Source: Ornithinimicrobium sp. CNJ-824 (GTDB lineage Bacteria > Actinomycetota > Actinomycetes > Actinomycetales > Dermatophilaceae). From it: DNA of 64,000 bases. The stretch covers positions 1 to 64,000 of the forward strand of contig NZ_MKKA01000044.1 of NCBI RefSeq assembly GCF_001942405.1, written 5' to 3'. The notes under the pieces were generated by a model, which saw only the letters and a program-made list of their open reading frames with translations, was not told the origin of the DNA and searched no databases. The first letter of the stretch is position 1, and each line of letters starts with the position of its first letter. The position numbers and the translations under genes were made by a program. Shown here in pieces: positions 1 through 64,000 of the stretch.

Positions 1-125
1 CTGGCATGATGTCACCCGTCAACTACGAGCAGTCCACCGCAGCGTCCGTCCCGGACGCCGCGTAGCCCGAAACCCTCCACGATCTGGGGGGAACCACAGA
101 GAAGGGGATCCAGGACGCGGCGGGG

Positions 126-2122
126 TTGTCGGCCACGGCCTGGGGGAAGTGGCGGGCACGGGTGAAGTCCCTGGTGGCCGCCGAGCTGGAGGTGGCCCTG
201 GGCCTGGGCCGCGGAGAGGCTCGGGACATGGTGGCGGTGGCCTGTGCGCCGGACGGGATCGGTGCCCCGGTGCTGGAGGCGTTGCGCCGTGGTGAGGTCC
301 CCTGGCATCTCGTGCGCCGGTTCTGGACCAAGGCAGGGTCGTTGCCGGTGGAGGACGTCACCACGATCGCGGCGGTGCTCTTCGGCAGCGACGTGACGTG
401 CGCCGCGCCGGAGCGGCTGGACCCGGACGGGCAGCTGCACGGACGGGCATGGGCGGTCAAGGAGTTCTACGCCGCGCTCGACCGTGAGGTGGTCCGTGCC
501 AAGGGCAAGGACGAGCGGTCGGCCAGGGCCGCCCGCGACGAGGCGGTCGCGGCGCGGGACGCGTGGCTGCGGGTGCACGACGACGGGACGGCGACGCTGG
601 GCGTGCGGACTGCGTTGATCTCGGGGGTGGGGGTGTTCGCCCGGGTGGACCGGATGGCCCGGGCGTTGCGGGGGGCTGGGGAGGAGCGGTCGCTGGCGCA
701 GCTGCGTTCGGACCTGTGCGCCAGCCTGCTGCTGCACGGCACCGTGGAGGTTCCCGAGGTCGTCGACGAGCTGGTCACGCCGCAGGACCTGGACGGCCTG
801 GCCGCCGTCACGACGGCGACCCCACCGGTGAACCTGCAGGTGGTCGTCCCCTGGGACTGCCTGACCGGCACGGTGGCCTGCCCCCGGTGCGCGCACACCG
901 GCCGCAGCACGGGCCGCCCGGGCCTGGAGCATCCGCACGGCCTCAGTGGTCTCGTCGGCACCCGTGACGAAGCCGGTGATGGTCGCACCGGGCTCGGGCC
1001 GTTCACCCTGGCCGACCCTGGCTGGCCTCCGCTGCCGGACTGGCTGGCCCGCAGATGCGGGGACCAGTCTGCCCGGTTGCCCTCGGCAGGGCCGCCGACC
1101 CCGCCAGGAGCCTCGCCGCCCTCGCCGGACGCGCCGCACTCTCCGCTGTCGACGGACGCGCCGCCCTCACTGGACGCGCCGCTCTCGCTGGACGCGTCGG
1201 CACCTGCGGCCGTCCCACAGGGCGGGCCGGTGGTGGGGCAGGCTCCGTTGCCGGGGGTGGCCTGGTCGGGCACGGTGGCCGAGCTGTTGGGGCTGCACCC
1301 TGCGTTCCTGACCCCCGGGCAGGCGCGGGACCTGGCGCTGGCTCCGGGGACCACGATGCACCGGATCCTGGTGGACCCGGCCGACGGGCGGTGCATCGAG
1401 CGGACGATCGCCTCCTACCGTCCCGACGCGGACATGCGCCGCCAGATCGTGGCGGCGGATGTGTACGGGCGTGGTCCGGGGGAGCGGACCCCGCCCCCGC
1501 GGTGGCAGATCGATCACGAGCACGAGTACCAGGACGGCGGGCCGACGGCCGAGACCAATCTCAACGGCAAGGGTGTCTTCTTCCACGCGGTCAAGACCGC
1601 CCGGCTGTGGTCCTCGGTGATGAACCAGCGCCGCGACCTGACCTGGACCACCCTGCTGAGGCAGGTCTGACGACCCGGGGGCACGACTACCGCCAGTACC
1701 TGGCCCGCCTCGACACCCTTGCCCCCGGTCCCCACGCGAACGCCCAGGGCCAGGCCGACCCGGCCGACCGGGTCGACCAGCGCGGCGACCGGGCCGACCT
1801 GGCCAACCAGCTGCTCTACGCCGCGATCGTCCACCGCCACTCCGGTGCCCCGGCCCGGGCCACCGACGACATCGTCGACGCCGAGGCCTACGACCTGCGC
1901 CTGGCCGGCTGGGCCAGCATCGACCCCCGGCTGGCCCTGGCCCGCGAAGGCCGCCGCGCCGACCTCAAGGGCCCGACCCCCGAACAGCTGCTCGGACTGC
2001 CCTCCACCTCGGGGGATGTCACCGTCGCACCGTGCACCGCGGACGGCACCGCCGGTAGAGCGAAGCAAGGGGACACCAGCTGGGATACCCGGCCCGGCCC
2101 CGGTGAGCCGCCGCCCTTCTGA
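126..2122 (+). CDS. DUF222/HNH-type (13E12-family) protein, frameshifted
   Basis: Actinobacterial DUF222/HNH proteins form a multicopy family of presumed nucleases. The first 514 codons (TTG start) carry a helical DUF222-like region, a Pro/Ser/Asp-rich linker at about residues 315-390 with repeated LDAP units, and a degenerate HNH block near residues 462-492 (IDHEHE, ETNLNG, FFHAVK). That frame stops at 1668-1670. The family's usual tail (LTTRGHDYRQYLARL) continues in the next frame to 2122, so one G is probably missing near 1662. Upstream, the same frame is open from base 1 except for TAG at 63-65, so the true N-terminus is unresolved. Family fair; functional state unknown. Confidence 0.6.
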
Positions 2123-2142
2123 CGATGCCGTCGCGGTTCAGC

Positions 2143-3492
2143 TCACGAGACGGCTGCAGGGTCGCCGTAGCCGTCAGATGCCCGGTCATTGTCCGTGGTC
2201 GTGCGCTGCACCAGCAGGATCATGGCGACGAGCAGGCAGGCCACCCCGACGAGCGGAACCGGACGCGGTCCGATCCCGGCGTGCCAGGCGATCGCCGTGC
2301 CCGCGATCCCCAGCACGGTGGCCGTGAGGACGGCGGGCCGCGACGTCGACACCTTCCACGAGCGGACCGTGCGTTCCCAGGCGATCACCGGGACCAGCAC
2401 CAGCCCCATGAGCAGGACGGCCAGGACGAGGTAGAACGGCCGGAGGGCCAGCCAGGCCCCGGTGCCGGCAGGGAGCAGGACGTCCGGTGCGATCAGTCCG
2501 ACGAAGGTCACCGCACCGAGGGCGGGCACGTGCCACAGGTAGACGAGCAGCAGCCGGGGCCCGAGCCACCGCGTCGCCGTGCCCACCCACGGCCGGGGCG
2601 GACGTGTCCCCACGGCCCGGCCGACGAGGGTCAGCACGGCGAGCTGCGCGACGCCCACCACCGAGAGGGCCGAGTTGGGTGGGGTGAGGTTGGACACGGG
2701 CCGGTCGGCCATGCCGACGTTGGTCGCGGCGTAGGGCCCGAGCTGCACCATGACCACCAGGGTCAGCACCGCCAGCAGGAGGACGACCACAGGGACGGGC
2801 GTCGGGAGGCGCTGCACCGTCCCCCGGGCGTGCAGCACGCCGAGCTGGTGGCAGAAGAGCCACACCAGCACCAGGTTGGGCCAGCGCGCCTGCTCGTAGC
2901 CCAGGCTCCCGGAGAACCACGCGAGATCCACCAGCAGCGACCCGCCGAGGAGCACGGCGGGAAGGACCCACCACCCGGCCAGGTCGTGCACGCGCACAGC
3001 CGAGGGCCCCACGACGACGCACAGCAGGTACACCGCCATGAACCACAGGTGGTTCCCGGTCACCGCCGTCAGCCGCGCCCCTGTCCCCGGCGAGGAGATC
3101 GTCACGACCACGACCACCGCCAGGGAGACCACGACCAGGGCGAGGACGGGGCTGACGAGGCGCAGCAGCCGAGGGGCGAGGTAGTCGGTGTAGCTCCACC
3201 CCGCGGCGCCCTGCAACCGGTCGACGACCCGTGTCCCCGCGAAGCCGGCGGCCACGAAGAACAGGGGCAGCACCATGAGCACCCAGGTCAGCAGCGCGAC
3301 GACCGGCCCCGCCAGCGCCGGCTCGGACCGCATCGTGCCCTCGACGACGGTCACCCTGAGGAACAGCCAGTGCAGGACGACGACGACCACCATCGACCCC
3401 GTCCGGGCCACGTCGACGACCCAGTCCCTGGCACCGTCGCCCGGGGCCTCGCCCAGGACAGGCAGGCCGGTCGGGGCGGAACCGGCGCTCAG
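2143..3492 (-). CDS. Membrane acyltransferase (acyltransferase-3 family)
   Basis: Integral-membrane protein of the acyltransferase-3 type, expected to move acyl groups onto a cell-surface or lipid acceptor. About ten hydrophobic segments are visible. Family cues are ARDWVVDVARTGSMVVVVVLHW near the N-terminus (the usual D/H region), TGNHLWFMAVYLL, and LLVYLWHVPAL near the C-terminus. The start is unresolved: the ARDWVV region lies upstream of the first ATG (3393), while a CTG at 3492 overlaps the stop of the upstream aldo/keto reductase (CTGA) behind a GGAGGGG. That coupling suggests co-translation. A missed frameshift at the 5' end is possible. Confidence 0.7.
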   Translation of the reverse strand: MSAGSAPTGLPVLGEAPGDGARDWVVDVARTGSMVVVVVLHWLFLRVTVVEGTMRSEPALAGPVVALLTWVLMVLPLFFVAAGFAGTRVVDRLQGAAGWSYTDYLAPRLLRLVSPVLALVVVSLAVVVVVTISSPGTGARLTAVTGNHLWFMAVYLLCVVVGPSAVRVHDLAGWWVLPAVLLGGSLLVDLAWFSGSLGYEQARWPNLVLVWLFCHQLGVLHARGTVQRLPTPVPVVVLLLAVLTLVVMVQLGPYAATNVGMADRPVSNLTPPNSALSVVGVAQLAVLTLVGRAVGTRPPRPWVGTATRWLGPRLLLVYLWHVPALGAVTFVGLIAPDVLLPAGTGAWLALRPFYLVLAVLLMGLVLVPVIAWERTVRSWKVSTSRPAVLTATVLGIAGTAIAWHAGIGPRPVPLVGVACLLVAMILLVQRTTTDNDRASDGYGDPAAVS

Positions 3493-4424
3493 AACCCCTC
3501 CGACGCCTCGTCCAGGCGACGCACGTCCTCGTCGGTCAACGTCGTGCTGGCTGCCGCCAGCAGCGGCTCGAGCTGCTCGGGTCGGGAGACGGACGCGATC
3601 GGAGCCGTCGCACCCTTGGCCAGCAGCCAGGCCAGGGCGACCGTCGCGGGCTCCACCCCGTGCCGACCGGCGACGTCCACCAGCACGTCCACCACCCGAA
3701 GTCCACCCGCCTCGAAGTATCGCCGGGCGGCCCCGCCCCGGGCCGCCCCCTCGAAGTCGGCCTCGCCGCGGTACTTGCCGGTGAGGAAGCCCGAGGCCAG
3801 CGCCGGGTAGGGGAACACCATGACCTGCTCGGCGGCCACGATCGGGGCGTAGTCCTGCTCGTACGTCTGCCGCGACACCAGCGACCACCGGGGCTGGACC
3901 GCCACCGGCACCGCGGCACCCTCCCGGTGCGCCGTCGCGAACCACTCACGCATCCGCTCGGGGGAGAAGTTCGACAGACCCACCGCACGGGCCCTGCCCG
4001 ACCGCACGACCTCGTCGAAGGCCGCGACCTGCTCGCCCACGGGCACGTCCTCGTCGTCGAAGTGCGCGTAGTAGAGGTCGACGTGGTCGGTCTGCAGCCG
4101 CTCGAGCGACTCGTCGACCGCCGCCAGCACGTTCGCCCGTGACAACCCCTCACGGCCGGGCTTGCGGGCCACCTTGGTCGCCACGAGCACGTCGTCGCGC
4201 CGCCCCCGCGCCGCCAGCCACGAGCCGATGATCGTCTCCGACTGCCCGCCGCGCCCGTCCAGCCAGGCGGCGTACGAGTCGGCGGTGTCCACGAAGGTGC
4301 CGCCCGCCTCGACGAAGCGGTCGAGCACCGCGTGCGAGGTCGCCTCGTCGGCGGTCCAGCCGAAGGCGTTCCCGCCCAGGTTCAGGGGGAAGATCTCCAG
4401 GGGGCTGCCCGGCAGCTGCGGCAT
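3489..4424 (-). CDS. Aldo/keto reductase
   Basis: NADPH-dependent aldo/keto reductase of 311 residues, a normal length for the superfamily. The tetrad is visible: D46 and Y51 in TFVDTADSY, K84 in VATKVARK and H121 in LYYAHFDDE. GLSNFSPERM and the C-terminal block ATAPIASVSRPEQLEPLLAA fit the cofactor-binding strands. The sequence resembles the YajO/Tas-like group whose substrates are seldom known, so no substrate is assigned. The ATG at 4424 has the motif copy GGGTATGCGG just upstream, in the short gap to the DUF72 gene. Its stop overlaps the probable start of the acyltransferase, so the two are likely one transcript. Confidence 0.85.
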   Translation of the reverse strand: MPQLPGSPLEIFPLNLGGNAFGWTADEATSHAVLDRFVEAGGTFVDTADSYAAWLDGRGGQSETIIGSWLAARGRRDDVLVATKVARKPGREGLSRANVLAAVDESLERLQTDHVDLYYAHFDDEDVPVGEQVAAFDEVVRSGRARAVGLSNFSPERMREWFATAHREGAAVPVAVQPRWSLVSRQTYEQDYAPIVAAEQVMVFPYPALASGFLTGKYRGEADFEGAARGGAARRYFEAGGLRVVDVLVDVAGRHGVEPATVALAWLLAKGATAPIASVSRPEQLEPLLAAASTTLTDEDVRRLDEASEGF

Positions 4425-4479
4425 GCGTGGTCCTCTCGGGTATGCGGTGCGCTGGCAGCACTGTAGGCCCGCCGGCCGC

Positions 4480-5359
4480 TCACCCGCCCCAACCGCGCGG
4501 ACCCCTCTCCCCGGGCCGACGTGTCGACGCCGTCACCCCCAGCAGGTCGGCCAACCGCATGGCGTCGTGCGGGGCGTGCACCTTGACGTCGTTGTCGAAG
4601 TAGACGAACACCTCCGCCTGCTCCGCCCAGCCCCGAATCCGCTCGGCCCACACGCCCAGGGCCTCCTCGCCGTACCCGCTCGTGTAGAGCTCGGTGTCCC
4701 CGTGCAGACGCACGTAGACGACCGGGGCGGTCACCACGTCGTAGTAGGGCCACAGCCCCGCGGCGTCGGCGACGACGATCCCGACCTCGTGCCGGCGGAG
4801 CAAGTCGAGCAGCTCGACGTTGTCGGCGAAGGTGGGGTGCCGCACCTCGAGCACGTGCCGCAGGGGTCGGTCCGGGTCCGGACCGGGGTCGGTCCACGCC
4901 GGCTCGCGCAGGCGGTCGTCGTGCCCCGCGGCCAGGACCGAGGCCTGGTATGCCGTGCGCGGCAGGCGCCCGAGGAAGTCGTCCAGCCGCTCGTGGTCGT
5001 ACCGGAACCGCGGGGCCAGCTGCCACAGGAAGGGGCCGAGCCGGTGCTCCAGCGCCAACGGCCCGGACGCGAAGAAGTTGGCCAGCGCCGTGTCGACGTC
5101 GCGCAGCTTCTTCATGTGCGTGATGAACCGGCTGCCCTTGACCGACAGCACGGTGTCGTCCGGCGTCTGCTCCGCCCACGCCCGGTAGCTGCTGGGCCGC
5201 TGCAGCGAGTAGAACGACCCGTTGATCTCGACGGTGTCCAGGCAGCGGGAGGCATACTCCAGCTCGCGCCGCTGCGGCAGCCCTGGCGGGTAGAAGACAC
5301 CGCGCCCAGGGCGCGTAGCGCCAGCCGGAGATGCCGATCCGGATGCGGTGGGTGCTCAC
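4480..5359 (-). CDS. DUF72 (YecE-like) protein, frameshifted
   Basis: DUF72 proteins are TIM-barrel-like proteins of uncertain function. The N-terminus from GTG 5359 reads THRIRIGISGWRYAPW. The frame then shifts at a CCC run (5305-5307), after which VFYPPGLPQRRELEY continues the family sequence through LSVKGSRFITHMKKLRD, LGPFLWQLAPRF and VYVRLHGDTELYTSGY to the stop at 4480. One surplus base explains the break; all other frameshifts in the window look like a lost base. Restored length is about 292 residues, normal for the family. Lies behind the aldo/keto reductase on the same strand. Confidence 0.75.
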
Positions 5360-5386
5360 CCCACCGACGGTAGGACAGCCGGGCCG

Positions 5387-6865
5387 TCAGCGACGGCCGG
5401 AACGACCTCCGCCGCTGGAGGTGGAGAACGCGACGGCCGAGCCGCTGCCGGCGCCGCTCCGCGAGCGACCCGCGCCGCCCGAGCGACCGGAACCACCGCC
5501 CGAGCGACCGCCGCCAGCCGACCGACCGGCGCCACCGCTGCCACGGCCGGAGCCGCCGGTGCGACGTCCACCGCCACCGTTGCCGCGACCGCCGCCGTTG
5601 GCGCGACCGCCGCCGTTGCCACGGCCACGACCCTGCCCCTGGCCACCGGGCTGCTCCGGCGTGGCCAGCTGCAGACCGCCGGGGACGAGGGTGCGCTCGC
5701 CGGGGGCCAGCTCCACGAGCACGGGGTGCTCGGGGTGGGCCTTGGTGATGGTCGGCCGGATGCCGGCGGCGCGGGTCAGCGAGCGGACGTCGCGGACCTG
5801 GTCGTCGGTCATGATCGTCACGACCGTGCCCGAGGCGCCGGCCCGGGCCGTGCGGCCCGAGCGGTGCAGGTAGGCCTTGTGCTCGACCGGCGGGTCGGCG
5901 TGCACGACGAGGGCCACGTCGTCGACGTGGATGCCGCGGGCCGCGATGTCGGTGGCGACCAGGGTGGTGGCGGCGCCCGTCTGGAAGGCGTCGAGGTTGC
6001 GCACGCGGGCGTTCTGGCCGAGGTTGCCGTGCAGCTCGACGGTCGGGACGCCCGCCCCGTTGAGCTGCTTGGCCAGCTTCTTGGCACCGTGCTTGGTGCG
6101 GGTGAACATCACGACCCGGCCCGGCGCGGACGCCAGGTCCGTGAGCACCGGGAGGCGGTGGCCGGCGTCGATGTGCAGCACGTGGTGGGCCATGGAGGAC
6201 ACCGGCGACTGGGCCGAGTCGGCGTGGTGGGTCACCGGACGGTCCAGGTATCGCTTGACGAGAACGTCGATCCCGGCGTCCAGCGTGGCCGAGAACAGCA
6301 TCCGCTGTCCCTGCCGCGGCGTCCGGTCGAGAAGACGCTTGACAGCCGGCAGGAAGCCCAGGTCGGACATGTGGTCGGCCTCGTCGAGGACGGTGATCTC
6401 GACCGAGCCGAGGTCGGCGTGGCGCTGACCGATGAGGTCCTCGAGCCGCCCGGGGGTGGCCACGAGCACGTCGACCCCTGCCTGCAGCGCCCGCACCTGC
6501 GGGTTCTGGCCGACGCCGCCGAAGATCGTCAGCGTGGACAGGCCCGCGGACCGGGCGAGCGGCGCCAGCGCCTCGTCGATCTGCCGGACCAGCTCACGGG
6601 TCGGCGCCAGGATGAGGGCCCGGGGCGCGCGGCCCCGGACGGAGGAACGGCGCGCGGCCTCGCCGGCGGTCAGCCGGGTCACCAGCGGCAGCAGGAAGGC
6701 GTAGGTCTTGCCGGAGCCGGTGCGGCCCCGGCCCAGGACGTCCCGGCCGGCGAGGGAGTCGGGCAGGGTGGCGGCCTGGATGGGAGTGGGCACGGTGATG
6801 CCGCGCTCGGCCAGGAGGGAGGACAGGGAGGCGGGCACGCCGAGGTCGGCGAAGCTGGAGGTCAC
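5387..6865 (-). CDS. DEAD-box ATP-dependent RNA helicase (RhlE type)
   Basis: RNA helicase of 492 residues that unwinds RNA duplexes during ribosome assembly or mRNA turnover. Visible motifs: Q motif (GITVPTPIQ, 22-30), Walker A GRTGSGKT (47-54), APTREL (87-92), DEAD (161-164), SAT (192-194), then in domain 2 VMFTRTKHGAKKL, LVATDIAARGIHV and HRSGRTARAG. From about residue 405 the protein ends in a low-complexity Gly/Arg/Ser tail (GGGRGNGGG-type repeats), as in bacterial cold-shock helicases where such tails bind RNA. Divergent from the diacylglycerol-kinase gene. The motif copy GTATGCGG lies about 20 bp upstream of its ATG. Confidence 0.93.
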   Translation of the reverse strand: MTSSFADLGVPASLSSLLAERGITVPTPIQAATLPDSLAGRDVLGRGRTGSGKTYAFLLPLVTRLTAGEAARRSSVRGRAPRALILAPTRELVRQIDEALAPLARSAGLSTLTIFGGVGQNPQVRALQAGVDVLVATPGRLEDLIGQRHADLGSVEITVLDEADHMSDLGFLPAVKRLLDRTPRQGQRMLFSATLDAGIDVLVKRYLDRPVTHHADSAQSPVSSMAHHVLHIDAGHRLPVLTDLASAPGRVVMFTRTKHGAKKLAKQLNGAGVPTVELHGNLGQNARVRNLDAFQTGAATTLVATDIAARGIHVDDVALVVHADPPVEHKAYLHRSGRTARAGASGTVVTIMTDDQVRDVRSLTRAAGIRPTITKAHPEHPVLVELAPGERTLVPGGLQLATPEQPGGQGQGRGRGNGGGRANGGGRGNGGGGRRTGGSGRGSGGAGRSAGGGRSGGGSGRSGGAGRSRSGAGSGSAVAFSTSSGGGRSGRR

Positions 6866-7084
6866 AGAGGAGTCTTTCGAGACGTATGCGGTGTCTCACC
6901 CGGCGCGCAGGCTCCGGTGGGGCGGCGCGACCTTGAGGGCGGCCCGGGGCCGCGCACAGATCAAGCGCCCCGAGGCGAGACGGTGCGGGGCGCTGGGACC
7001 ATTGTAGCGGTCGCAGGGCCTCCTCCGGACAGCGACGGTCCGTCGCGGCATGGGGCCTACCCTGGGAGCGACGAAGGAGGAGCC

Positions 7085-7280
7085 CTGCCCGCCGACGACC
7101 TCCCCGACCCCCGTCCGGACCACCACCCGGACCGGCCCCGACCGCTCCTCGTGCTGGCCAAGCCCTCCCACGACGCCGAGGGGCGCGAGCAGGTCGACCG
7201 CGTGCGGCGTGCCCTGACGACGGCCGCAGGCGGTGCGCACGTGGAGGTGCGGGCCCCGGCCTCGGACGAGGAGTATGCCG
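7085..7280 (+). pseudogene. Diacylglycerol kinase-family gene, 5' fragment
   Basis: N-terminal part of a DAGK/YegS-type lipid kinase. PRPLLVLAKPS is the first strand of the kinase fold, followed by a helix EGREQVDRVRRALTTA and VEVRAPASDEEYA. The reading frame is lost at the junction with the 8.18-kb segment. The 3' fragment starts at 15,451: joining across the shared ATGCCG gives EEYAVAVASAVEPVPRDVV in frame. The start is unclear; CTG 7085 sits just behind GGAGGAG and no ATG or GTG precedes it in this frame. In the ancestral order the gene lay between the helicase and the saccharopine-dehydrogenase-like gene. Confidence 0.7.
7275..7280 (+). repeat. Left copy of 6-bp junction repeat ATGCCG
   Basis: ATGCCG at the left edge of the inserted segment, inside GAGTATGCCG, itself a copy of the window-wide GTATGCCG motif. 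An identical hexamer lies at the right edge (15,451-15,456). Removing one copy and the DNA between restores the kinase frame. Confidence 0.7.
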
Positions 7281-7490
7281 CGAGCAGACCGTGAGGCTGC
7301 CGTCGGTGACGAGGTCGAGGTCGGCGGCCGCCGCGGTGTCCTCGCCGCCGGAACCGGCGTCGCCGCCGGAACCGTCCTCCGAGCCACAGGCGGACAGGGT
7401 CAGGACGAGGGTGGCTGCGCTGAGCGCGGCGAAGGTAGAGCCCCGAGGCCCGCTGGTGGGGGACCTTGGCCAAAAGTGACCATATCGCAA
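7281..7490 (-). pseudogene. Truncated lipoprotein (amino-acid ABC binding-protein-like)
   Basis: N-terminal fragment of a secreted lipoprotein. A signal peptide with lipobox (LVLTLSAC followed by GSEDG) is followed by a Gly/Ser/Asp linker and DLDLVTDGSLTVCS. This matches the first strand of family-3 solute-binding proteins, which would continue with a D-x-PYxPF block. The coding sequence ends exactly at the junction with the kinase fragment, so about 85 % of the expected protein is missing. TTG 7490 is used as start; other starts are possible. It lies 70 bp behind glpK on the same strand. Confidence 0.6.
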
Positions 7491-7562
7491 CCTTTTCCGG
7501 GGGTATGCGTCGGGGGCGGCGACCGGTCCGGTCGCCGCCCCCGGGGGCCGGGGGAGCAGGCC

Positions 7563-9122
7563 TCAGCCGTCCTGCGCCTCGCCCTCGGCCTCCTCGACCG
7601 CCTCCTCGGCGCGCTCGGCGTCCTCGTCGACCCAGTCGAAGGTGCGGGTGACCGCCTTCTTCCACTGCCGGTAGAGGCGCTCGCGCTCCTCCTCGCCCAT
7701 CTGCGGGCTCCACCGCTGGCCCTCCTCCCAGTTGTCGACGACGTCCTGGACCCCCTCCCAGAAGCCCACGGCGATGCCGGCGGCGTAGGCGGCGCCGAGC
7801 GCGGTGGTCTCGGCCACCTTGGGCCGCACGACATCCACGCCCAGGATGTCGGCCTGGAACTGCATGAGGGTCTCGTTGGCCACCATCCCGCCGTCCACGC
7901 GCAGCTCGGGCAGGTCGACGCCCGAGTCGGCGTTCATCGCGTCCAGGACCTCGCGGGTCTGGTAGGCCGTGGACTCCAGGGCGGCCCGGGCGATGTGGTG
8001 CTTGTTGACGTAGCGGGTGAGGCCGACGATCGCGCCCCGGGCGTCGTCCTTCCAGTACGGCGCGAACAGCCCCGAGAAGGCGGGCACGATGTAGCAGCCG
8101 CCGTTGTCGTCGACCTGGGTCGCCAGGTCCTCGATCTCCGGCGCGTCCTGGATCAGGCCGATGTTGTCGCGCAGCCACTGCACGAGCGACCCGGTGACCG
8201 CGATGGAGCCCTCGAGGGCGTAGACGGCCTCCTCCTCGCCGATCTTGTAGCAGAGCGTCGTGAGCAGACCGTTCTCGCTGCGCACGATCTCGGTGCCGGT
8301 GTTGAGCAGCATGAAGTTGCCCGTGCCGTAGGTGTTCTTCGACATGCCCTTCTCGAAGCACGCCTGGCCGAAGGTGGCGGCCTGCTGGTCACCGAGGATG
8401 CCGGCGATCGGGACCCCGAGCTTCGTGCTCTCTCCGTAGACCTCGGAGCAGCTGCGGATCTCCGGCAGCATGGACATCGGGATGCCCATCGCCTCCGCCA
8501 CCTCCTCCGACCAGGACAGGGTCTTCAGGTCCATCAGCATGGTGCGGGAGGCGTTGGTGACGTCCGTGATGTGCACCCCGCCCTCGGTCCCGCCGGTGAG
8601 ATTCCACACCACCCAGGAGTCGGTCGTGCCGAAGAGCAGGTCGCCGGCCTCGGCCTTCTCCCGCGCTCCCTCGACGTTGTCGAGGATCCACTTGACCTTG
8701 GGGCCGGAGAAGTAGGTCGCCAGCGGCAGTCCGCAGATGTCCTTGAAGCGGTCGGCGCCCTCCTCCAGGTCCCCGCCGGCCAGCTCGGTGATGATCTTGG
8801 AGGTGCGGGTGTCCTGCCAGACGATGGCGTTGTAGACGGGCTCGCCGGTGTTCTTGTCCCACACCACCGCGGTCTCACGTTGGTTGGTGATGCCGATGGC
8901 GGCCAGCTGGCTGTTGCTGATGTTGGCCTTCCCGAGGGCGGTGCCGATGACCTCCCGGGTGTTGTCCCAGATCTCGGCGGGGTCGTGCTCGACCCAGCCT
9001 GCCTTGGGGAAGATCTGCTCGTGCTCCTTCTGCCCCACGGTGTGGATCTCTCCGCCGTGGGTGAAGACGATGGCACGGGTGCTGGTCGTGCCCTGGTCGA
9101 TCGCGAGGATGTAGTCAGCCAC
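7563..9122 (-). CDS. glpK: Glycerol kinase
   Basis: Phosphorylates glycerol to sn-glycerol 3-phosphate with ATP in the cytoplasm. FGGY-kinase signatures are clear: DQGTTSTR (9-16), [40 protein letters not shown] and [11 protein letters not shown] near the C-terminus. Length 519 against about 500 for the family; an acidic Glu/Ala-rich tail (from about residue 500) accounts for the excess. Third gene of the run glpD-glpF-glpK, so uptake, phosphorylation and oxidation of glycerol are encoded together. ATG 9122 lies 35 bp after glpF. Confidence 0.96.
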
Positions 9123-9157
9123 GATGCTGTTCCTTTCGTTGCGGTGGGACGGGGCGG

Positions 9158-9880
9158 TCAGGAGATGGCCGCGAAGAGCAGCGCGGCGAGGACGGCGCCC
9201 AGGAGCGGGCCGACGACGGGGACCCAGGAGTAGGCCCAGTCGCTGGAGCCCTTGCCCGGGATGGGCAGCACCGCGTGCGCGATGCGCGGCCCCAGGTCAC
9301 GAGCCGGGTTGATGGCATAGCCGGTGGGGCCACCCAGGCTGGCACCGATGCCGACGACGAGCATGGCCACGGCGAGCGGGCCCAGCTCGGAGGGTGTGTT
9401 GCCGAACATGAGGACGATGAAGACGAGGACGAAGGTGCCGATCACCTCGGTCAGGGTGTTCCAGCCGTAGGAGCGGACCTCAGGGCCGGTGGAGAACACC
9501 CCCAGCTTGAGCGCCGGGTCGGCGTCCAGGTCGAAGTGCTTCTTGTAGGCCGCCCAGGCGAGCACGGCGCCCAGGAAGGCGCCGATGAGCTGGGCCACCC
9601 AGTAGGCGATCAGGTTGCCGAACGAGGCCTCGATCCCGGGCGCGAACTCCTCCGCGCCGGAGACGAACAGGCCCAGGGTGACGGCCGGGTTGATGTGTGC
9701 GCCGGTCTTGTAGGCCGCGTAGACACCGGCGAACACACCGAGACCCCAGCCGAAGTTGATCAGCAGCCACCCGCCCCCGTTGCCCTTGGTGGCCGGAAGG
9801 ATGGCGTTGGCCACCACTCCGGCACCTAGGAGCAGCAGCATCGCCGTGCCCAGGATCTCGTAGAGAAAGATGTCGCCCAT
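9158..9880 (-). CDS. glpF: Glycerol uptake facilitator (aquaglyceroporin)
   Basis: MIP-family channel of 240 residues that lets glycerol cross the membrane by facilitated diffusion. Both half-helix motifs are present: NPA at 64-66 ([11 protein letters not shown]) and [10 protein letters not shown] near residue 198. The Asp after the second NPA and the Gly-Pro pair are typical of glycerol-conducting rather than water-only members. Six hydrophobic helices are visible. It lies between glpD and glpK; a 22-bp perfect palindrome sits 25 bp upstream of its ATG, which may control this part of the operon. Confidence 0.95.
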
Positions 9881-9904
9881 GCGGGTTCCTTTCGGATCGT
9901 GAGT

Positions 9905-9926
9905 GCGGGCACGACGTCGTGCCCGC
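9905..9926. terminator. 22-bp perfect palindrome between glpD and glpF
   Basis: GCGGGCACGAC followed immediately by its reverse complement. As RNA it folds to a nine-bp G+C stem with an ACGT loop. No T-tract follows on either strand. It may attenuate or terminate after glpD, or be an operator in front of glpF. Confidence 0.4.
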
Positions 9927-9996
9927 CGTGGCGGGTAACCTAGCGCGGAACTGACCTCGCGTCACCCCGTGCGGCGCGTCGGCGGAGCCGTCGTCG

Positions 9997-11748
9997 TCAC
10001 CCCTGCTGGGTGAGATCGAGCATCTCGACCAGCCCCCCTGCCTCGCTGCGCAGACGGGCCGCCTCCTCGTCCGTCGGCTGGTCCATGGCCGCCAGCTCGG
10101 CCTCGGCGAGGCGGCGGTAGGCCGCCACCTCGCTGCGGGTCCGCTCCTCGTCCCAGCCGAGCAGGGGGGCTGCGATCCCGGCGATCTCCTCGGCCGCGTC
10201 CAGACCACGTCGCGGGATCTCGTAGACCAGCCGGGTGCGCCGGTAGAGCAGGTCGTCGAGGTGCAGCGCACCCTCGTGCGTGCAGGCGTAGGCGATCTCG
10301 GCACGCAGGTAGGTCGGCGCCGCGGCGAGCGGCTGCGCCAAGGACGGGTCCTCGGCGATGAGCTCGAGCAGCTCGTCCATGAGGGAGCCGTAGCGGTGCA
10401 GCAGGTGGTCCGCCAGCTGCTCGGTCCACCCGTGCTCGGCGCGCCACCCGCGCATACGCTGGCGGGCGACCTGCTCGCCGACCGCGCCCAGCAGCGGGAT
10501 CTCGTGCGTGACGGACGGACGGCGCCCTGCCTCGTCCTCACCCAGCGCGAAGTCGACGGCGTCCTTGGCCATCACGCGGTAGGTCGTGAGCTTGCCACCG
10601 CCGATGGTGGTCAACCCGGCGGCCGGGCTGGCCACGGTGTGCTCGCGGCTCACCTTGGCCGAGTCGGTGCCCTCCTTGGTGCCGGGCTGCAGCAGCGGCC
10701 GCAGGCCGGCATACGCTCCCACGACGTCCTCGCGGGTCAGCGTGGTGGTGAGCACCTCGTTGGCGTGCTCGAGGACGTAGTCGATGTCCTGGGACGTCGG
10801 GACGGGGTAACGCGGGTCCAGGTCCCAGGCGGTGTCGGTGGTCCCGAGGATCCAGTAGCGGGACCACGGGATGAAGAAGAGCACGGACTTCTCGGTCTGC
10901 AGGAACAGCCCGGAGTCCCCGTCGATCCGGTCCCGGGGGATGACCAGGTGGATGCCCTTGGAGGCCAGCACCTGCAGCCCGCCCTCGGTGCCGCTCAGCT
11001 GCTCGACGTCCTCGGTCCACACGCCGGTGCAGTTGATGACGTGCCGCGCGCGGACCTCCAGGTCCGTCCCGGTCTCGAGGTCGCGCAACCGGGCGCCCAC
11101 CACCCTGTCTCCCTCCCGGGCCAGGTCGACCACCTGGGTGCGGGAAGTCGCGTGGGCGCCATAGCTGACGGCGGTGCGCACCAGAGTTCCGACCAGCCGT
11201 GCGTCGTCGACGGTGGCGTCCCAGTACTTCACCGCGCCGATGGCGGTCTCGTGGCGCAGCTGGGGGAACTGCTTCTTCAGACCCGCCCGGCTGGTGTGCT
11301 GATGGATCGGCAGCGCCCGGCGTCCCGGCATGGCGTTGGCAAGCACGTCATAGAGCGTCACCCCCGCCCCGTAGTAGGCCCGTTGCCAGACCCGGTGCTC
11401 CAGGGGGATGAGGAAGGCCATCGGCTTGACCAGGTGGGGTGCCAGCCGGGTCAGCAGGAGGCCACGCTCGGTGAGGGCCTCGTGCACGAGCTTGAAGTCG
11501 AGCATCTGCAGGTAACGCAGGCCGCCGTGGACGAGCTTGGTGGACCAGGACGAGGTGCCGGAGGCCCAGTCCTGGGCCTCCACCAGTGCGGTGTCCAGTC
11601 CGCGCGTGACGGCGTCGAGGGCCGCGCCGGCACCGGTGACCCCACCACCGATCACCAGGACGTCCAGCTCACGGCCGGGCTCGGTGCTGGCGCGCAGACG
11701 CTCAAGCGCCTGGTCGCGACCTTCTGGGGTCAGGGGCAGTGGTCTCAC
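9997..11748 (-). CDS. glpD: Aerobic glycerol-3-phosphate dehydrogenase
   Basis: FAD-dependent, membrane-associated oxidation of glycerol 3-phosphate to dihydroxyacetone phosphate, feeding electrons to quinone. The FAD-binding GGGVTGAGAALDA is at 34-46, followed by SGTSSWSTKLVHGGLRYLQ and ATVDDARLVGTLV; the C-terminal DAO_C-like domain begins with AYACTHEGALHLDDLLYRRTR. The GTG at 11748 is chosen because GGAGGG lies about six bases upstream and the protein (583 residues) is then of normal length. First gene of glpD-glpF-glpK. Divergent from the GNAT gene, with about 100 bp shared upstream DNA. Confidence 0.94.
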   Translation of the reverse strand: MRPLPLTPEGRDQALERLRASTEPGRELDVLVIGGGVTGAGAALDAVTRGLDTALVEAQDWASGTSSWSTKLVHGGLRYLQMLDFKLVHEALTERGLLLTRLAPHLVKPMAFLIPLEHRVWQRAYYGAGVTLYDVLANAMPGRRALPIHQHTSRAGLKKQFPQLRHETAIGAVKYWDATVDDARLVGTLVRTAVSYGAHATSRTQVVDLAREGDRVVGARLRDLETGTDLEVRARHVINCTGVWTEDVEQLSGTEGGLQVLASKGIHLVIPRDRIDGDSGLFLQTEKSVLFFIPWSRYWILGTTDTAWDLDPRYPVPTSQDIDYVLEHANEVLTTTLTREDVVGAYAGLRPLLQPGTKEGTDSAKVSREHTVASPAAGLTTIGGGKLTTYRVMAKDAVDFALGEDEAGRRPSVTHEIPLLGAVGEQVARQRMRGWRAEHGWTEQLADHLLHRYGSLMDELLELIAEDPSLAQPLAAAPTYLRAEIAYACTHEGALHLDDLLYRRTRLVYEIPRRGLDAAEEIAGIAAPLLGWDEERTRSEVAAYRRLAEAELAAMDQPTDEEAARLRSEAGGLVEMLDLTQQG

Positions 11749-11850
11749 GGCGGTCCCTCCTGTGCGCTCGGCGGTCCTGCCACTGTATCGCGGGGTCGCC
11801 GCAGCGATACCGGTCCCGCTCCCACAGAGGCCGGGTGGCAGCATGGGCCC

Positions 11851-12690
11851 GTGCTGCGAAGCCGACGTGCTGCCCGGGCCCTGGGACCGTCGGAGGTCGA
11901 CAGGGCGCTGGAGGTGTGCGCCGAGGACCCGGTCATGAACGTCTTCGTCGCCGCCCGCATCATCGAGACCCAGCTGCGGGGCGACCGGGGGCCGCTGTTC
12001 GGTCACGACCTGGAGGGGGAGGGGGCGCTGTGCTGGTGCTCGGCCAACGTCGTGCCGGTCCACGCGGGGCCTCGGTCCCTCGCGGCGTTCGCCGACAAGG
12101 TCGTCCGCCGGCGCCGCTGGGCGAGCTCGGTCTTCGGGCCGGTCGACCAGGTGCTGGATCTGTGGGCGCGTCTCGAGCCGTCCTGGGGCGCACCCCGGGA
12201 GGTGCGCGCGGAACAGCTGGTGATGACGGTGCGACCGGGGGATGTGCTGGGGGTCCCGGCGGACCCGCACGTGCGCCTGGCCCGTCCCGACGAGGTCGAC
12301 CGGGTCGTGCCGGCGTCCGAGGCCATGTTCACCGAGGAGATCGGCTACCCGCCCTACCAGGGCTCGTCGGCGGGCTACCGCCGCTCGGTCCTCGGACTGA
12401 TCGAGAAGGGTCACACCTTCGTGCGCACCGACCACACCGGTGCGGTGATCTTCAAGGCCGACCTGGGGTCCGTGGCGCTCGGTGTGGCTCAGGTGCAGGG
12501 CGTCTGGGTGCATCCTCGGTGGCGTGGGCAGGGCCTGGCGGCGCCTGCGATGGCGGCGGTCGTCCAGCAGACCATGGCACGCGTCGCCCCGGCGATCACC
12601 CTCTACGTCAACGACTTCAACACCGCCGTGGCGACCTACCGACGGGCGGGCTTCGTACGAACTGGCACCTTCGCCACCGTGCTTCTCTGA
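11851..12690 (+). CDS. GNAT acetyltransferase with N-terminal DUF4081-like domain
   Basis: Two-domain protein of 279 residues. The N-terminal half (EVCAEDPVMNVFVAARI onward) resembles DUF4081, found in mycobacterial Rv2867c-type proteins. The C-terminal half is a GNAT fold with the acetyl-CoA pyrophosphate loop VHPRWRGQGLAAPAMAAVV and the tail ITLYVNDFNTAVATYRRAGF. It should transfer an acetyl group from acetyl-CoA; the acceptor is unknown. GTG 11851 gives the full DUF4081 start. No regular operon partner is visible; the next gene begins about 120 bp later behind a G/T-rich stretch. Confidence 0.82.
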   Translation: MLRSRRAARALGPSEVDRALEVCAEDPVMNVFVAARIIETQLRGDRGPLFGHDLEGEGALCWCSANVVPVHAGPRSLAAFADKVVRRRRWASSVFGPVDQVLDLWARLEPSWGAPREVRAEQLVMTVRPGDVLGVPADPHVRLARPDEVDRVVPASEAMFTEEIGYPPYQGSSAGYRRSVLGLIEKGHTFVRTDHTGAVIFKADLGSVALGVAQVQGVWVHPRWRGQGLAAPAMAAVVQQTMARVAPAITLYVNDFNTAVATYRRAGFVRTGTFATVLL

Positions 12691-12791
12691 GACTGGCTCT
12701 TCTCTGAGCGCGGCGCGGCGCGCCGTGGCGGGGTGCTGGCCTGGGGTTTTGTGGTGGGTGTGGATGGGGTGGGGTGGTGTGTCGGTGGCCC

Positions 12792-12807
12792 GTGTCATAG
12801 TAGACAC
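12792..12807 (+). promoter_or_regulatory. Inverted repeat abutting a start codon
   Basis: GTGTC-ATAGTA-GACAC ends one base before the ATG at 12808, behind an unusual G/T-rich stretch (12,733-12,790). A second repeat, GAACCAC-GGGA-GTGGTTC (12,814-12,831), lies inside the first codons. Either could bind a repressor or fold over the start site. No Shine-Dalgarno is evident, so the gene may be leaderless. Confidence 0.35.
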
Positions 12808-13866
12808 ATGTTCGAACCACGGGAGTGGTTCCGACGGATCGAGACGTCCTGGCACGACAAGACCCCGAAGAAGGCCCGGGTGCTCTTCGACGCCCCCGTG
12901 GAGTACTTCCCGGCCGACTGGGTCGCCGCGTCCACCGCCCGCGGCCCGATGGTCGCCAAGCTGCAGCGGTCCCGGGCCCACTACTCCGACGGGCACCACG
13001 AGAGGACCCGCAGGAAGGTCCAGTCGCGCGACAACTGGACGGTCGACACCCCCGACAGGGAGGCCAGCCTGCGGGAACGGTTCGCCGACACCCCGTACTA
13101 CGACGTGGCCGAGCAGGTCGAGGAGACCAGCTACGGCAGCCGTGTCCTGCCGGTGTACGAGTTCAAGGTGGCCCCGCGCTACACCCACCCCGGTGACGGG
13201 CCGGCCCCGCGCGGTCGCGGCTGGGAGAGGTGGGTGTCCGAGGACGGTGAACAGTCCGCGTGGCGCCGTCCGAGGACCAGGATGGAGACGGTCTCCACCG
13301 AGAAGGTCGCCGAGATCAAGTCCTACGTCGTCGGCTCGGACTTCGACCCGTCCGACCCGACGACCAACGCCTACGCCACCGCCGTTCACGAGTGGCAGCA
13401 CCGCTTCGAGTACTCCGTCCCCGGCATCACCCTCATGGAGAGGGAGTTCCTGGAGCGGCGGGCCGGCGACGAGAGACTGGAGCCGATCTACAAGGGCCGC
13501 AAGGAGATGGGCTACCGGGACGACTTCGTCGAGCACTACATGGGCAAGGTCTACACCGGCAACGCCTACGAGGTGATGTCGATGGGCGCCGAGTCCCTGT
13601 TCAGCGGGCACAACGGCGGCCTGGTCGGTGCCCACAGCGGCGGGAAGATGCACTCCGACGACGACATGAGGGCCTTCGTGCTCGGCGTCTACGGCTCGGC
13701 CGGCCGCACCGACGTCGACCCGGACGAGGTGGTGGACACGCTCACCCCGGAGCAGCAGGAGAGGTACTTCCGCACGCGCGACCTGCTGCAGTCCTACCGC
13801 GACGAGGACGAGGCCCGGCTGCGCGAGGCCCAGGAACGCCGTGCCGCCACACCGGTTGACGCATGA
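12808..13866 (+). CDS. Putative zinc metallopeptidase (HEXXH), phage-associated type
   Basis: A 352-residue protein not recognised as a named family. It has a zinc-peptidase motif HEWQH at 194-198 (ATAVHEWQHRFE); a Glu in NAYEVMSMGAE (E255 or E262) could be the third ligand, as in gluzincins. Similar HEXXH modules occur in phage head-associated and MuF-type proteins, which fits the phage-like dCMP deaminase and phosphoesterase that follow. The N-terminal 150 residues are charged and unassigned; there is no signal peptide or membrane segment. Its stop overlaps the deaminase start (ATGA), so the two are translationally coupled. Substrate unknown. Confidence 0.55.
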   Translation: MFEPREWFRRIETSWHDKTPKKARVLFDAPVEYFPADWVAASTARGPMVAKLQRSRAHYSDGHHERTRRKVQSRDNWTVDTPDREASLRERFADTPYYDVAEQVEETSYGSRVLPVYEFKVAPRYTHPGDGPAPRGRGWERWVSEDGEQSAWRRPRTRMETVSTEKVAEIKSYVVGSDFDPSDPTTNAYATAVHEWQHRFEYSVPGITLMEREFLERRAGDERLEPIYKGRKEMGYRDDFVEHYMGKVYTGNAYEVMSMGAESLFSGHNGGLVGAHSGGKMHSDDDMRAFVLGVYGSAGRTDVDPDEVVDTLTPEQQERYFRTRDLLQSYRDEDEARLREAQERRAATPVDA

Positions 13867-14546
13867 CCGCGCAGACACCCACCTCGACCCGTCCGTCCCG
13901 GTTCGCCGACGTCCGCAGGTCCGTCCTGGAGGCGATCGAACGGCAGCCGGAGATCGCCCCCTTCCTCGGTCGGGTGCTGCACCTGACCCGGGAGCAGGTG
14001 GACGAGCTCCTGGCCGACGAGTCCTGGGACTACCGGACCGCGTGGGTCGCCGCGCGGGTCGCCTCGGACTTCGTCCAGACCGGCCCGTCGTCCTACGTGC
14101 CGCGGGTGGACCGGCGACCCGGCTGGGACGAGTACTTCATGGGGATCGCCGAGGCGGTCGCCACCCGTGCCGACTGCACCCGCCGCAAGGTGGGTGCAGT
14201 CCTCGTCGACGAGCAGCACCGTATCGTCGGCACCGGCTACAACGGCGCCCCCTCGGGCGTGACCGGCTGCCTGGACGGCGGCTGCCCGCGCGGGAAGCTG
14301 ACCACGCAGGAGCTGGCCCCGATGACGGACTACGACGCCGGCCCGGGTCGGTGCGTGGCGCTGCACGCCGAGGTGAACGCGGTCCTCTACGCGGTCCGCG
14401 CCGCCCGGGGGACCACCTGCTACGTCAACCACGAGCCGTGCGGGCCGTGCCTGCGCACCCTGGCCGGTGCCGGTGTCGCCCGGGTGGTCTGGCCGACGGG
14501 GGAGTGCGAACCGGTCGCCGAGCACACCCGCCGGACCGGTTCCTGA
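13863..14546 (+). CDS. Deoxycytidylate (dCMP) deaminase-like protein
   Basis: Zinc deaminase expected to convert dCMP to dUMP. The core reads WDEYFMGIAEAVATRADCTRRKVGAV, then GTGYNGAPSG and a cysteine pair in CLDGGCPRG. Catalytic residues are H168-A-E170 (LHAEVNAV) and C193/C196 (EPCGPC). About 85 N-terminal residues precede the deaminase domain and are not part of the usual enzyme (total 227). Phages commonly carry such genes to supply dUMP for thymidylate synthesis. Coupled to the metallopeptidase by an ATGA overlap; the next gene starts 19 bp later. Confidence 0.82.
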   Translation: MTAQTPTSTRPSRFADVRRSVLEAIERQPEIAPFLGRVLHLTREQVDELLADESWDYRTAWVAARVASDFVQTGPSSYVPRVDRRPGWDEYFMGIAEAVATRADCTRRKVGAVLVDEQHRIVGTGYNGAPSGVTGCLDGGCPRGKLTTQELAPMTDYDAGPGRCVALHAEVNAVLYAVRAARGTTCYVNHEPCGPCLRTLAGAGVARVVWPTGECEPVAEHTRRTGS

Positions 14547-14565
14547 GCCGCCACACCCCCGGGCC

Positions 14566-14825
14566 ATGAGCGCACCGACCCTGACCCCGGCCGTCACCGA
14601 CGAGGACGCCGCCGGCCTGCTCCGCACGATGGACGCCGAGTTCGTCGAGCTGACCGGCCGCAGCGCCTACCTGTACCCGCACGCCGTCTCCGGGACCGAC
14701 CCGTGGCGGTACGTCTTCACCGATGCACCGCCCCCGGCCCGGAGCGCGCCGTGGAGCACATGACCGAGCTGCTGGAGGCCGCCCGGTCCATGGACTTCTC
14801 CACGCTGTCGTGGTGCTGGTCGTGA
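14566..14825 (+). CDS. Small hypothetical protein, frameshifted
   Basis: Unrecognised protein of about 86 residues. From ATG 14566 the frame gives SAPTLTPAVTDEDAAGLLRTMDAEFVELTG and stops early at 14761-14763. Restoring one C in the CCCCC run near 14,731-14,735 gives PGPERAVEHMTELLEAARSMDFSTLSWCWS to 14825. That stop overlaps the GTG of the phosphoesterase, as expected for an intact operon gene. No domain seen; the setting between a dCMP deaminase and a phosphoesterase suggests a phage accessory protein. Confidence 0.45.
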
Positions 14826-15456
14826 CCCGCACCGCGATCATCGGCGACGTCGGCGGACACCTGGCCGAGCTGGAGGCCGCCCTGACCGACCTGGGCGCCG
14901 ACCCGGCCACCGGGACGCTGCCGGAGGACCTGGAGGTCGTGCAGCTGGGTGACCTGGTGCATCGTGGCCCGGACAGCCCGGGCGTGCTCGCCTTGGTCGC
15001 CCGCTTCCTGGACGCCAGCCCCGGCCGGTGGCACCAGCTGACCGGCAACCACGAGGCCCAGTACCTGCGCCCCGGTGGTCCCGCGTTCGACTGGCCGGCG
15101 CAGGACCGTCTCGACGACGAGCACGCCGACCTGCTCCGCTCCTGGTGGGAGCAGGACCTGGTCAGGGTCGCCCACCACGTCCCCACCCCCGGCCCCGGGA
15201 CCCTCGTCACGCACGCAGGCGTCACCCCCGGCTTCGCATCATGGTCCACCAGGGCGTCGCCACGGCCGGCGTGTCGTGCGCCGACATGGCCGACACCCTG
15301 AACGACCTGCCGCGCGCACACCCCCAGGACGCCCTGTGGAGCCCCGGCGTGATGCTCACCGGGCACCCCTCGCCGGTCGCCGGTCCGCTGTGGGCCGCCG
15401 CGTCCGAGGAGCTCTACCCGGCCTGGTTCTGGTCCCAGGGCGCCGGTCCGATGCCG
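14822..15456 (+). pseudogene. Calcineurin-like metallophosphoesterase, frameshifted and 3'-truncated
   Basis: Phage-type metallophosphoesterase. Metal-binding motifs in order: IIGDVGGH (DxxGH; usually GDxHG), LGDLVHRGPDS (GDxxxRGP), LTGNHEAQ (GNHE) and LVTHAGVTPGF (HAG). The frame breaks near 15,243 where one G is missing; GVATAGVSCADMADTLNDLPRAHP then continues. After PAWFWSQGAGPMP the sequence runs into the kinase 3' fragment at 15,451, so the final metal-binding GH.H motif is missing. Start GTG 14822 overlaps the preceding stop. An active enzyme is unlikely. Confidence 0.65.
15451..15456 (+). repeat. Right copy of 6-bp junction repeat ATGCCG
   Basis: Identical to 7,275-7,280, in the same reading phase of the kinase gene (third base of a codon, then gcc, then g). 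To its left is the phosphoesterase, to its right the kinase 3' fragment. Confidence 0.7.
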
Positions 15457-16259
15457 TGGCCGTCGCCTCCGCCGTCGAGCCCGTCCCGCGCGACGTGGTC
15501 GTCCTCGGGGGTGACGGGTCGGTCCACCGGCTGCTGCAGGAGCTGCACGACCAGCGGCTGCTGCCGGCCACGGTCGGGCTGGTCCCCGCCGGCACCGGCA
15601 ACGACCTGGCCCGCTCGGCCGGGATCCCGCTGGAACCGCAGGACGCCGCCCCGGTCGCGGCGACGGGTCGTCCCGCGCCGCGCGGGCTGCTCCTCGACGA
15701 CACCGGCGGCGTCGTCGTCAACGCCGTCCATGCCGGCGTCGGCGCCGAGGCGACCGCCTCCGCCGGCGAGGTCAAGGGGGTGCTGGGCAAGGCGGCCTAC
15801 GCCGTCGGCGCCCTCCGGGCCGGGCTCACCACTCGCGGCTGGCACCTGCGCGTCGTCGTCGTCGACGGACGGACCGTGGCCGACGGCTCCGAGCCGGTCC
15901 TCATGGTGACCCTCGCCCTGGGCTCCTCGGTCGGCGGCGGGACCCGCGTGGCCCCGACCGCCCGTCCCGACGACGGCCTCGCGGAGGTCGTCCTCGCCCG
16001 GGGCACCTCCGCCATCGCGCGCACGAGCTTCGCCCGCGACCTGCGCAAGGGACGGCATACCCGACGTCGCGACGTGACCGTGACCCGCGGCCAGGAGGTG
16101 CTCGTCGAGGCGGTGGGGCCGCAGGACGCGTTCCACGTCAGCGTCGACGGCGACGTCCCGCCCGGCCGGATCCGTCGACGGACCTGGCGGGTGGAGCCGG
16201 ACGCGTGGCGGCTGCGGGTGCCCACGGCCCCGCCGGCCACGGTGCCGCCGTCCCCATGA
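15451..16259 (+). pseudogene. Diacylglycerol kinase-family gene, 3' fragment
   Basis: Main part of a YegS/DAGK lipid kinase, which phosphorylates diacylglycerol or a related lipid with ATP. It has the nucleotide-binding VVVLGGDGSVHRLL (GGDGS in place of GGDGT), GLVPAGTGNDLARS, and the two-domain C-terminus with VNAVHAGVGAEAT and FHVSVDGDVPPG. The missing 65 N-terminal codons are at 7,085-7,280. Joined, the two parts give about 332 residues with no frame correction. Its stop overlaps the start of the next gene (ATGA), so the pair was an operon. No good start is visible for the fragment alone. Confidence 0.8.
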
Positions 16260-17500
16260 CCGACGATGGACCCATGACGCAGAGCGCACGCGACCTGGAC
16301 ATCACCCTCTACGGCGCGACCGGCTTCGTGGGCCGGCTCGTCGCCGAGCACCTGGCCGCAACCGCCCCCGAGGGCGTGCGCGTGGGCCTGGCCGGCCGCT
16401 CCCTCGACCGGCTGGCCCAGGTCCGGGCGACCCTCGGTGCGCGGGCCGCCGACTGGCCCCTCGTCCGGGCCGACGCGACCGACGAGGCGAGCCTGCGCGC
16501 GATGGCCGCCCGCTCCGCGGTCGTGGTGAGCACGGTGGGGCCCTACCAGCGCTACGGCATACCCCTGGTCGTGGCCTGCGCCGAGGAGGGCACCGACTAC
16601 GCCGACCTCACCGGGGAGGTGCTCTTCGTCCGCGAGGCGATCGAGCGGGCGCACGAGACCGCCCGCGGCACGGGCGCGCGCATCGTCGTCTCCTGCGGGT
16701 TCGACTCCGTCCCCTCCGACCTGGGCGTCCACCTGCTGCACCGCGCGGCGCAGGCCGACGGCGCGGGCGGGCTGACCGACACGACGCTGTGGGTGCGGCG
16801 GCTGCGCGGCGGGATCAGCGGCGGCACGATCGACTCCCTGCGCGCGCAGCTGGAGCGGATGCGGCAGGACCCGTCCCTGCGACGCGTCGTCCTGGACCCC
16901 GAGGCGCTCAGCGGCGGGGCGACCGGCGCGCCCGGCCAGCGCGACCCCTGGCGGCCGTTCGTGGAGGAGGGCAGCGGCCGGTGGGCGGCACCGTTCTTCA
17001 TGGGTCCGTACAACACCCGCGTCGTCCGGCGCTCGCACGCGCTGACCGGGGGTGGCTACGGCCGGCGGTTCCGCTACCGCGAGCTGGTCCCCACCGGGCG
17101 TGGCGCGAAGGGCGCGCTGCGTGCGCAGGCTCTGGTCGGCGGGCTCGGTGCGCTCATGGGCTCGCTGGCGCTGCCGGTCGTCGGTCGGGTGGTCGACCGG
17201 CTGCTCCCCGCGCCGGGGGAGGGGCCGGACAGGGCGAGGCGGGAGGCGGGCTCGTTCCGCACCGAGACCGTCACCACCACCGAGGACGGGACCCGGTATG
17301 CCGCCACCGTCGCCGCCCAGGGCGACCCCGGCTACGCCGCCACGTCGGTGATGCTCGGGCAGGCGGCGCTGACGCTGCTCGCCACCCGCGGCTCGGGACC
17401 CGGCGGGGTGCTCACCCCCGCCGTCGCGCTCGGCGACGCGCTGGTCGAGGCCCTGCGGGGGCAGGGGTTCACCCTGGACGTACGCCGCCTCGACGCCTGA
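16256..17500 (+). CDS. Saccharopine dehydrogenase-like / trans-acting enoyl reductase-family protein
   Basis: Rossmann-fold oxidoreductase of about 410 residues. LDITLYGATGFVGRLVAEHLA is the dinucleotide-binding start, followed by VSTVGPYQRYGIPLVVACAEEGTDYADLTGE and CGFDSVPSDLGVHLL, hallmark blocks of the family that includes mycobacterial trans-acting enoyl reductase Rv2449c/Rv2953. A role in lipid or membrane chemistry is plausible next to a diacylglycerol kinase, but the reaction is not known. Start is ATG 16256 (ATGA overlap) or ATG 16274. An ATA codon occurs inside the GGCATACC motif copy at 16,558. Confidence 0.75.
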   Translation: MTDDGPMTQSARDLDITLYGATGFVGRLVAEHLAATAPEGVRVGLAGRSLDRLAQVRATLGARAADWPLVRADATDEASLRAMAARSAVVVSTVGPYQRYGIPLVVACAEEGTDYADLTGEVLFVREAIERAHETARGTGARIVVSCGFDSVPSDLGVHLLHRAAQADGAGGLTDTTLWVRRLRGGISGGTIDSLRAQLERMRQDPSLRRVVLDPEALSGGATGAPGQRDPWRPFVEEGSGRWAAPFFMGPYNTRVVRRSHALTGGGYGRRFRYRELVPTGRGAKGALRAQALVGGLGALMGSLALPVVGRVVDRLLPAPGEGPDRARREAGSFRTETVTTTEDGTRYAATVAAQGDPGYAATSVMLGQAALTLLATRGSGPGGVLTPAVALGDALVEALRGQGFTLDVRRLDA

Positions 17501-18686
17501 TCCGCAGGACCGCCTCGACGAGGTGGGCCAGCCCGCCGAGCGCGAAGACGGCGGCGAGGACCCACCGCCACCAGTGGCCGTCCCCGGCGAGCACGCTCAC
17601 CGCCAGCAGGGCCGCGACGAGCAGCTCGAGGATCCCGAGGCCGACCGCTGCCCCGGGGTGGCGCCACAGCAGCCGCTCGAGCGCCGCCCACGGCGTGCGG
17701 CCGGTCGGTTCCTCGTCGTCCAGCCCCGCCATCGCCTCGGCGACGAACTGCGTGCCCGTCGCCGCGGGCCGCAGGACCGTGCCGCCCTCCGGCTGGGGGT
17801 CGCCCGGGCGGCTCTCCACCAGCTCGGCCGCCACCGGAGGCAGGCCGAAGGCCGCGGAGACCTCGCGCAGGAAGTCCGTGCCGACGCGGTGCGCGCCGCG
17901 CCAGCCCAGCAGGACCCGGTGCTGCTCGTCGGTCATGCCCTCGGGCCGCTCCGGAGCCTCGGCCGGATCCGCCGGGTCGGCCAGCCAGGCCGCGAGGTCC
18001 ACCGCCGCGGCGTCGGCGCCGTCCGGCGGGGCGGGGACCAGGCGCGGCTGGTGGTCGGCGGCCACGCGCAGGTCGGACTCCTTGGCCGAGGCCGCCCAGA
18101 GGAAGACGCGTCGCTCGCCGCGCCGGTCGAGGACGGCGAACGGGTAGCCGCCGGTGAACCGGCGCGGCGGCCCGGCCAGGACGCGCTCGGGCCCGAACCC
18201 GGTCGCCACCACCACCCAGCCGTCCACCCGGTGGGCCGTCAGCGGCATCCCGAGGTCGCGGGCGAAGGCGGCCGCGAGGACGGTGTCGTCGCCGCGGTAG
18301 GCGTAGACCACCCGGCTGTCCTCCTCCGGCCGGCGTGCGGCCTCGACGATCTCCGGGACCGGCAGCCACGGCGGCCCGACGAGCTCCTCCGGGCCCACGG
18401 CCGCGCACGTCCGCAGCTCCGCCAGCAGCTCCTCGACGAACTCCTCGACCGGCGGACCGGGCACCGGCGCGCCCGCCTCGTCCAGGAGGGCCACCCGCCC
18501 CTCGGGCGAGACCGCCAGCCGCAGCAGGACCAGGTCCCGGGTGGCCAGGGCGGCACCGGGCAGGTAGGCGGCCACGGCACGGCGGGCCGCCAGCGCCGTC
18601 AGCAGCTCCTCGTCGTCGAGGAACTTCCACGACGCGTGCGACCGGTCGCGCATGACCTCCAGCGTCAGCTCCAGCCAGTCGGTCAT
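17469..18686 (-). CDS. Hypothetical protein with C-terminal membrane hairpin
   Basis: Unrecognised 405-residue protein. The first 330 residues are soluble, rich in Ala, Glu and Asp, with blocks such as VVYAYRGDDTVLAAAFARDLG and RFTGGYPFAVLDRRGERRVFLWA. Two hydrophobic stretches near the C-terminus (AVGLGILELLVAALLAVSVLAG and WWRWVLAAVFALGGLAHLV) form a likely membrane hairpin, ending in a basic tail. Its 3' end overlaps the convergent saccharopine-dehydrogenase-like gene by about 30 bp. It lies nine bases after the ERCC4 gene stop on the same strand, but not obviously coupled to it. Confidence 0.6.
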   Translation of the reverse strand: MTDWLELTLEVMRDRSHASWKFLDDEELLTALAARRAVAAYLPGAALATRDLVLLRLAVSPEGRVALLDEAGAPVPGPPVEEFVEELLAELRTCAAVGPEELVGPPWLPVPEIVEAARRPEEDSRVVYAYRGDDTVLAAAFARDLGMPLTAHRVDGWVVVATGFGPERVLAGPPRRFTGGYPFAVLDRRGERRVFLWAASAKESDLRVAADHQPRLVPAPPDGADAAAVDLAAWLADPADPAEAPERPEGMTDEQHRVLLGWRGAHRVGTDFLREVSAAFGLPPVAAELVESRPGDPQPEGGTVLRPAATGTQFVAEAMAGLDDEEPTGRTPWAALERLLWRHPGAAVGLGILELLVAALLAVSVLAGDGHWWRWVLAAVFALGGLAHLVEAVLRIRRRGGVRPG

Positions 18687-18695
18687 CCGCGCAGG

Positions 18696-19670
18696 CTACC
18701 GGTCCGGTCCGACGGCACGTCCGCCGCTCCGCTCGAAGGCGGCCCAGACCTCCTGGGGGATCCGACCGCGGTCGGAGACGGCATACCCCTCCTGCCGCGC
18801 CCACGCCCGCACCTGCGCAGGGGCGGGCGGCCGCGCGGACGGCAGAGGGCTCGCCTCGCCGCCGACGTGGGCCTCCTCGGCGGCATGGGTGAGCGCCGCG
18901 CCCAGGAAGCGGTAGGTCCACTCCTGGGCCAGGGACCGGTTCTCGCAGAACACGATCGGCACGGCCGGGAAGCGTGCCTGGCACTCGCCGAGGGCGTCGG
19001 CGACGACGGCAGGACGGACCCGGTCGAGCGTGAACACGGCTGAGTAGCGTTCCTCCACGACGACGGCGGCCGCGGGGAGCACGGCCAGGTCGGCCAGCAC
19101 GTAGCGCATCCGGCCGCTCGTGAGGGTGGCGACCAGGTCCGGCAGCGACTTCCGCTCGACCGAGGCGACGAGCCGGCCGTCGACCTCGACGCCGTAGTCG
19201 CCGGCGACCAGCGAATGGCGGCGGGTGAGGACCTGCTGGTGGTCGAACGTCCAGGCGTAGCGCTCGTGGCTGTCGACGAGCACCTCGAGGTCGGCGACGC
19301 CGGAGGCGCGGGCCGTGGGGAGGGCGACCGCGGGCCGCGCCTGCCTCGCCGTCCGAGCGGTCTGCCAGAAGATCGCCTCGCGGCCGCCGCGGACGCGGGT
19401 GAGCACGAACTGCGAGCGGTTCTCCCGGCCGCGGGCCAGGACGAGCTCGATGCTCGCCCCGCGGCGCACGCACGAGCGGGTCGGCACGGCCTCGACGATC
19501 TCCGGGTCGCGGGGCCAGCCCGCGGCGCGGTGGCAGTAGACCTTGCCGGTGCGCGGCCAGGTGTCGCGCGCCTAGAGCACCACGCCCTCCGGCCCCAGCG
19601 GGACGCGCAGCAGGTAGGGCAGCGAGGTGCCCTCCTCGGGGTTGCGGGCGATGAGGAAGTCGTCCGGCAC
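18696..19670 (-). pseudogene. ERCC4-domain nuclease with Lsr2-like C-terminus, amber-interrupted
   Basis: Two modules are visible: an ERCC4/XPF-type nuclease core (DYGVEVDGRLVASVERKSLPDLVATL, carrying the ERKxxxD signature) and a C-terminal segment PAQVRAWARQEGYAVSDRGRIPQEVWAAF, which matches the DNA-binding half of Lsr2. Together they suggest a nuclease acting on AT-rich or xenogeneic DNA; that is inference. The frame from GTG 19670 reads DDFLIARNPEEGTSLPYLLRVPLGPEGVVL, meets TAG at 19,572-19,574, then continues in the same frame as ARDTWPRTGKVYCHR. A lysine codon (AAG) would fit there. An internal start at ATG/GTG below 19,490 would still give both modules. Confidence 0.7.
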
Positions 19671-19674
19671 GAGG

Positions 19675-20769
19675 TCAGGGTATGCCGAGCTCGTTCGCCA
19701 GGGCGGTGACCGCCGCGCGCCCGGCCCGGTTCGCGCCGATCGTGGACGACGAGGGCCCGTAGCCGACGAGGTGCACGCGGGGCTCGTCGGCCACCTGCGT
19801 GCCCTCCATCCGGATGCCGCCGCCGTGGCCCCGCAGGCCGAGCGGTGCCAGGTGGTCCAGGGCGGCCCGGAAGCCGGTGGCCCACAGGATCACGTCGACC
19901 GCCAGCACCGACCCGTCGACCAGGCGGACCCCCTGGGGGACGATCTCGGTGAACATCGGCCGGCGGTCGAGGGCGCCGCGTTCCTGGGCCGCCCGCAGCG
20001 TGGGGGTGCGCAGCAGGCCCGTGACCGAGACCACGCTCTGCGGGGGCAGGCCCTGCCGGACCCGTTCCTCGACCATCGCCACGGCCTGCCGACCAGCGTC
20101 GGCGTCGAAGTCGTCCTCCCGCCAGACCGGCTCCCGGCGGGTGAACCAGCTGGTGGTCGTCACCCGGGAGATCTCGTCGAGCAGCTGCACGGCCGAGATG
20201 CCGCCGCCGACGACGGCCACGTGCTGCCCGACGAACTCCTCGGCCGCGACGTAGTCGGCCACGTGCAGCTGTCGGCCGGCGAAGGTCTCCTGCCCGGGGT
20301 AGATCGGCCAGAAGGGCTTGCGCCAGGTGCCGGTGGCGTTGACGACCGCGCGGGTCGAGAAGGTCCCGGCCGAGGTCTCCACCCGCAGGCGTCCGCGCGG
20401 GTCGTCGTCCTCGCGCTCCACCCGCCGCACCTTCACGGGCCGCAGCACGGGTAGGTCGAACTCGTCCTCGTAGCGGGCGAAGTAGTCCACGAGGAACTCC
20501 GAGCTCGGCGCGCACGGGTCCGGCTCGGGCACGGGCATCCCCGGCAGCTGGGCGATCCCGTTGACCGTGGCCATCCGCAGGGAGCGCCACCGGTGCCGCC
20601 AGGCGCCGCCGGGACCCTCCTCGCCGTCGAGGACGAGGTAGGTGCCGGGGGCCTTCGGGTCGTCGTCACCCTCGCCGCCCGCGGGCACGAACCCGCGCCG
20701 CCGCAGGTGGTAGGCCGTGGACAGGCCCGCCTGACCGGCACCGAGCACCAGCACGTCGAGGTGGTGCAC
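19675..20769 (-). CDS. FAD-dependent oxidoreductase (flavin monooxygenase-like)
   Basis: NAD(P)H-dependent flavoprotein of 364 residues. The N-terminal LDVLVLGAGQAGLSTAYHL binds FAD; a second GxGxxG, VAVVGGGISAVQLLDEI near residue 190, binds NAD(P)H; VILWATGFRAALDHL is the ATG-type motif before the C-terminal FAD contact. PGGAWRHRWRSLRM resembles the Baeyer-Villiger/FMO (CzcO-like) group. Substrate unknown. It ends in LGIP followed by TGA, with the Ile as ATA within a GGCATACC motif copy. Five bases separate it from the ERCC4 gene; metZ lies two bases upstream, so the three may be co-transcribed. Confidence 0.82.
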   Translation of the reverse strand: MHHLDVLVLGAGQAGLSTAYHLRRRGFVPAGGEGDDDPKAPGTYLVLDGEEGPGGAWRHRWRSLRMATVNGIAQLPGMPVPEPDPCAPSSEFLVDYFARYEDEFDLPVLRPVKVRRVEREDDDPRGRLRVETSAGTFSTRAVVNATGTWRKPFWPIYPGQETFAGRQLHVADYVAAEEFVGQHVAVVGGGISAVQLLDEISRVTTTSWFTRREPVWREDDFDADAGRQAVAMVEERVRQGLPPQSVVSVTGLLRTPTLRAAQERGALDRRPMFTEIVPQGVRLVDGSVLAVDVILWATGFRAALDHLAPLGLRGHGGGIRMEGTQVADEPRVHLVGYGPSSSTIGANRAGRAAVTALANELGIP

Positions 20770-20771
20770 GG

Positions 20772-21965
20772 TCAGCCGAACGCCGCGGCCAGGCCCCTCG
20801 CCACGTCCTCACGCAGGTCGTCCAGGTCCTCCAGCCCCACCGACAGGCGCACGGTGCCCTCCTCGATCCCGGCCGCGGCCCGTGCCTGCTCGGGCAGCCG
20901 GCGGTGGGTGGTCGTGGCCGGATGGGTGGTCAGCGACTTCGCGTCCCCGAGGTTGTTGGAGATGTCCACCACCTGCAGGGTGTTCATGAAGCGGAACGCC
21001 TCGGCCCGTCCGCCGTCGAGGGTGAAGGTGACGACGGTCCCACCGCCGGTCATCTGCCGGCGCGCGAGCTCGTGCTGGGGGTGCGAGGGCAGCCACGGGT
21101 GGAACACCCGCCGCACCCGTGGGTCGGCCTCGAGCTCGGTCGCCAGGGCCAGCGCGCTCGCGGCCATCCGCTCCACCCGCAGGGTGAGCGTCTCCATACC
21201 CTTGAGGGTGACCCACGCGTTGAAGGGGGACAGGGACGGGCCCGTGTGGCGCACGAGGGTGCGGATCGGGCCGCCGACCAGCTCGGCCGGCCCCACGATC
21301 GCCCCGCCCATCACGCGGCCCTGGCCGTCGATGTGCTTGGTCGTGGAGTAGACGACGACGTCGGCCCCGTGGTCCAGGGGACGGGAGAAGACGGGCGTGC
21401 CGAAGACGTTGTCGACCACCACGACCGCCCCGGCCGCGTGCGCGAGCTCGCTGACCGTGGCGATGTCGACGAGCTCCTGCGTGGGGTTGGACGGCGTCTC
21501 GAAGAACACGGCCGTCGCCGGCGTCGACAGCGCCTGCGCCCACTGGTCCAGGTCGGTGCCGTCGACGAACGTGGCCTCCACGCCCCAGCGCCGCAGCACC
21601 TCGTCGACGACCACGAAGCAGGAGCCGAACAGCGCTCGGGAGGCGACGATCCGGTCGCCCTGCGCGCACAGCCCGCCGAGGGTGGTGAAGACCGCCGACA
21701 TGCCCGAGGCCGTCACCTGGCACGCCTCGGCCTGGTGCAGCAGCCGCAGCCGTTCCTCGAGCATGGCCACCGTGGGGTTGCCGTAGCGCGAGTACACGAA
21801 CCGCTCGATCTCGTCGCCGAACGCCGCGTCGGCCTCCTCGGCGCTGGAGTAGACGTAGCCGGAGGTCGGGTAGAGCGCCTCGGCGGTCTCGTCGAACCCG
21901 CTGCGCATCAGCCCGCCGCGGACGGCCAGGGTGTCGGGTCTCCAGGCGGCGGGAGGCTGCTCCAT
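20772..21965 (-). CDS. metZ: O-succinylhomoserine sulfhydrylase
   Basis: PLP enzyme of the Cys/Met metabolism family that makes homocysteine from O-succinyl- (or O-acetyl-) homoserine and sulfide. Typical blocks: YSRYGNPTVAMLEERL, the substrate/PLP region TASGMSAVFTTLGGL, FFETPSNPTQELVDI, and the PLP lysine in YSTTKHIDGQGRVMGGAIVG. The C-terminus (GEEDLDDL-like SVGLEDLDDLREDVARGL) is canonical. Length 397 is normal. GlyGln around the lysine favours MetZ over cystathionine gamma-synthase. The 300 bp upstream show no SAM riboswitch that I can recognise. Confidence 0.9.
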   Translation of the reverse strand: MEQPPAAWRPDTLAVRGGLMRSGFDETAEALYPTSGYVYSSAEEADAAFGDEIERFVYSRYGNPTVAMLEERLRLLHQAEACQVTASGMSAVFTTLGGLCAQGDRIVASRALFGSCFVVVDEVLRRWGVEATFVDGTDLDQWAQALSTPATAVFFETPSNPTQELVDIATVSELAHAAGAVVVVDNVFGTPVFSRPLDHGADVVVYSTTKHIDGQGRVMGGAIVGPAELVGGPIRTLVRHTGPSLSPFNAWVTLKGMETLTLRVERMAASALALATELEADPRVRRVFHPWLPSHPQHELARRQMTGGGTVVTFTLDGGRAEAFRFMNTLQVVDISNNLGDAKSLTTHPATTTHRRLPEQARAAAGIEEGTVRLSVGLEDLDDLREDVARGLAAAFG

Positions 21966-22264
21966 GGGAGGTCAATCTAGGGCGCGGACGGGTCGGGGGA
22001 GCAATCCTCGGTATGCCGTCGTCCGGCCCGGTCCGCCGGTGGGCCTCGCCGGTCTGCGGGTGGGGGACGCGGATCCGAGGTCCAGCCGGGGACCGGCCGC
22101 ACCATGGTCGGAGGAGGGTGGGGACCGACGAATTTTCGCCGTGCTCGCACGCCTCGCGCGATGTGAGCGACGTCACCGCAGCATCCGGCGGCCACATCCT
22201 GTCGGTGAAGCGGGAACGGGAGCATTCTTGGGGGGAGGAAGGAGAACGACCAGAGGACGTTGTC
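21966..22264. other. Intergenic region between metZ and the lactonase operon
   Basis: About 300 bp between divergent genes. It holds one GTATGCCG motif copy (22,011) and an A/T-rich island (GAATTTTCG near 22,132), both possible promoter DNA. I see no riboswitch, RNA gene or convincing operator. Confidence 0.4.
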
Positions 22265-22435
22265 ATGTGCCCCGGCTGCGCGACGAGCCTCCTGGAGGTC
22301 ACGACGAACCAGCTCGCGGAGCTGCCTGCCCTGGTCGATGGGGTGCTGGCGGCCTCGCCGGTGACCCGGGACGTCCACGCCACCCCCGAGTCGTGGGAAC
22401 CTGTCCTCATGACCAGGACGGACGGACCGCGATGA
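22265..22435 (+). CDS. Possible small CxxC protein
   Basis: A 56-residue reading frame starting MCPGCATSLLEVTTNQLAELPALVDGVLA, with a CPGC motif that could bind metal or be redox-active. It ends in an ATGA overlap with the hydrolase, the main reason to take it as real. A purine-rich stretch (GGAGGAAGGAG) lies about 25 bp before the ATG, too far for a standard ribosome site; AGAGGAC is nearer. No family recognised; it could also be leader sequence. Confidence 0.35.
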   Translation: MCPGCATSLLEVTTNQLAELPALVDGVLAASPVTRDVHATPESWEPVLMTRTDGPR

Positions 22436-23232
22436 CAGGACCGGTGCTGACGGGGCAGTGGCTGACCCCCGACCGCGGACGACGCCTGCTGGTGGTCGGT
22501 CCCTCGCTGGGGACAGGTGTCGTCGCCCTCTGGCAGGAGTGCTCCCGCCACCTGGGGGACCACGAGGTGGACGTGCTGGGCTGGGACCTGCCGGGGCACG
22601 GGGACGGGGAACCGTCCGGCGAGGTGTTCACGGTCGAGGACCTCGGCCGCGCCGTCGTCGACCTCGTGGAGCGGCACCGACCGGGAGCGCCGTTCGCGTA
22701 CGCGGGGGTGAGCGTGGGTGGACTCGTCGGCCTGGCCCTGGCCACCGGCCGCGCGGGGGCGGACGACCGGCTCACGGGCAGCGCGGTCATCTGCTCGGAC
22801 GCCAAGGTCGGGACGGCCGACGGCTGGCACGAGCGGGCCGCCGCCGTCCGCCGCGACGGGACGTCCAGCATGGTCGAGGGGTCCAGGCAGCGGTGGTTCG
22901 CCCCAGGGTTCGTCGAGCGGGAGGCCCGTGACACCGCGGCCCTGCTGACCAGTCTCGAGCACGCCGACGACGAGTCGTACGCCCGCGTGTGCGAGGCCCT
23001 GGCGGTGGCCGACCTGCGCCCCTGGCTCACGAAGGTGTCCGTGCCGGTGCTCGTACTGGGCGGGCGGCACGACCAGGTCGTTCCCCCCGAGTCGCAGGAG
23101 CGGCTGGCGGCCGCGATCCCGGGGGCCACGCTGGTCATCGCCGAGCAGTCGGCCCACCTCGCCCCGGCCGAGCAGCCACGCGAGGTCGCCGAGGTGCTGG
23201 CCGGCTGGCTCGACGAGGAGGCCCGGTCCTGA
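22432..23232 (+). CDS. Alpha/beta hydrolase, 3-oxoadipate enol-lactonase (PcaD)-like
   Basis: Alpha/beta-hydrolase of 266 residues. The nucleophile is in YAGVSVGGLVGLALA (GxSxGG), the acid is likely Asp in LGGRHDQVVPPE and the base His in SAHLAPAEQP. Order and spacing fit 3-oxoadipate enol-lactonase, which opens the lactone late in the beta-ketoadipate pathway, but no other pca gene is present, so only the fold is certain. The motif TGATG couples it to the mycothiol-dependent isomerase-family gene that follows, suggesting a shared role in aromatic or ring-cleavage metabolism. Confidence 0.75.
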   Translation: MTGPVLTGQWLTPDRGRRLLVVGPSLGTGVVALWQECSRHLGDHEVDVLGWDLPGHGDGEPSGEVFTVEDLGRAVVDLVERHRPGAPFAYAGVSVGGLVGLALATGRAGADDRLTGSAVICSDAKVGTADGWHERAAAVRRDGTSSMVEGSRQRWFAPGFVEREARDTAALLTSLEHADDESYARVCEALAVADLRPWLTKVSVPVLVLGGRHDQVVPPESQERLAAAIPGATLVIAEQSAHLAPAEQPREVAEVLAGWLDEEARS

Positions 23233-23945
23233 TGGCACCGCCGCTGACCCGGTCGCTCGCCTGGGCCGACGAGGGCACCGACATCTTCGCCAGGGTCCTG
23301 TCCGGGCTCGCCGACGAGGAGCTCCGCGCGCCGTCGCGCCTCGAGGGATGGAGCCGGGCGCACGTGGTCGCGCACGCCGCGGCCAACGCCGAGGCCCTGT
23401 GCAACCTCGTCACCTGGGCGCGCACGGGGGTCGAGACGCCCATGTACGCCTCCCGGGAGCAGCGCGACGCCGACATCGAGACCGGCTCGTCCCGGCCCGC
23501 CCCGGAGGTGCGTGACTGGTTCACCACCTCCGCCGCTGCCCTGCGGGCCGACCTGGACGAGCTGTCCCAGGAGCAGTGGGAGCACCGCGTGCGCACCGGC
23601 CAGGGGCGGATGGTCGAGGCCACCGAGGTGCCCTGGATGCGGGCCCGGGAGGTGATGATCCACGCCGTCGACCTGGGGGCCGGGGTGTCCTTCGACGACC
23701 TGCCCGAGGGGTTCCTGCACGACCTGGTGGACGACGTCGTGGCGCAGCGCACGGCGGCCGTGGCCGAGGGCGGGCACCCCGTCCTCTGGCTGCACGACGA
23801 GGCTGGGGAGCGCACCTGGCGCATCGGCGAGCCCGACGACCCGCCGGCCTCGCCCGAGGCGCGGGGCACGGCCGCCGAGCTGGCGGCATACCTCACCGGG
23901 CGGGGCGACGCCGGTTCGGCGCCCGCACTGCCCCGCTGGCTCTAG
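23232..23945 (+). CDS. Maleylpyruvate isomerase-family mycothiol-dependent enzyme
   Basis: Member of the MDMPI/DinB-like fold group (237 residues), whose founding enzyme isomerises maleylpyruvate with mycothiol as cofactor. Visible signatures: an early helix SRLEGWSRAHVVAHAAANAEALCNLVTWA (the SRLPGWTRGHVLTHLARN-type motif, with metal-binding His) and MRAREVMIHAVDLGAG. The C-terminal third carries the family's SCP2-like accessory region. Mycothiol use supports an actinobacterial host. Start ATG 23232 shares bases with the upstream stop. True substrate is not evident; many members are detoxification enzymes. Confidence 0.8.
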   Translation: MAPPLTRSLAWADEGTDIFARVLSGLADEELRAPSRLEGWSRAHVVAHAAANAEALCNLVTWARTGVETPMYASREQRDADIETGSSRPAPEVRDWFTTSAAALRADLDELSQEQWEHRVRTGQGRMVEATEVPWMRAREVMIHAVDLGAGVSFDDLPEGFLHDLVDDVVAQRTAAVAEGGHPVLWLHDEAGERTWRIGEPDDPPASPEARGTAAELAAYLTGRGDAGSAPALPRWL

Positions 23946-23968
23946 CCGGTCCGGTCAGCCGTCGGTCT

Positions 23969-24688
23969 TCACCGGTTCCGGGTCGCGTAGCCGAACCGTT
24001 CGCCGCCCTGGAGCGCGTCCCGGTCGTTGCCGTAGGTCGGCAGGCCGCCTGCCCGGCGCAGCAGGTCGGCGGTGTGCATGAGGTTCCAGGACATGATCGT
24101 GGCGTTCGTGCGGGTGAAGTCGCTGTCGAAGCCGACCGGCACGTCGTCCTCGCGCGGGTCGCCGTAGGAGGGGCCGGGCCCGATCTCGCCGATCCATCCG
24201 ACGTCGGCCTGGGGCGGGATGGTCAGGCCCAGGTGGGACAGCGCGAACAGCAGCGACATCGCGGTGTGCTTGACGCCGTCCTCGTTGCCGGTGATGACCG
24301 CCCCGCCGACCTTGCCGTAGTAAATCGACTGGCCGGCGTCGTTGAGCTGGCCGGACATGGCGTAGAGCCGCTCCACGACGCGCCGGCAGACGGAGGACTC
24401 CTCGCCCAGCCAGATCGGGGTGCCCAGCACGAGGATGTCGGCGGCCCGGACCCGGGGCCACAGGTCGGGCCACTCGTCGGTCTCCCAGCCGTGCTCGCGC
24501 ATGTCGGGCTGCACGCCGGGGGCGATGTCGTGGCCGACCGCGTGCAGGCGGTCCACCGTGACGCCGGCGCCGGTCATGAGGTGGGCCACGACGTCGAGCA
24601 GCCGGCCGGTGTGGGAGCGGGCCGGGTCCGGCGTCAGGGAGCAGTTGACGAGCAGGGCGGTGAGGTCTTCGTAGCGGGGTGCGTCCAT
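23969..24688 (-). CDS. Flavodoxin-family / NADPH-dependent FMN reductase-like protein
   Basis: Predicted FMN-binding protein of 239 residues. TALLVNCSLTPDPARSHTGRL is the phosphate-binding loop of the flavodoxin-like fold; ADILVLGTPIWLGEESSVCRRVVERL is the second cofactor segment; GKVGGAVITGNEDGVKHTAMSLLFALSHLG is typical of the NADPH-dependent FMN reductase/iron-sulfur flavoprotein group. It probably passes electrons from NAD(P)H to a small acceptor. Convergent with the MDMPI gene; about 100 bp separate it from the next gene upstream on its strand. Confidence 0.78.
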   Translation of the reverse strand: MDAPRYEDLTALLVNCSLTPDPARSHTGRLLDVVAHLMTGAGVTVDRLHAVGHDIAPGVQPDMREHGWETDEWPDLWPRVRAADILVLGTPIWLGEESSVCRRVVERLYAMSGQLNDAGQSIYYGKVGGAVITGNEDGVKHTAMSLLFALSHLGLTIPPQADVGWIGEIGPGPSYGDPREDDVPVGFDSDFTRTNATIMSWNLMHTADLLRRAGGLPTYGNDRDALQGGERFGYATRNR

Positions 24689-24790
24689 GGTGGCTCCTCG
24701 GGGTGGGTGGCGGGACCTCCCAGCCTGCCACCGCCGGCCGTTCCGTGGGGACCGGTCGGCGGTGACGGCAGGGGTCGGGTGCCTGGGGTT

Positions 24791-25125
24791 TCAGGGACGC
24801 CGCGTGAACGCCACGACGAGACCGAGGACGCCGCCGAAGACGAGATGGCCCATCAGGCTCATCAGGCTGGTGCCGTCGAGCTGGGCGACCGGCATGCCCA
24901 GCGCGACCGGCATGGCCAGGAGCGCGCCCAGGACCCACCAGACGACGCCCCAGCCGAGGCCGGGGACGTGGAGCCGACGAGCTGGGCGACCATGGGGATC
25001 ATCCCCATCACGTGCATGAGGATGCCGAAGACCAGGCCTCCGGCCAGGCCGCCGAGCGCGCCGTGGGTGACGGAGGTCAGCAGCGGGGTGGACGTGGTGC
25101 GGGGGACGGTGGCGGTGGTGCTCAT
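24791..25125 (-). CDS. Small multi-pass membrane protein, frameshifted
   Basis: Unassigned membrane protein of about 111 residues. From ATG 25125 it reads STPLLTSVTHGALGGLAGGLVFGILMHVMGMIPMVAQLVGS. One base is then missing (a C near 24,976), after which HVPGLGWGVVWWVLGALLAMPV and LMGHLVFGGVLGLVVAF continue to the stop at 24791. About four hydrophobic helices with small-residue GxxxG patterns are visible. It lies 56 bp behind the AhpD-like gene and may share its ECF promoter. Confidence 0.6.
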
Positions 25126-25181
25126 GACGGGACTCCTTCGTCGTGGGTCTTTCCCGGCCGGGGTTCCCGGTCGCTGGTGCG

Positions 25182-25724
25182 TCAGGCGGCGGGAGCCGCC
25201 GGCAGGTCGATCTCGGTGCCGGCGTAGTGGTTGAAGTAGTTCGTGAAGACGTTGGCCATGACGTGGGTGAACGTCTCGGTGAGCTGTTCCTCGGTCCAGC
25301 CGGCGGCCAGCGCGGCCTCCCAGGTGGCGTCCTGGACGTGGCCGGCGCTGGTGGTGGCCTCCCTGGCCAGGTCGGCGATGGTGCCCAGCCGGGGGTCGTC
25401 CAGGCGCTGGCCGGTCCGGGCCGCGACCATCTGCTCCTCGGACAGGCCCGCGCGCCGGCCGGCGGCTGTGTGCGCCGCCTCGCAGTAGTCGCAGTCGTTG
25501 GCACCGGCCACCGTCAGGGCGATGGTCTCGCGGGTGGCCGCGTCGAGCGTGCCGTGCTCGCCGAGGGCGCCGACGAGCCCGGTGTAGGCGTTGATGACCG
25601 CCGGCGAGGACGCCATGGTGGCGTGGATGGCCATGGTCCGGCCGGTCCGCCTGCTCATGGCCGTCAACGCCGCGGTCGAGGCCTGCGGTGCGGTCCGGGT
25701 GGTGACGGCGGGGATGCGCTGCAC
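25182..25724 (-). CDS. AhpD-like carboxymuconolactone decarboxylase-family protein
   Basis: Alkylhydroperoxidase-type protein of 180 residues. The core NDCDYCEAAHTAAGRRAG holds the redox pair C78-x-x-C81 and H85, the AhpD catalytic triad pattern. Such proteins reduce peroxides or act as thiol redox partners; the sequence also has the MAIHATMASSPAVINAY block common in uncharacterised actinobacterial members. GTG 25724 follows GGAGGA. Upstream (25,779-25,809) is a promoter pattern identical in spacing to that of the ECF sigma gene at 28 kb, so it is a probable member of that regulon. Confidence 0.83.
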   Translation of the reverse strand: MQRIPAVTTRTAPQASTAALTAMSRRTGRTMAIHATMASSPAVINAYTGLVGALGEHGTLDAATRETIALTVAGANDCDYCEAAHTAAGRRAGLSEEQMVAARTGQRLDDPRLGTIADLAREATTSAGHVQDATWEAALAAGWTEEQLTETFTHVMANVFTNYFNHYAGTEIDLPAAPAA

Positions 25725-25778
25725 GGTGGTCCTCCTCGTTCACGGGGTTCCCGGGGATCGGGAGCCGCTCGGGACGGG

Positions 25779-25809
25779 AACCCGGTGACCCGCCCACCCG
25801 CTTCCCGGG
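25779..25809 (-). promoter_or_regulatory. Predicted ECF-sigma promoter of the AhpD-like gene
   Basis: On the minus strand: CCCGGGAAGC, twelve bases, CACCGGGTT. The same boxes with the same twelve-base gap precede the ECF sigma gene (28,043-28,073). The pattern resembles GGAA..GTT promoters of SigR/SigH-type factors. It ends 55 bp before the GTG. Confidence 0.6.
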
Positions 25810-25843
25810 TACGGTCACCGAGGAGACGACGCGGAGGTACGAC

Positions 25844-27172
25844 GTGGGACAGACCCAGCAGCAGCGCAGCGACGGCGACCGGACGACCGTCCGGGACGTG
25901 AGCTTCCCGGGGGCGCAGGGGCACGATCTGGCAGCCACCCTCGAGCTCCCCGACGGGCGACCGCGCGGCTATGCGGTCATGGCGCACTGCTTCACGTGCA
26001 CCAGCGACGCGCACGCCACGACACGCATCTCCCGGATGCTGGCCGAACGGGGGTATGCCGTGCTGCGGTTCGACTTCACCGGCCTGGGCGACTCCGCGGG
26101 CGACTTCGCCGAGACGACCTTCACCACCAACGTCGAGGACCTCGTGGCGGCCGCGCGGTGGATGGGGCGCGAGTGGGGCGAGGTCGGGCTGCTCGTCGGG
26201 CACTCGTTCGGCGGCGCGGCGGCCATCGCCGCCGCCGGGCAGATCGACACGGTCCGGGCCGTCGTCACCGTTGCCGCTCCGGCGTCGACCGACCACGTCC
26301 GCCACCTGCTGCGCGGGGCCCGCCCCAGCGACGAGGGCGAGGACCGGCTCAAGGTCGACATCGGCGGCCGCCCGTTCGTCATCGGCCGGCGCTTCCTGGA
26401 CGACATCTCCGAGCAGTCCCAGGCCGAGCGGCTCGGGGCGATGGACGCGGCGCTGCTCGTGCTGCACTCGCCGCAGGACCGGGTCGTCGGGATCGAGCAG
26501 GCGGGCAAGATCTTCGCCGCGGCCAGCCACCCCCGGTCGTTCGTCGCCCTGGACGGTGCCGACCACCTGCTCTCCGACCACGCCGATGCCGAGTTCGCCG
26601 CCGGGATCATCGCCACCTGGGGCGCACGCTACGTGCCCGAGCCCACCGCCGCCGACCCTGTGGCGGAGTCGCAGGCCCCGGCGGACGAGGCGGCCCGGGC
26701 GGTGTCGACGGCCCTGGCCACCGAACCGGTCCTGGAAGGGGTGCGGGTGATCGAGCGCGACGCGGACTCGGGTTACGCGCACACCGCAGAGGCGGGACGG
26801 CACACCTGGGTCCTGGACGAGCCGACCGCCGCCGGGGGCGACGACGAAGGGCCCGATCCCTACCAGGTGATGCTGTCGGCGCTGGGCGCCTGCACCTCGA
26901 TGACGATGCGGATGTATGCCCGGCGGAAGGGCTGGGACTACGGGTCCACGACAGTCACGGTGCGGCACAGCAGGATCCACGCCAGGGACTGCCAGGAGTG
27001 CGAGACCACCGAGGGACGTCTGGAGCGGATCGACCGGACCATCACCGTGGATCCGGACCTGTCGGAGGGGCAGCGGGAGGCGCTGCTGCGGATCGCCGAC
27101 AAGTGCCCGGTCCACCGCACCCTGACCGGCACCGTGGAGATCTTCACCGAGCTGGGGCCTGAGGACGCCTGA
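25844..27172 (+). CDS. Alpha/beta-hydrolase-OsmC fusion protein
   Basis: Bifunctional protein of 442 residues. The N-terminal half is a serine hydrolase (HCFTCTSDAHATTRI, nucleophile S121 in GHSFGG, late acid/base in LHSPQDRVV and DGADHLLSD). The C-terminal half is an OsmC/Ohr-type domain with its two reactive cysteines, C350 (LGACTSMTMRMYA) and C421 (DKCPVHRTL). OsmC domains reduce organic hydroperoxides; the hydrolase may release the peroxidised acyl group, but this is inference. GTG 25844 follows GGAGG by eight bases. Divergent from the AhpD-like gene across a region with an inverted repeat CGGTGACC...GGTCACCG, supporting joint control. Confidence 0.88.
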   Translation: MGQTQQQRSDGDRTTVRDVSFPGAQGHDLAATLELPDGRPRGYAVMAHCFTCTSDAHATTRISRMLAERGYAVLRFDFTGLGDSAGDFAETTFTTNVEDLVAAARWMGREWGEVGLLVGHSFGGAAAIAAAGQIDTVRAVVTVAAPASTDHVRHLLRGARPSDEGEDRLKVDIGGRPFVIGRRFLDDISEQSQAERLGAMDAALLVLHSPQDRVVGIEQAGKIFAAASHPRSFVALDGADHLLSDHADAEFAAGIIATWGARYVPEPTAADPVAESQAPADEAARAVSTALATEPVLEGVRVIERDADSGYAHTAEAGRHTWVLDEPTAAGGDDEGPDPYQVMLSALGACTSMTMRMYARRKGWDYGSTTVTVRHSRIHARDCQECETTEGRLERIDRTITVDPDLSEGQREALLRIADKCPVHRTLTGTVEIFTELGPEDA

Positions 27173-27191
27173 GCAGGCTGGGGGTGCCGGC

Positions 27192-27476
27192 TCAGGACGG
27201 GGGCCCCTCCTCGTCGAGGCCTGCGACGAACCGACGCAGACGGTCCACGGCGTCCTCGTCAGGCAGGCTGGTCGGCCCCAGCGTCAGGGTCAGGGCATGG
27301 TGCAGGGCCCGGTGCTCCTGGACCACCTGCGTGCAGCGCGCGCACACGTCCAGGTGCTCCTCGAGCCGCTGCACCTCCTGCGGGGTCAGGGACGCCGAGG
27401 GGTCGGCGTCCAGGTAGCGCTGGACGTGCCTGGCGGACCAGCGGCACTCCAGCATCTGCCGCAACGACTGCTTCAT
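27192..27476 (-). CDS. ZAS-type anti-sigma factor
   Basis: Small cytoplasmic zinc-binding anti-sigma factor of 94 residues. The ZAS motif H41-x3-C45-x2-C48 (HLDVCARC) is present, with an upstream H17 as candidate fourth ligand. Such proteins (RsrA/ChrR group) hold their sigma factor until thiol oxidation releases zinc. Its ATG overlaps the sigma factor stop (ATGA), the usual arrangement for a sigma/anti-sigma pair. It converges on the hydrolase-OsmC gene with about 20 bp between stops. Redox sensing is likely from the motif and neighbours but not shown. Confidence 0.82.
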   Translation of the reverse strand: MKQSLRQMLECRWSARHVQRYLDADPSASLTPQEVQRLEEHLDVCARCTQVVQEHRALHHALTLTLGPTSLPDEDAVDRLRRFVAGLDEEGPPS

Positions 27477-28015
27477 GAGGATCCTCCCTGCGTCAGGACA
27501 TCGGGTCCGAGCCGTCGGCGCAACCGGTCACGGGCGCGCGACAAGCGAGACATGACCGTGCCGACCGGCACTCCGAGCACGGCGGCGGCCTCGGCGTAGG
27601 ACAGGTCGTGCACGTCCACGAGCAGCACAGCCGCCCGGAACCGGGGATCCAGCTCCCGGAGGGCGCGCACCAGCTGCGTGGGTAGGGTCGCGTCCAGGTA
27701 GGTCTGCTCGGAGCTGGCCGTCGTGGCCGCGCCGAACGCCGGGCGGTGACCCTGCAGCACCGACCAGTCGTCGACGAGGTCGGGGCGGGTGCGCCGCTGC
27801 ATGTTGAGGTGGGTCCGGCGCAGGATCGTCAGCAACCAGGCCCGGGGGTGGCGCCCGTCGAACCGGTCCAGCGCCCGGTAGGCACGCAGCAGTGCCTCCT
27901 GGACCAGGTCCTCCGCGTCGGCGTGCCGCGACGTCAGGGAGTAGGCGACGCGCAGCATCACCTCGATCTCAGGCTCGACGACCTCCGCGAAGGTCTGCGA
28001 GCGGTCAGACCCCAC
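27473..28015 (-). CDS. ECF sigma factor
   Basis: Extracytoplasmic-function RNA polymerase sigma factor of 180 residues. Region 2: VAYSLTSRHADAEDLVQEALLRAYRALDRF, with AWLLTILRRTHLN; region 4: LSYAEAAAVLGVPVGTVMSRLSRARDRL. GTG 28015 is preferred over an upstream in-frame GTG because AAGGGA precedes it and the predicted promoter (28,043-28,073) would place the transcript start close to or past the upstream codon. It is coupled to a zinc anti-sigma gene and shares its promoter pattern with the AhpD-like gene, suggesting autoregulation in a peroxide or thiol stress response. Confidence 0.88.
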   Translation of the reverse strand: MGSDRSQTFAEVVEPEIEVMLRVAYSLTSRHADAEDLVQEALLRAYRALDRFDGRHPRAWLLTILRRTHLNMQRRTRPDLVDDWSVLQGHRPAFGAATTASSEQTYLDATLPTQLVRALRELDPRFRAAVLLVDVHDLSYAEAAAVLGVPVGTVMSRLSRARDRLRRRLGPDVLTQGGSS

Positions 28016-28042
28016 GGTCCCTTGCTCGTTCCACACCGGGGT

Positions 28043-28073
28043 AACCCGGTGGCGGCGCCTCCTGCTTCCCGGG
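28043..28073 (-). promoter_or_regulatory. Predicted autoregulatory ECF promoter
   Basis: Minus strand: CCCGGGAAGC, twelve bases, CACCGGGTT, identical boxes and gap to 25,779-25,809. The downstream box ends 28 bp before the sigma factor GTG at 28015. Confidence 0.6.
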
Positions 28074-28094
28074 TGCAGGCGGTAGCGTTCCGGG

Positions 28095-28772
28095 ATGCAG
28101 AGTCGACCAGACCTCATCGTGTTCGACGTCAACGAGACGCTGTCGGACATGAGCCCGATGGGGGAGCGGTTCGACGCCGTCGGAGCACCCGAGCATCTGG
28201 CGAGGACGTGGTTCGCCGCGCTGCTGCGGGACGGTTTCGCCCTGACCGCGGCCGGGTCGAACCCTTCGTTCGCCGAGGTCGGCAGGGACGTGCTGGGCAG
28301 CATGCTGGCCCCGCACGTGGACGACGTGGCGACGGCCGTCGAGCACGTGATGGCCGGCTTCGGCCAGCTCGGCGTGCACCCGGACGTGGTCGAGGGCGTG
28401 CGGGCGCTCGGCGAGCTGGGCGCCCCCCTGGTGACCCTGAGCAACGGTTCCACCTCGGTGGCCCGGGGGCTGTTCGAGCGTCACGGCCTGAGCGACGCCT
28501 TCGACCGGCTGCTGTCGGTGGAGGACGCCCCGCGGTGGAAGCCTGCGCCAGAGGCGTACGCCTACGCCCTCGACGTGTGCGGTGTCGCCCCGGCCGACGC
28601 CCTGCTGGTGGCCGTCCACCCATGGGACGTCCACGGTGCCCACCAGGCGGGCCTGGCGACGGCGTGGCTGGACCGGAACGGCACCGCATACCCCGCCCAT
28701 TTCGCCGCCGCCGACCGGCAGGTGGGTTCGCTGGTCGAGCTGGCGTCCGTGCTGGCGGGCGCGACCGCGTAA
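28095..28772 (+). CDS. Haloacid dehalogenase type II-like hydrolase
   Basis: HAD-superfamily hydrolase of 225 residues. Motif I is FDVNETL with nucleophilic Asp; motif II is LVTLSNGS; the lysine motif is in PRWKPAPEAYAYAL; motif III is VAVHPWDVHGAHQAGL. The DVNETL form and the SNGS block place it with haloacid dehalogenase type II, which hydrolyses 2-haloalkanoates; many homologues have other small substrates. Divergent from the ECF sigma gene. A GCATACC motif copy near the 3' end (28,686) uses a rare GCA alanine codon. Confidence 0.85.
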   Translation: MQSRPDLIVFDVNETLSDMSPMGERFDAVGAPEHLARTWFAALLRDGFALTAAGSNPSFAEVGRDVLGSMLAPHVDDVATAVEHVMAGFGQLGVHPDVVEGVRALGELGAPLVTLSNGSTSVARGLFERHGLSDAFDRLLSVEDAPRWKPAPEAYAYALDVCGVAPADALLVAVHPWDVHGAHQAGLATAWLDRNGTAYPAHFAAADRQVGSLVELASVLAGATA

Positions 28773-28845
28773 CGTCCGCTGCGCCCGGTGCCGAGCCCGC
28801 CCACGGCATGATCGGGGGCAGTCCGCCAGACCGACGAGGGAGACG

Positions 28846-29981
28846 ATGATGACAGCCGAGTCACTGCCCACGACGATGCGCGCGGCCGTGTGCCGCGAGG
28901 ACGGCCACCTCGTCCTCGAGGACCTGCCGGTGCCGCAGCCGCAGCGGGACGAGGTTCTGGTGAAGGTCACCGCCTGCGGGGTGTGCCACAGCGACCTGCA
29001 CGCGCTGGACGGGCACATCGCCTTCCCGCGGCCGGCGGTGCTCGGGCACGAGATCTCCGGCACGGTCGCGGCCCTCGGACCCGGCGCCGGGCGGGACGGC
29101 CTCGCCGTCGGGCAGCCCGTCGTGGGCGCCTTCCTCATGCCCTGCGGCCGCTGCCGGTACTGCGTCCAGGGCCGGGACGACCTGTGCGAGGAGTTCTTCG
29201 CCAGGAACCGGCTGGGCGGCCAGCTCTTCGACGGCACCAGCCGGCTACGCACGACCGACGGCGAGACGGTGGCGATGTACTCCATGGGAGGGCTGGCCGA
29301 GTATGCCGTCGTCCCCGCCACCGCGGTCGCGCCCGTCCCGGAGGGGATGGAGCTCGCACCCGCCGCGGTCCTCGGGTGCGCCGGGCTGACCGCGTACGGG
29401 GCGGTGCGTCGGGCGGCCGACCTGCACCCGGGGGAGAGCGTGGCCGTGGTCGCCGTCGGTGGCGTCGGGTCCAACGTCGTGCAGCTGGCCCGGGCCTTCG
29501 GTGCCTCCGAGGTGGTCGCGGTCGACGTCGACGCCGAGAAGCTGGCTGCCGCCTCCCGCATGGGGGCGACGGTCACGGTCGACTCGCGTGACCCCGACGC
29601 CCGGGAGCAGGTCCTCGCCGCCACCGGGGGACGTGGGGTGGACGTGGCCTCGAGGTGCTCGGCCGCCCGGAGACCTTCGAGCTCGCGCTGCAGCTCCTCG
29701 CCCCCGGCGGCCGGATGGTCCCGGTCGGCCTGGGCCGCGCCGGCCAGGACGCCCCGGTGGAGATCAACCTCATGGTCCGCCGCAGCCTGCGGATCATCGC
29801 CAACTACGGCGCCCGCACCCGGACCGACCTGCCGGCGGTCGTCGACCTCGCCGACCGTGGCGTGCTGCGCTACCGGGACGTGGTGACCCGGACCTTCGAC
29901 CTGGCCGACGTCGACACCGCCTACGCCGCGCTGCGGGCCGGGGAGGTCACGGGCCGGGCCGTGGTGACCATGGGGACCTGA
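28846..29981 (+). CDS. Zinc-dependent alcohol dehydrogenase, frameshifted
   Basis: Medium-chain zinc alcohol dehydrogenase. Catalytic zinc ligands lie in TACGVCHSDLHA and LGHEISG; the structural zinc site is PCGRCRYCVQGRDDLC; the NAD-binding motif is VVAVGGVGSNVVQLARAFG. At 29,649 one C is missing, and the frame resumes as EVLGRPETFELALQLLAPGGRM to the stop at 29981. Restored length is about 378 residues, slightly long because of an insert with FARNRLGGQLFDGTSRLRTTDG, as seen in some actinobacterial ADHs. ATG 28846 or 28849 follows GAGGGAGA. Substrate unknown. Confidence 0.85.
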
Positions 29982-30142
29982 GGGGTATGCCGCACCGCCC
30001 CGTCGAGGAACACCTCGCCGGAGCGGACGTCCCCGGTTCCCGCCGGACGCGTATCCCCACCGGTCGGCCCAACGTGTCAACCTGATGGGGTCGGATGCGA
30101 CTAGTGGGCATGAGGGACGTAGCCGAAGAGGCGGTGACAGGC

Positions 30143-30727
30143 ATGTCGCAGGCGGGGCGGGAGCCGCGTGCGCCCGCGGACGCGGACGCCGCCACCACCC
30201 CCGTCGGCCAGGTCCGGCCCGAGGCCGTGGAGCTCACGAGGGACGAGGTGGTCGAGAGCCTGTTCCGGGAGCACTACGAGGGCCTGCTGCGCCTGTCGTA
30301 CTGCCTGCTGGGGGACCGGTGCAGCGCGGAGGACGTGGTCAAGGAGGCCTTTTGCTCGCTGCAGAGCCACTGGTCGACCCTCCGCGACCGGACCGCACCC
30401 CTGGGCTACCTGCGCGTCAGCGTGCTCAACCTCTCCCGCTCCCGGATCAGGACCCTCGTCAGGGAACGGTCCCGTCCCGGGTGGCTCGAGCCGAGCCCGC
30501 CACCGGACACGAGCGTGTCCGTCGTCGACCGGGACGAGGCGCACCGGCTCGTCGAGGCCGTGCGTGCCCTGCCCCGGCGGCAGTGCGAGGTCATCGTCTG
30601 CCGCTACTTCCTCGAGCTGAGCGAGGCGGAGACGGCCTCGCTGCTGGGACTGAGCACCGGGTCGGTCAAGCGCCACGCCCGCCGTGCCCGCGCGACCCTC
30701 TTGACCACCCTGGAGGAGACCCGATGA
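30143..30727 (+). CDS. SigE-family/ECF-type sigma factor
   Basis: Second sigma factor of the window (about 194 residues). Region 2: LFREHYEGLLRLSYCLLGDRCSAEDVVKEAFCSLQSHW; region 4: LPRRQCEVIVCRYFLELSEAETASLLGLSTGSVKRHARRARATL. These match the actinobacterial SigE/SigM-like ECF group. The start could instead be ATG 30095 or 30110; 30143 is chosen because upstream residues show no family similarity. The gene overlaps the next one by ATGA, which encodes a membrane-anchored partner, so a sigma/anti-sigma pair is likely. Confidence 0.82.
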   Translation: MSQAGREPRAPADADAATTPVGQVRPEAVELTRDEVVESLFREHYEGLLRLSYCLLGDRCSAEDVVKEAFCSLQSHWSTLRDRTAPLGYLRVSVLNLSRSRIRTLVRERSRPGWLEPSPPPDTSVSVVDRDEAHRLVEAVRALPRRQCEVIVCRYFLELSEAETASLLGLSTGSVKRHARRARATLLTTLEETR

Positions 30728-31741
30728 ACATCGACGAGTCGCTGCGCAGCTCGCTGCAGACCGTGGCCCGCGAGGTCTCGGTCACGGACGAGGAGCTCGT
30801 GCACGCCGAGCACGGTTCGTCCACCGGCGGGAGCAGGCAACCTCACGGCGGCGCTGGAGCACGGGCCTGGTCGCGGCCGCGGCCGTCGGCGCGTTGGTGC
30901 TGGCGGGGGTCGTGGGCTGGCGAGAGCTGCAGGAGACGGCGGCGCCGCAGCCGGCGGCGCCCGTCCCCGAGCCCGTGACCGAGCTGCCGCTGGACGTGGA
31001 GAGCCTCGCGGGCGTCTGGCTGACCGCAGACTTCAGCGGCGAGCTGTGGAACTTCCACCGCAACGGCACCGTCACCCTCGTCGACCCCACCCACGAGGGG
31101 ACCGACGTCGAGGGGCCGGTGTCCTACACCTTGACCCCGACGGGGATCGAGCTGCCCGAGGAGATGTGCGACTGGGCGCTCCGCCTCACCGACGACGGCC
31201 GCCTGGGTGGGCGGGTCGTCCGGACCGCCGCCTCCGACAGCCCCTGCGCGGGCGTGGACCAGATGTCCTGGATCCGGCTCTCGCCGATGTCCGAGGCCGG
31301 CGCGGACCTGGTGTGGACCGGCACCACTCCGGAGGGGAACGCCGAGAGCGCCAGGGTGCACCACGCCCCCACTGAGGTCAGAGGCCTCCCGCACGTCTCC
31401 CGCGCCTGGCTGCAGCAGGGGACCGGGCGTGTGCTCGTCGTGACGACGCCGGAGGACTCGGAGACAGGCCGCTACGTCCTCGACGACGACGGCGAGCTGC
31501 TCTCGACCCCCGACGACGTCGGCGAGGTCTCGATCGACCCCTCGGGCGACCTCGTCCTCACCAGCAGCGAGGAGTCCCTGGGGTGCCCGGCAGGGTCCAC
31601 GGCCGTCCTGGCGGAGCCCGTGCTCCGCGGGACGGGCGGCACCATCCCGCCGCGCCCGCCCCCGCGCTCATGGTCAGCTCCGGCGCCTCCGAGTGCGCCG
31701 AGCACGCCGAGCTCGGCGGGGTGTGGATCAGGGTCTCCTGA
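30724..31741 (+). CDS. Membrane-anchored protein coupled to a sigma factor, twice frameshifted
   Basis: Probable single-pass protein of about 339 residues. A short cytoplasmic N-terminus (NIDESLRSSLQTVAREVSVTDEELV) precedes RRRWSTGLVAAAAVGALVLAGVVGW, a membrane segment; the rest is extracellular, including FSGELWNFHRNGTVTLVDP and a lipocalin-like SYTLTPTGIELPEEMCDWALRL. Two lost bases break it: a G near 30,829 and a C in the run near 31,665. After restoring both it ends HAELGGVWIRVS at 31741. Translation coupling to the sigma gene suggests an anti-sigma or sensor role; no zinc motif is present. Confidence 0.6.
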
Positions 31742-31786
31742 CCGCGTCCGCACCCCGGACCGGGCCACGTCGGTAGCATCCGCCGG

Positions 31787-32626
31787 GTGGACACCTTCAC
31801 CCGCGACGGCCTGACCTTCGAGGTCCTCGACGCGGGCCCGGGCGACGGCGAGACCGTCGTCCTGCTCCACGGCTTCCCGCAGGACGCCACCGCCTGGGAC
31901 CGGGTGACGCCCCTCCTGCATGCGGCCGGCCTGCGGACCCTCGCCCCCTCCCAGCGCGGGTACTCGGCCGGCGCCCGCCCGCGGCGCGTGACGGCATACC
32001 GGATCCCCGAGCTCGTCGCCGACGTCGTCGCGCTCCTCGACGCGGCCGGCGTGGAGCGGGCGCACGTCGTCGGGCACGACTGGGGCGGCGCGGTGGCCTG
32101 GGCGCTGGCCGCCGTGCATCCCGACCGGGTCGCGAGCCTGGTGGTGCTGTCCACGCCGCACCCGTCGGCGCTCGCCTGGGCGTTCCGGCACGCCGACCAG
32201 GGGCGCCGCAGCTGGTACATGCTCGCCTTCCAGCTCCCGGTCCTGCCCGAGCGCGGGCTCGCCCGGATGCTGCGCTCCGGTGGCCTCCGACGCACGGGGC
32301 TGCCGGACCAGGACGCGCGGCGGTATGCCGCGCGGCTGGGCCGGGCGCGCGCGCTGCGGGGTCCGCTCAACTGGTACCGCGCCGCCCTTCGGCCGGCCCG
32401 GGACGGCCGGGGCGGCCTGCGGGTCGGGCCGGTGGCCGTGCCCACGACCTACGTGTGGGGGTCCCGCGACCCCTTCCTCGGCCGGGCCGCCGCGGAACGG
32501 ACGGCACGCCACGTCAGGGGGGACTACCGGTTCGTCGAGGTGGACGCCGGCCACTGGCTGCCCGAGCGGCAGCCGGACGCCGTGGTCCGCGAGGTGCTGG
32601 CGAGGGTGCGAGACTGCCGCCCATGA
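31787..32626 (+). CDS. Alpha/beta hydrolase (epoxide hydrolase/dehalogenase type)
   Basis: Hydrolase of 279 residues. The oxyanion-hole motif LLHGFPQDATAWD and nucleophile Asp in VVGHDWGGAVAWALA (GxDxGG instead of GxSxG) put it with epoxide hydrolases and haloalkane dehalogenases, which attack carbon rather than carbonyl centres. The acid is likely in WGSRDPFLG and the base is His in DAGHWLPERQPDAV. GTG 31787. Its stop overlaps the ATG of the TauE/SafE permease (ATGA), so they are one transcript. Two GTATGCCG motif copies fall within it (31,994 and 32,323). Confidence 0.82.
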   Translation: MDTFTRDGLTFEVLDAGPGDGETVVLLHGFPQDATAWDRVTPLLHAAGLRTLAPSQRGYSAGARPRRVTAYRIPELVADVVALLDAAGVERAHVVGHDWGGAVAWALAAVHPDRVASLVVLSTPHPSALAWAFRHADQGRRSWYMLAFQLPVLPERGLARMLRSGGLRRTGLPDQDARRYAARLGRARALRGPLNWYRAALRPARDGRGGLRVGPVAVPTTYVWGSRDPFLGRAAAERTARHVRGDYRFVEVDAGHWLPERQPDAVVREVLARVRDCRP

Positions 32627-33383
32627 CCCTGACGGCCCCGATGATCGCCTTCATCGTGGTCGCGATCGTCGTCGGGGCGACCCTGCAACGGGTGTCCGGC
32701 CTGGGGATGGGCCTGGTGGTGGCGCCCCTGCTCGCGGTGCTGCTGGGGGCCGGGCCGGGCGTGCTCGTGGCCAACGCCACCACCACCGTCTCCGCTTCAT
32801 GCTGACCGTCGCGGTGCGGCGCGCGGTCGAGTGGCGCCGGGCGCTCCTCATCGGGGTCGCGGCGGTCCCGGGAGCCGTCCTGGGGGCCCTGCTCGTCGGG
32901 GCGCTGCCCGGCCCGGCCCTGCAGATCACCGTCGGGGCCGTCGTCCTGCTGGGCCTGGGCACCGGCTGGCTCGTCGACCACCTCGGCCGGCTCCCGCACG
33001 TGCGGCGCTGGTGGGTCACGCCCGGGGCCGGGCTGGTCGGCGGCGCCCTCAACACGATCGCGGGCGTGGCCGGGCCGGCGATGATCGTCCACGCCCGGCT
33101 GGTGCGGTGGGGGCAGGCCGGTTTCGCCGCCACCATGCAGCCGGTCTTCATGGTCATGGGCGGGCTGTCCGTGCTGGCCAAGACCTTCGTCGCCCCGGTG
33201 ACGGCCTGGGTGCCGCCGTGGTGGCTGGCCCTCGTCGTCGTGGGCGGGGTGCTCGTCGGGATCGCCCTCGGCGGTGCGCTCGCGGACCGGGTCTCGGCGA
33301 CCGCGGCCCGGCGCACGGCCACGGTGGTCGCGGCCCTCGGCGGTGCCGCCGCGCTGGGAAGGGGTCTTCTGCTGCTCGGGTGA
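32623..33383 (+). CDS. Sulfite exporter TauE/SafE-family permease, frameshifted
   Basis: Integral-membrane transporter of about 253 residues in the TauE/SafE group, which moves sulfite, sulfonates or other small organic anions. Family features: SGLGMGLVVAPLLAVLLGAGPGVLVANATTT in the first half and the related GLVGGALNTIAGVAGPAMIVHARLVRW in the second. The frame stops early at about 32,805, but with one C restored near 32,797 it continues as FMLTVAVRRAVEWRRALLIG to 33383. About eight hydrophobic segments. Coupled to the upstream hydrolase; substrate unknown. Confidence 0.75.
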
Positions 33384-33428
33384 GGCCCGTAGGGTGTCGG
33401 TCACCGACCCCGTGGACAGGAGCGAGCG

Positions 33429-34307
33429 ATGAGCACGATCGCCTTCGTCGGCCTGGGGATCATGGGCAGCCCCATGGCCGTGCACCTGCAGCAGGCCAGG
33501 CACGAGGTGCGCGGCCACAACCGTTCCCCGGAGAAGACCGGGCCGCTCGTCGAGGCCGGCGGGACCGCCTGCGGCTCGGCCGTCGAGGCCGTGGAGGGTG
33601 CGGACGTCGTCTGCCTCATGCTGCCGGACGGCCCCGACGTGGAGGACGTGCTGCTGGGGGACGGGCAGGTCCTCGAGCACGCCCGGCCCGGCACCCTGGT
33701 CGTCGACTTCTCCACCATCCGGCCTGACGTCGCGCGCCGCATGGCCGACGAGGCGCGCGAGCGGGGCCTGCGCATGCTCGACGCCCCCGTGTCCGGCGGC
33801 GAGGCGGGTGCGCGCAACGCCACCCTGTCGATCATGGTCGGGGGCGAGGCGGAGGACGTCGAGACCGCGCGGCCCCTGCTCGAGGTGGTCGGGCGCACCG
33901 TCGTCCACGTCGGGCCCTCCGGCGCGGGCCAGACCGTCAAGGCCGCCAACCAGCTGATCGTCGCCGGGCACCTGCAGGTGCTGGCCGAGGCGGTCGCCCT
34001 CCTCGAGGGGTATGACGTCGAGCTGGGTCCCGCCCTCGACGTCCTGGGCGGGGGGCTGGCCGGGTCGGCGGTCCTGGAGCAGAAGCGGGCCAACATGGCC
34101 GAGCGGCGGTTCGAGCCCGGCTTCCGGGTGGAGCTGCACGACAAGGACCTGGGCATCGTGACCGGCGCGGCCCGAGAGGCCGGCGTGGTGCTCCCCGTCG
34201 GCGGGCTGCTGGCCCAGCTGATGACCTCCGCCGTGGCGAACGGCGACGGACGACTGGACCACTCGGCGCTCCTGCGCGGGGTGCTGCGACTGAACGGAAG
34301 GCTGTGA
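33429..34307 (+). CDS. 2-hydroxy-3-oxopropionate reductase-like dehydrogenase
   Basis: Beta-hydroxyacid dehydrogenase of 292 residues. Visible: NAD(P)-binding FVGLGIMGSPMAVHL (residues 6-20), DFSTIRPDVARRM, the substrate-binding DAPVSGGEAGARNATLSIMVGG, and the catalytic lysine in GQTVKAANQLIVAGHLQ. The pattern best fits tartronate-semialdehyde reductase (GarR/GlxR), which makes glycerate; 3-hydroxyisobutyrate dehydrogenase is the main alternative. It overlaps the tartrate/malate dehydrogenase-like gene and faces a class V aminotransferase, which together suggest C2/C3 hydroxyacid metabolism. Confidence 0.82.
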   Translation: MSTIAFVGLGIMGSPMAVHLQQARHEVRGHNRSPEKTGPLVEAGGTACGSAVEAVEGADVVCLMLPDGPDVEDVLLGDGQVLEHARPGTLVVDFSTIRPDVARRMADEARERGLRMLDAPVSGGEAGARNATLSIMVGGEAEDVETARPLLEVVGRTVVHVGPSGAGQTVKAANQLIVAGHLQVLAEAVALLEGYDVELGPALDVLGGGLAGSAVLEQKRANMAERRFEPGFRVELHDKDLGIVTGAAREAGVVLPVGGLLAQLMTSAVANGDGRLDHSALLRGVLRLNGRL

Positions 34308-34309
34308 CG

Positions 34310-35377
34310 ATGGGCGAGCAGGTGAGGGTGGCCGTGATCCCCGGCGACGGGATCGGCACCGAGGTGATGGAGCCGACGCTGGGCATCCTCGAGGCGGTGG
34401 GGCGCCGGCACGGCATCACCTTCGCCTGGCAGCACCACGACTGGAGCTGCGAGCACTACACCAGGACGGGCCGGATGATGCCCGAGGACGGGCTGGAGCA
34501 GCTGGCGCAGGCCGACCAGATCCTGCTGGGGGCGGTCGGCTACCCCGGGGTGCCGGACCACGTGTCCCTGTGGGGCCTGCTCATCCCGATCCGGCGGGCG
34601 TTCCGGCAGTACATCAACCTGCGGCCGGTGCGGCTGCTGCCCGGGATCGAGTGCCCCCTGCGGCTGAAGGAGGGCACCGAGATCGACTTCCTCGTCGTGC
34701 GGGAGAACAACGAGGGGGAGTACTCCGAGGTCGGGGGCCGGATGTACCGCGGCACCCCGGAGGAGTTCGCCGTCCAGGAGTCGGTCTTCACCCGGCGGGG
34801 CGTCGAACGCGCCGCCCGCTACGCCCTCGACCTGGCCGCCTCGCGCCGCGGTGGCCTGGCCTCGGCGACCAAGTCCAACGGCATCATCCACACGATGCCG
34901 TTCTGGGACGAGGTCGTCCACGAGACCGCGAAGGACTACCCGGGCGTGGAGGTCCGCGACTACCACATCGACGCCCTGTCGGCGATGTTCGTGCTGGACC
35001 CCGGCCGGTTCGACGTCGTCGTGGCCTCCAACCTCTTCGGCGACATCCTCACCGACCTGGGCGCGGCCATCATCGGCAGCATCGGCATCGCCCCGTCGGG
35101 CAACCTCAACCCCGAGGGCGAGCACCCCTCGATGTTCGAGCCGGTGCACGGCTCGGCCCCGGACATCGCCGGGCAGGGCATCGCCAACCCGCTCGGCCAG
35201 ATCTGGGCCGCCTCGATGATGCTCGACCACATGGGCCACCCCCAGGCGGCCGCCGAGCTCGTCTCCGCGATGGAGGCGACCCTCACCGGCGGGGTCCGCA
35301 CGCCCGATCTCGGCGGGACGGCGAGCACCACCGAGGTCGCCGACGCGGTCCTGCAGCAGATCGGGAGCGACGACTAG
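34310..35377 (+). CDS. Tartrate/D-malate dehydrogenase-like (isopropylmalate dehydrogenase family)
   Basis: NAD-dependent beta-decarboxylating dehydrogenase of 355 residues. IPGDGIGTEVMEP opens the fold; LRPVRLLPGIECPL holds substrate-binding arginines; VRENNEGEYSEVGGRMYRG, DALSAMFVLDPGRFDVVVASNLFGDILTDLGA and EPVHGSAPDIAGQGIANPLG are family-wide metal and NAD sites. The YxNLRPVRLLPG form and the missing leucine-pathway neighbours favour tartrate or D-malate rather than 3-isopropylmalate. Start ATG 34310; an in-frame GTG at 34304 overlaps the previous stop. Confidence 0.85.
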   Translation: MGEQVRVAVIPGDGIGTEVMEPTLGILEAVGRRHGITFAWQHHDWSCEHYTRTGRMMPEDGLEQLAQADQILLGAVGYPGVPDHVSLWGLLIPIRRAFRQYINLRPVRLLPGIECPLRLKEGTEIDFLVVRENNEGEYSEVGGRMYRGTPEEFAVQESVFTRRGVERAARYALDLAASRRGGLASATKSNGIIHTMPFWDEVVHETAKDYPGVEVRDYHIDALSAMFVLDPGRFDVVVASNLFGDILTDLGAAIIGSIGIAPSGNLNPEGEHPSMFEPVHGSAPDIAGQGIANPLGQIWAASMMLDHMGHPQAAAELVSAMEATLTGGVRTPDLGGTASTTEVADAVLQQIGSDD

Positions 35378-35397
35378 GGCGACGGCTCGCCGCCAGC

Positions 35398-35435
35398 TGT
35401 GACACATCGATCGTCACGGCGACCGATGTGTCACA
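35398..35435. terminator. Perfect 12-bp inverted repeat between convergent genes
   Basis: TGTGACACATCG, fourteen bases, CGATGTGTCACA. It sits 20 bp after the dehydrogenase stop and 20 bp before the end of the convergent aminotransferase, where a bidirectional terminator would be. No T-tract follows; the TGTGACA/TGTCACA arms also resemble a regulator site or a dispersed palindrome. Confidence 0.5.
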
Positions 35436-35440
35436 ACTGA

Positions 35441-35451
35441 GGGGGGGGGGG
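35441..35451 (+). repeat. G11 homopolymer
   Basis: Eleven consecutive Gs, the longest homopolymer I saw in the window, just outside the 3' end of the convergent aminotransferase gene. Being non-coding it cannot switch a frame. Its true length is doubtful given the apparent base loss in other runs. Confidence 0.8.
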
Positions 35452-35454
35452 CAG

Positions 35455-36588
35455 CTACAGCGCCAGCGCCCGGTCCAGCCCCTCGGCCAGCCGCGACACG
35501 GTCCCGTCGACGTCGCCGAGCTTGTCCAGGCCGAACAGGCCCAGGCGGAAGGTCGACCAGTCCTCCGGCTCGCCGCACATCAGCGGCACCCCGCCGGCGA
35601 CCTGCAGGCCGACCTCGGCAAACTTCGCCCCCGACTTCAGACCCGGGTCGTCGGTGTGGACGACGACGACGGTGGGCGCGGCATACTCCTCCGCCGCCAC
35701 GGAGGTGAAGCCGCGTTCTGCCAGCAGCGACCGCACCCGTGCGCCCAGCTCGACCTGCGCCTCGCGCAGCGCCGGCAGCCCGCGCTGGGTCCCCTCGAGC
35801 ATGACCTCGAGGTTGTGCGCCAGGGTGTCGGTGGGCATCGTCGCGTGGTAGGCGTGCTTGCCCTCGACGTAGCCCTCGGAGATCGACAGCCACTTCTTCA
35901 GGTCGGCCGAGAAGCTCGTCGACGTGGTGGCGTGGATCGCCTCTCGCGCCTCCTCGTTGACCATCACGTAGGCCGCGCCGGGGCTCCCGCTCCAGCCCTT
36001 CTGGGGAGCGGTGATGAGCACGTCGACGCCGACGTCCTTCATGTCGACCCACAGCGCGCCGGAGGCGATGCAGTCGAGCACGAACAGGCCACCGGCCTCG
36101 TGTGTGGCCTGCGCCACCGTGCGCAGGTAGTCGTCGGGCAGCACGATCCCCGCGGAGGTCTCGACGTGCGCGGCGAAGACGATCTGGGGGTTGTGCTCCT
36201 TGATGGCGGCGGCGACCTCCTCGGCGGGCGGCGGCGCCCAGGGCGAGGGGGAGGTGTCCGCCGTCGGACGTGCGGTGAGCACGGTGACGTCCTCGGTGAT
36301 CCCGCCCATCTCGAAGATCTGGGACCAGCGGTAGGAGAAGAAGCCGTTGCGCACGACCAGCGCTCGACGCCCGGTCGCCAGCTGGCGGGCCACGGCCTCC
36401 ATGCCGTAGGTGCCGCCGCCGGGCACGACCGCCACCGCGTCCGCGGTGTAGGTGCTCCTCAGCACCTCGTTCAGCTGCTGCATCACGCCGACGAAGCGCT
36501 TCGACATGTGGTTCAGGGAGAGGTCGGTGAAGACGACCGAGTACTCCAGCAGGCCGTCGGGGTCGATGTCGGGGCGGGGAAGCGTCAT
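35455..36588 (-). CDS. Class V aminotransferase (serine/alanine-glyoxylate type)
   Basis: PLP-dependent aminotransferase of 377 residues. The PLP lysine is in VLITAPQKGWSGSPGAAYVMV; the phosphate-binding region is VVPGGGTYGMEAVARQLA; the Asp that contacts the pyridine nitrogen is in GGLFVLDCIASGAL. The SADLKKWLSISE and YHATMPTDTLAH blocks fit alanine-glyoxylate/serine-pyruvate aminotransferases. With the neighbouring tartronate-semialdehyde reductase-like and dehydrogenase genes it may handle glyoxylate, hydroxypyruvate or glycine/serine. ATG 36588 is chosen as the family start; an upstream ATG at 36630 is possible. Confidence 0.83.
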   Translation of the reverse strand: MTLPRPDIDPDGLLEYSVVFTDLSLNHMSKRFVGVMQQLNEVLRSTYTADAVAVVPGGGTYGMEAVARQLATGRRALVVRNGFFSYRWSQIFEMGGITEDVTVLTARPTADTSPSPWAPPPAEEVAAAIKEHNPQIVFAAHVETSAGIVLPDDYLRTVAQATHEAGGLFVLDCIASGALWVDMKDVGVDVLITAPQKGWSGSPGAAYVMVNEEAREAIHATTSTSFSADLKKWLSISEGYVEGKHAYHATMPTDTLAHNLEVMLEGTQRGLPALREAQVELGARVRSLLAERGFTSVAAEEYAAPTVVVVHTDDPGLKSGAKFAEVGLQVAGGVPLMCGEPEDWSTFRLGLFGLDKLGDVDGTVSRLAEGLDRALAL

Positions 36589-36645
36589 GGAGGCACGATA
36601 TCGGTCGGGGGCGACAGGTCGGTCCGCCACCGACCGGCACCAGGC

Positions 36646-37350
36646 TCAGGTATGCCGTGGGAATGCCGCCAGCATCGGCCCCGCCGCCCGGGACACCGCC
36701 TCGGGGAGCTCGTCGACCCCCGCGAGGTAGCGCTCGCCGTGGGCCGCCGGGGCCACCGGGGCAGCAGCCCGACGTCCCCGCTCGGCGCCCGCCAGCGCCG
36801 CGAGGTCGTCGTGCCGCTCGTCCAGCAGCCCCAGCCGCACGGCCTCGTCGGTGCCCACGACGTGCCGGCCGTCCACCAGCCGCTCGGCCTCGTCGTCCCC
36901 CACGAGCCGGTGCAGCCGCCAGCGCGTGAAGCCATCCAGGGTCATCCCGTGGTGACCGAAGGGAAACACCAGCGTCGGCTCCCCGAGCGCGACCCTCCGG
37001 TCGCAGGCGGCCATGATCTCCACCCCGCCGCCGGCCGCGCCGCCCTCGACGACGGCCACCACCTCCCGGTCGACCGCGTGGATGCTCAGCAGCGAGGAGA
37101 CGACCGCGTGGACGAACTCCTCGGCGTGGTCGGGGCCGGACCGGGCGAACCGCAGGGCGTCGAGGTCTGCCCCGGAGCAGAAGTACCCGCCGGCCCCCAC
37201 GACATACAGGGGGTCGGGGCCGTCCCCGACCTGGCGCACGAGCGCACCCAGGTCCTGCCACATCGCCAGCGTGAGCGCGTTGCGGCGGGCGGGCCGGTCG
37301 AGGACCAGCGTGGTGCCGAGCGGGCCGTCGGTCAGCCGGACGCCCGTCAC
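36646..37350 (-). CDS. Enoyl-CoA hydratase/isomerase-family protein
   Basis: Crotonase-fold protein of 234 residues. [29 protein letters not shown] (oxyanion-hole segment) and [22 protein letters not shown] are the family signatures. The first glutamate usual for hydration is replaced ([15 protein letters not shown] keeps E but not the GGG-E spacing exactly), so the reaction cannot be named. GTG 37350 overlaps the stop of the DUF1445 gene (GTGA), so it is the last gene of the minus-strand unit GntR regulator - DUF1445 - enoyl hydratase. That context suggests acid or lactam catabolism. Confidence 0.8.
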
Positions 37351-38144
37351 GGCAGCCGGTAGGTGCCGTCGGGCACGTCGGTGACGAACATGTGCCCGGG
37401 TGCGTGCGTGATCGCGAACGGCGGACGGGAGGCCATCAGCGCCGCCTGCGGCGTCACCCCGCAGGCCCAGAAGACCGGCACGTCGCCCGGACGCGCGTCG
37501 ATCGGCTCGCCGAAGTCGGGCGCGTCCAGGTCGCTGATCCCCAGGGCCTCCGGCGCCCCGACGTGGACCGGCGCCCCGTGGACGGCCGGCATGCGGGCGG
37601 TCACCTGCACGGCCGTGGGCACCAGGGCGGCCGGCACCGGGCGCATCGAGACGACGAGCTCGCCGGAGAGGCGGCCGGCGGGACGGCACGGGCGGTCGGT
37701 GCGGTACATCGCCACGTTGCGTCCCTGCTCGATGTTGCGCACGGGCACGCCCGCGTCCAGCAGCGCCCGCTCGAAGCTGAACGAGCACCCGACGAGGAAG
37801 GCCACGAGGTCTTCCCGCCACAGGTCCATGACGTCGGGCACCTCCTCGACGAGCTCGCCGTCGCGCCACACCCGGTAGAGCGGCAGGTCCGTGCGCAGGT
37901 CGGCCTCCGGCGCCAGCGGGGTCCGGGGTGACCCCGGCTCGGTCACGTCCAGCAGCGGGACGGGCTGGGGGTTGCGCTGGGCGAACAGCAGCATGTCCCA
38001 GGCCCAGTCACGCGGCAGGACGACGAGGTTGGCCTGGGTGGACCCCGGTGCGTGCCCGCTGGTGGGGGAGACCAGGCCGGCCCGGTATGCCGCGCGCGCG
38101 GCGGCGGGGGAGTCGAGGCGGTCGGCGGAGGGGGCCTGGGTCAT
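37347..38144 (-). CDS. DUF1445 (YcsI-type) putative hydro-lyase
   Basis: Protein of 265 residues with clear DUF1445 features: [29 protein letters not shown] at the N-terminus, [38 protein letters not shown] and [13 protein letters not shown] at the C-terminus. Family members include D-glutamate cyclase-like enzymes that yield 5-oxoproline, and YcsI in Bacillus sits with pxp genes. Here the 5-oxoprolinase genes lie just across the divergent promoter, which supports a 5-oxoproline or glutamate link. Coupled by ATGA to the GntR gene and by GTGA to the hydratase. Confidence 0.84.
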
Positions 38145-38830
38145 GCGGTGAGCTCCTGGCGGGAGAAGGCGGTGAGGATGGCGTCCTCGGAGTCGGCGAG
38201 GTAGGTCTCCAGGGCCGTGGCCGCCTCCAGGAAGCGGCCTGACAGCAGCAGGTCGGCGATCCGGGCGTTGCGCTCCACGAAGGGACCGAACAGCTCGGCC
38301 GGGTGCTCGACCACGGCGAAGACGAGGCGCAGCTCGGCCATGAGCCGCCGCATGGTGGCGTCGAGCCGTACGCTGCCGGCGAGGGCCACCAGCGACCGGT
38401 GGAAGCGCATGTTGGCCGACCCGGCGTGCGGCCAGTCCTGCCGGGCTGCGGCCGACCGCGCCGCGTCGACGGCAGCGGTGAGCGCCTGCATCCGGGGCAC
38501 GTCGAGCTCGGTGAGCCCGCGCACGACCGCCGGCTCAAGGACGCGGCGCACCCGGTAGATGTCGCGCACGTCCAACGGCGTGACCTGCGGGACGAAGGCC
38601 CCCCGGTTGGGCTCGTGGACGAGCAGCCCGTCGTGCTCCAGCAGCCGGAAGGCCTCGCGCACGGTGTTGCGGGACACCCCGGACTCGGCCGCGACCCAGG
38701 TCTCGGACACCTTGTCGCCCGGCGCCAGCCGCCCCTCGGTGATCCACTCGCCCACGAGGACCACCACGGTCCCCGCGGCGGTAGGGGTGACGCTGCCCCG
38801 TCCGCCGCCGCCCCTGCTCCCTGCTCCCAT
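38141..38830 (-). CDS. GntR-family (FCD domain) transcriptional regulator
   Basis: Regulator of about 229 residues. Winged-helix segment: [54 protein letters not shown]-terminal FCD ligand domain with metal-binding positions in [23 protein letters not shown] and [16 protein letters not shown] 38830 is preferred; ATG 38842 is in frame. It is the first gene of a minus-strand unit and faces the NRAMP-pxpABC operon; an inverted repeat at 38,859-38,891 lies between the two starts. It most likely senses an organic acid such as 5-oxoproline and controls both directions. Confidence 0.86.
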
Positions 38831-38858
38831 GCCCCCGATCATCGACCACGGTCACAAC

Positions 38859-38891
38859 TTGTTCAACACCTCTGGACGGATCGTTGAACAA
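38859..38891. promoter_or_regulatory. Probable GntR operator in divergent promoter
   Basis: Perfect nine-bp inverted repeat TTGTTCAAC, fifteen bases, GTTGAACAA. It lies 28 bp upstream of the GntR gene and 60 bp upstream of the NRAMP gene, in an unusually A/T-rich stretch. A weaker third site, CGTGCAACA, follows at about 38,902. Placement fits control of both operons. Confidence 0.6.
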
Positions 38892-38951
38892 TCACTACTG
38901 TCGTGCAACATCCGGGCCGCCCCTGGGCCCCGCACAGGCAGGACGACGTCG

Positions 38952-40192
38952 ATGGCAGAGCTGCACGACTCCCCGCACAAGGCCGCCGACGCCGCGCGCC
39001 TGCGGCCACCGGCCGGGGCACGCTGCTGGGGGCCATCTTCCTCATGGCCACCTCGGCCATCGGGCCGGGCTTCATCACGCAGACGACCAACTTCACCGTC
39101 CAGCTGGGGGCGGCCTTCGCGTTCGCGATCGTCATCTCGATCCTCGTGGACATCGCGATCCAGACCAACGTCTGGCGGGTCATCGGGGTCTCGGGGATGC
39201 GGGCCCAGGAGCTGGGCAACGCCTCGCTGCCGGGGCTGGGCTACGTCATGGCCGGGCTGCTGCTGGTCGGCGGCCTCGTCTTCAACATCGGCAACGTCAG
39301 CGGTGCGGGCCTGGGGCTGAACATCATGACCGACCTGGACGCGCGGATCGGGGCCGTGATCCTGGCCGCCGCGGCGGTCGGGATCTTCCTGTCCAAGCGG
39401 GCGGGGGTGGCGATGGACCGGATCGTCGTGCTGCTCGGTGCGGTCATGATCCTGCTGACCCTCTACGTCGCGGTCACCTCCGGCCCCCCGGTCGGCGACG
39501 CGCTGCGCAACTCGGTCCTGCCCGAGCAGGTCAGCGTGCTGGCCATCACCACCCTCATCGGCGGCACGATCGGCGGCTACATCATCTACGCCGGCGCCCA
39601 CCGGCTCCTCGACGCCGGCGTCAGCGGCGAGGCCCACCTGCGGGAGATCACCCGCAGCGCCGCCACCGGCATCATCGTCACCGGCGTCATGCGGGTCATC
39701 CTCTTCCTGGCGATCCTCGGCGTGGTCAGCACGGGTGCCGAGCTCGACCCGGCCAGCCAGGCCGCCAGCGCCTTCCAGGCCGCGGCCGGCAACGTCGGCT
39801 ACCGCCTGTTCGGGGTCGTCTTCTCCGCCGCGGCGCTGACCAGCGTCATCGGCGTCTCCTACACGACGATCACCTTCCTGACCTCCCGGACCAAGACCCC
39901 GCCGCGCACGACCAACATCCTGGTGGTCGGCTTCATCGTGCTCTCGACCGTGCTCTTCCTGGCCATCGGCGCGGCCCCCGCCCAGCTGCTGGTCTTCGCC
40001 GGCGCCTTCAACGGCATCCTGCTGCCGGTCGGCATCGGTGTCATGATGTGGGTGGCCTGGCGACGGCGCGACCTCCTGCACGGCTACGACTACCCGAAGT
40101 GGCTGGCCGGCATCGGCACCGTGGCCTGGTTGGTGACCATCTACCTGGCCGTCAACTCGGTCCGGCCCGCCATCGAGCTCGTCACGGGGTGA
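38952..40192 (+). CDS. NRAMP-type transporter, frameshifted near the start
   Basis: Integral-membrane transporter of about 414 residues resembling the NRAMP (divalent metal transporter) group. ATSAIGPGFITQTTNFTVQLG corresponds to the helix-1 metal-site region, but the usual DPGN is absent (GPGFITQT), so the cargo may not be a metal ion. The protein starts at ATG 38952 (AELHDSPHKAADA); one C is missing near 38,988, after which APAATGRGTLLGAIFLMATS continues. About eleven hydrophobic segments. NRAMP-like genes often open pxp operons, suggesting a role in uptake of the oxoprolinase substrate or its cofactor. Confidence 0.78.
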
Positions 40193-40197
40193 GCGAC

Positions 40198-40962
40198 ATG
40201 ACCATCGACCTGAACTCCGACCTCGGCGAGGGCATGGGCAGCTGGTCCATGGGCGACGACGAGGCGCTGCTGTCCATCGTCACCAGCGCCAACGTCGCCT
40301 GCGGCTTCCACGCCGGCGACCCGCCGATCATGCGCGAGGTCACCGCACGGGCGGCCGCCCTCGACGTGGCGATCGGGGCGCACGTGGCCTACCGCGACCA
40401 CACCGGCTTCGGGCGCCGGTTCATCGACATGGAGCCGGGCGTGCTGACCGACGAGGTGATCTACCAGATCGGCGCCCTCGACGGGATGGCCCGGCGGCAC
40501 GGCCACCGGGTCACCTACGTCAAGCCGCACGGCGGTCTCTACAACGCGATCGTCACCCACGAGGAGCAGGCCCGGGCGGTGGTGCGGGCCGTGCACGAGT
40601 TCGACGCCCACCTGGTGCTCATGGGGCTGCCCGGGTCGGTGGTCCTCCGGCTCGCGGAGGAGGCGGGGGTGCCGACCGCGCACGAGGCCTTCGCCGACCG
40701 GGCCTACACCCCCGAGGGCCACCTCGTGCCGCGCAGCCGGGAGGGCTCGGTGCTGCACGACCCCGAGGAGATCGCCCGCCGGTGCGTCGCCATGGCCACC
40801 GGCGAGCCGATCTCCGACGTCAACGGCGACCCCCTGACGCTGCACCCGCACTCCATCTGCGTGCACGGCGACACCCCCGGGGCGGTCGAGATCGCCCGCC
40901 GCGTGCGCACCGCGCTCGAGGGCGCCGGCGTCACCCTGGCCCCGTTCGCCCCGGCGGGCTGA
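40198..40962 (+). CDS. pxpA: 5-oxoprolinase subunit A (LamB/YcsF family)
   Basis: ATP-dependent 5-oxoproline hydrolysis to glutamate, together with PxpB and PxpC. Family blocks are plain: IDLNSDLGEGMGSW at the start, SANVACGFHAGDP, GAHVAYRD, YVKPHGGLYNAIV, EAFADRAYTPEGHLVPRSREGSVLHD and LHPHSICVHGDTPGAV. Length 254 is normal. ATG 40198 lies five bases after the transporter stop; PxpB begins three bases after its own stop. Gene order transporter-pxpA-pxpB-pxpC is common in bacteria that salvage pyroglutamate. Confidence 0.93.
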   Translation: MTIDLNSDLGEGMGSWSMGDDEALLSIVTSANVACGFHAGDPPIMREVTARAAALDVAIGAHVAYRDHTGFGRRFIDMEPGVLTDEVIYQIGALDGMARRHGHRVTYVKPHGGLYNAIVTHEEQARAVVRAVHEFDAHLVLMGLPGSVVLRLAEEAGVPTAHEAFADRAYTPEGHLVPRSREGSVLHDPEEIARRCVAMATGEPISDVNGDPLTLHPHSICVHGDTPGAVEIARRVRTALEGAGVTLAPFAPAG

Positions 40963-40965
40963 GCC

Positions 40966-41571
40966 GTGCGCGTGCTGCCGAGCGGCTCCCGCGGGCTGCT
41001 GCTGGAGCTGGACACCCTCGAGGAGGTGCTGGCCCGCTACGCCGCGCTCCAGGAGACGGAGCTGCCGGTCCTGGACCTGGTCCCCGCCGGACGCACGATC
41101 CTCGTCGTGGCCGACCGCGGCACCGACCTGCGCGAGCTGGAGCAGCAGGTGCGCCAGGTCGGCCCGGGGGAGCACGCGGGCACCGAGCGCGAGCCCGTCG
41201 AGGTGCCGGTCCGCTACGACGGTGAGGACCTGCACGACGCCGCCGAGGCGCTGGGGTGGTCGCCGGAGGAGCTGGTCCGCCGCCACCAGGAGGAGGAGTG
41301 GACCGTCGCGTTCTGCGGGTTCGCCCCCGGCTTCGGCTACATCGCCGGCACGCGGTTCGCCTGGGACACCCCGCGCCGCTCCTCGCCGCGCACCCGGGTG
41401 CCGGCCGGTGCGCTGGCGCTGGCGGGGGAGTTCACGGCCGTCTACCCCCGGGAGTCGCCCGGCGGCTGGCAGCTCGTGGGCCACGCCCTCGTGGAGATGT
41501 TCGACCTCGACCGGGACCCGCCGTCGCTGCTCCTGCCCGGCACGCCCGTGCGCTTCGTGGAGCGACCGTGA
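40966..41571 (+). CDS. pxpB: 5-oxoprolinase subunit B (allophanate hydrolase subunit 1-like)
   Basis: Subunit of 201 residues, with RVLPSGSRGLLLELDTLEEV at the N-terminus, the conserved IPVRYDGEDL-like VPVRYDGEDLHDAAEALG, and the hallmark VAFCGFAPGFGYIAGT followed by PRRSSPRTRVPAGALALAG. These match allophanate hydrolase subunit 1 (KipI family). GTG 40966 follows the pxpA stop closely, and the gene overlaps pxpC by GTGA. It acts with PxpC in the ATP-dependent opening of the lactam ring. Confidence 0.92.
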   Translation: MRVLPSGSRGLLLELDTLEEVLARYAALQETELPVLDLVPAGRTILVVADRGTDLRELEQQVRQVGPGEHAGTEREPVEVPVRYDGEDLHDAAEALGWSPEELVRRHQEEEWTVAFCGFAPGFGYIAGTRFAWDTPRRSSPRTRVPAGALALAGEFTAVYPRESPGGWQLVGHALVEMFDLDRDPPSLLLPGTPVRFVERP

Positions 41572-42448
41572 CCACGCTCACCGTCGTGGAGGCGGGGGCG
41601 CTGACCACCGTGCAGGACTTCGGGCGCTCGGGCAGGCCGCCCTGGGCATCGGCCGGTCCGGCTGCTGCGACCGTGGTGCCCACCGGCTGGCCAACGCGCT
41701 CGTCGGCAACCACCCGACGCTGGCCACCCTGGAGGTGACCCTCGGCGGGCTGGTGCTGACCACCGACGAGGACGTCGTCGTCGTCACCACCGGGGCCCGG
41801 TGCCCGGGCGCACCCCACCTGGGTCCCACCCACCTGCGCGCCGGGGAGGAGCTGCGCCTCGGCATACCCGAGGCTGGTCTGCGCACGTATGTCGCGGTGC
41901 GCGGGGGGATCGACGTGGAGCCGGTGCTCGGCAGCCGGGCGACCGACGTGCTCTCCGGGCTGGGACCGAAGGTGGTCGAGGCCGGCGACGAGCTGCCCGT
42001 GGGGACCACGCCCCGGCCGGTGCCGGGCGTCGACGTGGCCCCCGTGCCGGAGCCGACGAACGACCTGCTCGTCGTGCCGGTGACCGCGGGGCCGCGGCGC
42101 GACTGGATCGACGACGAGGCCTGGGGGCAGTTCCTGTCCCAGACCTACGTCGTCGACAGCCGGTCAAACCGGGTCGGGGTCCGGCTCGAGGGCCAGCCGC
42201 TGACCAGGGCGCAGGAGGGGGAGCTGACGAGCGAGGGGATGCTGCGCGGCGCGGTGCAGGTCCCGCCGTCGGGGCAGCCGGTGCTCTTCCTGGCCGACCA
42301 CCCGGTGACCGGCGGCTACCCGGTCGTGGCCTACGTCGACGACGAGGCGGTCGACCGGTGCGCCCAGCTGCGGCCGGGGCAGGAGGTGCGGTTCACCGCG
42401 CGGTCCGGCGGAACCGGCGGCGCCGACGGGCCGTCCACGCGGCGGTAG
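41568..42448 (+). CDS. pxpC: 5-oxoprolinase subunit C, frameshifted
   Basis: Biotin-dependent-carboxylase-like subunit (KipA/allophanate hydrolase subunit 2 family) of about 293 residues. GTG 41568 gives LTVVEAGALTTVQDFGRSG. One C is lost near 41,634, and the family sequence QAALGIGRSGCCDRGAHRLANALVGN continues to 42448 with LGSRATDVLSGLGP, VDSRSNRVGVRLEGQPL and ADHPVTGGYPVVAYV. Without the missing base only 56 codons would be read, so a sequencing error is far likelier than a dead gene in an intact operon. A hairpin follows 14 bp after the stop. Confidence 0.85.
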
Positions 42449-42461
42449 GGTCGACGTCGCG

Positions 42462-42478
42462 CCACGGGGGGACCGTGG
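42462..42478 (+). terminator. Hairpin after the pxp operon
   Basis: CCACGG-GGGGA-CCGTGG, a short G+C stem 14 bp after the pxpC stop and 28 bp before the next start codon. No T-tract; fits the weak terminators of high-GC genomes. Confidence 0.4.
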
Positions 42479-42505
42479 TCGGACGAGATCCAGGGAGGAA
42501 GGCGC

Positions 42506-43141
42506 GTGCGGGAGCAGACGTCCGGGTGGCCGGTCGAGGACACGGCGTACGTCGACCCCAAGGTGCGGTGGCTGCTGCCGGTCGCCCGCCAGTCGTTGCG
42601 GCTCAACCTGCTCCCGGGGGAGGCGGTGCTCGGGATGTTCCCCGTGACCCGGTTCCGACGATCGGTGGCGCTGCTCGTCGTGACGGACCGGCGGCTGCTG
42701 ACGCTGGGCGACCAGCACGTGGGCATGCCGGTCGTCGACGAGGTCGACCGCGCCCGGGTCACCGACGTCCGCATCGAGCGGGAGAAGGTGTTCAGCGCCG
42801 GGCTGGTGACGGCAGTCATCGGCGTGGACGTGGACGAGGTCAACCTGGGGACGCTGACCTACAACGGGCAGACGTTCATCCGGCTGGAGGAGGTGCTGGC
42901 GCGTACCGGTCCTGCGGGGATGCCCCTGATCCCCGTGGGTGCACCCCCGGTCGGCGGGCGGGACCGGGAGGGCGGGCCGCCGGAGGACGACGTCCCGTGG
43001 CCCGGCAGTCCACCGGTCCGGTCGGACCACCCGTTGGTGGTGCACCTCAGGGCGCTGGCCGACCTGCACGAGCGGGGAGCGCTGACCGACGAGGAGTTTG
43101 CCGCGGCCAAGGCGCGGCTGCTGGCGGACCCGAAGGGCTGA
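42506..43141 (+). CDS. PH-like/SHOCT-domain protein
   Basis: Protein of 211 residues with two parts. The N-terminal 125 residues look like a PH-type (GRAM/bPH) domain: LLPGEAVLGMFPVTRFRRSVALLVVTDRRLLTLG. After a Gly/Pro linker the C-terminus is a SHOCT motif, HLRALADLHERGALTDEEFAAAKARLL, a short helix pair found at the ends of many bacterial proteins and thought to aid oligomerisation. No signal peptide or membrane helix. GTG 42506 follows GGAGGAAGG. Function unknown; convergent with the aminotransferase gene. Confidence 0.7.
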   Translation: MREQTSGWPVEDTAYVDPKVRWLLPVARQSLRLNLLPGEAVLGMFPVTRFRRSVALLVVTDRRLLTLGDQHVGMPVVDEVDRARVTDVRIEREKVFSAGLVTAVIGVDVDEVNLGTLTYNGQTFIRLEEVLARTGPAGMPLIPVGAPPVGGRDREGGPPEDDVPWPGSPPVRSDHPLVVHLRALADLHERGALTDEEFAAAKARLLADPKG

Positions 43142-43157
43142 GGTGAGGGTCGGCGCC

Positions 43158-44530
43158 TCACACCGTGTGGGCGTCGGCCACCTCGAGCGCCTCGTCGAGC
43201 ACGGCCAGGCCGGCGAGCAGGTCCTCGTCGGCGATGTTCAGCGGCGGGACCACGTGCACCCGGTTGAAGTTGACGAACGGCAGCACCCCGCCGTCCTTGA
43301 GGGCCTTGGTCAGCTCGGTCATCGCGGGCGAGCTGCCGCCGTAGGGGGCCAGCGGCTCCCTGGTCTCCCTGTTCTTGACGAGCTCGACCGCCCAGAAGCA
43401 GCCGACGCCGCGGACCTCGCCGACGCTGGGGTGGCGCTCGGCGATCTCTCGCAGGCGGGGTCCGATGACCTCCCGGCCCAGGCGGGCGGCGTTCTCGACC
43501 ATGCCCTCCTCGCGCATCGCGGTGATGGTGGCCACCGCGGCGGCGCAGGCCAGCGGATGGCCGGAGTAGGTCAGCCCGCCGGGGTAGACGCGCTCGGCGA
43601 AGGTGGCCGCGATCTCGTCGCTGATCACCACGCCGCCCAGCGGCACGTAGCCGGAGTTGATCCCCTTGGCGAAGGTGATCAGGTCCGGGGTGAGGTCCCA
43701 GTGGTCGAACGCGAACCAGGCGCCGCTGCGGCCGAAGCCGGCCATCACCTCGTCGGCGATGAGGACGATGCCGTGCCGGCGGGTCAGCTCCCGGACGCGG
43801 CGAGGTAGCCGGGCGGCGGCAGGTAGATGCCGGCGGTGCCGGGGATCGTCTCCAGGATGAGGGCGGCGATGTTCTGCGGGCCCTCCAGCAGGATCATGTC
43901 CTCCAGGTGGCGCAGCGCCCGCTCGGACTCCTCCTCCTCGGTGGTGGAGCCGAAGTAGCTCCGGTAGGTGTAGGCCGGCATGAAGTGCACGACCCCCTCG
44001 CCGAAGTAGTCGTTGGCGAACCGCCGCGGGTCGCCGGTGACGTTGACCGCCAGCTGGGTGCCGCCGTGGTAGCTGCGGTAGGCCGACAGCACCTTCTGCC
44101 GCCCCGTGTGCAGGCGGGCCATCCGGATGGCGTGCTCGTTGGCGTCGGCCCCGCCGTTGGTGAAGAAGACCGTCTCCAGCCCCTGCGGGGTCAGCTCGGC
44201 GACGAGCCGGGCGGCCTCGGAGCGCATGTCGTTGACGTGCTGCGGGGCGATGGTGCACAGGCGGCCGGCCTGCTCCTGGATGGCGGCCACCACGGCGGGG
44301 TGCTGGTGGCCGATGTTGGTGTAGACCAGCTGGGAGGACAGGTCGAGCAGCCGGTTGCCCTCCCCGTCCCAGACGTGGGAGCCGGAGGCGGCCAGCACGG
44401 TCATCGGCTGGAAGAGGGCCTGGGCCTGCCAGGAGTGGAAGACGTGGGCGCGGTCCAGCTCGTAGGCCCGCCGGCCGTTCTCGATGTCGGCGGGGGAGAC
44501 GGCTGCGGCGGTGCGGGTCTCGGTGGTCAT
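43158..44530 (-). CDS. Class III aminotransferase (omega-amino acid:pyruvate type), frameshifted
   Basis: PLP aminotransferase of about 457 residues. N-terminal part: FHSWQAQALFQPMTVLAASGSHVWDGEGNRLLDLSSQLVYTNIGHQHP and FFTNGGADANEHAIRMAR (PLP phosphate cup). A C is lost near 43,803 (YLAA then VRELTRRHGIVLIADEVMAGFGRSG). The PLP lysine is in TFAKGINSGYVPLGGVV. The pattern fits omega-amino acid or beta-alanine:pyruvate aminotransferases. ATG 44530. The LLM-type oxidoreductase lies 46 bp upstream on the same strand, so both may act in one amine or polyamine pathway. Confidence 0.85.
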
Positions 44531-44576
44531 GGGACGAGAATCGCACGGCCTCCCGGCCGGGGCGACGCGGGGCCGC

Positions 44577-45469
44577 TCACCAGGCGGCGGTCCCCTCCTG
44601 ACCAGTTCGAGGTTCTCCTCCGTGGACCGCCCGCCCGAGATGCAGTCGGACGCCAGCCAGGTGATCCCGAGGTCGCGGTAGGAGTCGACCCGGGCGTCGG
44701 TCAGGCCCGCGCCGTCGACGTAGAGGAAGACCTCGCCGGGCTCGTCGGCCACCTCGCGGTAGTAGGTCATCAGCGCGGTCAGGTCCGGTCCGTCCGGGTC
44801 GGGGTCGACGACGGGCATGAGCCCGTCCCACCGGGCGGCCCGGCGGACCGGCCTGCGGTTGGGCCAGAACGCCGCCACGAGGACCGGGATGCGGGGACGC
44901 TGCTCGGGCGTGGGGAGCAGGGCCACGTCGTCGACGTCGAAGAACTCGCCGTGGAAGGTCACCCGCTCGCCGCTCCAGAACCGCGCCAGCAGCTCCAGGG
45001 TCTCGTCGTAGCGGCGGGCGATCCTCCGGGGGTCCCACTCCTCGCCGAAGAGGTCGTACTCGGCGCGGCGGCCCAGGCCGACTCCGAGCACCACCCGGCC
45101 GTGGGAGAGCCGGTCCAGCGTCGCCAGGTCCTTGGCCAGCTGTCAGGGCTGGCGCCTGGCCGCGGGCACGATCCAGGTCCCCAGGGCGATCCGGTCGGTG
45201 CGGGTGGCGATGCCGGCCAGGGTGATGATCGGGTCGATCTGGGCGGCGTACTCCTCGGGCCGGAAGGGTTCGGGGTCGCCCGCCCGCCCCAGGTCGTCCG
45301 GGGCGGCGGGCCAGACCAGCACGTCCCACAGGAAGACCCCGTCCCACCCCGACTCCTCGGCGGCGACGGCATACTCCACCATCGCCGGGGCGTCGTCACC
45401 CACGGCGGGGTTCGGCAGGACGAGGGCGTGCCGGGGCGGGGGGACGTGTCGTGCGTGCGTCGGGTCCAT
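44577..45469 (-). CDS. LLM-class flavin-dependent oxidoreductase, interrupted
   Basis: Luciferase-like monooxygenase-fold protein of about 297 residues using FMN or F420. Reads HALVLPNPAVGDDAPAMVEYAVAAEESGWDGVFLWD, IALGTWIVPAARRQP, then TGA at 45,143-45,145, then in the same frame QLAKDLATLDRLSHGRVVLGVGLG. A tryptophan (TGG) would fit the stop position. A second break near 44,600 loses one base, after which EGTAAW ends the gene at 44577. One stop plus one frameshift makes this the best candidate for real decay in the window, though two read errors remain possible. Confidence 0.65.
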
Positions 45470-45536
45470 CGCTGCTCCTCGACCGGGGGTCCCGAGATGG
45501 TCGACGACGCTAGCAGCCTCCGGGGGAGGCAGGGGG

Positions 45537-45588
45537 TTGACAGGGGGTGGGCGGCACCCTCATAGTGAGTCGTGAGAGCGCTCTCACG
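45537..45588 (+). promoter_or_regulatory. Promoter and LacI-type operator of the beta-glucoside operon
   Basis: TTGACA (45,537), eighteen bases, CATAGT (45,561) is a good housekeeping promoter. The 18-bp perfect palindrome CGTGAGAGCGCTCTCACG (45,571-45,588) lies at the expected transcript start, so a bound repressor would block it. Its 16-bp core recurs upstream of the secreted protein at 51,265-51,280, after the LacI gene. Confidence 0.75.
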
Positions 45589-45635
45589 GCGAGACAAGGG
45601 AGTCGGGCGCTCCACCTGGACCAAAGGAGCTCGGC

Positions 45636-46948
45636 ATGCAGCGCAGCAAGAACACCTACTACCTCCTCGCCTCGAGCGCGGCGCTCGGCCTCGTGCTCGC
45701 CGGCTGCGGCGGCGGGGCGGACGGGACGGCCACCGACGCGGGCGACGACGACGGCGGCACCGCGGCCGCCGGAGGCGGCGAGGAGGTGACCCTCAGCGTG
45801 GCCACCTTCAACGAGTTCGGCTACGAGGAGCTGCTCGAGGAGTACGAGGCCGCCAACCCCGGCGTCACCGTCGAGCACGTCAAGGCCGACACCGCCGACA
45901 ACGCCCGCGCCGCCCTGCGCAACAGCCTGGGCGCCAACTCCGGGGCCGCCGACATCGAGGCCATGGAGGTCGACTGGGTCACCGAGTTCAAGCAGTACCC
46001 CGACAAGTTCGCCGACCTGAACGACCCCGAGCTCGAGGGCCGTTGGCTGGACTGGAAGACCGAGGCGGTCACCCTCGAGGACGGCACCCTCATGGGCTAC
46101 GGCACCGACATCGGCCCGGAGGCGGTCTGCTACCGCGCCGACCTCTTCGAGGAGGCCGGGCTGCCGAGCGACCGGGACGAGGTCGCCGAGCTGCTGGGCG
46201 AGACCTGGGAGGACTACTTCGCCGTGGGCGAGGAGTTCGTCGCGAGCTCCGACGCCGCCTGGTACGACTCCGCCGGTGCCCTGTGGCAGGGGATGATCAA
46301 CCAGGTCGACTACGCCTACGAGGACGAGAACGACGAGATCATCGCCCTGGAGAACCCCGAGGTCCGGGCGCTCTACGACCAGGTCCTGTCCGCCTCCGTC
46401 GACGACGAGCTCTCCGCCGGCCTGGGCCAGTGGAGCGCCGACTGGGCCTCGGCCTTCCAGGGCGACGAGTTCGCCACCATGCTCTGCCCGGGCTGGATGC
46501 TCGGCGTCATCGAGGGCAACGCCGCGGGCGTCGAGGGCTGGGACGTGGCCAACGTCTTCCCCGGCGGCGGCGGCAACTGGGGCGGCTCCTACCTCACCGT
46601 GCCGGCCCAGGGCGAGAACGTCGAGGAGGCCAAGAAGCTGGCCGCCTGACCGCCCCCGAGCAGCAGATCAAGGCGTTCGAGGCGAAGGGCACCTTCCCCA
46701 GCCAGGTGGAGGCGCTGGAGTCCGACGTCCTGCTCGACTCCACCAACCCCTTCTTCAACGACGCGCCGACCGGGCAGATCCTCGCCGACCGCGCCGAGGC
46801 GGTCACGATGATGCCGCACAAGGGCCCGCACTACTTCGAGATCAACACCGCGATCCAGGACGCGATCACCCGCGTCGACGTCGACGGCACCGACGACCCC
46901 GACAGCAGCTGGGCGAAGTTCGCCGACGCCGTGGAGTCGCTGGGCTGA
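45636..46948 (+). CDS. Sugar ABC transporter substrate-binding lipoprotein, frameshifted
   Basis: Extracellular sugar-binding lipoprotein of the CUT1/family-1 type (about 437 residues). Signal peptide with lipobox LGLVLAGC, Gly/Ala/Asp linker, then VTLSVATFNEFGYEELLEEYEAANPGVTVEHVK. Near 46,649 one base is lost within GCCGCC and the tail APEQQIKAFEAKGTFPSQ continues to 46948, which is the normal C-terminal helix region. First gene of SBP-permease-permease-GH1-LacI behind the palindromic operator. With a beta-glucosidase in the operon, a beta-glucoside such as cellobiose is the likely ligand. Confidence 0.87.
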
Positions 46949-46950
46949 CC

Positions 46951-47934
46951 GTGGGAGCCACCACCACCGCGCCGCCACCACCGGCGCCCCCGGTCCCGGC
47001 CCCGCCACGGCGCGCGGGCCGGGGCCGGGCCGGCCGGTTCGGGCGCCTCGACGCCCGGGTCTCGCCGTACCTGTACATCGCCCCGTTCTTCCTGCTCTTC
47101 CTCGTCACCGGTCTCTTCCCGCTCGGCTACACCGGGTGGGTCGCGATGCACGACTGGGACCAGATCATGGGCAAGGGCGAGTTCGTCGGGATGGCCAACT
47201 ACGTCGACGTCCTCACCGGCCGCGGCTTCTGGCGGGCCCTGGCCAACACCGTCAGCATCTTCCTGCTCTCCTCGGTGCCGCAGATCCTGGCGGCGCTGGC
47301 GATCGCGGCCCTGCTCGACCGCAACCTGCGGGCCAAGACGGTGTGGCGGATGGGCGTCCTGCTGCCCTACGTCGTGGCGCCGGTGGCGGTGGCCCTCATC
47401 TTCTCCAACCTCTTCGCCGACCGCTTCGGCCTGGTCAACGCCCTGCTGCAGACGGTCGGCCTCGACCCGGTCCGCTGGCACTCCGACCGGCTGGCCAGCC
47501 ACGTCGCGATCGCCACCATGGTCAACTTCCGCTGGACCGGCTACAACGCGCTGATCCTGCTGGCCGCCATGCAGGCGGTCCCGCGGGACCTCTACGAGCA
47601 GGCCGCGATCGACGGGGCCAACGCGTGGCGGCAGTTCTGGTCGGTCACCGTGCCGATGCTGCGCCCCACCATCATCTTCGTCATCATCACCTCCACCATC
47701 GGGGGCCTGCAGATCTTCGACGAGCCGAAGATGTACGACCAGTTCGGCCGTGGGGGCGCCGACCAGCAGTGGCAGACGCTGACCATCTACCTCTACGAGC
47801 TCGGCTGGACCCGGGCCGACTTCGGCATGGCCTCGGCCGTGGCCGTCCTCCTGTTCCTGCTCATCGTCGTGTTCGGCATCGTCAACTTCCTGCTGACCCG
47901 ACGGATCGCCCACGACGAGGGGAGGCGCACATGA
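46951..47934 (+). CDS. Sugar ABC transporter permease (MalF type)
   Basis: Inner-membrane permease of 327 residues with six helices. After a Pro/Arg-rich N-terminus comes YLYIAPFFLLFLVTGLFPLGYTGWVAM, then NTVSIFLLSSVPQILAALAIAALLDRN; the ATPase-coupling EAA loop is EQAAIDGANAWRQFWSVTVPMLRPT. GTG 46951 begins three bases after the binding-protein stop; it overlaps the second permease (ATGA). No ATPase gene is present, as in many actinobacterial CUT1 systems that share MsiK. Confidence 0.9.
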   Translation: MGATTTAPPPPAPPVPAPPRRAGRGRAGRFGRLDARVSPYLYIAPFFLLFLVTGLFPLGYTGWVAMHDWDQIMGKGEFVGMANYVDVLTGRGFWRALANTVSIFLLSSVPQILAALAIAALLDRNLRAKTVWRMGVLLPYVVAPVAVALIFSNLFADRFGLVNALLQTVGLDPVRWHSDRLASHVAIATMVNFRWTGYNALILLAAMQAVPRDLYEQAAIDGANAWRQFWSVTVPMLRPTIIFVIITSTIGGLQIFDEPKMYDQFGRGGADQQWQTLTIYLYELGWTRADFGMASAVAVLLFLLIVVFGIVNFLLTRRIAHDEGRRT

Positions 47935-48742
47935 GGCGCCCAGGCTGGACCGTCTACGGGCTGCTCGCGGCGGTCGTCCTCGGCAGCATGTTCCCGCTGT
48001 GGTGGTCATTCGTCATCGCCAGCCACGACTCCACCGTCCTGGCCCGCACCCGGTTCCCGCTGCTGCCCGGAGGCAACTTCCTGGTCAACGCCGCGACGGT
48101 CCTGGACACGGTGCCCTTCTGGAAGGCGACGCTGAACTCGATCATCGTCTCCACCACGGTCGCCGCCTCGGTGGTCTTCTTCTCCACCCTGGCCGGCTAC
48201 GCCTTCGCCAAGCTGCGCTTCCGCGGCTCCAAGCCGCTGCTGGTCTTCGTCATCGCCACGATGGCGGTGCCGACCCAGCTGGGCGTGGTCCCGCTCTACC
48301 AGGTGATGGCCCGGCTGGGCTGGACCGGCGAGCTGACGGCGGTCATCGTCCCGGCCCTGGTGACGGCCTTCGGCGTCTTCTGGATGACGCAGTACCTCAG
48401 CCAGGCGGTGCCCACCGAGCTCATCGAGGCCGCCCGCGTCGACGGGGCCAGCATGTTCCGCACGTTCTGGCACGTGGGGCTGCCCGCGGCCCGGCCGGCC
48501 GCGTCCATGCTCGGGCTGTTCACCTTCGTGGCCACGTGGACCAACTTCTTCTGGCCCTTCATCGTGCTGGGCCCCTCCAACCCCACCCTGCCCGTGGCGC
48601 TGCAGCAGCTGCAGGCGGCGCACTACGTGGACTACTCGCTCGTCCTCGCGGGGGCCGTCCTGGCCACCATCCCGCTCATCCTGCTGTTCATCTTCGCCGG
48701 CCGCCAGCTCGTGTCCGGCATCATGCAAGGAGCCGTCAAGCA

Positions 48743-48746
<4 letters not shown>
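47931..48746 (+). CDS. Sugar ABC transporter permease (MalG type)
   Basis: Second permease, 271 residues. WTVYGLLAAVVLGSMFPLWWSFV is the first helix; NSIIVSTTVAASVVFFSTLAGYAFAKLRFRG is the conserved MalG-type block; the EAA loop is IEAARVDGASMFRTFWHVGLPAARPA, and the C-terminus ends FAGRQLVSGIMQGAVKQ as in CUT1 MalG partners. It overlaps both its neighbours by ATGA, so the permeases and the beta-glucosidase are translated together. Confidence 0.92.
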
Positions 48747-50188
<1,442 letters not shown>

Positions 50189-50196
50189 GGACCTGA

Positions 50197-51204
50197 GTGA
50201 GCGCGCGACGACCGCCGACGCTGGAGGACGTCGCCGCCCGGGCCGGGGTGTCGCGGGCGACCGCCTCGCGGGTCGTCAACGGCGACCCGCGCGTGCGGGA
50301 GTCGGCCAGGACCTCGGTGACGGCGGCGGTCGCCGAGCTGGGCTACCTCCCCAACCGGGCCGCGCGCTCGCTCGTCGTCCGGGAGCCGGACTCGGTCGCC
50401 GTCCTCGTCCAGGAGCCCGACGAGCGCATCTTCGCCGACCCGTTCTTCAGCGGGATGCTGCGCGGGGTGAGCCAGCGGCTTGCCGGGACGCCCCTGCAGA
50501 TGGTCCTGCTCATGGGGGAGCCGGAGCGGGACGCCGAGCGGATGGAGCGCTACCTGCGGGCCGGGCACACCGACGGCGTCATCGTGGTCAGCGCCCACCG
50601 CGGCGACGGCCTGGTCTCGGTCCTCACCGAGACCCGCCTGCCGACCGTGTTCGTGGGCCGGCCGCTGACCGAGGACACCTCCTTCGCCTACGTCGACGTC
50701 GACAACCGGGACGGCGGCCGCTTGGCGGCCCGCCGGCTCATCGAGCGGGGATGCCGCCGGATCGGCACCGTCACCGGGCCCACCGACATGGCGGCCGGCA
50801 TCGACCGGCTGGCGGGGTGGCGCGACGCGCTCATCGAGGCCGGGATGCCCACCGACGCGGTCCAGCACGGCGACTTCACCCCGCAGGGCGGGGCCGAGGC
50901 CGTGCGCCGGCTCCTGGCCGCCCACCCGGACGTGGACGGCATCTTCGTGGCCTCGGACCTCATGGCGGCCGCGGCGATGGCAGAGCTGCAGGCAGCCGGG
51001 CGTCGGGTGCCGCAGGACATGGCCATCGTGGGGTTCGACGCCTCCACGGCCGCGGCGATGACCAGGCCCCCGCTGACGACCGTGGCCAACCCGGTGTCGC
51101 AGATGGCCGCCCGCGCCACCGAGCTGCTCCTGCAGCTGCTGCGGGGCGAGCCGGTGCGGCCGGAGGTGCTGCCGACCCGGCTGGTCGAGGGCGGCACCGC
51201 CTGA
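50197..51204 (+). CDS. LacI-family transcriptional repressor
   Basis: Regulator of 335 residues. The DNA-binding helix-turn-helix is TLEDVAARAGVSRATASRVVNG (8-29), followed by the hinge helix LPNRAARSLVVREPDSVAVL. The periplasmic-binding-like domain has the standard FFSGMLRGVSQRL, DGVIVVSAHRGD, VDNRDGGRLAARRLIERGCRRIGTVTGP and IFVASDLMAAAAM blocks. Last gene of the beta-glucoside operon. The palindrome GTGAGAGCGCTCTCAC before that operon and again 61 bp after this gene is its probable operator, giving sugar-induced autoregulation. Confidence 0.92.
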   Translation: MSARRPPTLEDVAARAGVSRATASRVVNGDPRVRESARTSVTAAVAELGYLPNRAARSLVVREPDSVAVLVQEPDERIFADPFFSGMLRGVSQRLAGTPLQMVLLMGEPERDAERMERYLRAGHTDGVIVVSAHRGDGLVSVLTETRLPTVFVGRPLTEDTSFAYVDVDNRDGGRLAARRLIERGCRRIGTVTGPTDMAAGIDRLAGWRDALIEAGMPTDAVQHGDFTPQGGAEAVRRLLAAHPDVDGIFVASDLMAAAAMAELQAAGRRVPQDMAIVGFDASTAAAMTRPPLTTVANPVSQMAARATELLLQLLRGEPVRPEVLPTRLVEGGTA

Positions 51205-51264
51205 GGGCGGTTGCCTCCCGCGTCGTCCGTGTGACCGGTAGGACCCGGTGTCGGACGCTTGTGC

Positions 51265-51280
51265 GTGAGAGCGCTCTCAC
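51265..51280 (+). promoter_or_regulatory. Second LacI-type operator
   Basis: Perfect 16-bp palindrome GTGAGAGCGCTCTCAC, same core as at 45,572. It may lie between a weak -35 (TTGTGC, 51,259) and -10 (AATAGG, 51,281). The next gene, a secreted protein, starts at 51357 and is probably in the same regulon. Confidence 0.7.
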
Positions 51281-51356
51281 AATAGGCTCTCGACATCAGG
51301 GACGGCCCTCCTCCGGGAACGCTCGGCCGTTCGGTCTCGACGACGACGGAGTTCTC

Positions 51357-52756
51357 ATGACCCTGCTGCCCCACCGTCCCCAGCTGGGACGCCGGACCTT
51401 CCTCACCGCCGCCACGATCGGCGCGGCGACGCTCGCGGGCGCCTCGTCCGCGGTCGCCGCGTCCGGCGCGCCGGGCGACCTCCTGCGGGCCGCCGCCCCG
51501 CGGGGCCGACCCGGCCTGCGGTCGGCGGTCGACTTCCTGCGCGTGACGACCGACGCCTACCCCGACCTCACCGACGCGCCCCGCCTGCCGCAGAGCTACG
51601 CCGACGAGCTCGGCCTCTTCTCGACCGCCTTCGTCTACGACTCGGCCCTTGCGACCGTCGCCGCCCTCGCCGCGGGCCGGCACGACCTCGCCCGCACGAT
51701 CGGGGACGGACTGGTCTTCGCCCAGACCCACGACCCCGCCCACGACGACGGACGGCTGCGCCAGGGCTACAACGTGGGGCCCTACACCTTCTACGACGGA
51801 GTCCCCAACCCGTACGGCTGGTGCTGCCCGACGGCACCGCCAACATCGGCTGGCAGTTCGGCTTCCTCGGCACGGCCGTCGGCGACATGGCCTGGCCCGG
51901 CATCGCGCTGGTCCAGCTGCACGACGCGACCGGGGACACCGCATACCTCCGCGGCGCGCAGCGGATCGCACGGTGGATCACCACCCGGGCGGTCAACCCG
52001 GGCACGCTCGGCGGCTTCCGGTTCGGCGTGGACGGAGCGGACCGGCCCGTCCCCAACGTCTCCACCGAGCACAACATCGACGCGGTGTCCTTCTTCACCA
52101 TGCTGCACCAGGTCGACGGCGACCCGGCGTGGCTGGAGGCGGTCGCCCGTGCGCGGAGCCTGGTCGAGCGCATGTGGGAGCCGGAGGGCGGCTTCTTCTA
52201 CACGGGGTCCAACGACGGCTCGACGGTCAACCAGGAACCGCTGCCGCTCGACCCGCAGACGTGGAGCTGGTTGGCCCTGCAGGACGACAGGTACGCCGCG
52301 TCCGTGGACTGGGCCGCCGGCGCCCTCGCGACCACGGACACCCCGTCGTCGCCGAACTCCCAGCTGCCGCCCGGGGTGAGCATCTCCGGGGTGACCTTCA
52401 GCTCGGCGAGCCTGATCTCGACGGGCACCTACAACGGGATGCAGGTCGACCCCGAGGGCGTCTGGCTGGAGGGCACCGCGCAGCTGGCCACCGCGCTGGC
52501 TGACCGGCACGCATCTCGGGACCGGGCCCGGGCCAACCGGCTCCTCGACCAGGTGCGCCTGGCCCAGGCGGAGCTGGGCGGCGGCCAGCACGTCGGCGGG
52601 ACGCCGCTGGGCGTCGGCGGTGTGGTGGCGGCCTCCAGCCTGATCGACAGCGGGTTCGGCTTCGGCTACTTCCAGGTGCAGCACGTCGGGGCCACGGCGT
52701 GGTACGTCATGGCCGAGCTCGGCGTCAACCCGATGCTCCTCGGCGGTCTGCGGTAG
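51357..52756 (+). CDS. Tat-exported protein, (alpha/alpha)6 glycosidase-like, frameshifted
   Basis: Secreted protein of about 466 residues. The signal peptide has a twin-arginine motif, LGRRTFLTAATIGAATLAGASSAVAA. The mature part reads VYDSALATVAALAAGRHDLARTIGDGLVFAQ, YNVGPYTFYDGVPNPYGW, then after one lost G (near 51,822) LPDGTANIGWQFGFLGTAVGDMAWPGIALVQLHDATGD and STEHNIDAVSFFTMLHQ. Repeated helical hairpins with aromatic and acidic positions suggest an (alpha/alpha)6 toroid as in many glycoside hydrolases. No CAZy family assigned. The operator it shares with the beta-glucoside operon implies a role in glucan breakdown outside the cell. Confidence 0.65.
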
Positions 52757-52810
52757 CTCCCGCGGGGGCGGTGTGCGGACCCGACGCCGGGTCGCGGGTA
52801 CGGTGACGCC

Positions 52811-53341
52811 GTGGCCCGGCAGATCCAGCTCATGCGCGTCAGCACCCGTCCCCGGCGACCGGTCCCGGGGCAGGGTCTGCTCGACCCGTCGGTGACCCGG
52901 ATGCGGGTGCGCCCGGCCGACCTCGACTTCTACCTGCACGTCAACAACGGCGTCTACCTGCAGATGATGGACGTGGCGCGCAGCAACTACATCGCCGACG
53001 TCGGCGGCTTCCCGCCGCTGCGGGAGAAGGGGTGGTACCCCGTCGTCGCCGCCCAGACGGTGACCTACCGGCGGTCGCTGACGCTGGGCCAGCGCTTCGA
53101 GATCGTCACCCGGGTCCTCGGCTGGGACGAGCGGGTCGTCTACCTCGAGCAGCGGTTCGAGCGCGGCGACCGGCTGCATGCCCGCGGCCTGGTCGCCGGA
53201 CGCTTCCTCACCCGCGGCAGCGGGGAGCGGGTGGCCGCCCCCCGCATCGCCGAGCTGCTCGACCCGGGCGTGGCCTCCCCCGAGCTGTCGGCCGACGTGG
53301 CGGCGTGGGCCCGGGCCGTGGACGTCGCGCACCGGGGGTAG
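52811..53341 (+). CDS. Hotdog-fold acyl-CoA thioesterase-like protein
   Basis: Thioesterase-superfamily protein of 176 residues. DLDFYLHVNNGVYLQMMDVARSNYI is the hotdog-fold core with the D-x-x-x-H-x-N-N pattern of 4-hydroxybenzoyl-CoA/FadM-like thioesterases; QTVTYRRSLTLGQRFEIVTRVLGWDERVVYLEQRF is the following beta sheet. It likely hydrolyses an acyl-CoA. GTG 52811. The next gene begins six bases after its stop, so the two are one transcript. Confidence 0.8.
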   Translation: MARQIQLMRVSTRPRRPVPGQGLLDPSVTRMRVRPADLDFYLHVNNGVYLQMMDVARSNYIADVGGFPPLREKGWYPVVAAQTVTYRRSLTLGQRFEIVTRVLGWDERVVYLEQRFERGDRLHARGLVAGRFLTRGSGERVAAPRIAELLDPGVASPELSADVAAWARAVDVAHRG

Positions 53342-53346
53342 CCGAC

Positions 53347-53979
53347 GTGCCGGCGGCCCACCCGGACCCCCGCGGCTACCCCTGGCCCGAGCCTGCCCGC
53401 CCCGGGGTCCTGGGTCCTGCGGGGTTCGTCGAGGACGCACCGGACCTGCAGGGGCGCACGCCGGTCGTGGCCGTCGGCTCCAACGCCTCGCCGACCGTGC
53501 TCCGGGCCAAGCTGGGCGGGCTCCTGGGGACCGGCCTGCCGATGACCCTGACGAGGGTCGAGGGCCTCCAGGTCGGGCACTCGGCCCACGTCAGTGCCCG
53601 GGGGTATGTCGCGGCCGCCCCCGTGCGGGCCCGTCCGGGGACCGACGTGGGGGCCGGGACGTTCGTCGTGTGCTGGTTCGACGAGGCCCAGCTGGCCCGG
53701 GTGGACGGGACCGAGCCCAACTACCGGCGGGTCCGGCTCGACCGGACCGGGGAGCGCACGGCGGCGCAGGTCTACACCTCGGTCCACGGGGTGCTCGGCG
53801 AGGGCGGGACGCCCCTGGACCTGCTCGACCAGGGCGAGGTGCTGGGCTGGCTGGCCGCGCGCCTGGGGCCCGGCCTGCGGGAGGACCTGGACCACCGCCG
53901 GCTCACCGATCCCGCCGTGCGGGAACGGGTCCGGGCGGCGATGGTCGAGGCGAGCCTCGTCATACCCGCGGGGTGGTGA
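53347..53979 (+). CDS. Hypothetical protein, gamma-glutamylcyclotransferase-like N-terminus
   Basis: Unassigned protein of 210 residues. PVVAVGSNASPTVLRAKL and the later VVCWFDEAQLARVDGTEPNYRRVRL recall the GxGSNxxP and Gln/Asp-rich segments of gamma-glutamylcyclotransferase-like proteins, though the catalytic Glu is not certain. No signal peptide. GTG 53347, directly behind the thioesterase gene. A near-match of the window motif (GGGGTATGTCG, 53,601) lies inside. Family call tentative. Confidence 0.55.
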   Translation: MPAAHPDPRGYPWPEPARPGVLGPAGFVEDAPDLQGRTPVVAVGSNASPTVLRAKLGGLLGTGLPMTLTRVEGLQVGHSAHVSARGYVAAAPVRARPGTDVGAGTFVVCWFDEAQLARVDGTEPNYRRVRLDRTGERTAAQVYTSVHGVLGEGGTPLDLLDQGEVLGWLAARLGPGLREDLDHRRLTDPAVRERVRAAMVEASLVIPAGW

Positions 53980-53989
53980 GCAGGAGGCG

Positions 53990-55636
53990 TCAGCCGCGGT
54001 GGTCCCGGTTGGCGGCGATCGCCACCCGCATCCGGGCGCTGAAGCCGGTGCCCTCGACCGCGAAGGACCAGCCGGGACGCACGCCCACCTCCTGCAGGTG
54101 CAGCACGGGGGCCTTGACGCCCAGGTGGGCGTGGTCAGCGGCGACCTGCCGGAGGCGCTCGAGGTCGTTCTCGCCCCGCGCGCTGAGGTACTGCTCCCCG
54201 GTGTGCAGGAACAGCTCGGCGGAGGTGCCGGGGAAGACCTGCACGTAGTACTGCTTGCGGAAGATGACGTTGTCGGAGAACCCGATGCCGTGCGAGTCGC
54301 GCTCGCCGACGTAGACGTCCAGCCGGAAGACCATGCCCCGCGCCTGCGTGCTCGGCTTGATCCGCCCGTCGATCCAGCCCTGCCAGATGAGCCGGTCCGG
54401 CCCGGCCCACCCGGTGGTGCGGTCGCCCGGCTCGGCCAGCGGCTTCCGCAGCTCCTCGGCGAGCTCCGGCAACGGGTCGGACAGGTCGGCGCGGCTGAAC
54501 GGGCCGTAGCAGTTCTCCGCCTCCGCGCTCTGGTGGAACAGCTCGAAGTCGACGTAACGGGGCTTGATGCTCACCCCGAAGTAGAACTCGCTGTCGCCGA
54601 ACCAGTCCCCGCCCCGGGTGATCTCGGCCTCCTCGAGCCAGATGGAGACCTGGTGCGTGCCGTGCAGGAAGCGCATGGCGATCTCGTAGGTCTCCCGGGA
54701 GTTGACCACCGAGTCGAAGCCGCCGTGGCTCTTGTGCACGAAGGTCCGTGGGGCGCCGGGCAGCTGGGCGGAGGAGTGCTTGACGAGGCCGTCGCTGCGG
54801 TTGGTGGCCAGCGTCCCCTCGTCGAGCAGGGACGAGAGCCGGTTGAGCACGCTCGCGGCCCCCACGGCGTAGCTGCGGTGGTTGGTGCCCACGACGGTGA
54901 GGATCCGCTCGAACGGGAAGACGTCGGCCAGCTCCAGGAAGCGGGTGCTGTCGGGGGAGAACGAGGCGAGCTCGTCCGAGCCGGACTTCGCCCCGGGGAG
55001 GGTCTCCACGAGCCAGCGGGGCAGCCGTTGGAAGGCGATGCCGCGGTGCGGCGTGCCCAGCGTGACGACCCGGTGCACCAGCCGGGAGGCCGACCCCTTC
55101 TCCTGCCGGTCCAGGGCCAGCATCGCCTCGCGCATGACGAGTCCGCCCATGCTGTGGCAGACGAGGTCGACCCCGTCGAAGGCGCCGGGCTCCTTCTGCT
55201 CGACCGCCTTGCGGATCAGCCCGATCAGCCGGGCCAACCCCTCGCCGTAGCGCTGCAACGACCGCGGGGACAGGTCGTAGAAGCGGTAGACCCACAGCGT
55301 GCCCCGGGCCGCCTCCCGCAGCACGCGCTCGGCCACCTGGTGGTCGACGACGACGGTGCCGCCGGTGTCCTCCGGGTCCCAGCCGCCCAGGTCGCCGCCG
55401 GGGGAGGAGACGGGACTGGAGTAGTAGCCGACGACGTTGGTGGCGTCGGTGTAGGGGTAGTCGCGGGACTTCATCGCCCGCAGCAGGAAGCCCTCGTAGA
55501 TGTAGTTGTCCCCCCGCCGGCCCGGGTAGACGGTGCCCTCGTTGAACCCCTGGTAGGGGTTGGCCTGCTCTGCGCTGACGTCGAGCCCGCCGAACCCGCG
55601 GACGAGGATGAGCGGTCGGGCGAGCACCTCGGTCAT
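53990..55636 (-). CDS. Lipase/PGAP1-like alpha/beta hydrolase
   Basis: Large hydrolase of 548 residues. LARPLILVRGFGGLDVSAEQANPY at the start and DGVDLVCHSMGGLVMREAML (CHSMGG, nucleophile Ser) match PGAP1/lipase-type proteins; VVTLGTPHRGIAFQ is the next conserved block. The C-terminal 250 residues (SIWLEEAEITRGGDWFGDSEFYF, YYVQVFPGTSAELFLHTGEQYLSARG) form a beta-rich domain I do not recognise. No signal peptide, so it is probably cytoplasmic. Divergent from the serpin gene, with about 110 bp between starts; no operon partner. Confidence 0.75.
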   Translation of the reverse strand: MTEVLARPLILVRGFGGLDVSAEQANPYQGFNEGTVYPGRRGDNYIYEGFLLRAMKSRDYPYTDATNVVGYYSSPVSSPGGDLGGWDPEDTGGTVVVDHQVAERVLREAARGTLWVYRFYDLSPRSLQRYGEGLARLIGLIRKAVEQKEPGAFDGVDLVCHSMGGLVMREAMLALDRQEKGSASRLVHRVVTLGTPHRGIAFQRLPRWLVETLPGAKSGSDELASFSPDSTRFLELADVFPFERILTVVGTNHRSYAVGAASVLNRLSSLLDEGTLATNRSDGLVKHSSAQLPGAPRTFVHKSHGGFDSVVNSRETYEIAMRFLHGTHQVSIWLEEAEITRGGDWFGDSEFYFGVSIKPRYVDFELFHQSAEAENCYGPFSRADLSDPLPELAEELRKPLAEPGDRTTGWAGPDRLIWQGWIDGRIKPSTQARGMVFRLDVYVGERDSHGIGFSDNVIFRKQYYVQVFPGTSAELFLHTGEQYLSARGENDLERLRQVAADHAHLGVKAPVLHLQEVGVRPGWSFAVEGTGFSARMRVAIAANRDHRG

Positions 55637-55745
55637 GGCGGCCTCCTGCGCAGCGTGATCGGGCCACGGTAGCGCCCGCGTGCCCGGCGCCGCAGGGTTC
55701 TGGGCCGTGGCGGAACCGCGGTGGCACGGGCATAGTCTCAACGGC

Positions 55746-57026
55746 ATGCGACGGCGCAGCACGGCTCCCGGACGGTGGTGGGCGCTCGCCCTGACGGCGA
55801 GCCTGGCCCTGGTGGCCTGCGGGGACGGGACGGGACCGGAGGGTATGCCGCTCGGCAGCGACGAGGTGCGCGTCACCGTGGACCCCGACGACGCGACTGC
55901 GCTGGGGGACGTCGTGGCGGCGGCGGACGTGGTCGGCCTGGAGCTGCTCGCCGGTGCGGGGGAGGAGACCACGGTCACCTCGCCGGCCAGTCTGCAGGTG
56001 GCCCTGTCGATGGCGGCCGAGGGGGCGCAGGGGCGGACGCTGGCCGAGCTGGAGGAGGTGCTCGGCGCGGAGGGGCCGGAGCGCACCGACGCGGTCAACG
56101 CGCTGACCACCGCCCTGTCGGACCTGGACGGCGACCCGTCGGTGGTGCAGGAGGATGAGCTGCCCGGGACGCCGGTGGTGCACCGGGCCGACCGGCTCGT
56201 GCTCGACGAGGGGCTCGCGGTCCGGCAGCCGTTCGTCGACGCCCTGGCCCGCTCCTACGGCGCGCCCGCGGTCACCACCGACCTGAGCGGGGACGAGGGC
56301 AAGGCCGTGCTCGACGCGTGGGTCGACGAGCACACCGGGGGCCTGGTGCCCGAGTCGGCGATCGTGCCGCAGCCCGACCTGCGCCTGGTCCTGCAGGACG
56401 CGATCCTGCTGGCCGCCCGCTGGGAGGAGCCCTTCCCCGCGGCGCTGACGGCGCCGCATACCTTCACCCTCGCCTCGGGGGACGAGGTCGAGGTGGAGAT
56501 GATGGACCCCGGGCGGGAGCGCCCGACGGCCTACGCCGAGGTGGAGGGGTGGCAGGCGGTGCGGCTGCCTTACACCGGCGGACGGCTGGCGGCCGAGGTC
56601 GTGCTGCCGCCGCAGGGGACCGCGCCTGCCGACCTGACGCCGGAGCTGCTCGCCGAGATCCTGGGGGAGCTCGACACGGGGGAGCAGCGGCTGGTGATCC
56701 TACGGATGCCGGTGGCCGACGTGGAGTCCGAGCTCGACCTGACCCCCTGGCTGCGTGAGCGGGCGCCCTCGTCGCTGGAGGGCGGCTTCGGCGGGATGAG
56801 CGAGCAGGAGCTGTTCATCAGCCAGGCCGTGCAGCAGGCCGTGCTCGCCGTCGACGAGGAGGGTACGGTCGCCGCCGCCGTCACCGAGATCGGGTTCGAC
56901 GAGTCGGCCGCGGCCGAGCCCCCCGTGGAACTGACCGTCGACCGGCCCTACCTCGTGCGGATCGCCGACGGGGAGACCGGGTGGCCGCTGTTCCTGGCCT
57001 CCGTGGGGGACCCGCGGGGGGAGTGA
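55746..57026 (+). CDS. Serpin-like lipoprotein (serine protease inhibitor fold)
   Basis: A 426-residue lipoprotein: WWALALTASLALVAC is the signal with lipobox, then a short linker. The body shows serpin features: ETTVTSPASLQVALSMAAEGAQGRTLAELEEVL (cf. NxxxSPxSL), ADRLVLDEGLAVRQPFVDALARSYGA, and near the C-terminus VLAVDEEGTVAAAVTEIGF, the hinge region (about 368-383), then VDRPYLVRIADGETGWPLFLASVGDP. Serpins trap serine proteases by loop insertion; surface anchoring would protect the envelope. The short reactive loop (DESAAAEPPVEL) leaves the target protease unknown. Divergent from the lipase-like gene. Confidence 0.82.
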   Translation: MRRRSTAPGRWWALALTASLALVACGDGTGPEGMPLGSDEVRVTVDPDDATALGDVVAAADVVGLELLAGAGEETTVTSPASLQVALSMAAEGAQGRTLAELEEVLGAEGPERTDAVNALTTALSDLDGDPSVVQEDELPGTPVVHRADRLVLDEGLAVRQPFVDALARSYGAPAVTTDLSGDEGKAVLDAWVDEHTGGLVPESAIVPQPDLRLVLQDAILLAARWEEPFPAALTAPHTFTLASGDEVEVEMMDPGRERPTAYAEVEGWQAVRLPYTGGRLAAEVVLPPQGTAPADLTPELLAEILGELDTGEQRLVILRMPVADVESELDLTPWLRERAPSSLEGGFGGMSEQELFISQAVQQAVLAVDEEGTVAAAVTEIGFDESAAAEPPVELTVDRPYLVRIADGETGWPLFLASVGDPRGE

Positions 57027-57039
57027 GGCGGGGGGAGGT

Positions 57040-58448
57040 TCAACCCACCTGTTCCAGCACGTGGCCACGCGCCTCGGCATACCGTGCTCGCACCGGGGCG
57101 CCGTCGGCGGCCGGCTCGACGGCCATGAGCCCGGACAGCGGCCAGTCCGGCGGTTCGGCGCCGCCGGCGACCACCCAGGCCGCCTGCCGGGCCGCGCCGT
57201 TGGCCACGTACTCGTCGGGCTCGGGCACGAGGACGGGTGCCGCCAGCACGTCCGCGAGGGCCTGCCGCAGCGAGAGCGAGCGGGCCGCGCCGCCGACGAG
57301 CAGGAACCGGCGCGTCTCCACGCCCTGGGCACGGATGGCGTCCACCGCGTCGGCGAGGAGGCAGGCGATCGACTCCACGGCCGCCCGGGCCAGGTGGGCC
57401 TGCGTGGCCGTGCGCAGCGTCAGCCCGTGCAACGACCCGGTCGCGTCCGGCAGGTTGGGCGTCCGCTCGCCCTCGAGGTAGGGGACCAGCACCAGGCCGT
57501 CGGCGCCGAGGGGCGCCTCCGCCGCCAGCCGGTCCAGCGCCGGCAGGTCGGTCCCGGTCATCCGGCGGCCGCGTCGAGGACCCGGGCGCCGTTGAGGGTG
57601 GCCGCCAGGGGCAGGAACCGGCCGGTGGCGTCGGCGAAGCCGCTGATGAGCCCCTGCTCGTCGCTGGTCGGGTCGTCGGTGACCGCGGAGACGACCCCCG
57701 AGGTGCCGACAGACAGGACCACGTCGCCGGGAGCGGCGCCCAGCCCCAGGGCGGCCGCGGCGTTGTCGCCCGCCCCCGGACCCAGGGGTATGCCGTCCGC
57801 GAGGCCCGATCCCTCGCCCCCCGCCTCGGCGGGTCCCAGGACCCGGGGGAGGAGGACGTCGTGACCGAGCACCGCGCGCACCACCTCGGGCAGGTAGTCG
57901 CCTGCGGACGGGCTCCAGTAGCCGGTGCCGGACGCGTCGGACCGGTCGGTGACCAGGTCCTCCAGCCGGCCCGTCCCGCGCAACCGCCAGGTGAGCCAGT
58001 CGTGGGGCAGCGCGACCGCGGCCACCCGGGCGGCCGCCTCGGGTTCGTGCTCGGCCAGCCAGGCCAGCTTGGTGACGGTGTAGGAGGCGACCGGCACCGA
58101 GCCGGTGGCCCGGGCCCACCATCGGGCGCCCCGCTCCTGGACGAGCCGTGCGGCCTGGGGGGCCGAGCGGGTGTCGTTCCACAGCAGCGCAGGCCGGATG
58201 ACCCGGCCGTCCTCGTCGAGGACGACCATCCCGTGCTGCTGGCCGGCCACCGACACGGCGGCGACGTCGTCGAGCCCGCCGGCCTCCTCGACCGCCCTCG
58301 TGAGCGCCTCGTCCCAGGCGGCCGGGTCGACCTCGGTGCCCTCGGGGTGGCCGGCCCGGCCGGAGCGGACCGGCTCCCCGCCGGCGGCGTCGCGGACGAC
58401 GACCTTGCAGGACTGGGTGGAGGAGTCGATGCCGGCGACGAGCGTCAT
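57040..58448 (-). CDS. xylB: Xylulokinase, frameshifted
   Basis: FGGY-family kinase of about 469 residues that phosphorylates D-xylulose. N-terminal [32 protein letters not shown] and [13 protein letters not shown] are xylulokinase hallmarks. Near 57,557 one C is missing ([10 protein letters not shown] then [18 protein letters not shown]); the ADP-binding end continues as [19 protein letters not shown]. An internal TGA would otherwise follow. ATG 58448 lies two bases after the xylA stop. It contains an ATA codon in the GGCATACC motif copy at 57,788. Confidence 0.9.
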
Positions 58449-58450
58449 GG

Positions 58451-59644
58451 TCAGGCGGCGCCCAGCAGGTGGCGCAGGGCCAGCTGGTTGAGGCGGACGT
58501 GGCCGTAGCCGCGGGGAGCCAGCCGCTCGGACTCCTCGGCGATCTCCAGGCCCAGGTCGCCGTCGGTCTCCAGCAGGGCCGTCGCGCTCTCGCCCTCGGA
58601 CAGCGTCGGCACCGCCAGCTCCTCGATCCCGGAGGCGCGCATCGCCTCCTGCACCTCGGGGTCGGCGCGGAAGGCCCGGGCCCGCTCGGCCAGCAGGGTG
58701 TAGGTCTCCATGTTGGCCGCGGCCGAGGCCCACACGCCCTCGAGGTCCTCGGTCCGGGACGGCTTGTAGTCGAAGTGGCGCGGGCCCTCGTAGCGGGGGC
58801 CGCCATTGGGGAAGCCGTTCTCGAGCAGGTCGACGGTGAAGAAGGCCGACATCAGGTCGCCGTGGCCGAAGACGAGGTCCTGGTCGAACATCGGCCCGTG
58901 CTGACCGTTGAGGTCGATGTGGAACAGCTTGCCCTGCCAGAGCGCCTGGGCGATCCCGGCGGTGAAGTTGAGCCCGGCCATCTGCTCGTGGCCGACCTCG
59001 GGGTTCAGGCCGACGATGTCGCCGTGCTCGAGGGTGGCGATGAAGCCCAGGGCGTGCCCGACGGTGGGCAGCAGGATGTTGCCGCGGGGCTCGTTGGGCT
59101 TGGGCTCCAGCGCGATCCGCATGCCGTGGCCGCGTTCCTTGATGAAACCGGCCACGGTGTCCAGACCCTCGGCGTAGCGGTCGAGGGCGGCCTTGTGGTC
59201 CTTGGCGCCGTCGTACTCCGTGCCCTCGCGTCCGCCCCACATGACGAACGTGGCGGCCCCCAGCTCGGCGCCGAGCTCGACCTGGCGCAGCACCTTGCGC
59301 AGCGCCAGCCGGCGCACGTCCCGGTCGTTGCTGGTCAGCGCGCCGTCCTTGAAGACAGGGTGGGTGAAGGTGTTGGTCGTCACCATCGGGACGGTGAGCC
59401 CGGTCTCCTCCAGCGCGGCGCGGAAGCGCTGGATCGTGCGGTCCCGTTCCGCGGCGTCCGAGCCGGGGGCGACGAGGTCGTCGTCGTGGAAGGTCACCCC
59501 GGAGGCGCCCAGCTCGGCCAACCGGTGCACCGACTCGACCGGGTCGATGGGGGCCCGGGTGGCGTCGCCGAAGGGGTCCTGGGCCGCCCAGCCGACGGTC
59601 CAGAGGCCGAAGGTGAACGGGATGGGGGAGCGGGACGTGGGCAC
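58451..59644 (-). CDS. xylA: Xylose isomerase
   Basis: Converts D-xylose to D-xylulose; metal-dependent (beta/alpha)8 enzyme. Family blocks are plain: [29 protein letters not shown] (catalytic His region), [24 protein letters not shown] (metal-binding Glu/Lys), [16 protein letters not shown] and [11 protein letters not shown] (metal and substrate site). The length, 397 residues, fits the Streptomyces-type class. GTG 59644 is chosen because GGAGGATCCC precedes it. Faces the xylose-type ABC operon across a 160-bp control region with a LacI-type operator. Confidence 0.94.
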
Positions 59645-59721
59645 GGGATCCTCCTTGATTGGTTGTGCGTCAAAACTATCCGCCCCCGACGTCTCGTGCA
59701 AGCCCCGCACCGTCGCGACGA

Positions 59722-59741
59722 AATCGTTATCGACAACGATT
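59722..59741. promoter_or_regulatory. LacI/XylR-type operator between xylA and the ABC operon
   Basis: AATCGTTATCGACAACGATT, a near-perfect 20-bp palindrome around CG (8 of 9 pairs), typical of LacI-family operators. TTGACA (59,740-59,745) overlaps its right end and could be the -35 of the plus-strand operon, with CAGATT-like -10 about 18 bp later. Placement would let one regulator control both directions. No regulator gene is adjacent. Confidence 0.6.
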
Positions 59742-59808
59742 GACACGCGGCGCAACTAACTGGCAGATTCAGGACTACGGATCTCACTCAACGCCGAGGA
59801 GCAACACC

Positions 59809-61142
59809 ATGAAGACCACCCGTGCACTGAGCCTGATGGCCTCGGGCAGCCTCGTTCTGGCCCTGGCGGCCTGCGGCGGCGACACCGGCGACGCCGGAGG
59901 CGGCGGCACCGACGAGGGCGGATCGACCGACGGGGGCGGCAGCGCCGCCGGGGAGGACGTCACCATCAGCTGGTGGCACAACTCCAACACCGGGGAGGGG
60001 CTGGAGTACTACGAGCAGGTCGCGGCCGACTTCGAGGAGGCCAACCCGGGCGCACCGTCCAGATGGAGGCCATGCAGCACGAGGACATGCTGACCCAGCT
60101 CGACGCCGCCTTCCAGGCCGGGGACGCCCCCGACGTCTACATGGAACGAGGAGGCGGGGAGCTGGCCGACCACGTCGAGGCCGGCCTCACCAAGGACCTC
60201 ACCGACGCGGCCGCCGAGGAGATCGAGCTGCTGGGCGGGACGGTCCAGGGCTGGACCGTCGACGACAAGGTCTACGCGCTGCCGTTCTCCGTCGGCGTCG
60301 TCGGCTTCTGGTACAACACCGAGATGTTCGAGCAGGCCGGGATCACCGAGCCGCCGTCCACCTGGGAGGAGATGTACGACGCCATCGACCAGCTCAAGGC
60401 GGCCGGGATGGAGCCCATCTCCGTCGGTGCGGGCGACAAGTGGCCGGCGGCGCACTACTGGTACCAGTTCTCCCTGCGGCACTGCTCCGAGGAGGTCCTC
60501 ACCGACGCCGTGCAGTCGCTCGACTTCTCGGACGAGTGCTTCATCCGGGCCGGCGAGGAGGTCGAGCAGCTCGTCGCCGCCGAGCCGTTCAACCGCGGCT
60601 TCCTCTCCACCCCTGCCCAGTCCGGTCCGACCAGCGCCTCCGGCCTGCTGGCGACCGAGCAGGTGGCCATGGAGATGCAGGGCCACTGGGAGCCGGGCGT
60701 CATGGCCGGCCTCACCGAGGACGGCGAGGGCCTGGGCGACAAGCTCGGCTGGTTCCCCTTCCCGGAGGTCGAGGGCGGCGAGGGCGACCCCGAGGCCCAG
60801 CTGGGTGGCGGCGACGCCTGGGGCGTGGCCGCCGACGCACCCGAGGAGGCCGTCGACTTCGTGAAGTACATGCTCTCCGACGAGGTCCAGCGCGGCTTCG
60901 CCGAGCGCGACATGGGCCTGCCGACCAACCCCAACGTCACCGACGCGGTGGCCGACCCGGCCCTGGCCCAGCTGCTCGAGGTGCGTGACAGCGCCCCCTA
61001 CGTCCAGCTCTACTTCGACACGGCCTTCGGGCAGTCCGTCGGTGGCGCGATGAACGACGCGATCGCGCTGATGTTCGCCGGCCAGGCCACCCCGCAGGAC
61101 ATCGTCGACGACACCCAGGCCGCGGCGGACGCCGAGGGCTGA
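59809..61142 (+). CDS. Sugar ABC transporter substrate-binding lipoprotein, frameshifted
   Basis: Second CUT1-type binding lipoprotein (about 444 residues). Lipobox ALAAC, Gly/Ser-rich linker, then DVTISWWHNSNTGEGLEYYEQVAADFEEANPG. One C is missing near 60,052, and TVQMEAMQHEDMLTQLDAAFQAGDAPDVYME continues the sugar-binding fold to LFAGQATPQDIVDDTQAAADAEG at 61142. WKWPAAHYWYQF-like aromatic positions (KWPAAHYWYQFSLR) mark a carbohydrate pocket. Divergent from xylAB; the operon ends in a GH3 enzyme, so xylose or xylo-oligosaccharide is the likely ligand. Confidence 0.87.
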
Positions 61143-61156
61143 GCGCCCGTTAAACG

Positions 61157-62140
61157 ATGACCGTCCTCCCCGTCGCCCCCAGGGGCACCACGGACCCGCC
61201 GGCCGGCCGCTCCGCGCGGCCGGCCGGCGCCCGCGGCCGCGACTGGCGCATGGCCGCCGAGATCGTCGCCTTCACGGCGCCGGCCCTGCTGCTGTTCGCC
61301 CTCTTCGTGGTGTGGCCGATCCTGCGGGCCGTTCAGTTCTCGGCCTTCGACTGGAACGGCTTCGGCCCGCTCGTCGACTTCGTCGGCCTGCAGAACTACG
61401 TCCGGGTCCTGGCCGACGAGGTCTTCGTCGCCGCGGTGGGTCACAACCTGCTCATCGTGGTGGCCTCGATACTGGTCCAGCTGCCCCTCGGGCTGGCGAT
61501 CGCCCTGCTGCTCAACCGGCGCATGCGGGGGCAGGGGATGCTGCGCACGATCATCTTCGTCCCCTACGTCCTCTCAGAGGTCATCGCCGGCGTCGTCTGG
61601 TTCCAGCTGCTGCAGCCGGGGCGGGGCGTCGTCGAGGGGATCCTGGGCACCGTGGGCCTCGAAGGGCCCTACCAGGGCTTCCTCGGCACCCCCGAGCTGG
61701 CGATGCCCACGCTCATCGTCGTGCTCACCTGGAAGTACGTCGGCCTGGCCGTGCTGCTCTTCCTCGCGGGCCTGCAGGGCGTGCCGCACGAGCTGACCGA
61801 GGCCGCCCAGATCGACGGCGCCTCCTGGTGGCAGACGCAGTGGCGGGTCACCATCCCGCTGCTGGGACCGACGATCCGCATGTGGATGTTCCTGTCGATG
61901 ATCGGCTCGCTGCAGCTGTTCGACATGGTCTGGATCCTCACGGGCGGCGGCCCGGCCAACGCCACCACGACCATGGCCACCTTCCTGGTCAACGAGGGCA
62001 CCAAGCGGCAGAACTACGGCATCGCCGCGGCCGCCTCGGTGGTGCTGTTCGTCATCGCCCTCGTCATGGCCGTGCTCTACCAGCGCTTCGTCCTGCGGCG
62101 GGACACCGCCGACGCCGACGTCCCCAGGGGGGTCCGATGA
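61157..62140 (+). CDS. Sugar ABC transporter permease (MalF type)
   Basis: Permease of 327 residues with six helices. A basic N-terminus precedes IVAFTAPALLLFALFVVWPILRAVQFSAFDWNGFG; LLIVVASILVQLPLGLAIALLLNRR and TIIFVPYVLSEVIAGVVWFQLLQPG are conserved; the EAA loop is TEAAQIDGASWWQTQWRVTIPLLGPT. The start codon follows the binding-protein stop by 14 bp. It overlaps the second permease (ATGA). As in the other operon, no ATPase gene is present. Confidence 0.9.
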   Translation: MTVLPVAPRGTTDPPAGRSARPAGARGRDWRMAAEIVAFTAPALLLFALFVVWPILRAVQFSAFDWNGFGPLVDFVGLQNYVRVLADEVFVAAVGHNLLIVVASILVQLPLGLAIALLLNRRMRGQGMLRTIIFVPYVLSEVIAGVVWFQLLQPGRGVVEGILGTVGLEGPYQGFLGTPELAMPTLIVVLTWKYVGLAVLLFLAGLQGVPHELTEAAQIDGASWWQTQWRVTIPLLGPTIRMWMFLSMIGSLQLFDMVWILTGGGPANATTTMATFLVNEGTKRQNYGIAAAASVVLFVIALVMAVLYQRFVLRRDTADADVPRGVR

Positions 62141-62997
62141 CCACCGCCACCCGGACCCGCGCCCCGCGCCAGGGCAGCGGCCGCAGCGAGGGCGGCGTGC
62201 TCGTCTACCTCGTGGCCCTGCTCGTCGTCGCGCTCACCCTGGGCCCGGTCCTGTATGCCGTGCTCGGCGGCTTCCGCACGAACGCCCAGCTGGCCTCCGA
62301 CCCCGCCGGTCTGCCCGACCCCTGGGTCGCGGACAACTACCGGCGGGTGATCACCGAGAGCTCGTTCTGGACCTACGCGGTCAACTCGGTCGCGGTCGCC
62401 GTCATCACCACCGTCGTCACCGTGGTCTTCGGCCTGATGGCGGCCTACCCGCTGGCCCGCTACCAGTTCCGCTGGCGCGAGCCGTTGTTCATGGTCTTCG
62501 TCGTGGGCCTGCTCTTCCCGGCCACCGTGGCGATCATCCCGCTGTTCATCCTGGTCACCCGGGACCTGGGCATCGGCAACACCTGGTGGGGCGTGGCCCT
62601 GCCCCAGGCCGCCTTCGCGCTGCCGATGACGATCGTCATCCTGCGCCCCTTCCTCATGGCCATCCCGCGGGAGATGGAGGAGGCCGCCCTCATCGACGGC
62701 GCCAACCGCCTGCAGTTCTTCTGGCGCATCCTGCTCCCGCTGTCGGCCCCCGGCGCGATCACCGTCGGCGTGCTCGCCTTCGTCGGCTCCTGGAACGCCT
62801 ACCTGCTGCCGCTGCTGCTGCTGCGCGGGGACATGAAGACCCTGCCCCTCGGCGTGGCCGACTTCTCCTCGCAGTACAGCTCCGACACCGCCGGCGTGTT
62901 CGCCTTCACCACCCTGGCGATGATCCCCGCGCTCATCTTCTTCCTCGCCATGCAGAAGCGGATCGTCAGCGGTCTGCAGGGCGCGGTCAAGGGCTGA
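62137..62997 (+). CDS. Sugar ABC transporter permease (MalG type)
   Basis: Second permease of 286 residues. GGVLVYLVALLVVALTLGPVLYAVLGGF is the first helix; NSVAVAVITTVVTVVFGLMAAYPLARYQFR is the MalG-type block; the EAA loop is EEAALIDGANRLQFFWRILLPLSAPG, and it ends FLAMQKRIVSGLQGAVKG. Translated in overlap with the MalF-type gene. Sixty bases separate it from the GH3 gene, with nothing recognisable between. Confidence 0.92.
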   Translation: MTTATRTRAPRQGSGRSEGGVLVYLVALLVVALTLGPVLYAVLGGFRTNAQLASDPAGLPDPWVADNYRRVITESSFWTYAVNSVAVAVITTVVTVVFGLMAAYPLARYQFRWREPLFMVFVVGLLFPATVAIIPLFILVTRDLGIGNTWWGVALPQAAFALPMTIVILRPFLMAIPREMEEAALIDGANRLQFFWRILLPLSAPGAITVGVLAFVGSWNAYLLPLLLLRGDMKTLPLGVADFSSQYSSDTAGVFAFTTLAMIPALIFFLAMQKRIVSGLQGAVKG

Positions 62998-63057
62998 CCA
63001 GCCCGAACCCACCCCTGCCCGTCCCGTCCGCCCCCTCGCCCCAGAGAGGCCTGTCCC

Positions 63058-64000
63058 ATGTCCCAGACCGCCGCACCGTCCAGCACCGCCCCGGTCCCGG
63101 AGGACCCCACCGACGTCCCCGGGATCGTCGCCTCGATGACCCTGGAGGAGAAGCTGGCCCAGATCGTGGGCTTCTGGGACAAGGGGGACGGCGACGCGGT
63201 CGCGCCCCTCCAAGGGGCGTTCGCCGAGCCGCAGGGCCTCTACGACGTGGCCGCGCGCGGCCTGGGGCACCTGACCCGGGTCTACGGCACCCGGCCGGTG
63301 GACCCCGTCGAGCGGGCCCGGTGGCTGTGGGACTTCCAGCGGTGGGTCGTGGCCAGCTCGCGCCACGGCATACCCGCCCTGGTCCACGAGGAGTGCCTGA
63401 CCGGGCTCTCGGCCTGGACGGCGGCCACCTTCCCCACGCCGCTGGCGTGGGGGGCCACCTTCGACCCCGACCTCGTCCGGCGGACGGCCGCCCTGGTCGG
63501 CCGGTCGATGCGGCAGCTGGGCGTGCACCAGGGCCTCGCGCCCGTGCTCGACGTCGTCCGCGACCCCCGGTGGGGCCGGGTCGAGGAGGCCATCTCCGAG
63601 GACCCCTACCTCGTGGCCACCATCGGCACCGGGTATGTCGAGGGGCTCCAGTCCGAGGGCGTGCACGCCACCCTCAAGCACTTCGTCGGCTACTCGGCCT
63701 CGCAGGCGGGCCGCAACTTCGCCCCCGTGCACGCCGGCCCGCGCGAGCTGGCCGACGTGCTCATGGTGCCCTTCGAGATGGCGGTCGTCGAGGGCGGCGT
63801 CCGGTCGGTCATGCACTCCTACACCGAGATCGACGGTGTCCCCGTGGCCGCGAACCCCGACCTGCTCACCGGCGTCCTGCGCGACCGGTGGGGCTTCGAC
63901 GGGACCGTGGTGGCCGACTACTTCGGGGTCGCCTTCCTGCACCTGCTGCACCACGTCGCCGCCGACCTCGGCGAGGCCGCCGGCCAGGCGCTGCTTGCGG
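63058..64000 (+). CDS. GH3 glycoside hydrolase (beta-xylosidase/beta-glucosidase), 5' part
   Basis: Glycoside hydrolase family 3 enzyme that runs off the window; 314 codons are visible. MTLEEKLAQIVG starts the catalytic (beta/alpha)8 domain; HGIPALVHEECLTGLSA, APVLDVVRDPRWGRVEEAISEDPYLVATIG and HATLKHFVGYSASQAGRN are the substrate-binding segments; nucleophile D287 is in GTVVADYFGV. No signal peptide. In an operon with a sugar importer opposite xylAB, beta-xylosidase is the likelier activity. An ATA codon falls in the motif copy at 63,368. Confidence 0.9.
   Translation, partial: MSQTAAPSSTAPVPEDPTDVPGIVASMTLEEKLAQIVGFWDKGDGDAVAPLQGAFAEPQGLYDVAARGLGHLTRVYGTRPVDPVERARWLWDFQRWVVASSRHGIPALVHEECLTGLSAWTAATFPTPLAWGATFDPDLVRRTAALVGRSMRQLGVHQGLAPVLDVVRDPRWGRVEEAISEDPYLVATIGTGYVEGLQSEGVHATLKHFVGYSASQAGRNFAPVHAGPRELADVLMVPFEMAVVEGGVRSVMHSYTEIDGVPVAANPDLLTGVLRDRWGFDGTVVADYFGVAFLHLLHHVAADLGEAAGQALLA

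Follow-up and report, generated by a model that had tools for sequence, protein, structure and literature searches.

A conserved promoter-like element shared by an ECF sigma factor operon and an AhpD-like gene suggests a thiol-stress switch in Ornithinimicrobium sp. CNJ-824

The closest described systems are SigR-RsrA of Streptomyces and SigH-RshA of Mycobacterium and Corynebacterium, which resemble the locus analyzed here in the pairing of an ECF sigma factor with an adjoining zinc-type anti-sigma factor, in a GGGAA-type -35 box and in thiol-redox targets. In the available text of one source their promoter consensus is GGGAAT(G/C)-16-(C/G)GTTG or (G/T)GGAA(C/T)A-16-(C/G)GTT (PMC3489674), and the accessible part of another gives the Cys/His set of RsrA as Cys11, His37, Cys41 and Cys44 (PMC3961337). 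ECF41 sigma factors are described, in the portion of the source at hand, as controlling CMD/AhpD-type genes next to them and often also the gene that encodes them, and as having a C-terminal extension, no obvious anti-sigma factor and the promoter TGTCACA-N16-CGTC (PMC3426412). For SigE of Streptomyces coelicolor, the available text reports sites whose -10 boxes are mostly CGTC-like and a regulon concerned with the cell envelope (PMC6767563).

The locus lies in a 64-kb stretch of DNA, here called the window, from Ornithinimicrobium sp. CNJ-824 (assembly of 3,445,055 bp in 62 contigs, 92.5% complete). Its relevant features are as follows.

23969..24688, minus strand: NADPH-dependent FMN reductase family gene (PF03358, 1.4e-11)
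24791..25126, minus strand: DUF6789-like membrane protein gene behind the AhpD gene (21.4 bits, below the Pfam cutoff of 27.1)
25182..25724, minus strand: gene for an AhpD-like CMD protein with the motif CDYCEAAH (PF02627, 3.1e-17)
25779..25809, minus strand: predicted promoter of the AhpD gene and probably of the genes behind it (GGGAA 25802-25806, GGGTT 25779-25783, gap 18; exact match)
25844..27172, plus strand: alpha/beta hydrolase-OsmC fusion gene, divergent from AhpD (PF12697, PF02566)
27192..27476, minus strand: zinc-type anti-sigma gene, 94 aa, overlapping the sigma stop codon (zf-HC2, 23.5 bits against a cutoff of 22.2)
27473..28036, minus strand: ECF sigma factor gene, 187 aa, with Sigma70_r2 and r4 and a probable GTG start at 28036
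28043..28073, minus strand: predicted promoter of the sigma/anti-sigma operon (-35 GGGAA 28066-28070, -10 GGGTT 28043-28047, gap 18; exact match)
28095..28772, plus strand: type II haloacid dehalogenase family gene, divergent from the sigma gene (TIGR01428, above cutoff)

The sigma factor contains regions 2 and 4 and no other large domain and is encoded next to an anti-sigma gene, as in ECF (group 4) factors. Its probable start, GTG 28,036, lies 6 nt after the GGGTT and fits the gene length and start position seen in relatives; the next in-frame candidate is GTG 28,015. The earlier description of this gene held as to the element upstream and was refined as to the start codon. The proposed zinc anti-sigma partner was borne out by the zf-HC2 score and by an HxxxCxxC reading frame, the ZAS motif, directly after the sigma gene in 27 of 28 loci. 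The Cys/His set of the anti-sigma protein is C11, H41, C45 and C48, the last three being invariant across eight aligned anti-sigma sequences, which compares with the RsrA positions given above. Its sequence matched RsiW, RsrA and ChrR weakly, and a fold search with a structural model (pLDDT 69.3, pTM 0.39) returned no match at E ≤ 0.001.

Neither protein reached the curated thresholds of the SigR/RsrA families: the sigma factor scored 98.4 bits against SigH_actino (TIGR02947, cutoff 251.55) and the anti-sigma protein 22.1 bits against RsrA (TIGR03988, cutoff 62.5). The promoter differed as well. Relative to the SigR/SigH consensus in the text available, the -35 box is alike, whereas the -10 box here reads CGGGTTnCC and follows a spacer that usually exceeds that of the (C/G)GTTG form by one base; the clustering of targets near the sigma gene is a further difference. 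Membership in SigR/RsrA was therefore rejected. The ECF41 family, as portrayed in the part of the source at hand, shares a neighboring CMD/AhpD-type target and control of the sigma gene itself, but was rejected because the 187-aa sigma factor has region 4 reaching to about residue 169 of 183, an anti-sigma partner and a different promoter. With SigE, as far as its source text goes, a GGAA-type -35 is common to both, in contrast to its CGTC-like -10 and envelope regulon.

The 31-bp pattern CCCGGGAAGC-N12-CACCGGGTT was present without mismatch at both positions, on the same strand and with the same gap, as had been claimed. A third copy was absent from the window even when three mismatches were allowed, and shuffled sequence gave a mean of 0.07 matches, with two matches reached in none of 100 shuffles. 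Across the assembly, GGGAAGC-N12-CACCGGGTT matched exactly only at the two known elements; three more sites had two mismatches and the remainder three, for a total of 67 matches compared with 32 for a reversed-pattern control. The 19-base core spacing pattern had no other exact occurrence in the 3.45 Mb, and a core pattern search of the genome returned no site beyond the two elements. The original prediction had named the lack of further genomic matches as counting against it, and this is what its own genome showed; the claim is thus rescued only by comparison with other genomes. Three sites with a gap of 19 between GGGAA and GGGTT also occur in this genome, one followed by no ORF of at least 50 aa starting within 200 bp and the other two by weak ORF candidates in that range, as do four additional GGAA sites.

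The sigma gene falls in a clade that is well supported, patchily distributed and mainly actinobacterial (34 members in the tree). In 27 loci around relatives, GGAA and GGGTT were found 20 times at a gap of 17 and 43 times at a gap of 18 (63 together), whereas any other single gap gave 0-4 occurrences, and 70 control loci around other ECF genes gave three at each of the two gaps. With the sigma upstream regions masked, 13 and 30 remained. The count omitted three distant clade members that had no sites (L058-L060); adding them back did not alter the 20 and 43 of the peak, and other gaps then had 0-5. Three of the 70 controls (L069, L078, L124) fall inside the clade, and their removal left the control counts at three and three. 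The gap-18 consensus was cGGGAA(G/T)g-N15-CGGGTTnCC. The core conserved among relatives consists of (G)GGAA(G/T) and CGGGTTnCC, in which GGAA and GGGTT stand 17 or 18 bases apart, so that the two boxes as originally drawn, while exact at both places, were over-specified.

Of 31 sigma genes, 17 were preceded by a site with no more than one mismatch in the core. The sigma start codon fell exactly 8 nt past GGGTT in 11 of these and between +6 and +11 in 15, implying an autoregulated, leaderless mRNA. The ranking of these sites had favored nearby start codons; without that preference the count and the distances were the same. No good site was found at the other 14, including all six of a sister subclade. 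Sites with at most one mismatch marked 16 of 31 clade members compared with 5 of 95 other ECFs. The spacing peak and the fixed start distance support the claims that the element is a promoter of this ECF sigma factor and that the gene is probably autoregulated.

In 18 sigma-bearing genomes, 39 of 130 sites lay within 20 kb of the sigma gene, where 1.6 were expected. Genome-wide totals were not evidently raised in sigma-bearing genomes and overlapped those of genomes lacking the gene, which also contain scattered GGGAA-N17/18-GGGTT sites; genome-wide enrichment is therefore not good evidence, and the clustering near sigma stands out instead. Reading frames of 80 aa or more began within 120 bp of 46 of 49 non-autoregulatory sites and of 48 of 62 wrong-gap pairs (Fisher p 0.018), a test that discriminates weakly in GC-rich DNA. 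Among 72,556 plasmid records no relative of the sigma factor was found at E 1e-30.

The AhpD-like protein has the CMD domain and CxxCxxxH motif of its family, and its GTG start at 25,724 lies 54 nt after the GGGTT of its element. AhpD was present in four of five sigma-bearing genomes and in none of 73 others, yet of 18 other sigma-bearing genomes only five had it; three of seven AhpD genes examined carried a good site (this one and those of the related loci L053 and L134/L211) and four did not. The exact element here and the sites before AhpD in relatives argue for this gene as a target of the sigma factor. It is probably co-transcribed with the DUF6789-like gene, whose reading frame is split over two frames, and with the FMN reductase gene, possibly the last of the operon. 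The proposed inclusion of the hydrolase-OsmC fusion in the stress unit found no support: no convincing site served it in the window, the best being an overlapping one with two mismatches in ten core positions. Among 73 relatives without the sigma factor, moreover, three have the fusion gene. No site in the window was directed at the dehalogenase gene either; GGAA-N16-18-GGGTT occurred there only twice, both pointing away from it.

In relatives, including members of other genera, the sites precede genes for AhpD, glutaredoxin, thioredoxin-like, disulfide-reductase and DUF427 proteins. They also precede an ArsM-like methyltransferase and MerA-like reductases (below the equivalog cutoff), exported thioredoxin-like proteins, VTT and DUF6789 membrane proteins, and several genes without an evident redox role. 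The redox families behind this motif support the thiol-redox theme originally proposed.

Both copies sit between divergent genes and contain an imperfect dyad, ACCCGG-N19-CCGGGT. These features would suit an operator at which a separate regulatory protein, common to both gene pairs, binds DNA, rather than a sigma promoter. That reading is quite improbable and was rejected as the main one because relatives conserve the asymmetric GGGAA and CGGGTTnCC and not the dyad; in addition, a start codon follows at a fixed short distance, the -35 resembles the SigR/SigH consensus in the text available (PMC3489674), and the motif tracks the sigma clade. Alternatively, the boxes could serve another sigma factor, such as a SigR/SigH- or SigE-like ECF of this genome, with the adjoining sigma gene merely one target. 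The identical published -35 (in the accessible part of PMC3489674), the further ECF sigmas encoded in this genome and the scattered sites in sigma-lacking genomes fit such a view, which is nonetheless improbable given the lack of a 17/18 peak in the 70 loci around other ECFs, the clustering of sites at the adjoining sigma and a -10 that is neither (C/G)GTTG nor CGTC. CCCGGG-type strings should be common at the base composition of the window, but the shuffles, the uniqueness in the assembly and the spacing spectrum in relatives make a chance pair practically negligible, and it was ruled out.

The nature of the stress is a separate matter. The switch could be real and respond to something other than thiol or peroxide stress, such as exposure to soft metals or metalloids, damage to the cell envelope or a shortage of nutrients, as the ArsM- and MerA-like, exported thioredoxin-like and membrane proteins would allow. 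Against this stand the thiol-redox families (glutaredoxin/mycoredoxin, AhpD and disulfide reductases) and the RsrA-like Cys/His set of the anti-sigma protein. We consider this alternative unlikely, though with appreciable weight, and only partly distinct since metal stress overlaps with thiol stress.

Read directly from the sequence are the elements, with a position and spacing conserved alongside this sigma clade, and the gene content. The preferred reading, to which we assign a probability of roughly 0.82, is that the two 31-bp elements are -35/-10 promoters recognized by the product of the ECF sigma gene at 27473-28036, which would regulate its own operon and the AhpD operon, the only two predicted under its control in this genome. 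Together, the conserved promoter, the RsrA-like anti-sigma protein and the redox targets make a predicted SigR/RsrA-like thiol-stress switch with its own promoter well supported at the sequence level. In unstressed cells, the sigma factor would be held inactive by the anti-sigma protein of the same operon. Oxidation or alkylation of the cysteine/zinc site of the latter would free it to bind RNA polymerase and start transcription at GGGAA-N18-GGGTT. Its own operon would be switched on in positive autoregulation, with a probably leaderless message starting near GTG 28036, as would AhpD, probably along with the DUF6789-like and FMN reductase genes. The products may then restore thiol/peroxide balance, and newly made anti-sigma protein would close the loop.

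No description of the clade or its promoter was evident in the literature at the level of titles and abstract openings, with few subscription papers covered, and the clade may already be numbered in the ECF classification. More tentatively, and with somewhat less than even odds, the module could represent a second self-contained actinobacterial thiol-stress regulon beside core SigR/SigH: a patchy ECF/zinc anti-sigma unit passed between genera, with a private promoter, a leaderless sigma mRNA and a local target cluster (glutaredoxins/mycoredoxins, exported thioredoxin-like proteins, disulfide reductases, AhpD/OsmC, DUF427 and DUF6789), perhaps adapted to a thiol poison of the envelope or soft-metal kind. 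The analysis yields a promoter consensus that can be tested and a regulon prediction for this ECF clade. It connects thiol stress with DUF427, DUF6789 and VTT proteins, hydrolase-OsmC fusions and a radical-SAM-like family, and the sigma factor, anti-sigma protein and promoter form a compact set, possibly orthogonal to SigR.

The original prediction of two shared 31-bp elements, CCCGGGAAGC-N12-CACCGGGTT, was confirmed exactly, both on the minus strand: 28043-28073 ahead of the ECF sigma gene ("sigma", also for its clade relatives) and 25779-25809 ahead of AhpD. A third copy was absent from the 64 kb at up to three mismatches, and none of 100 shuffles held two copies at that tolerance. In the source assembly (3.445 Mb, 62 contigs, 92.5% complete), GGGAAGC-N12-CACCGGGTT occurred exactly only at these two places; the next-best matches were three sites with two mismatches, and the remainder had three. 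The shorter pattern GGGAA-N17/18-GGGTT was likewise confined to the window elements, and GGAA-N17/18-GGGTT gave six sites in the genome versus two for the reversed control.

Genes around the paired elements of the window.
24791-25126, minus, behind AhpD: DUF6789-like membrane protein, below the Pfam cutoff
Same strand as AhpD, behind the DUF6789-like gene: FMN-reductase family
25182-25724, minus: AhpD, a CMD protein with CxxCxxxH
25844-27172, divergent from AhpD: alpha/beta hydrolase fused to OsmC
27192-27476, minus: anti-sigma, 94 aa, zf-HC2, gene overlapping the sigma stop codon
27473-28036 (probable start at 28036), minus: sigma, domain matches to Sigma70 regions 2 and 4
Divergent from sigma: type II haloacid dehalogenase

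The reading frame of the DUF6789-like gene was split in two near 24970, through either a genuine lesion or faulty assembly. An alcohol-dehydrogenase-like gene (family assigned by eye; 28848-29981, plus) likewise consisted of two reading frames, split near 29655. The closest model to a second ECF-type sigma gene (30095-30727, plus) was SigE-fam_strep, under its cutoff (124.1 vs 141.55 bits).

GGAA-Nx-GGGTT was counted at every gap from 4 to 45 in 27 loci picked by sigma homology, the window left out (441,865 bp). There were 20 occurrences at gap 17, 43 at gap 18 and 0-4 at each other gap, versus 3, 3 and 0-8 in 70 control loci around other ECF matches (729,521 bp). The result was the same after adding three dropped clade members or removing three control loci that lay inside the clade. 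Masking the stretch ahead of sigma left 13 occurrences at gap 17 and 30 at gap 18, versus 0-3 at other gaps from 8 to 30. The gap-18 consensus was cGGGAA(G/T)g-N15-CGGGTTnCC, in which the leading C and the CC after GGGTT lie outside the search pattern and are thus independent signs. Across 18 sigma-bearing genomes, 39 of 130 GGGAA-N17/18-GGGTT sites fell no more than 20 kb from a sigma gene, where 1.6 would be expected; six of these genomes had none so placed. Per-genome totals overlapped those of sigma-lacking relatives, so the evidence lies in local clustering rather than genome-wide abundance. From these sequence patterns, the motif is the predicted promoter of the sigma clade. The densest cluster seen was in genome G536 (loci L161 and L162), with 13 sites within 20 kb of its two sigma copies.

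Autoregulation, part of the proposed regulon, was well supported by the sequences: 17 of 31 sigma loci had, upstream, a site mismatched at no more than one of the ten core bases. In these 17 the distance from GGGTT to the first in-frame start codon was exactly 8 nt in 11 cases and between 6 and 11 nt in 15 (6 nt in the window), the others being L159 (35 nt) and L165 (134 nt); a start codon so near the -10 box suggests a leaderless message. Within a fixed 160-bp region, such sites preceded 16 of 31 clade members versus 5 of 95 other ECFs. L133 and L134 had two-mismatch sites at the expected place. A six-member sister subclade (L161-L164, L166, L168) had no site there upstream of sigma, and L161-L164 had sites at neighbouring genes.

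The extension to AhpD was fairly supported. Sites with at most one mismatch preceded three of seven AhpD genes examined (the window, Rhodococcus marinonascens L053 and genome G054, L134/L211), whereas the best candidates at L209, L210, L212 and L213 had three mismatches. In a set of 78 genomes, AhpD was present in 4 of 5 sigma-bearing versus 0 of 73 other genomes; leaving out the source genome gave 3/4 versus 0/73 (Fisher p 5.5e-5, relatedness ignored). It was found in 5 of 18 other sigma-bearing genomes. Hydrolase-OsmC, a possible member of the regulon, occurred in 3/5 versus 3/73. Ahead of the window copy lay only a two-mismatch overlapping site; in genome G015 a one-mismatch site preceded the copy adjoining sigma, and a second copy had as its divergent neighbour a DUF427 gene (L220:2811-3116, plus) preceded by an exact site, mirroring the window AhpD/OsmC layout.

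Sigma relatives were rare and patchy. Among 78 genomes, own included, matches clear of other ECFs were found only in G000, G015 (two copies), G024, G054 and G064; identity was 59-69% in the four relatives and at most 42% for the remaining matches. A wider search (8-member profile, E 1e-40) found sigma in 7 of 396 genomes sampled from the order and 11 of 394 from the class, own genome counted in both. Among the members listed by a pattern-based scan were Nocardioides rubriscoriae and R. marinonascens, with Streptomyces sp. CC228A and Longimycelium tulufanense at a greater distance. In a tree of 126 sigmas, the window protein fell in a 19-member core (support 99/97) inside a 34-member group (99/91) separate from the 92 other ECFs. 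The tree disagreed with the species: a pair of class-level relatives belonged to the nearest supported set of the window sigma, and both G015 copies sat apart from each other. This mismatch would fit horizontal spread. The 2021 ECF classification may already number this clade.

In 27 of 28 loci, all but L135, sigma was followed by an HxxxCxxC reading frame; this frame overlapped the sigma stop codon in 24 loci, and 26 of the 27 had an extra Cys ahead of the motif. A PDB profile search with the anti-sigma returned DdvA, RsiW, RsrA and ChrR, with confidence falling from 8e-6 to 0.25; the structure predicted for it was a weak model. Sites of like Cys/His spacing occur in anti-sigmas without known redox sensing, so RsrA-type spacing is a lead, not proof. 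The window residues were C11, H41, C45 and C48; PMC3961337 places one of two proposed RsrA zinc sites at Cys11, His37, Cys41 and Cys44, and the trigger disulfide at Cys11-Cys44. By analogy, the window system may work like the thiol-stress pair SigR-RsrA. By the tests applied it falls outside SigR-RsrA: the window proteins scored far under the cutoffs of the curated SigH_actino and RsrA models and the promoters differ. The consensuses given in PMC3489674 are GGGAAT(G/C)-16-(C/G)GTTG for SigR and (G/T)GGAA(C/T)A-16-(C/G)GTT for Mycobacterium tuberculosis SigH; against these the clade -35 is alike, whereas its spacer usually has one extra base and its -10 is CGGGTTnCC. ECF41, as described in PMC3426412, also drives CMD genes, from another promoter and with no anti-sigma.

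Products behind motif sites in relatives (a chosen subset of downstream proteins was scanned; annotation covers part of the sites).
L053, L161, L164 (twice), L169: glutaredoxin family; L161 protein above the mycoredoxin cutoff
L164:1-939, minus, cut by locus end: glutaredoxin fused to pyridine-nucleotide disulfide reductase, with GGGTT 8 nt ahead of its start codon
L161, L163, L164, L170, L171: thioredoxin-like, most lipoprotein-like by eye
L055, L135, L162: flavin disulfide reductases
L053, L169, L220: DUF427
L170 (above Pfam cutoff), L162, L169 (both solely as tblastn matches to the window gene): DUF6789-type membrane proteins
L133, L159: VTT proteins
L055, L161, L163: further anti-sigmas
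L055 (twice), L163: methyltransferases
L161:6676-8169, L163:9796-11280, L164:6825-8309: recurrent radical-SAM-like protein, ~495 aa, below Pfam cutoff
No evident redox role: GH15 (L131), DUF4399 (L161), solute-binding proteins (L158, L160), MFS (L056), Crp-type regulator (L057), CDP-alcohol phosphatidyltransferase (L165)

Products at L131:5089, L056:2070, L158:5958, L158:16772, L162:7428 and L166:2971 had no Pfam match. In L055 (Streptomyces sp. CC228A), the genes at 7633-8754 and 11440-12516 lay behind sites; they encode an ArsM-like methyltransferase that scored under its curated cutoff, together with a flavin disulfide reductase, a hint of metalloid chemistry. The theme of the regulon is probably thiol chemistry, possibly specific to peroxide, and in Ornithinimicrobium sp. 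CNJ-824 itself the switch is small, comprising two predicted operons.
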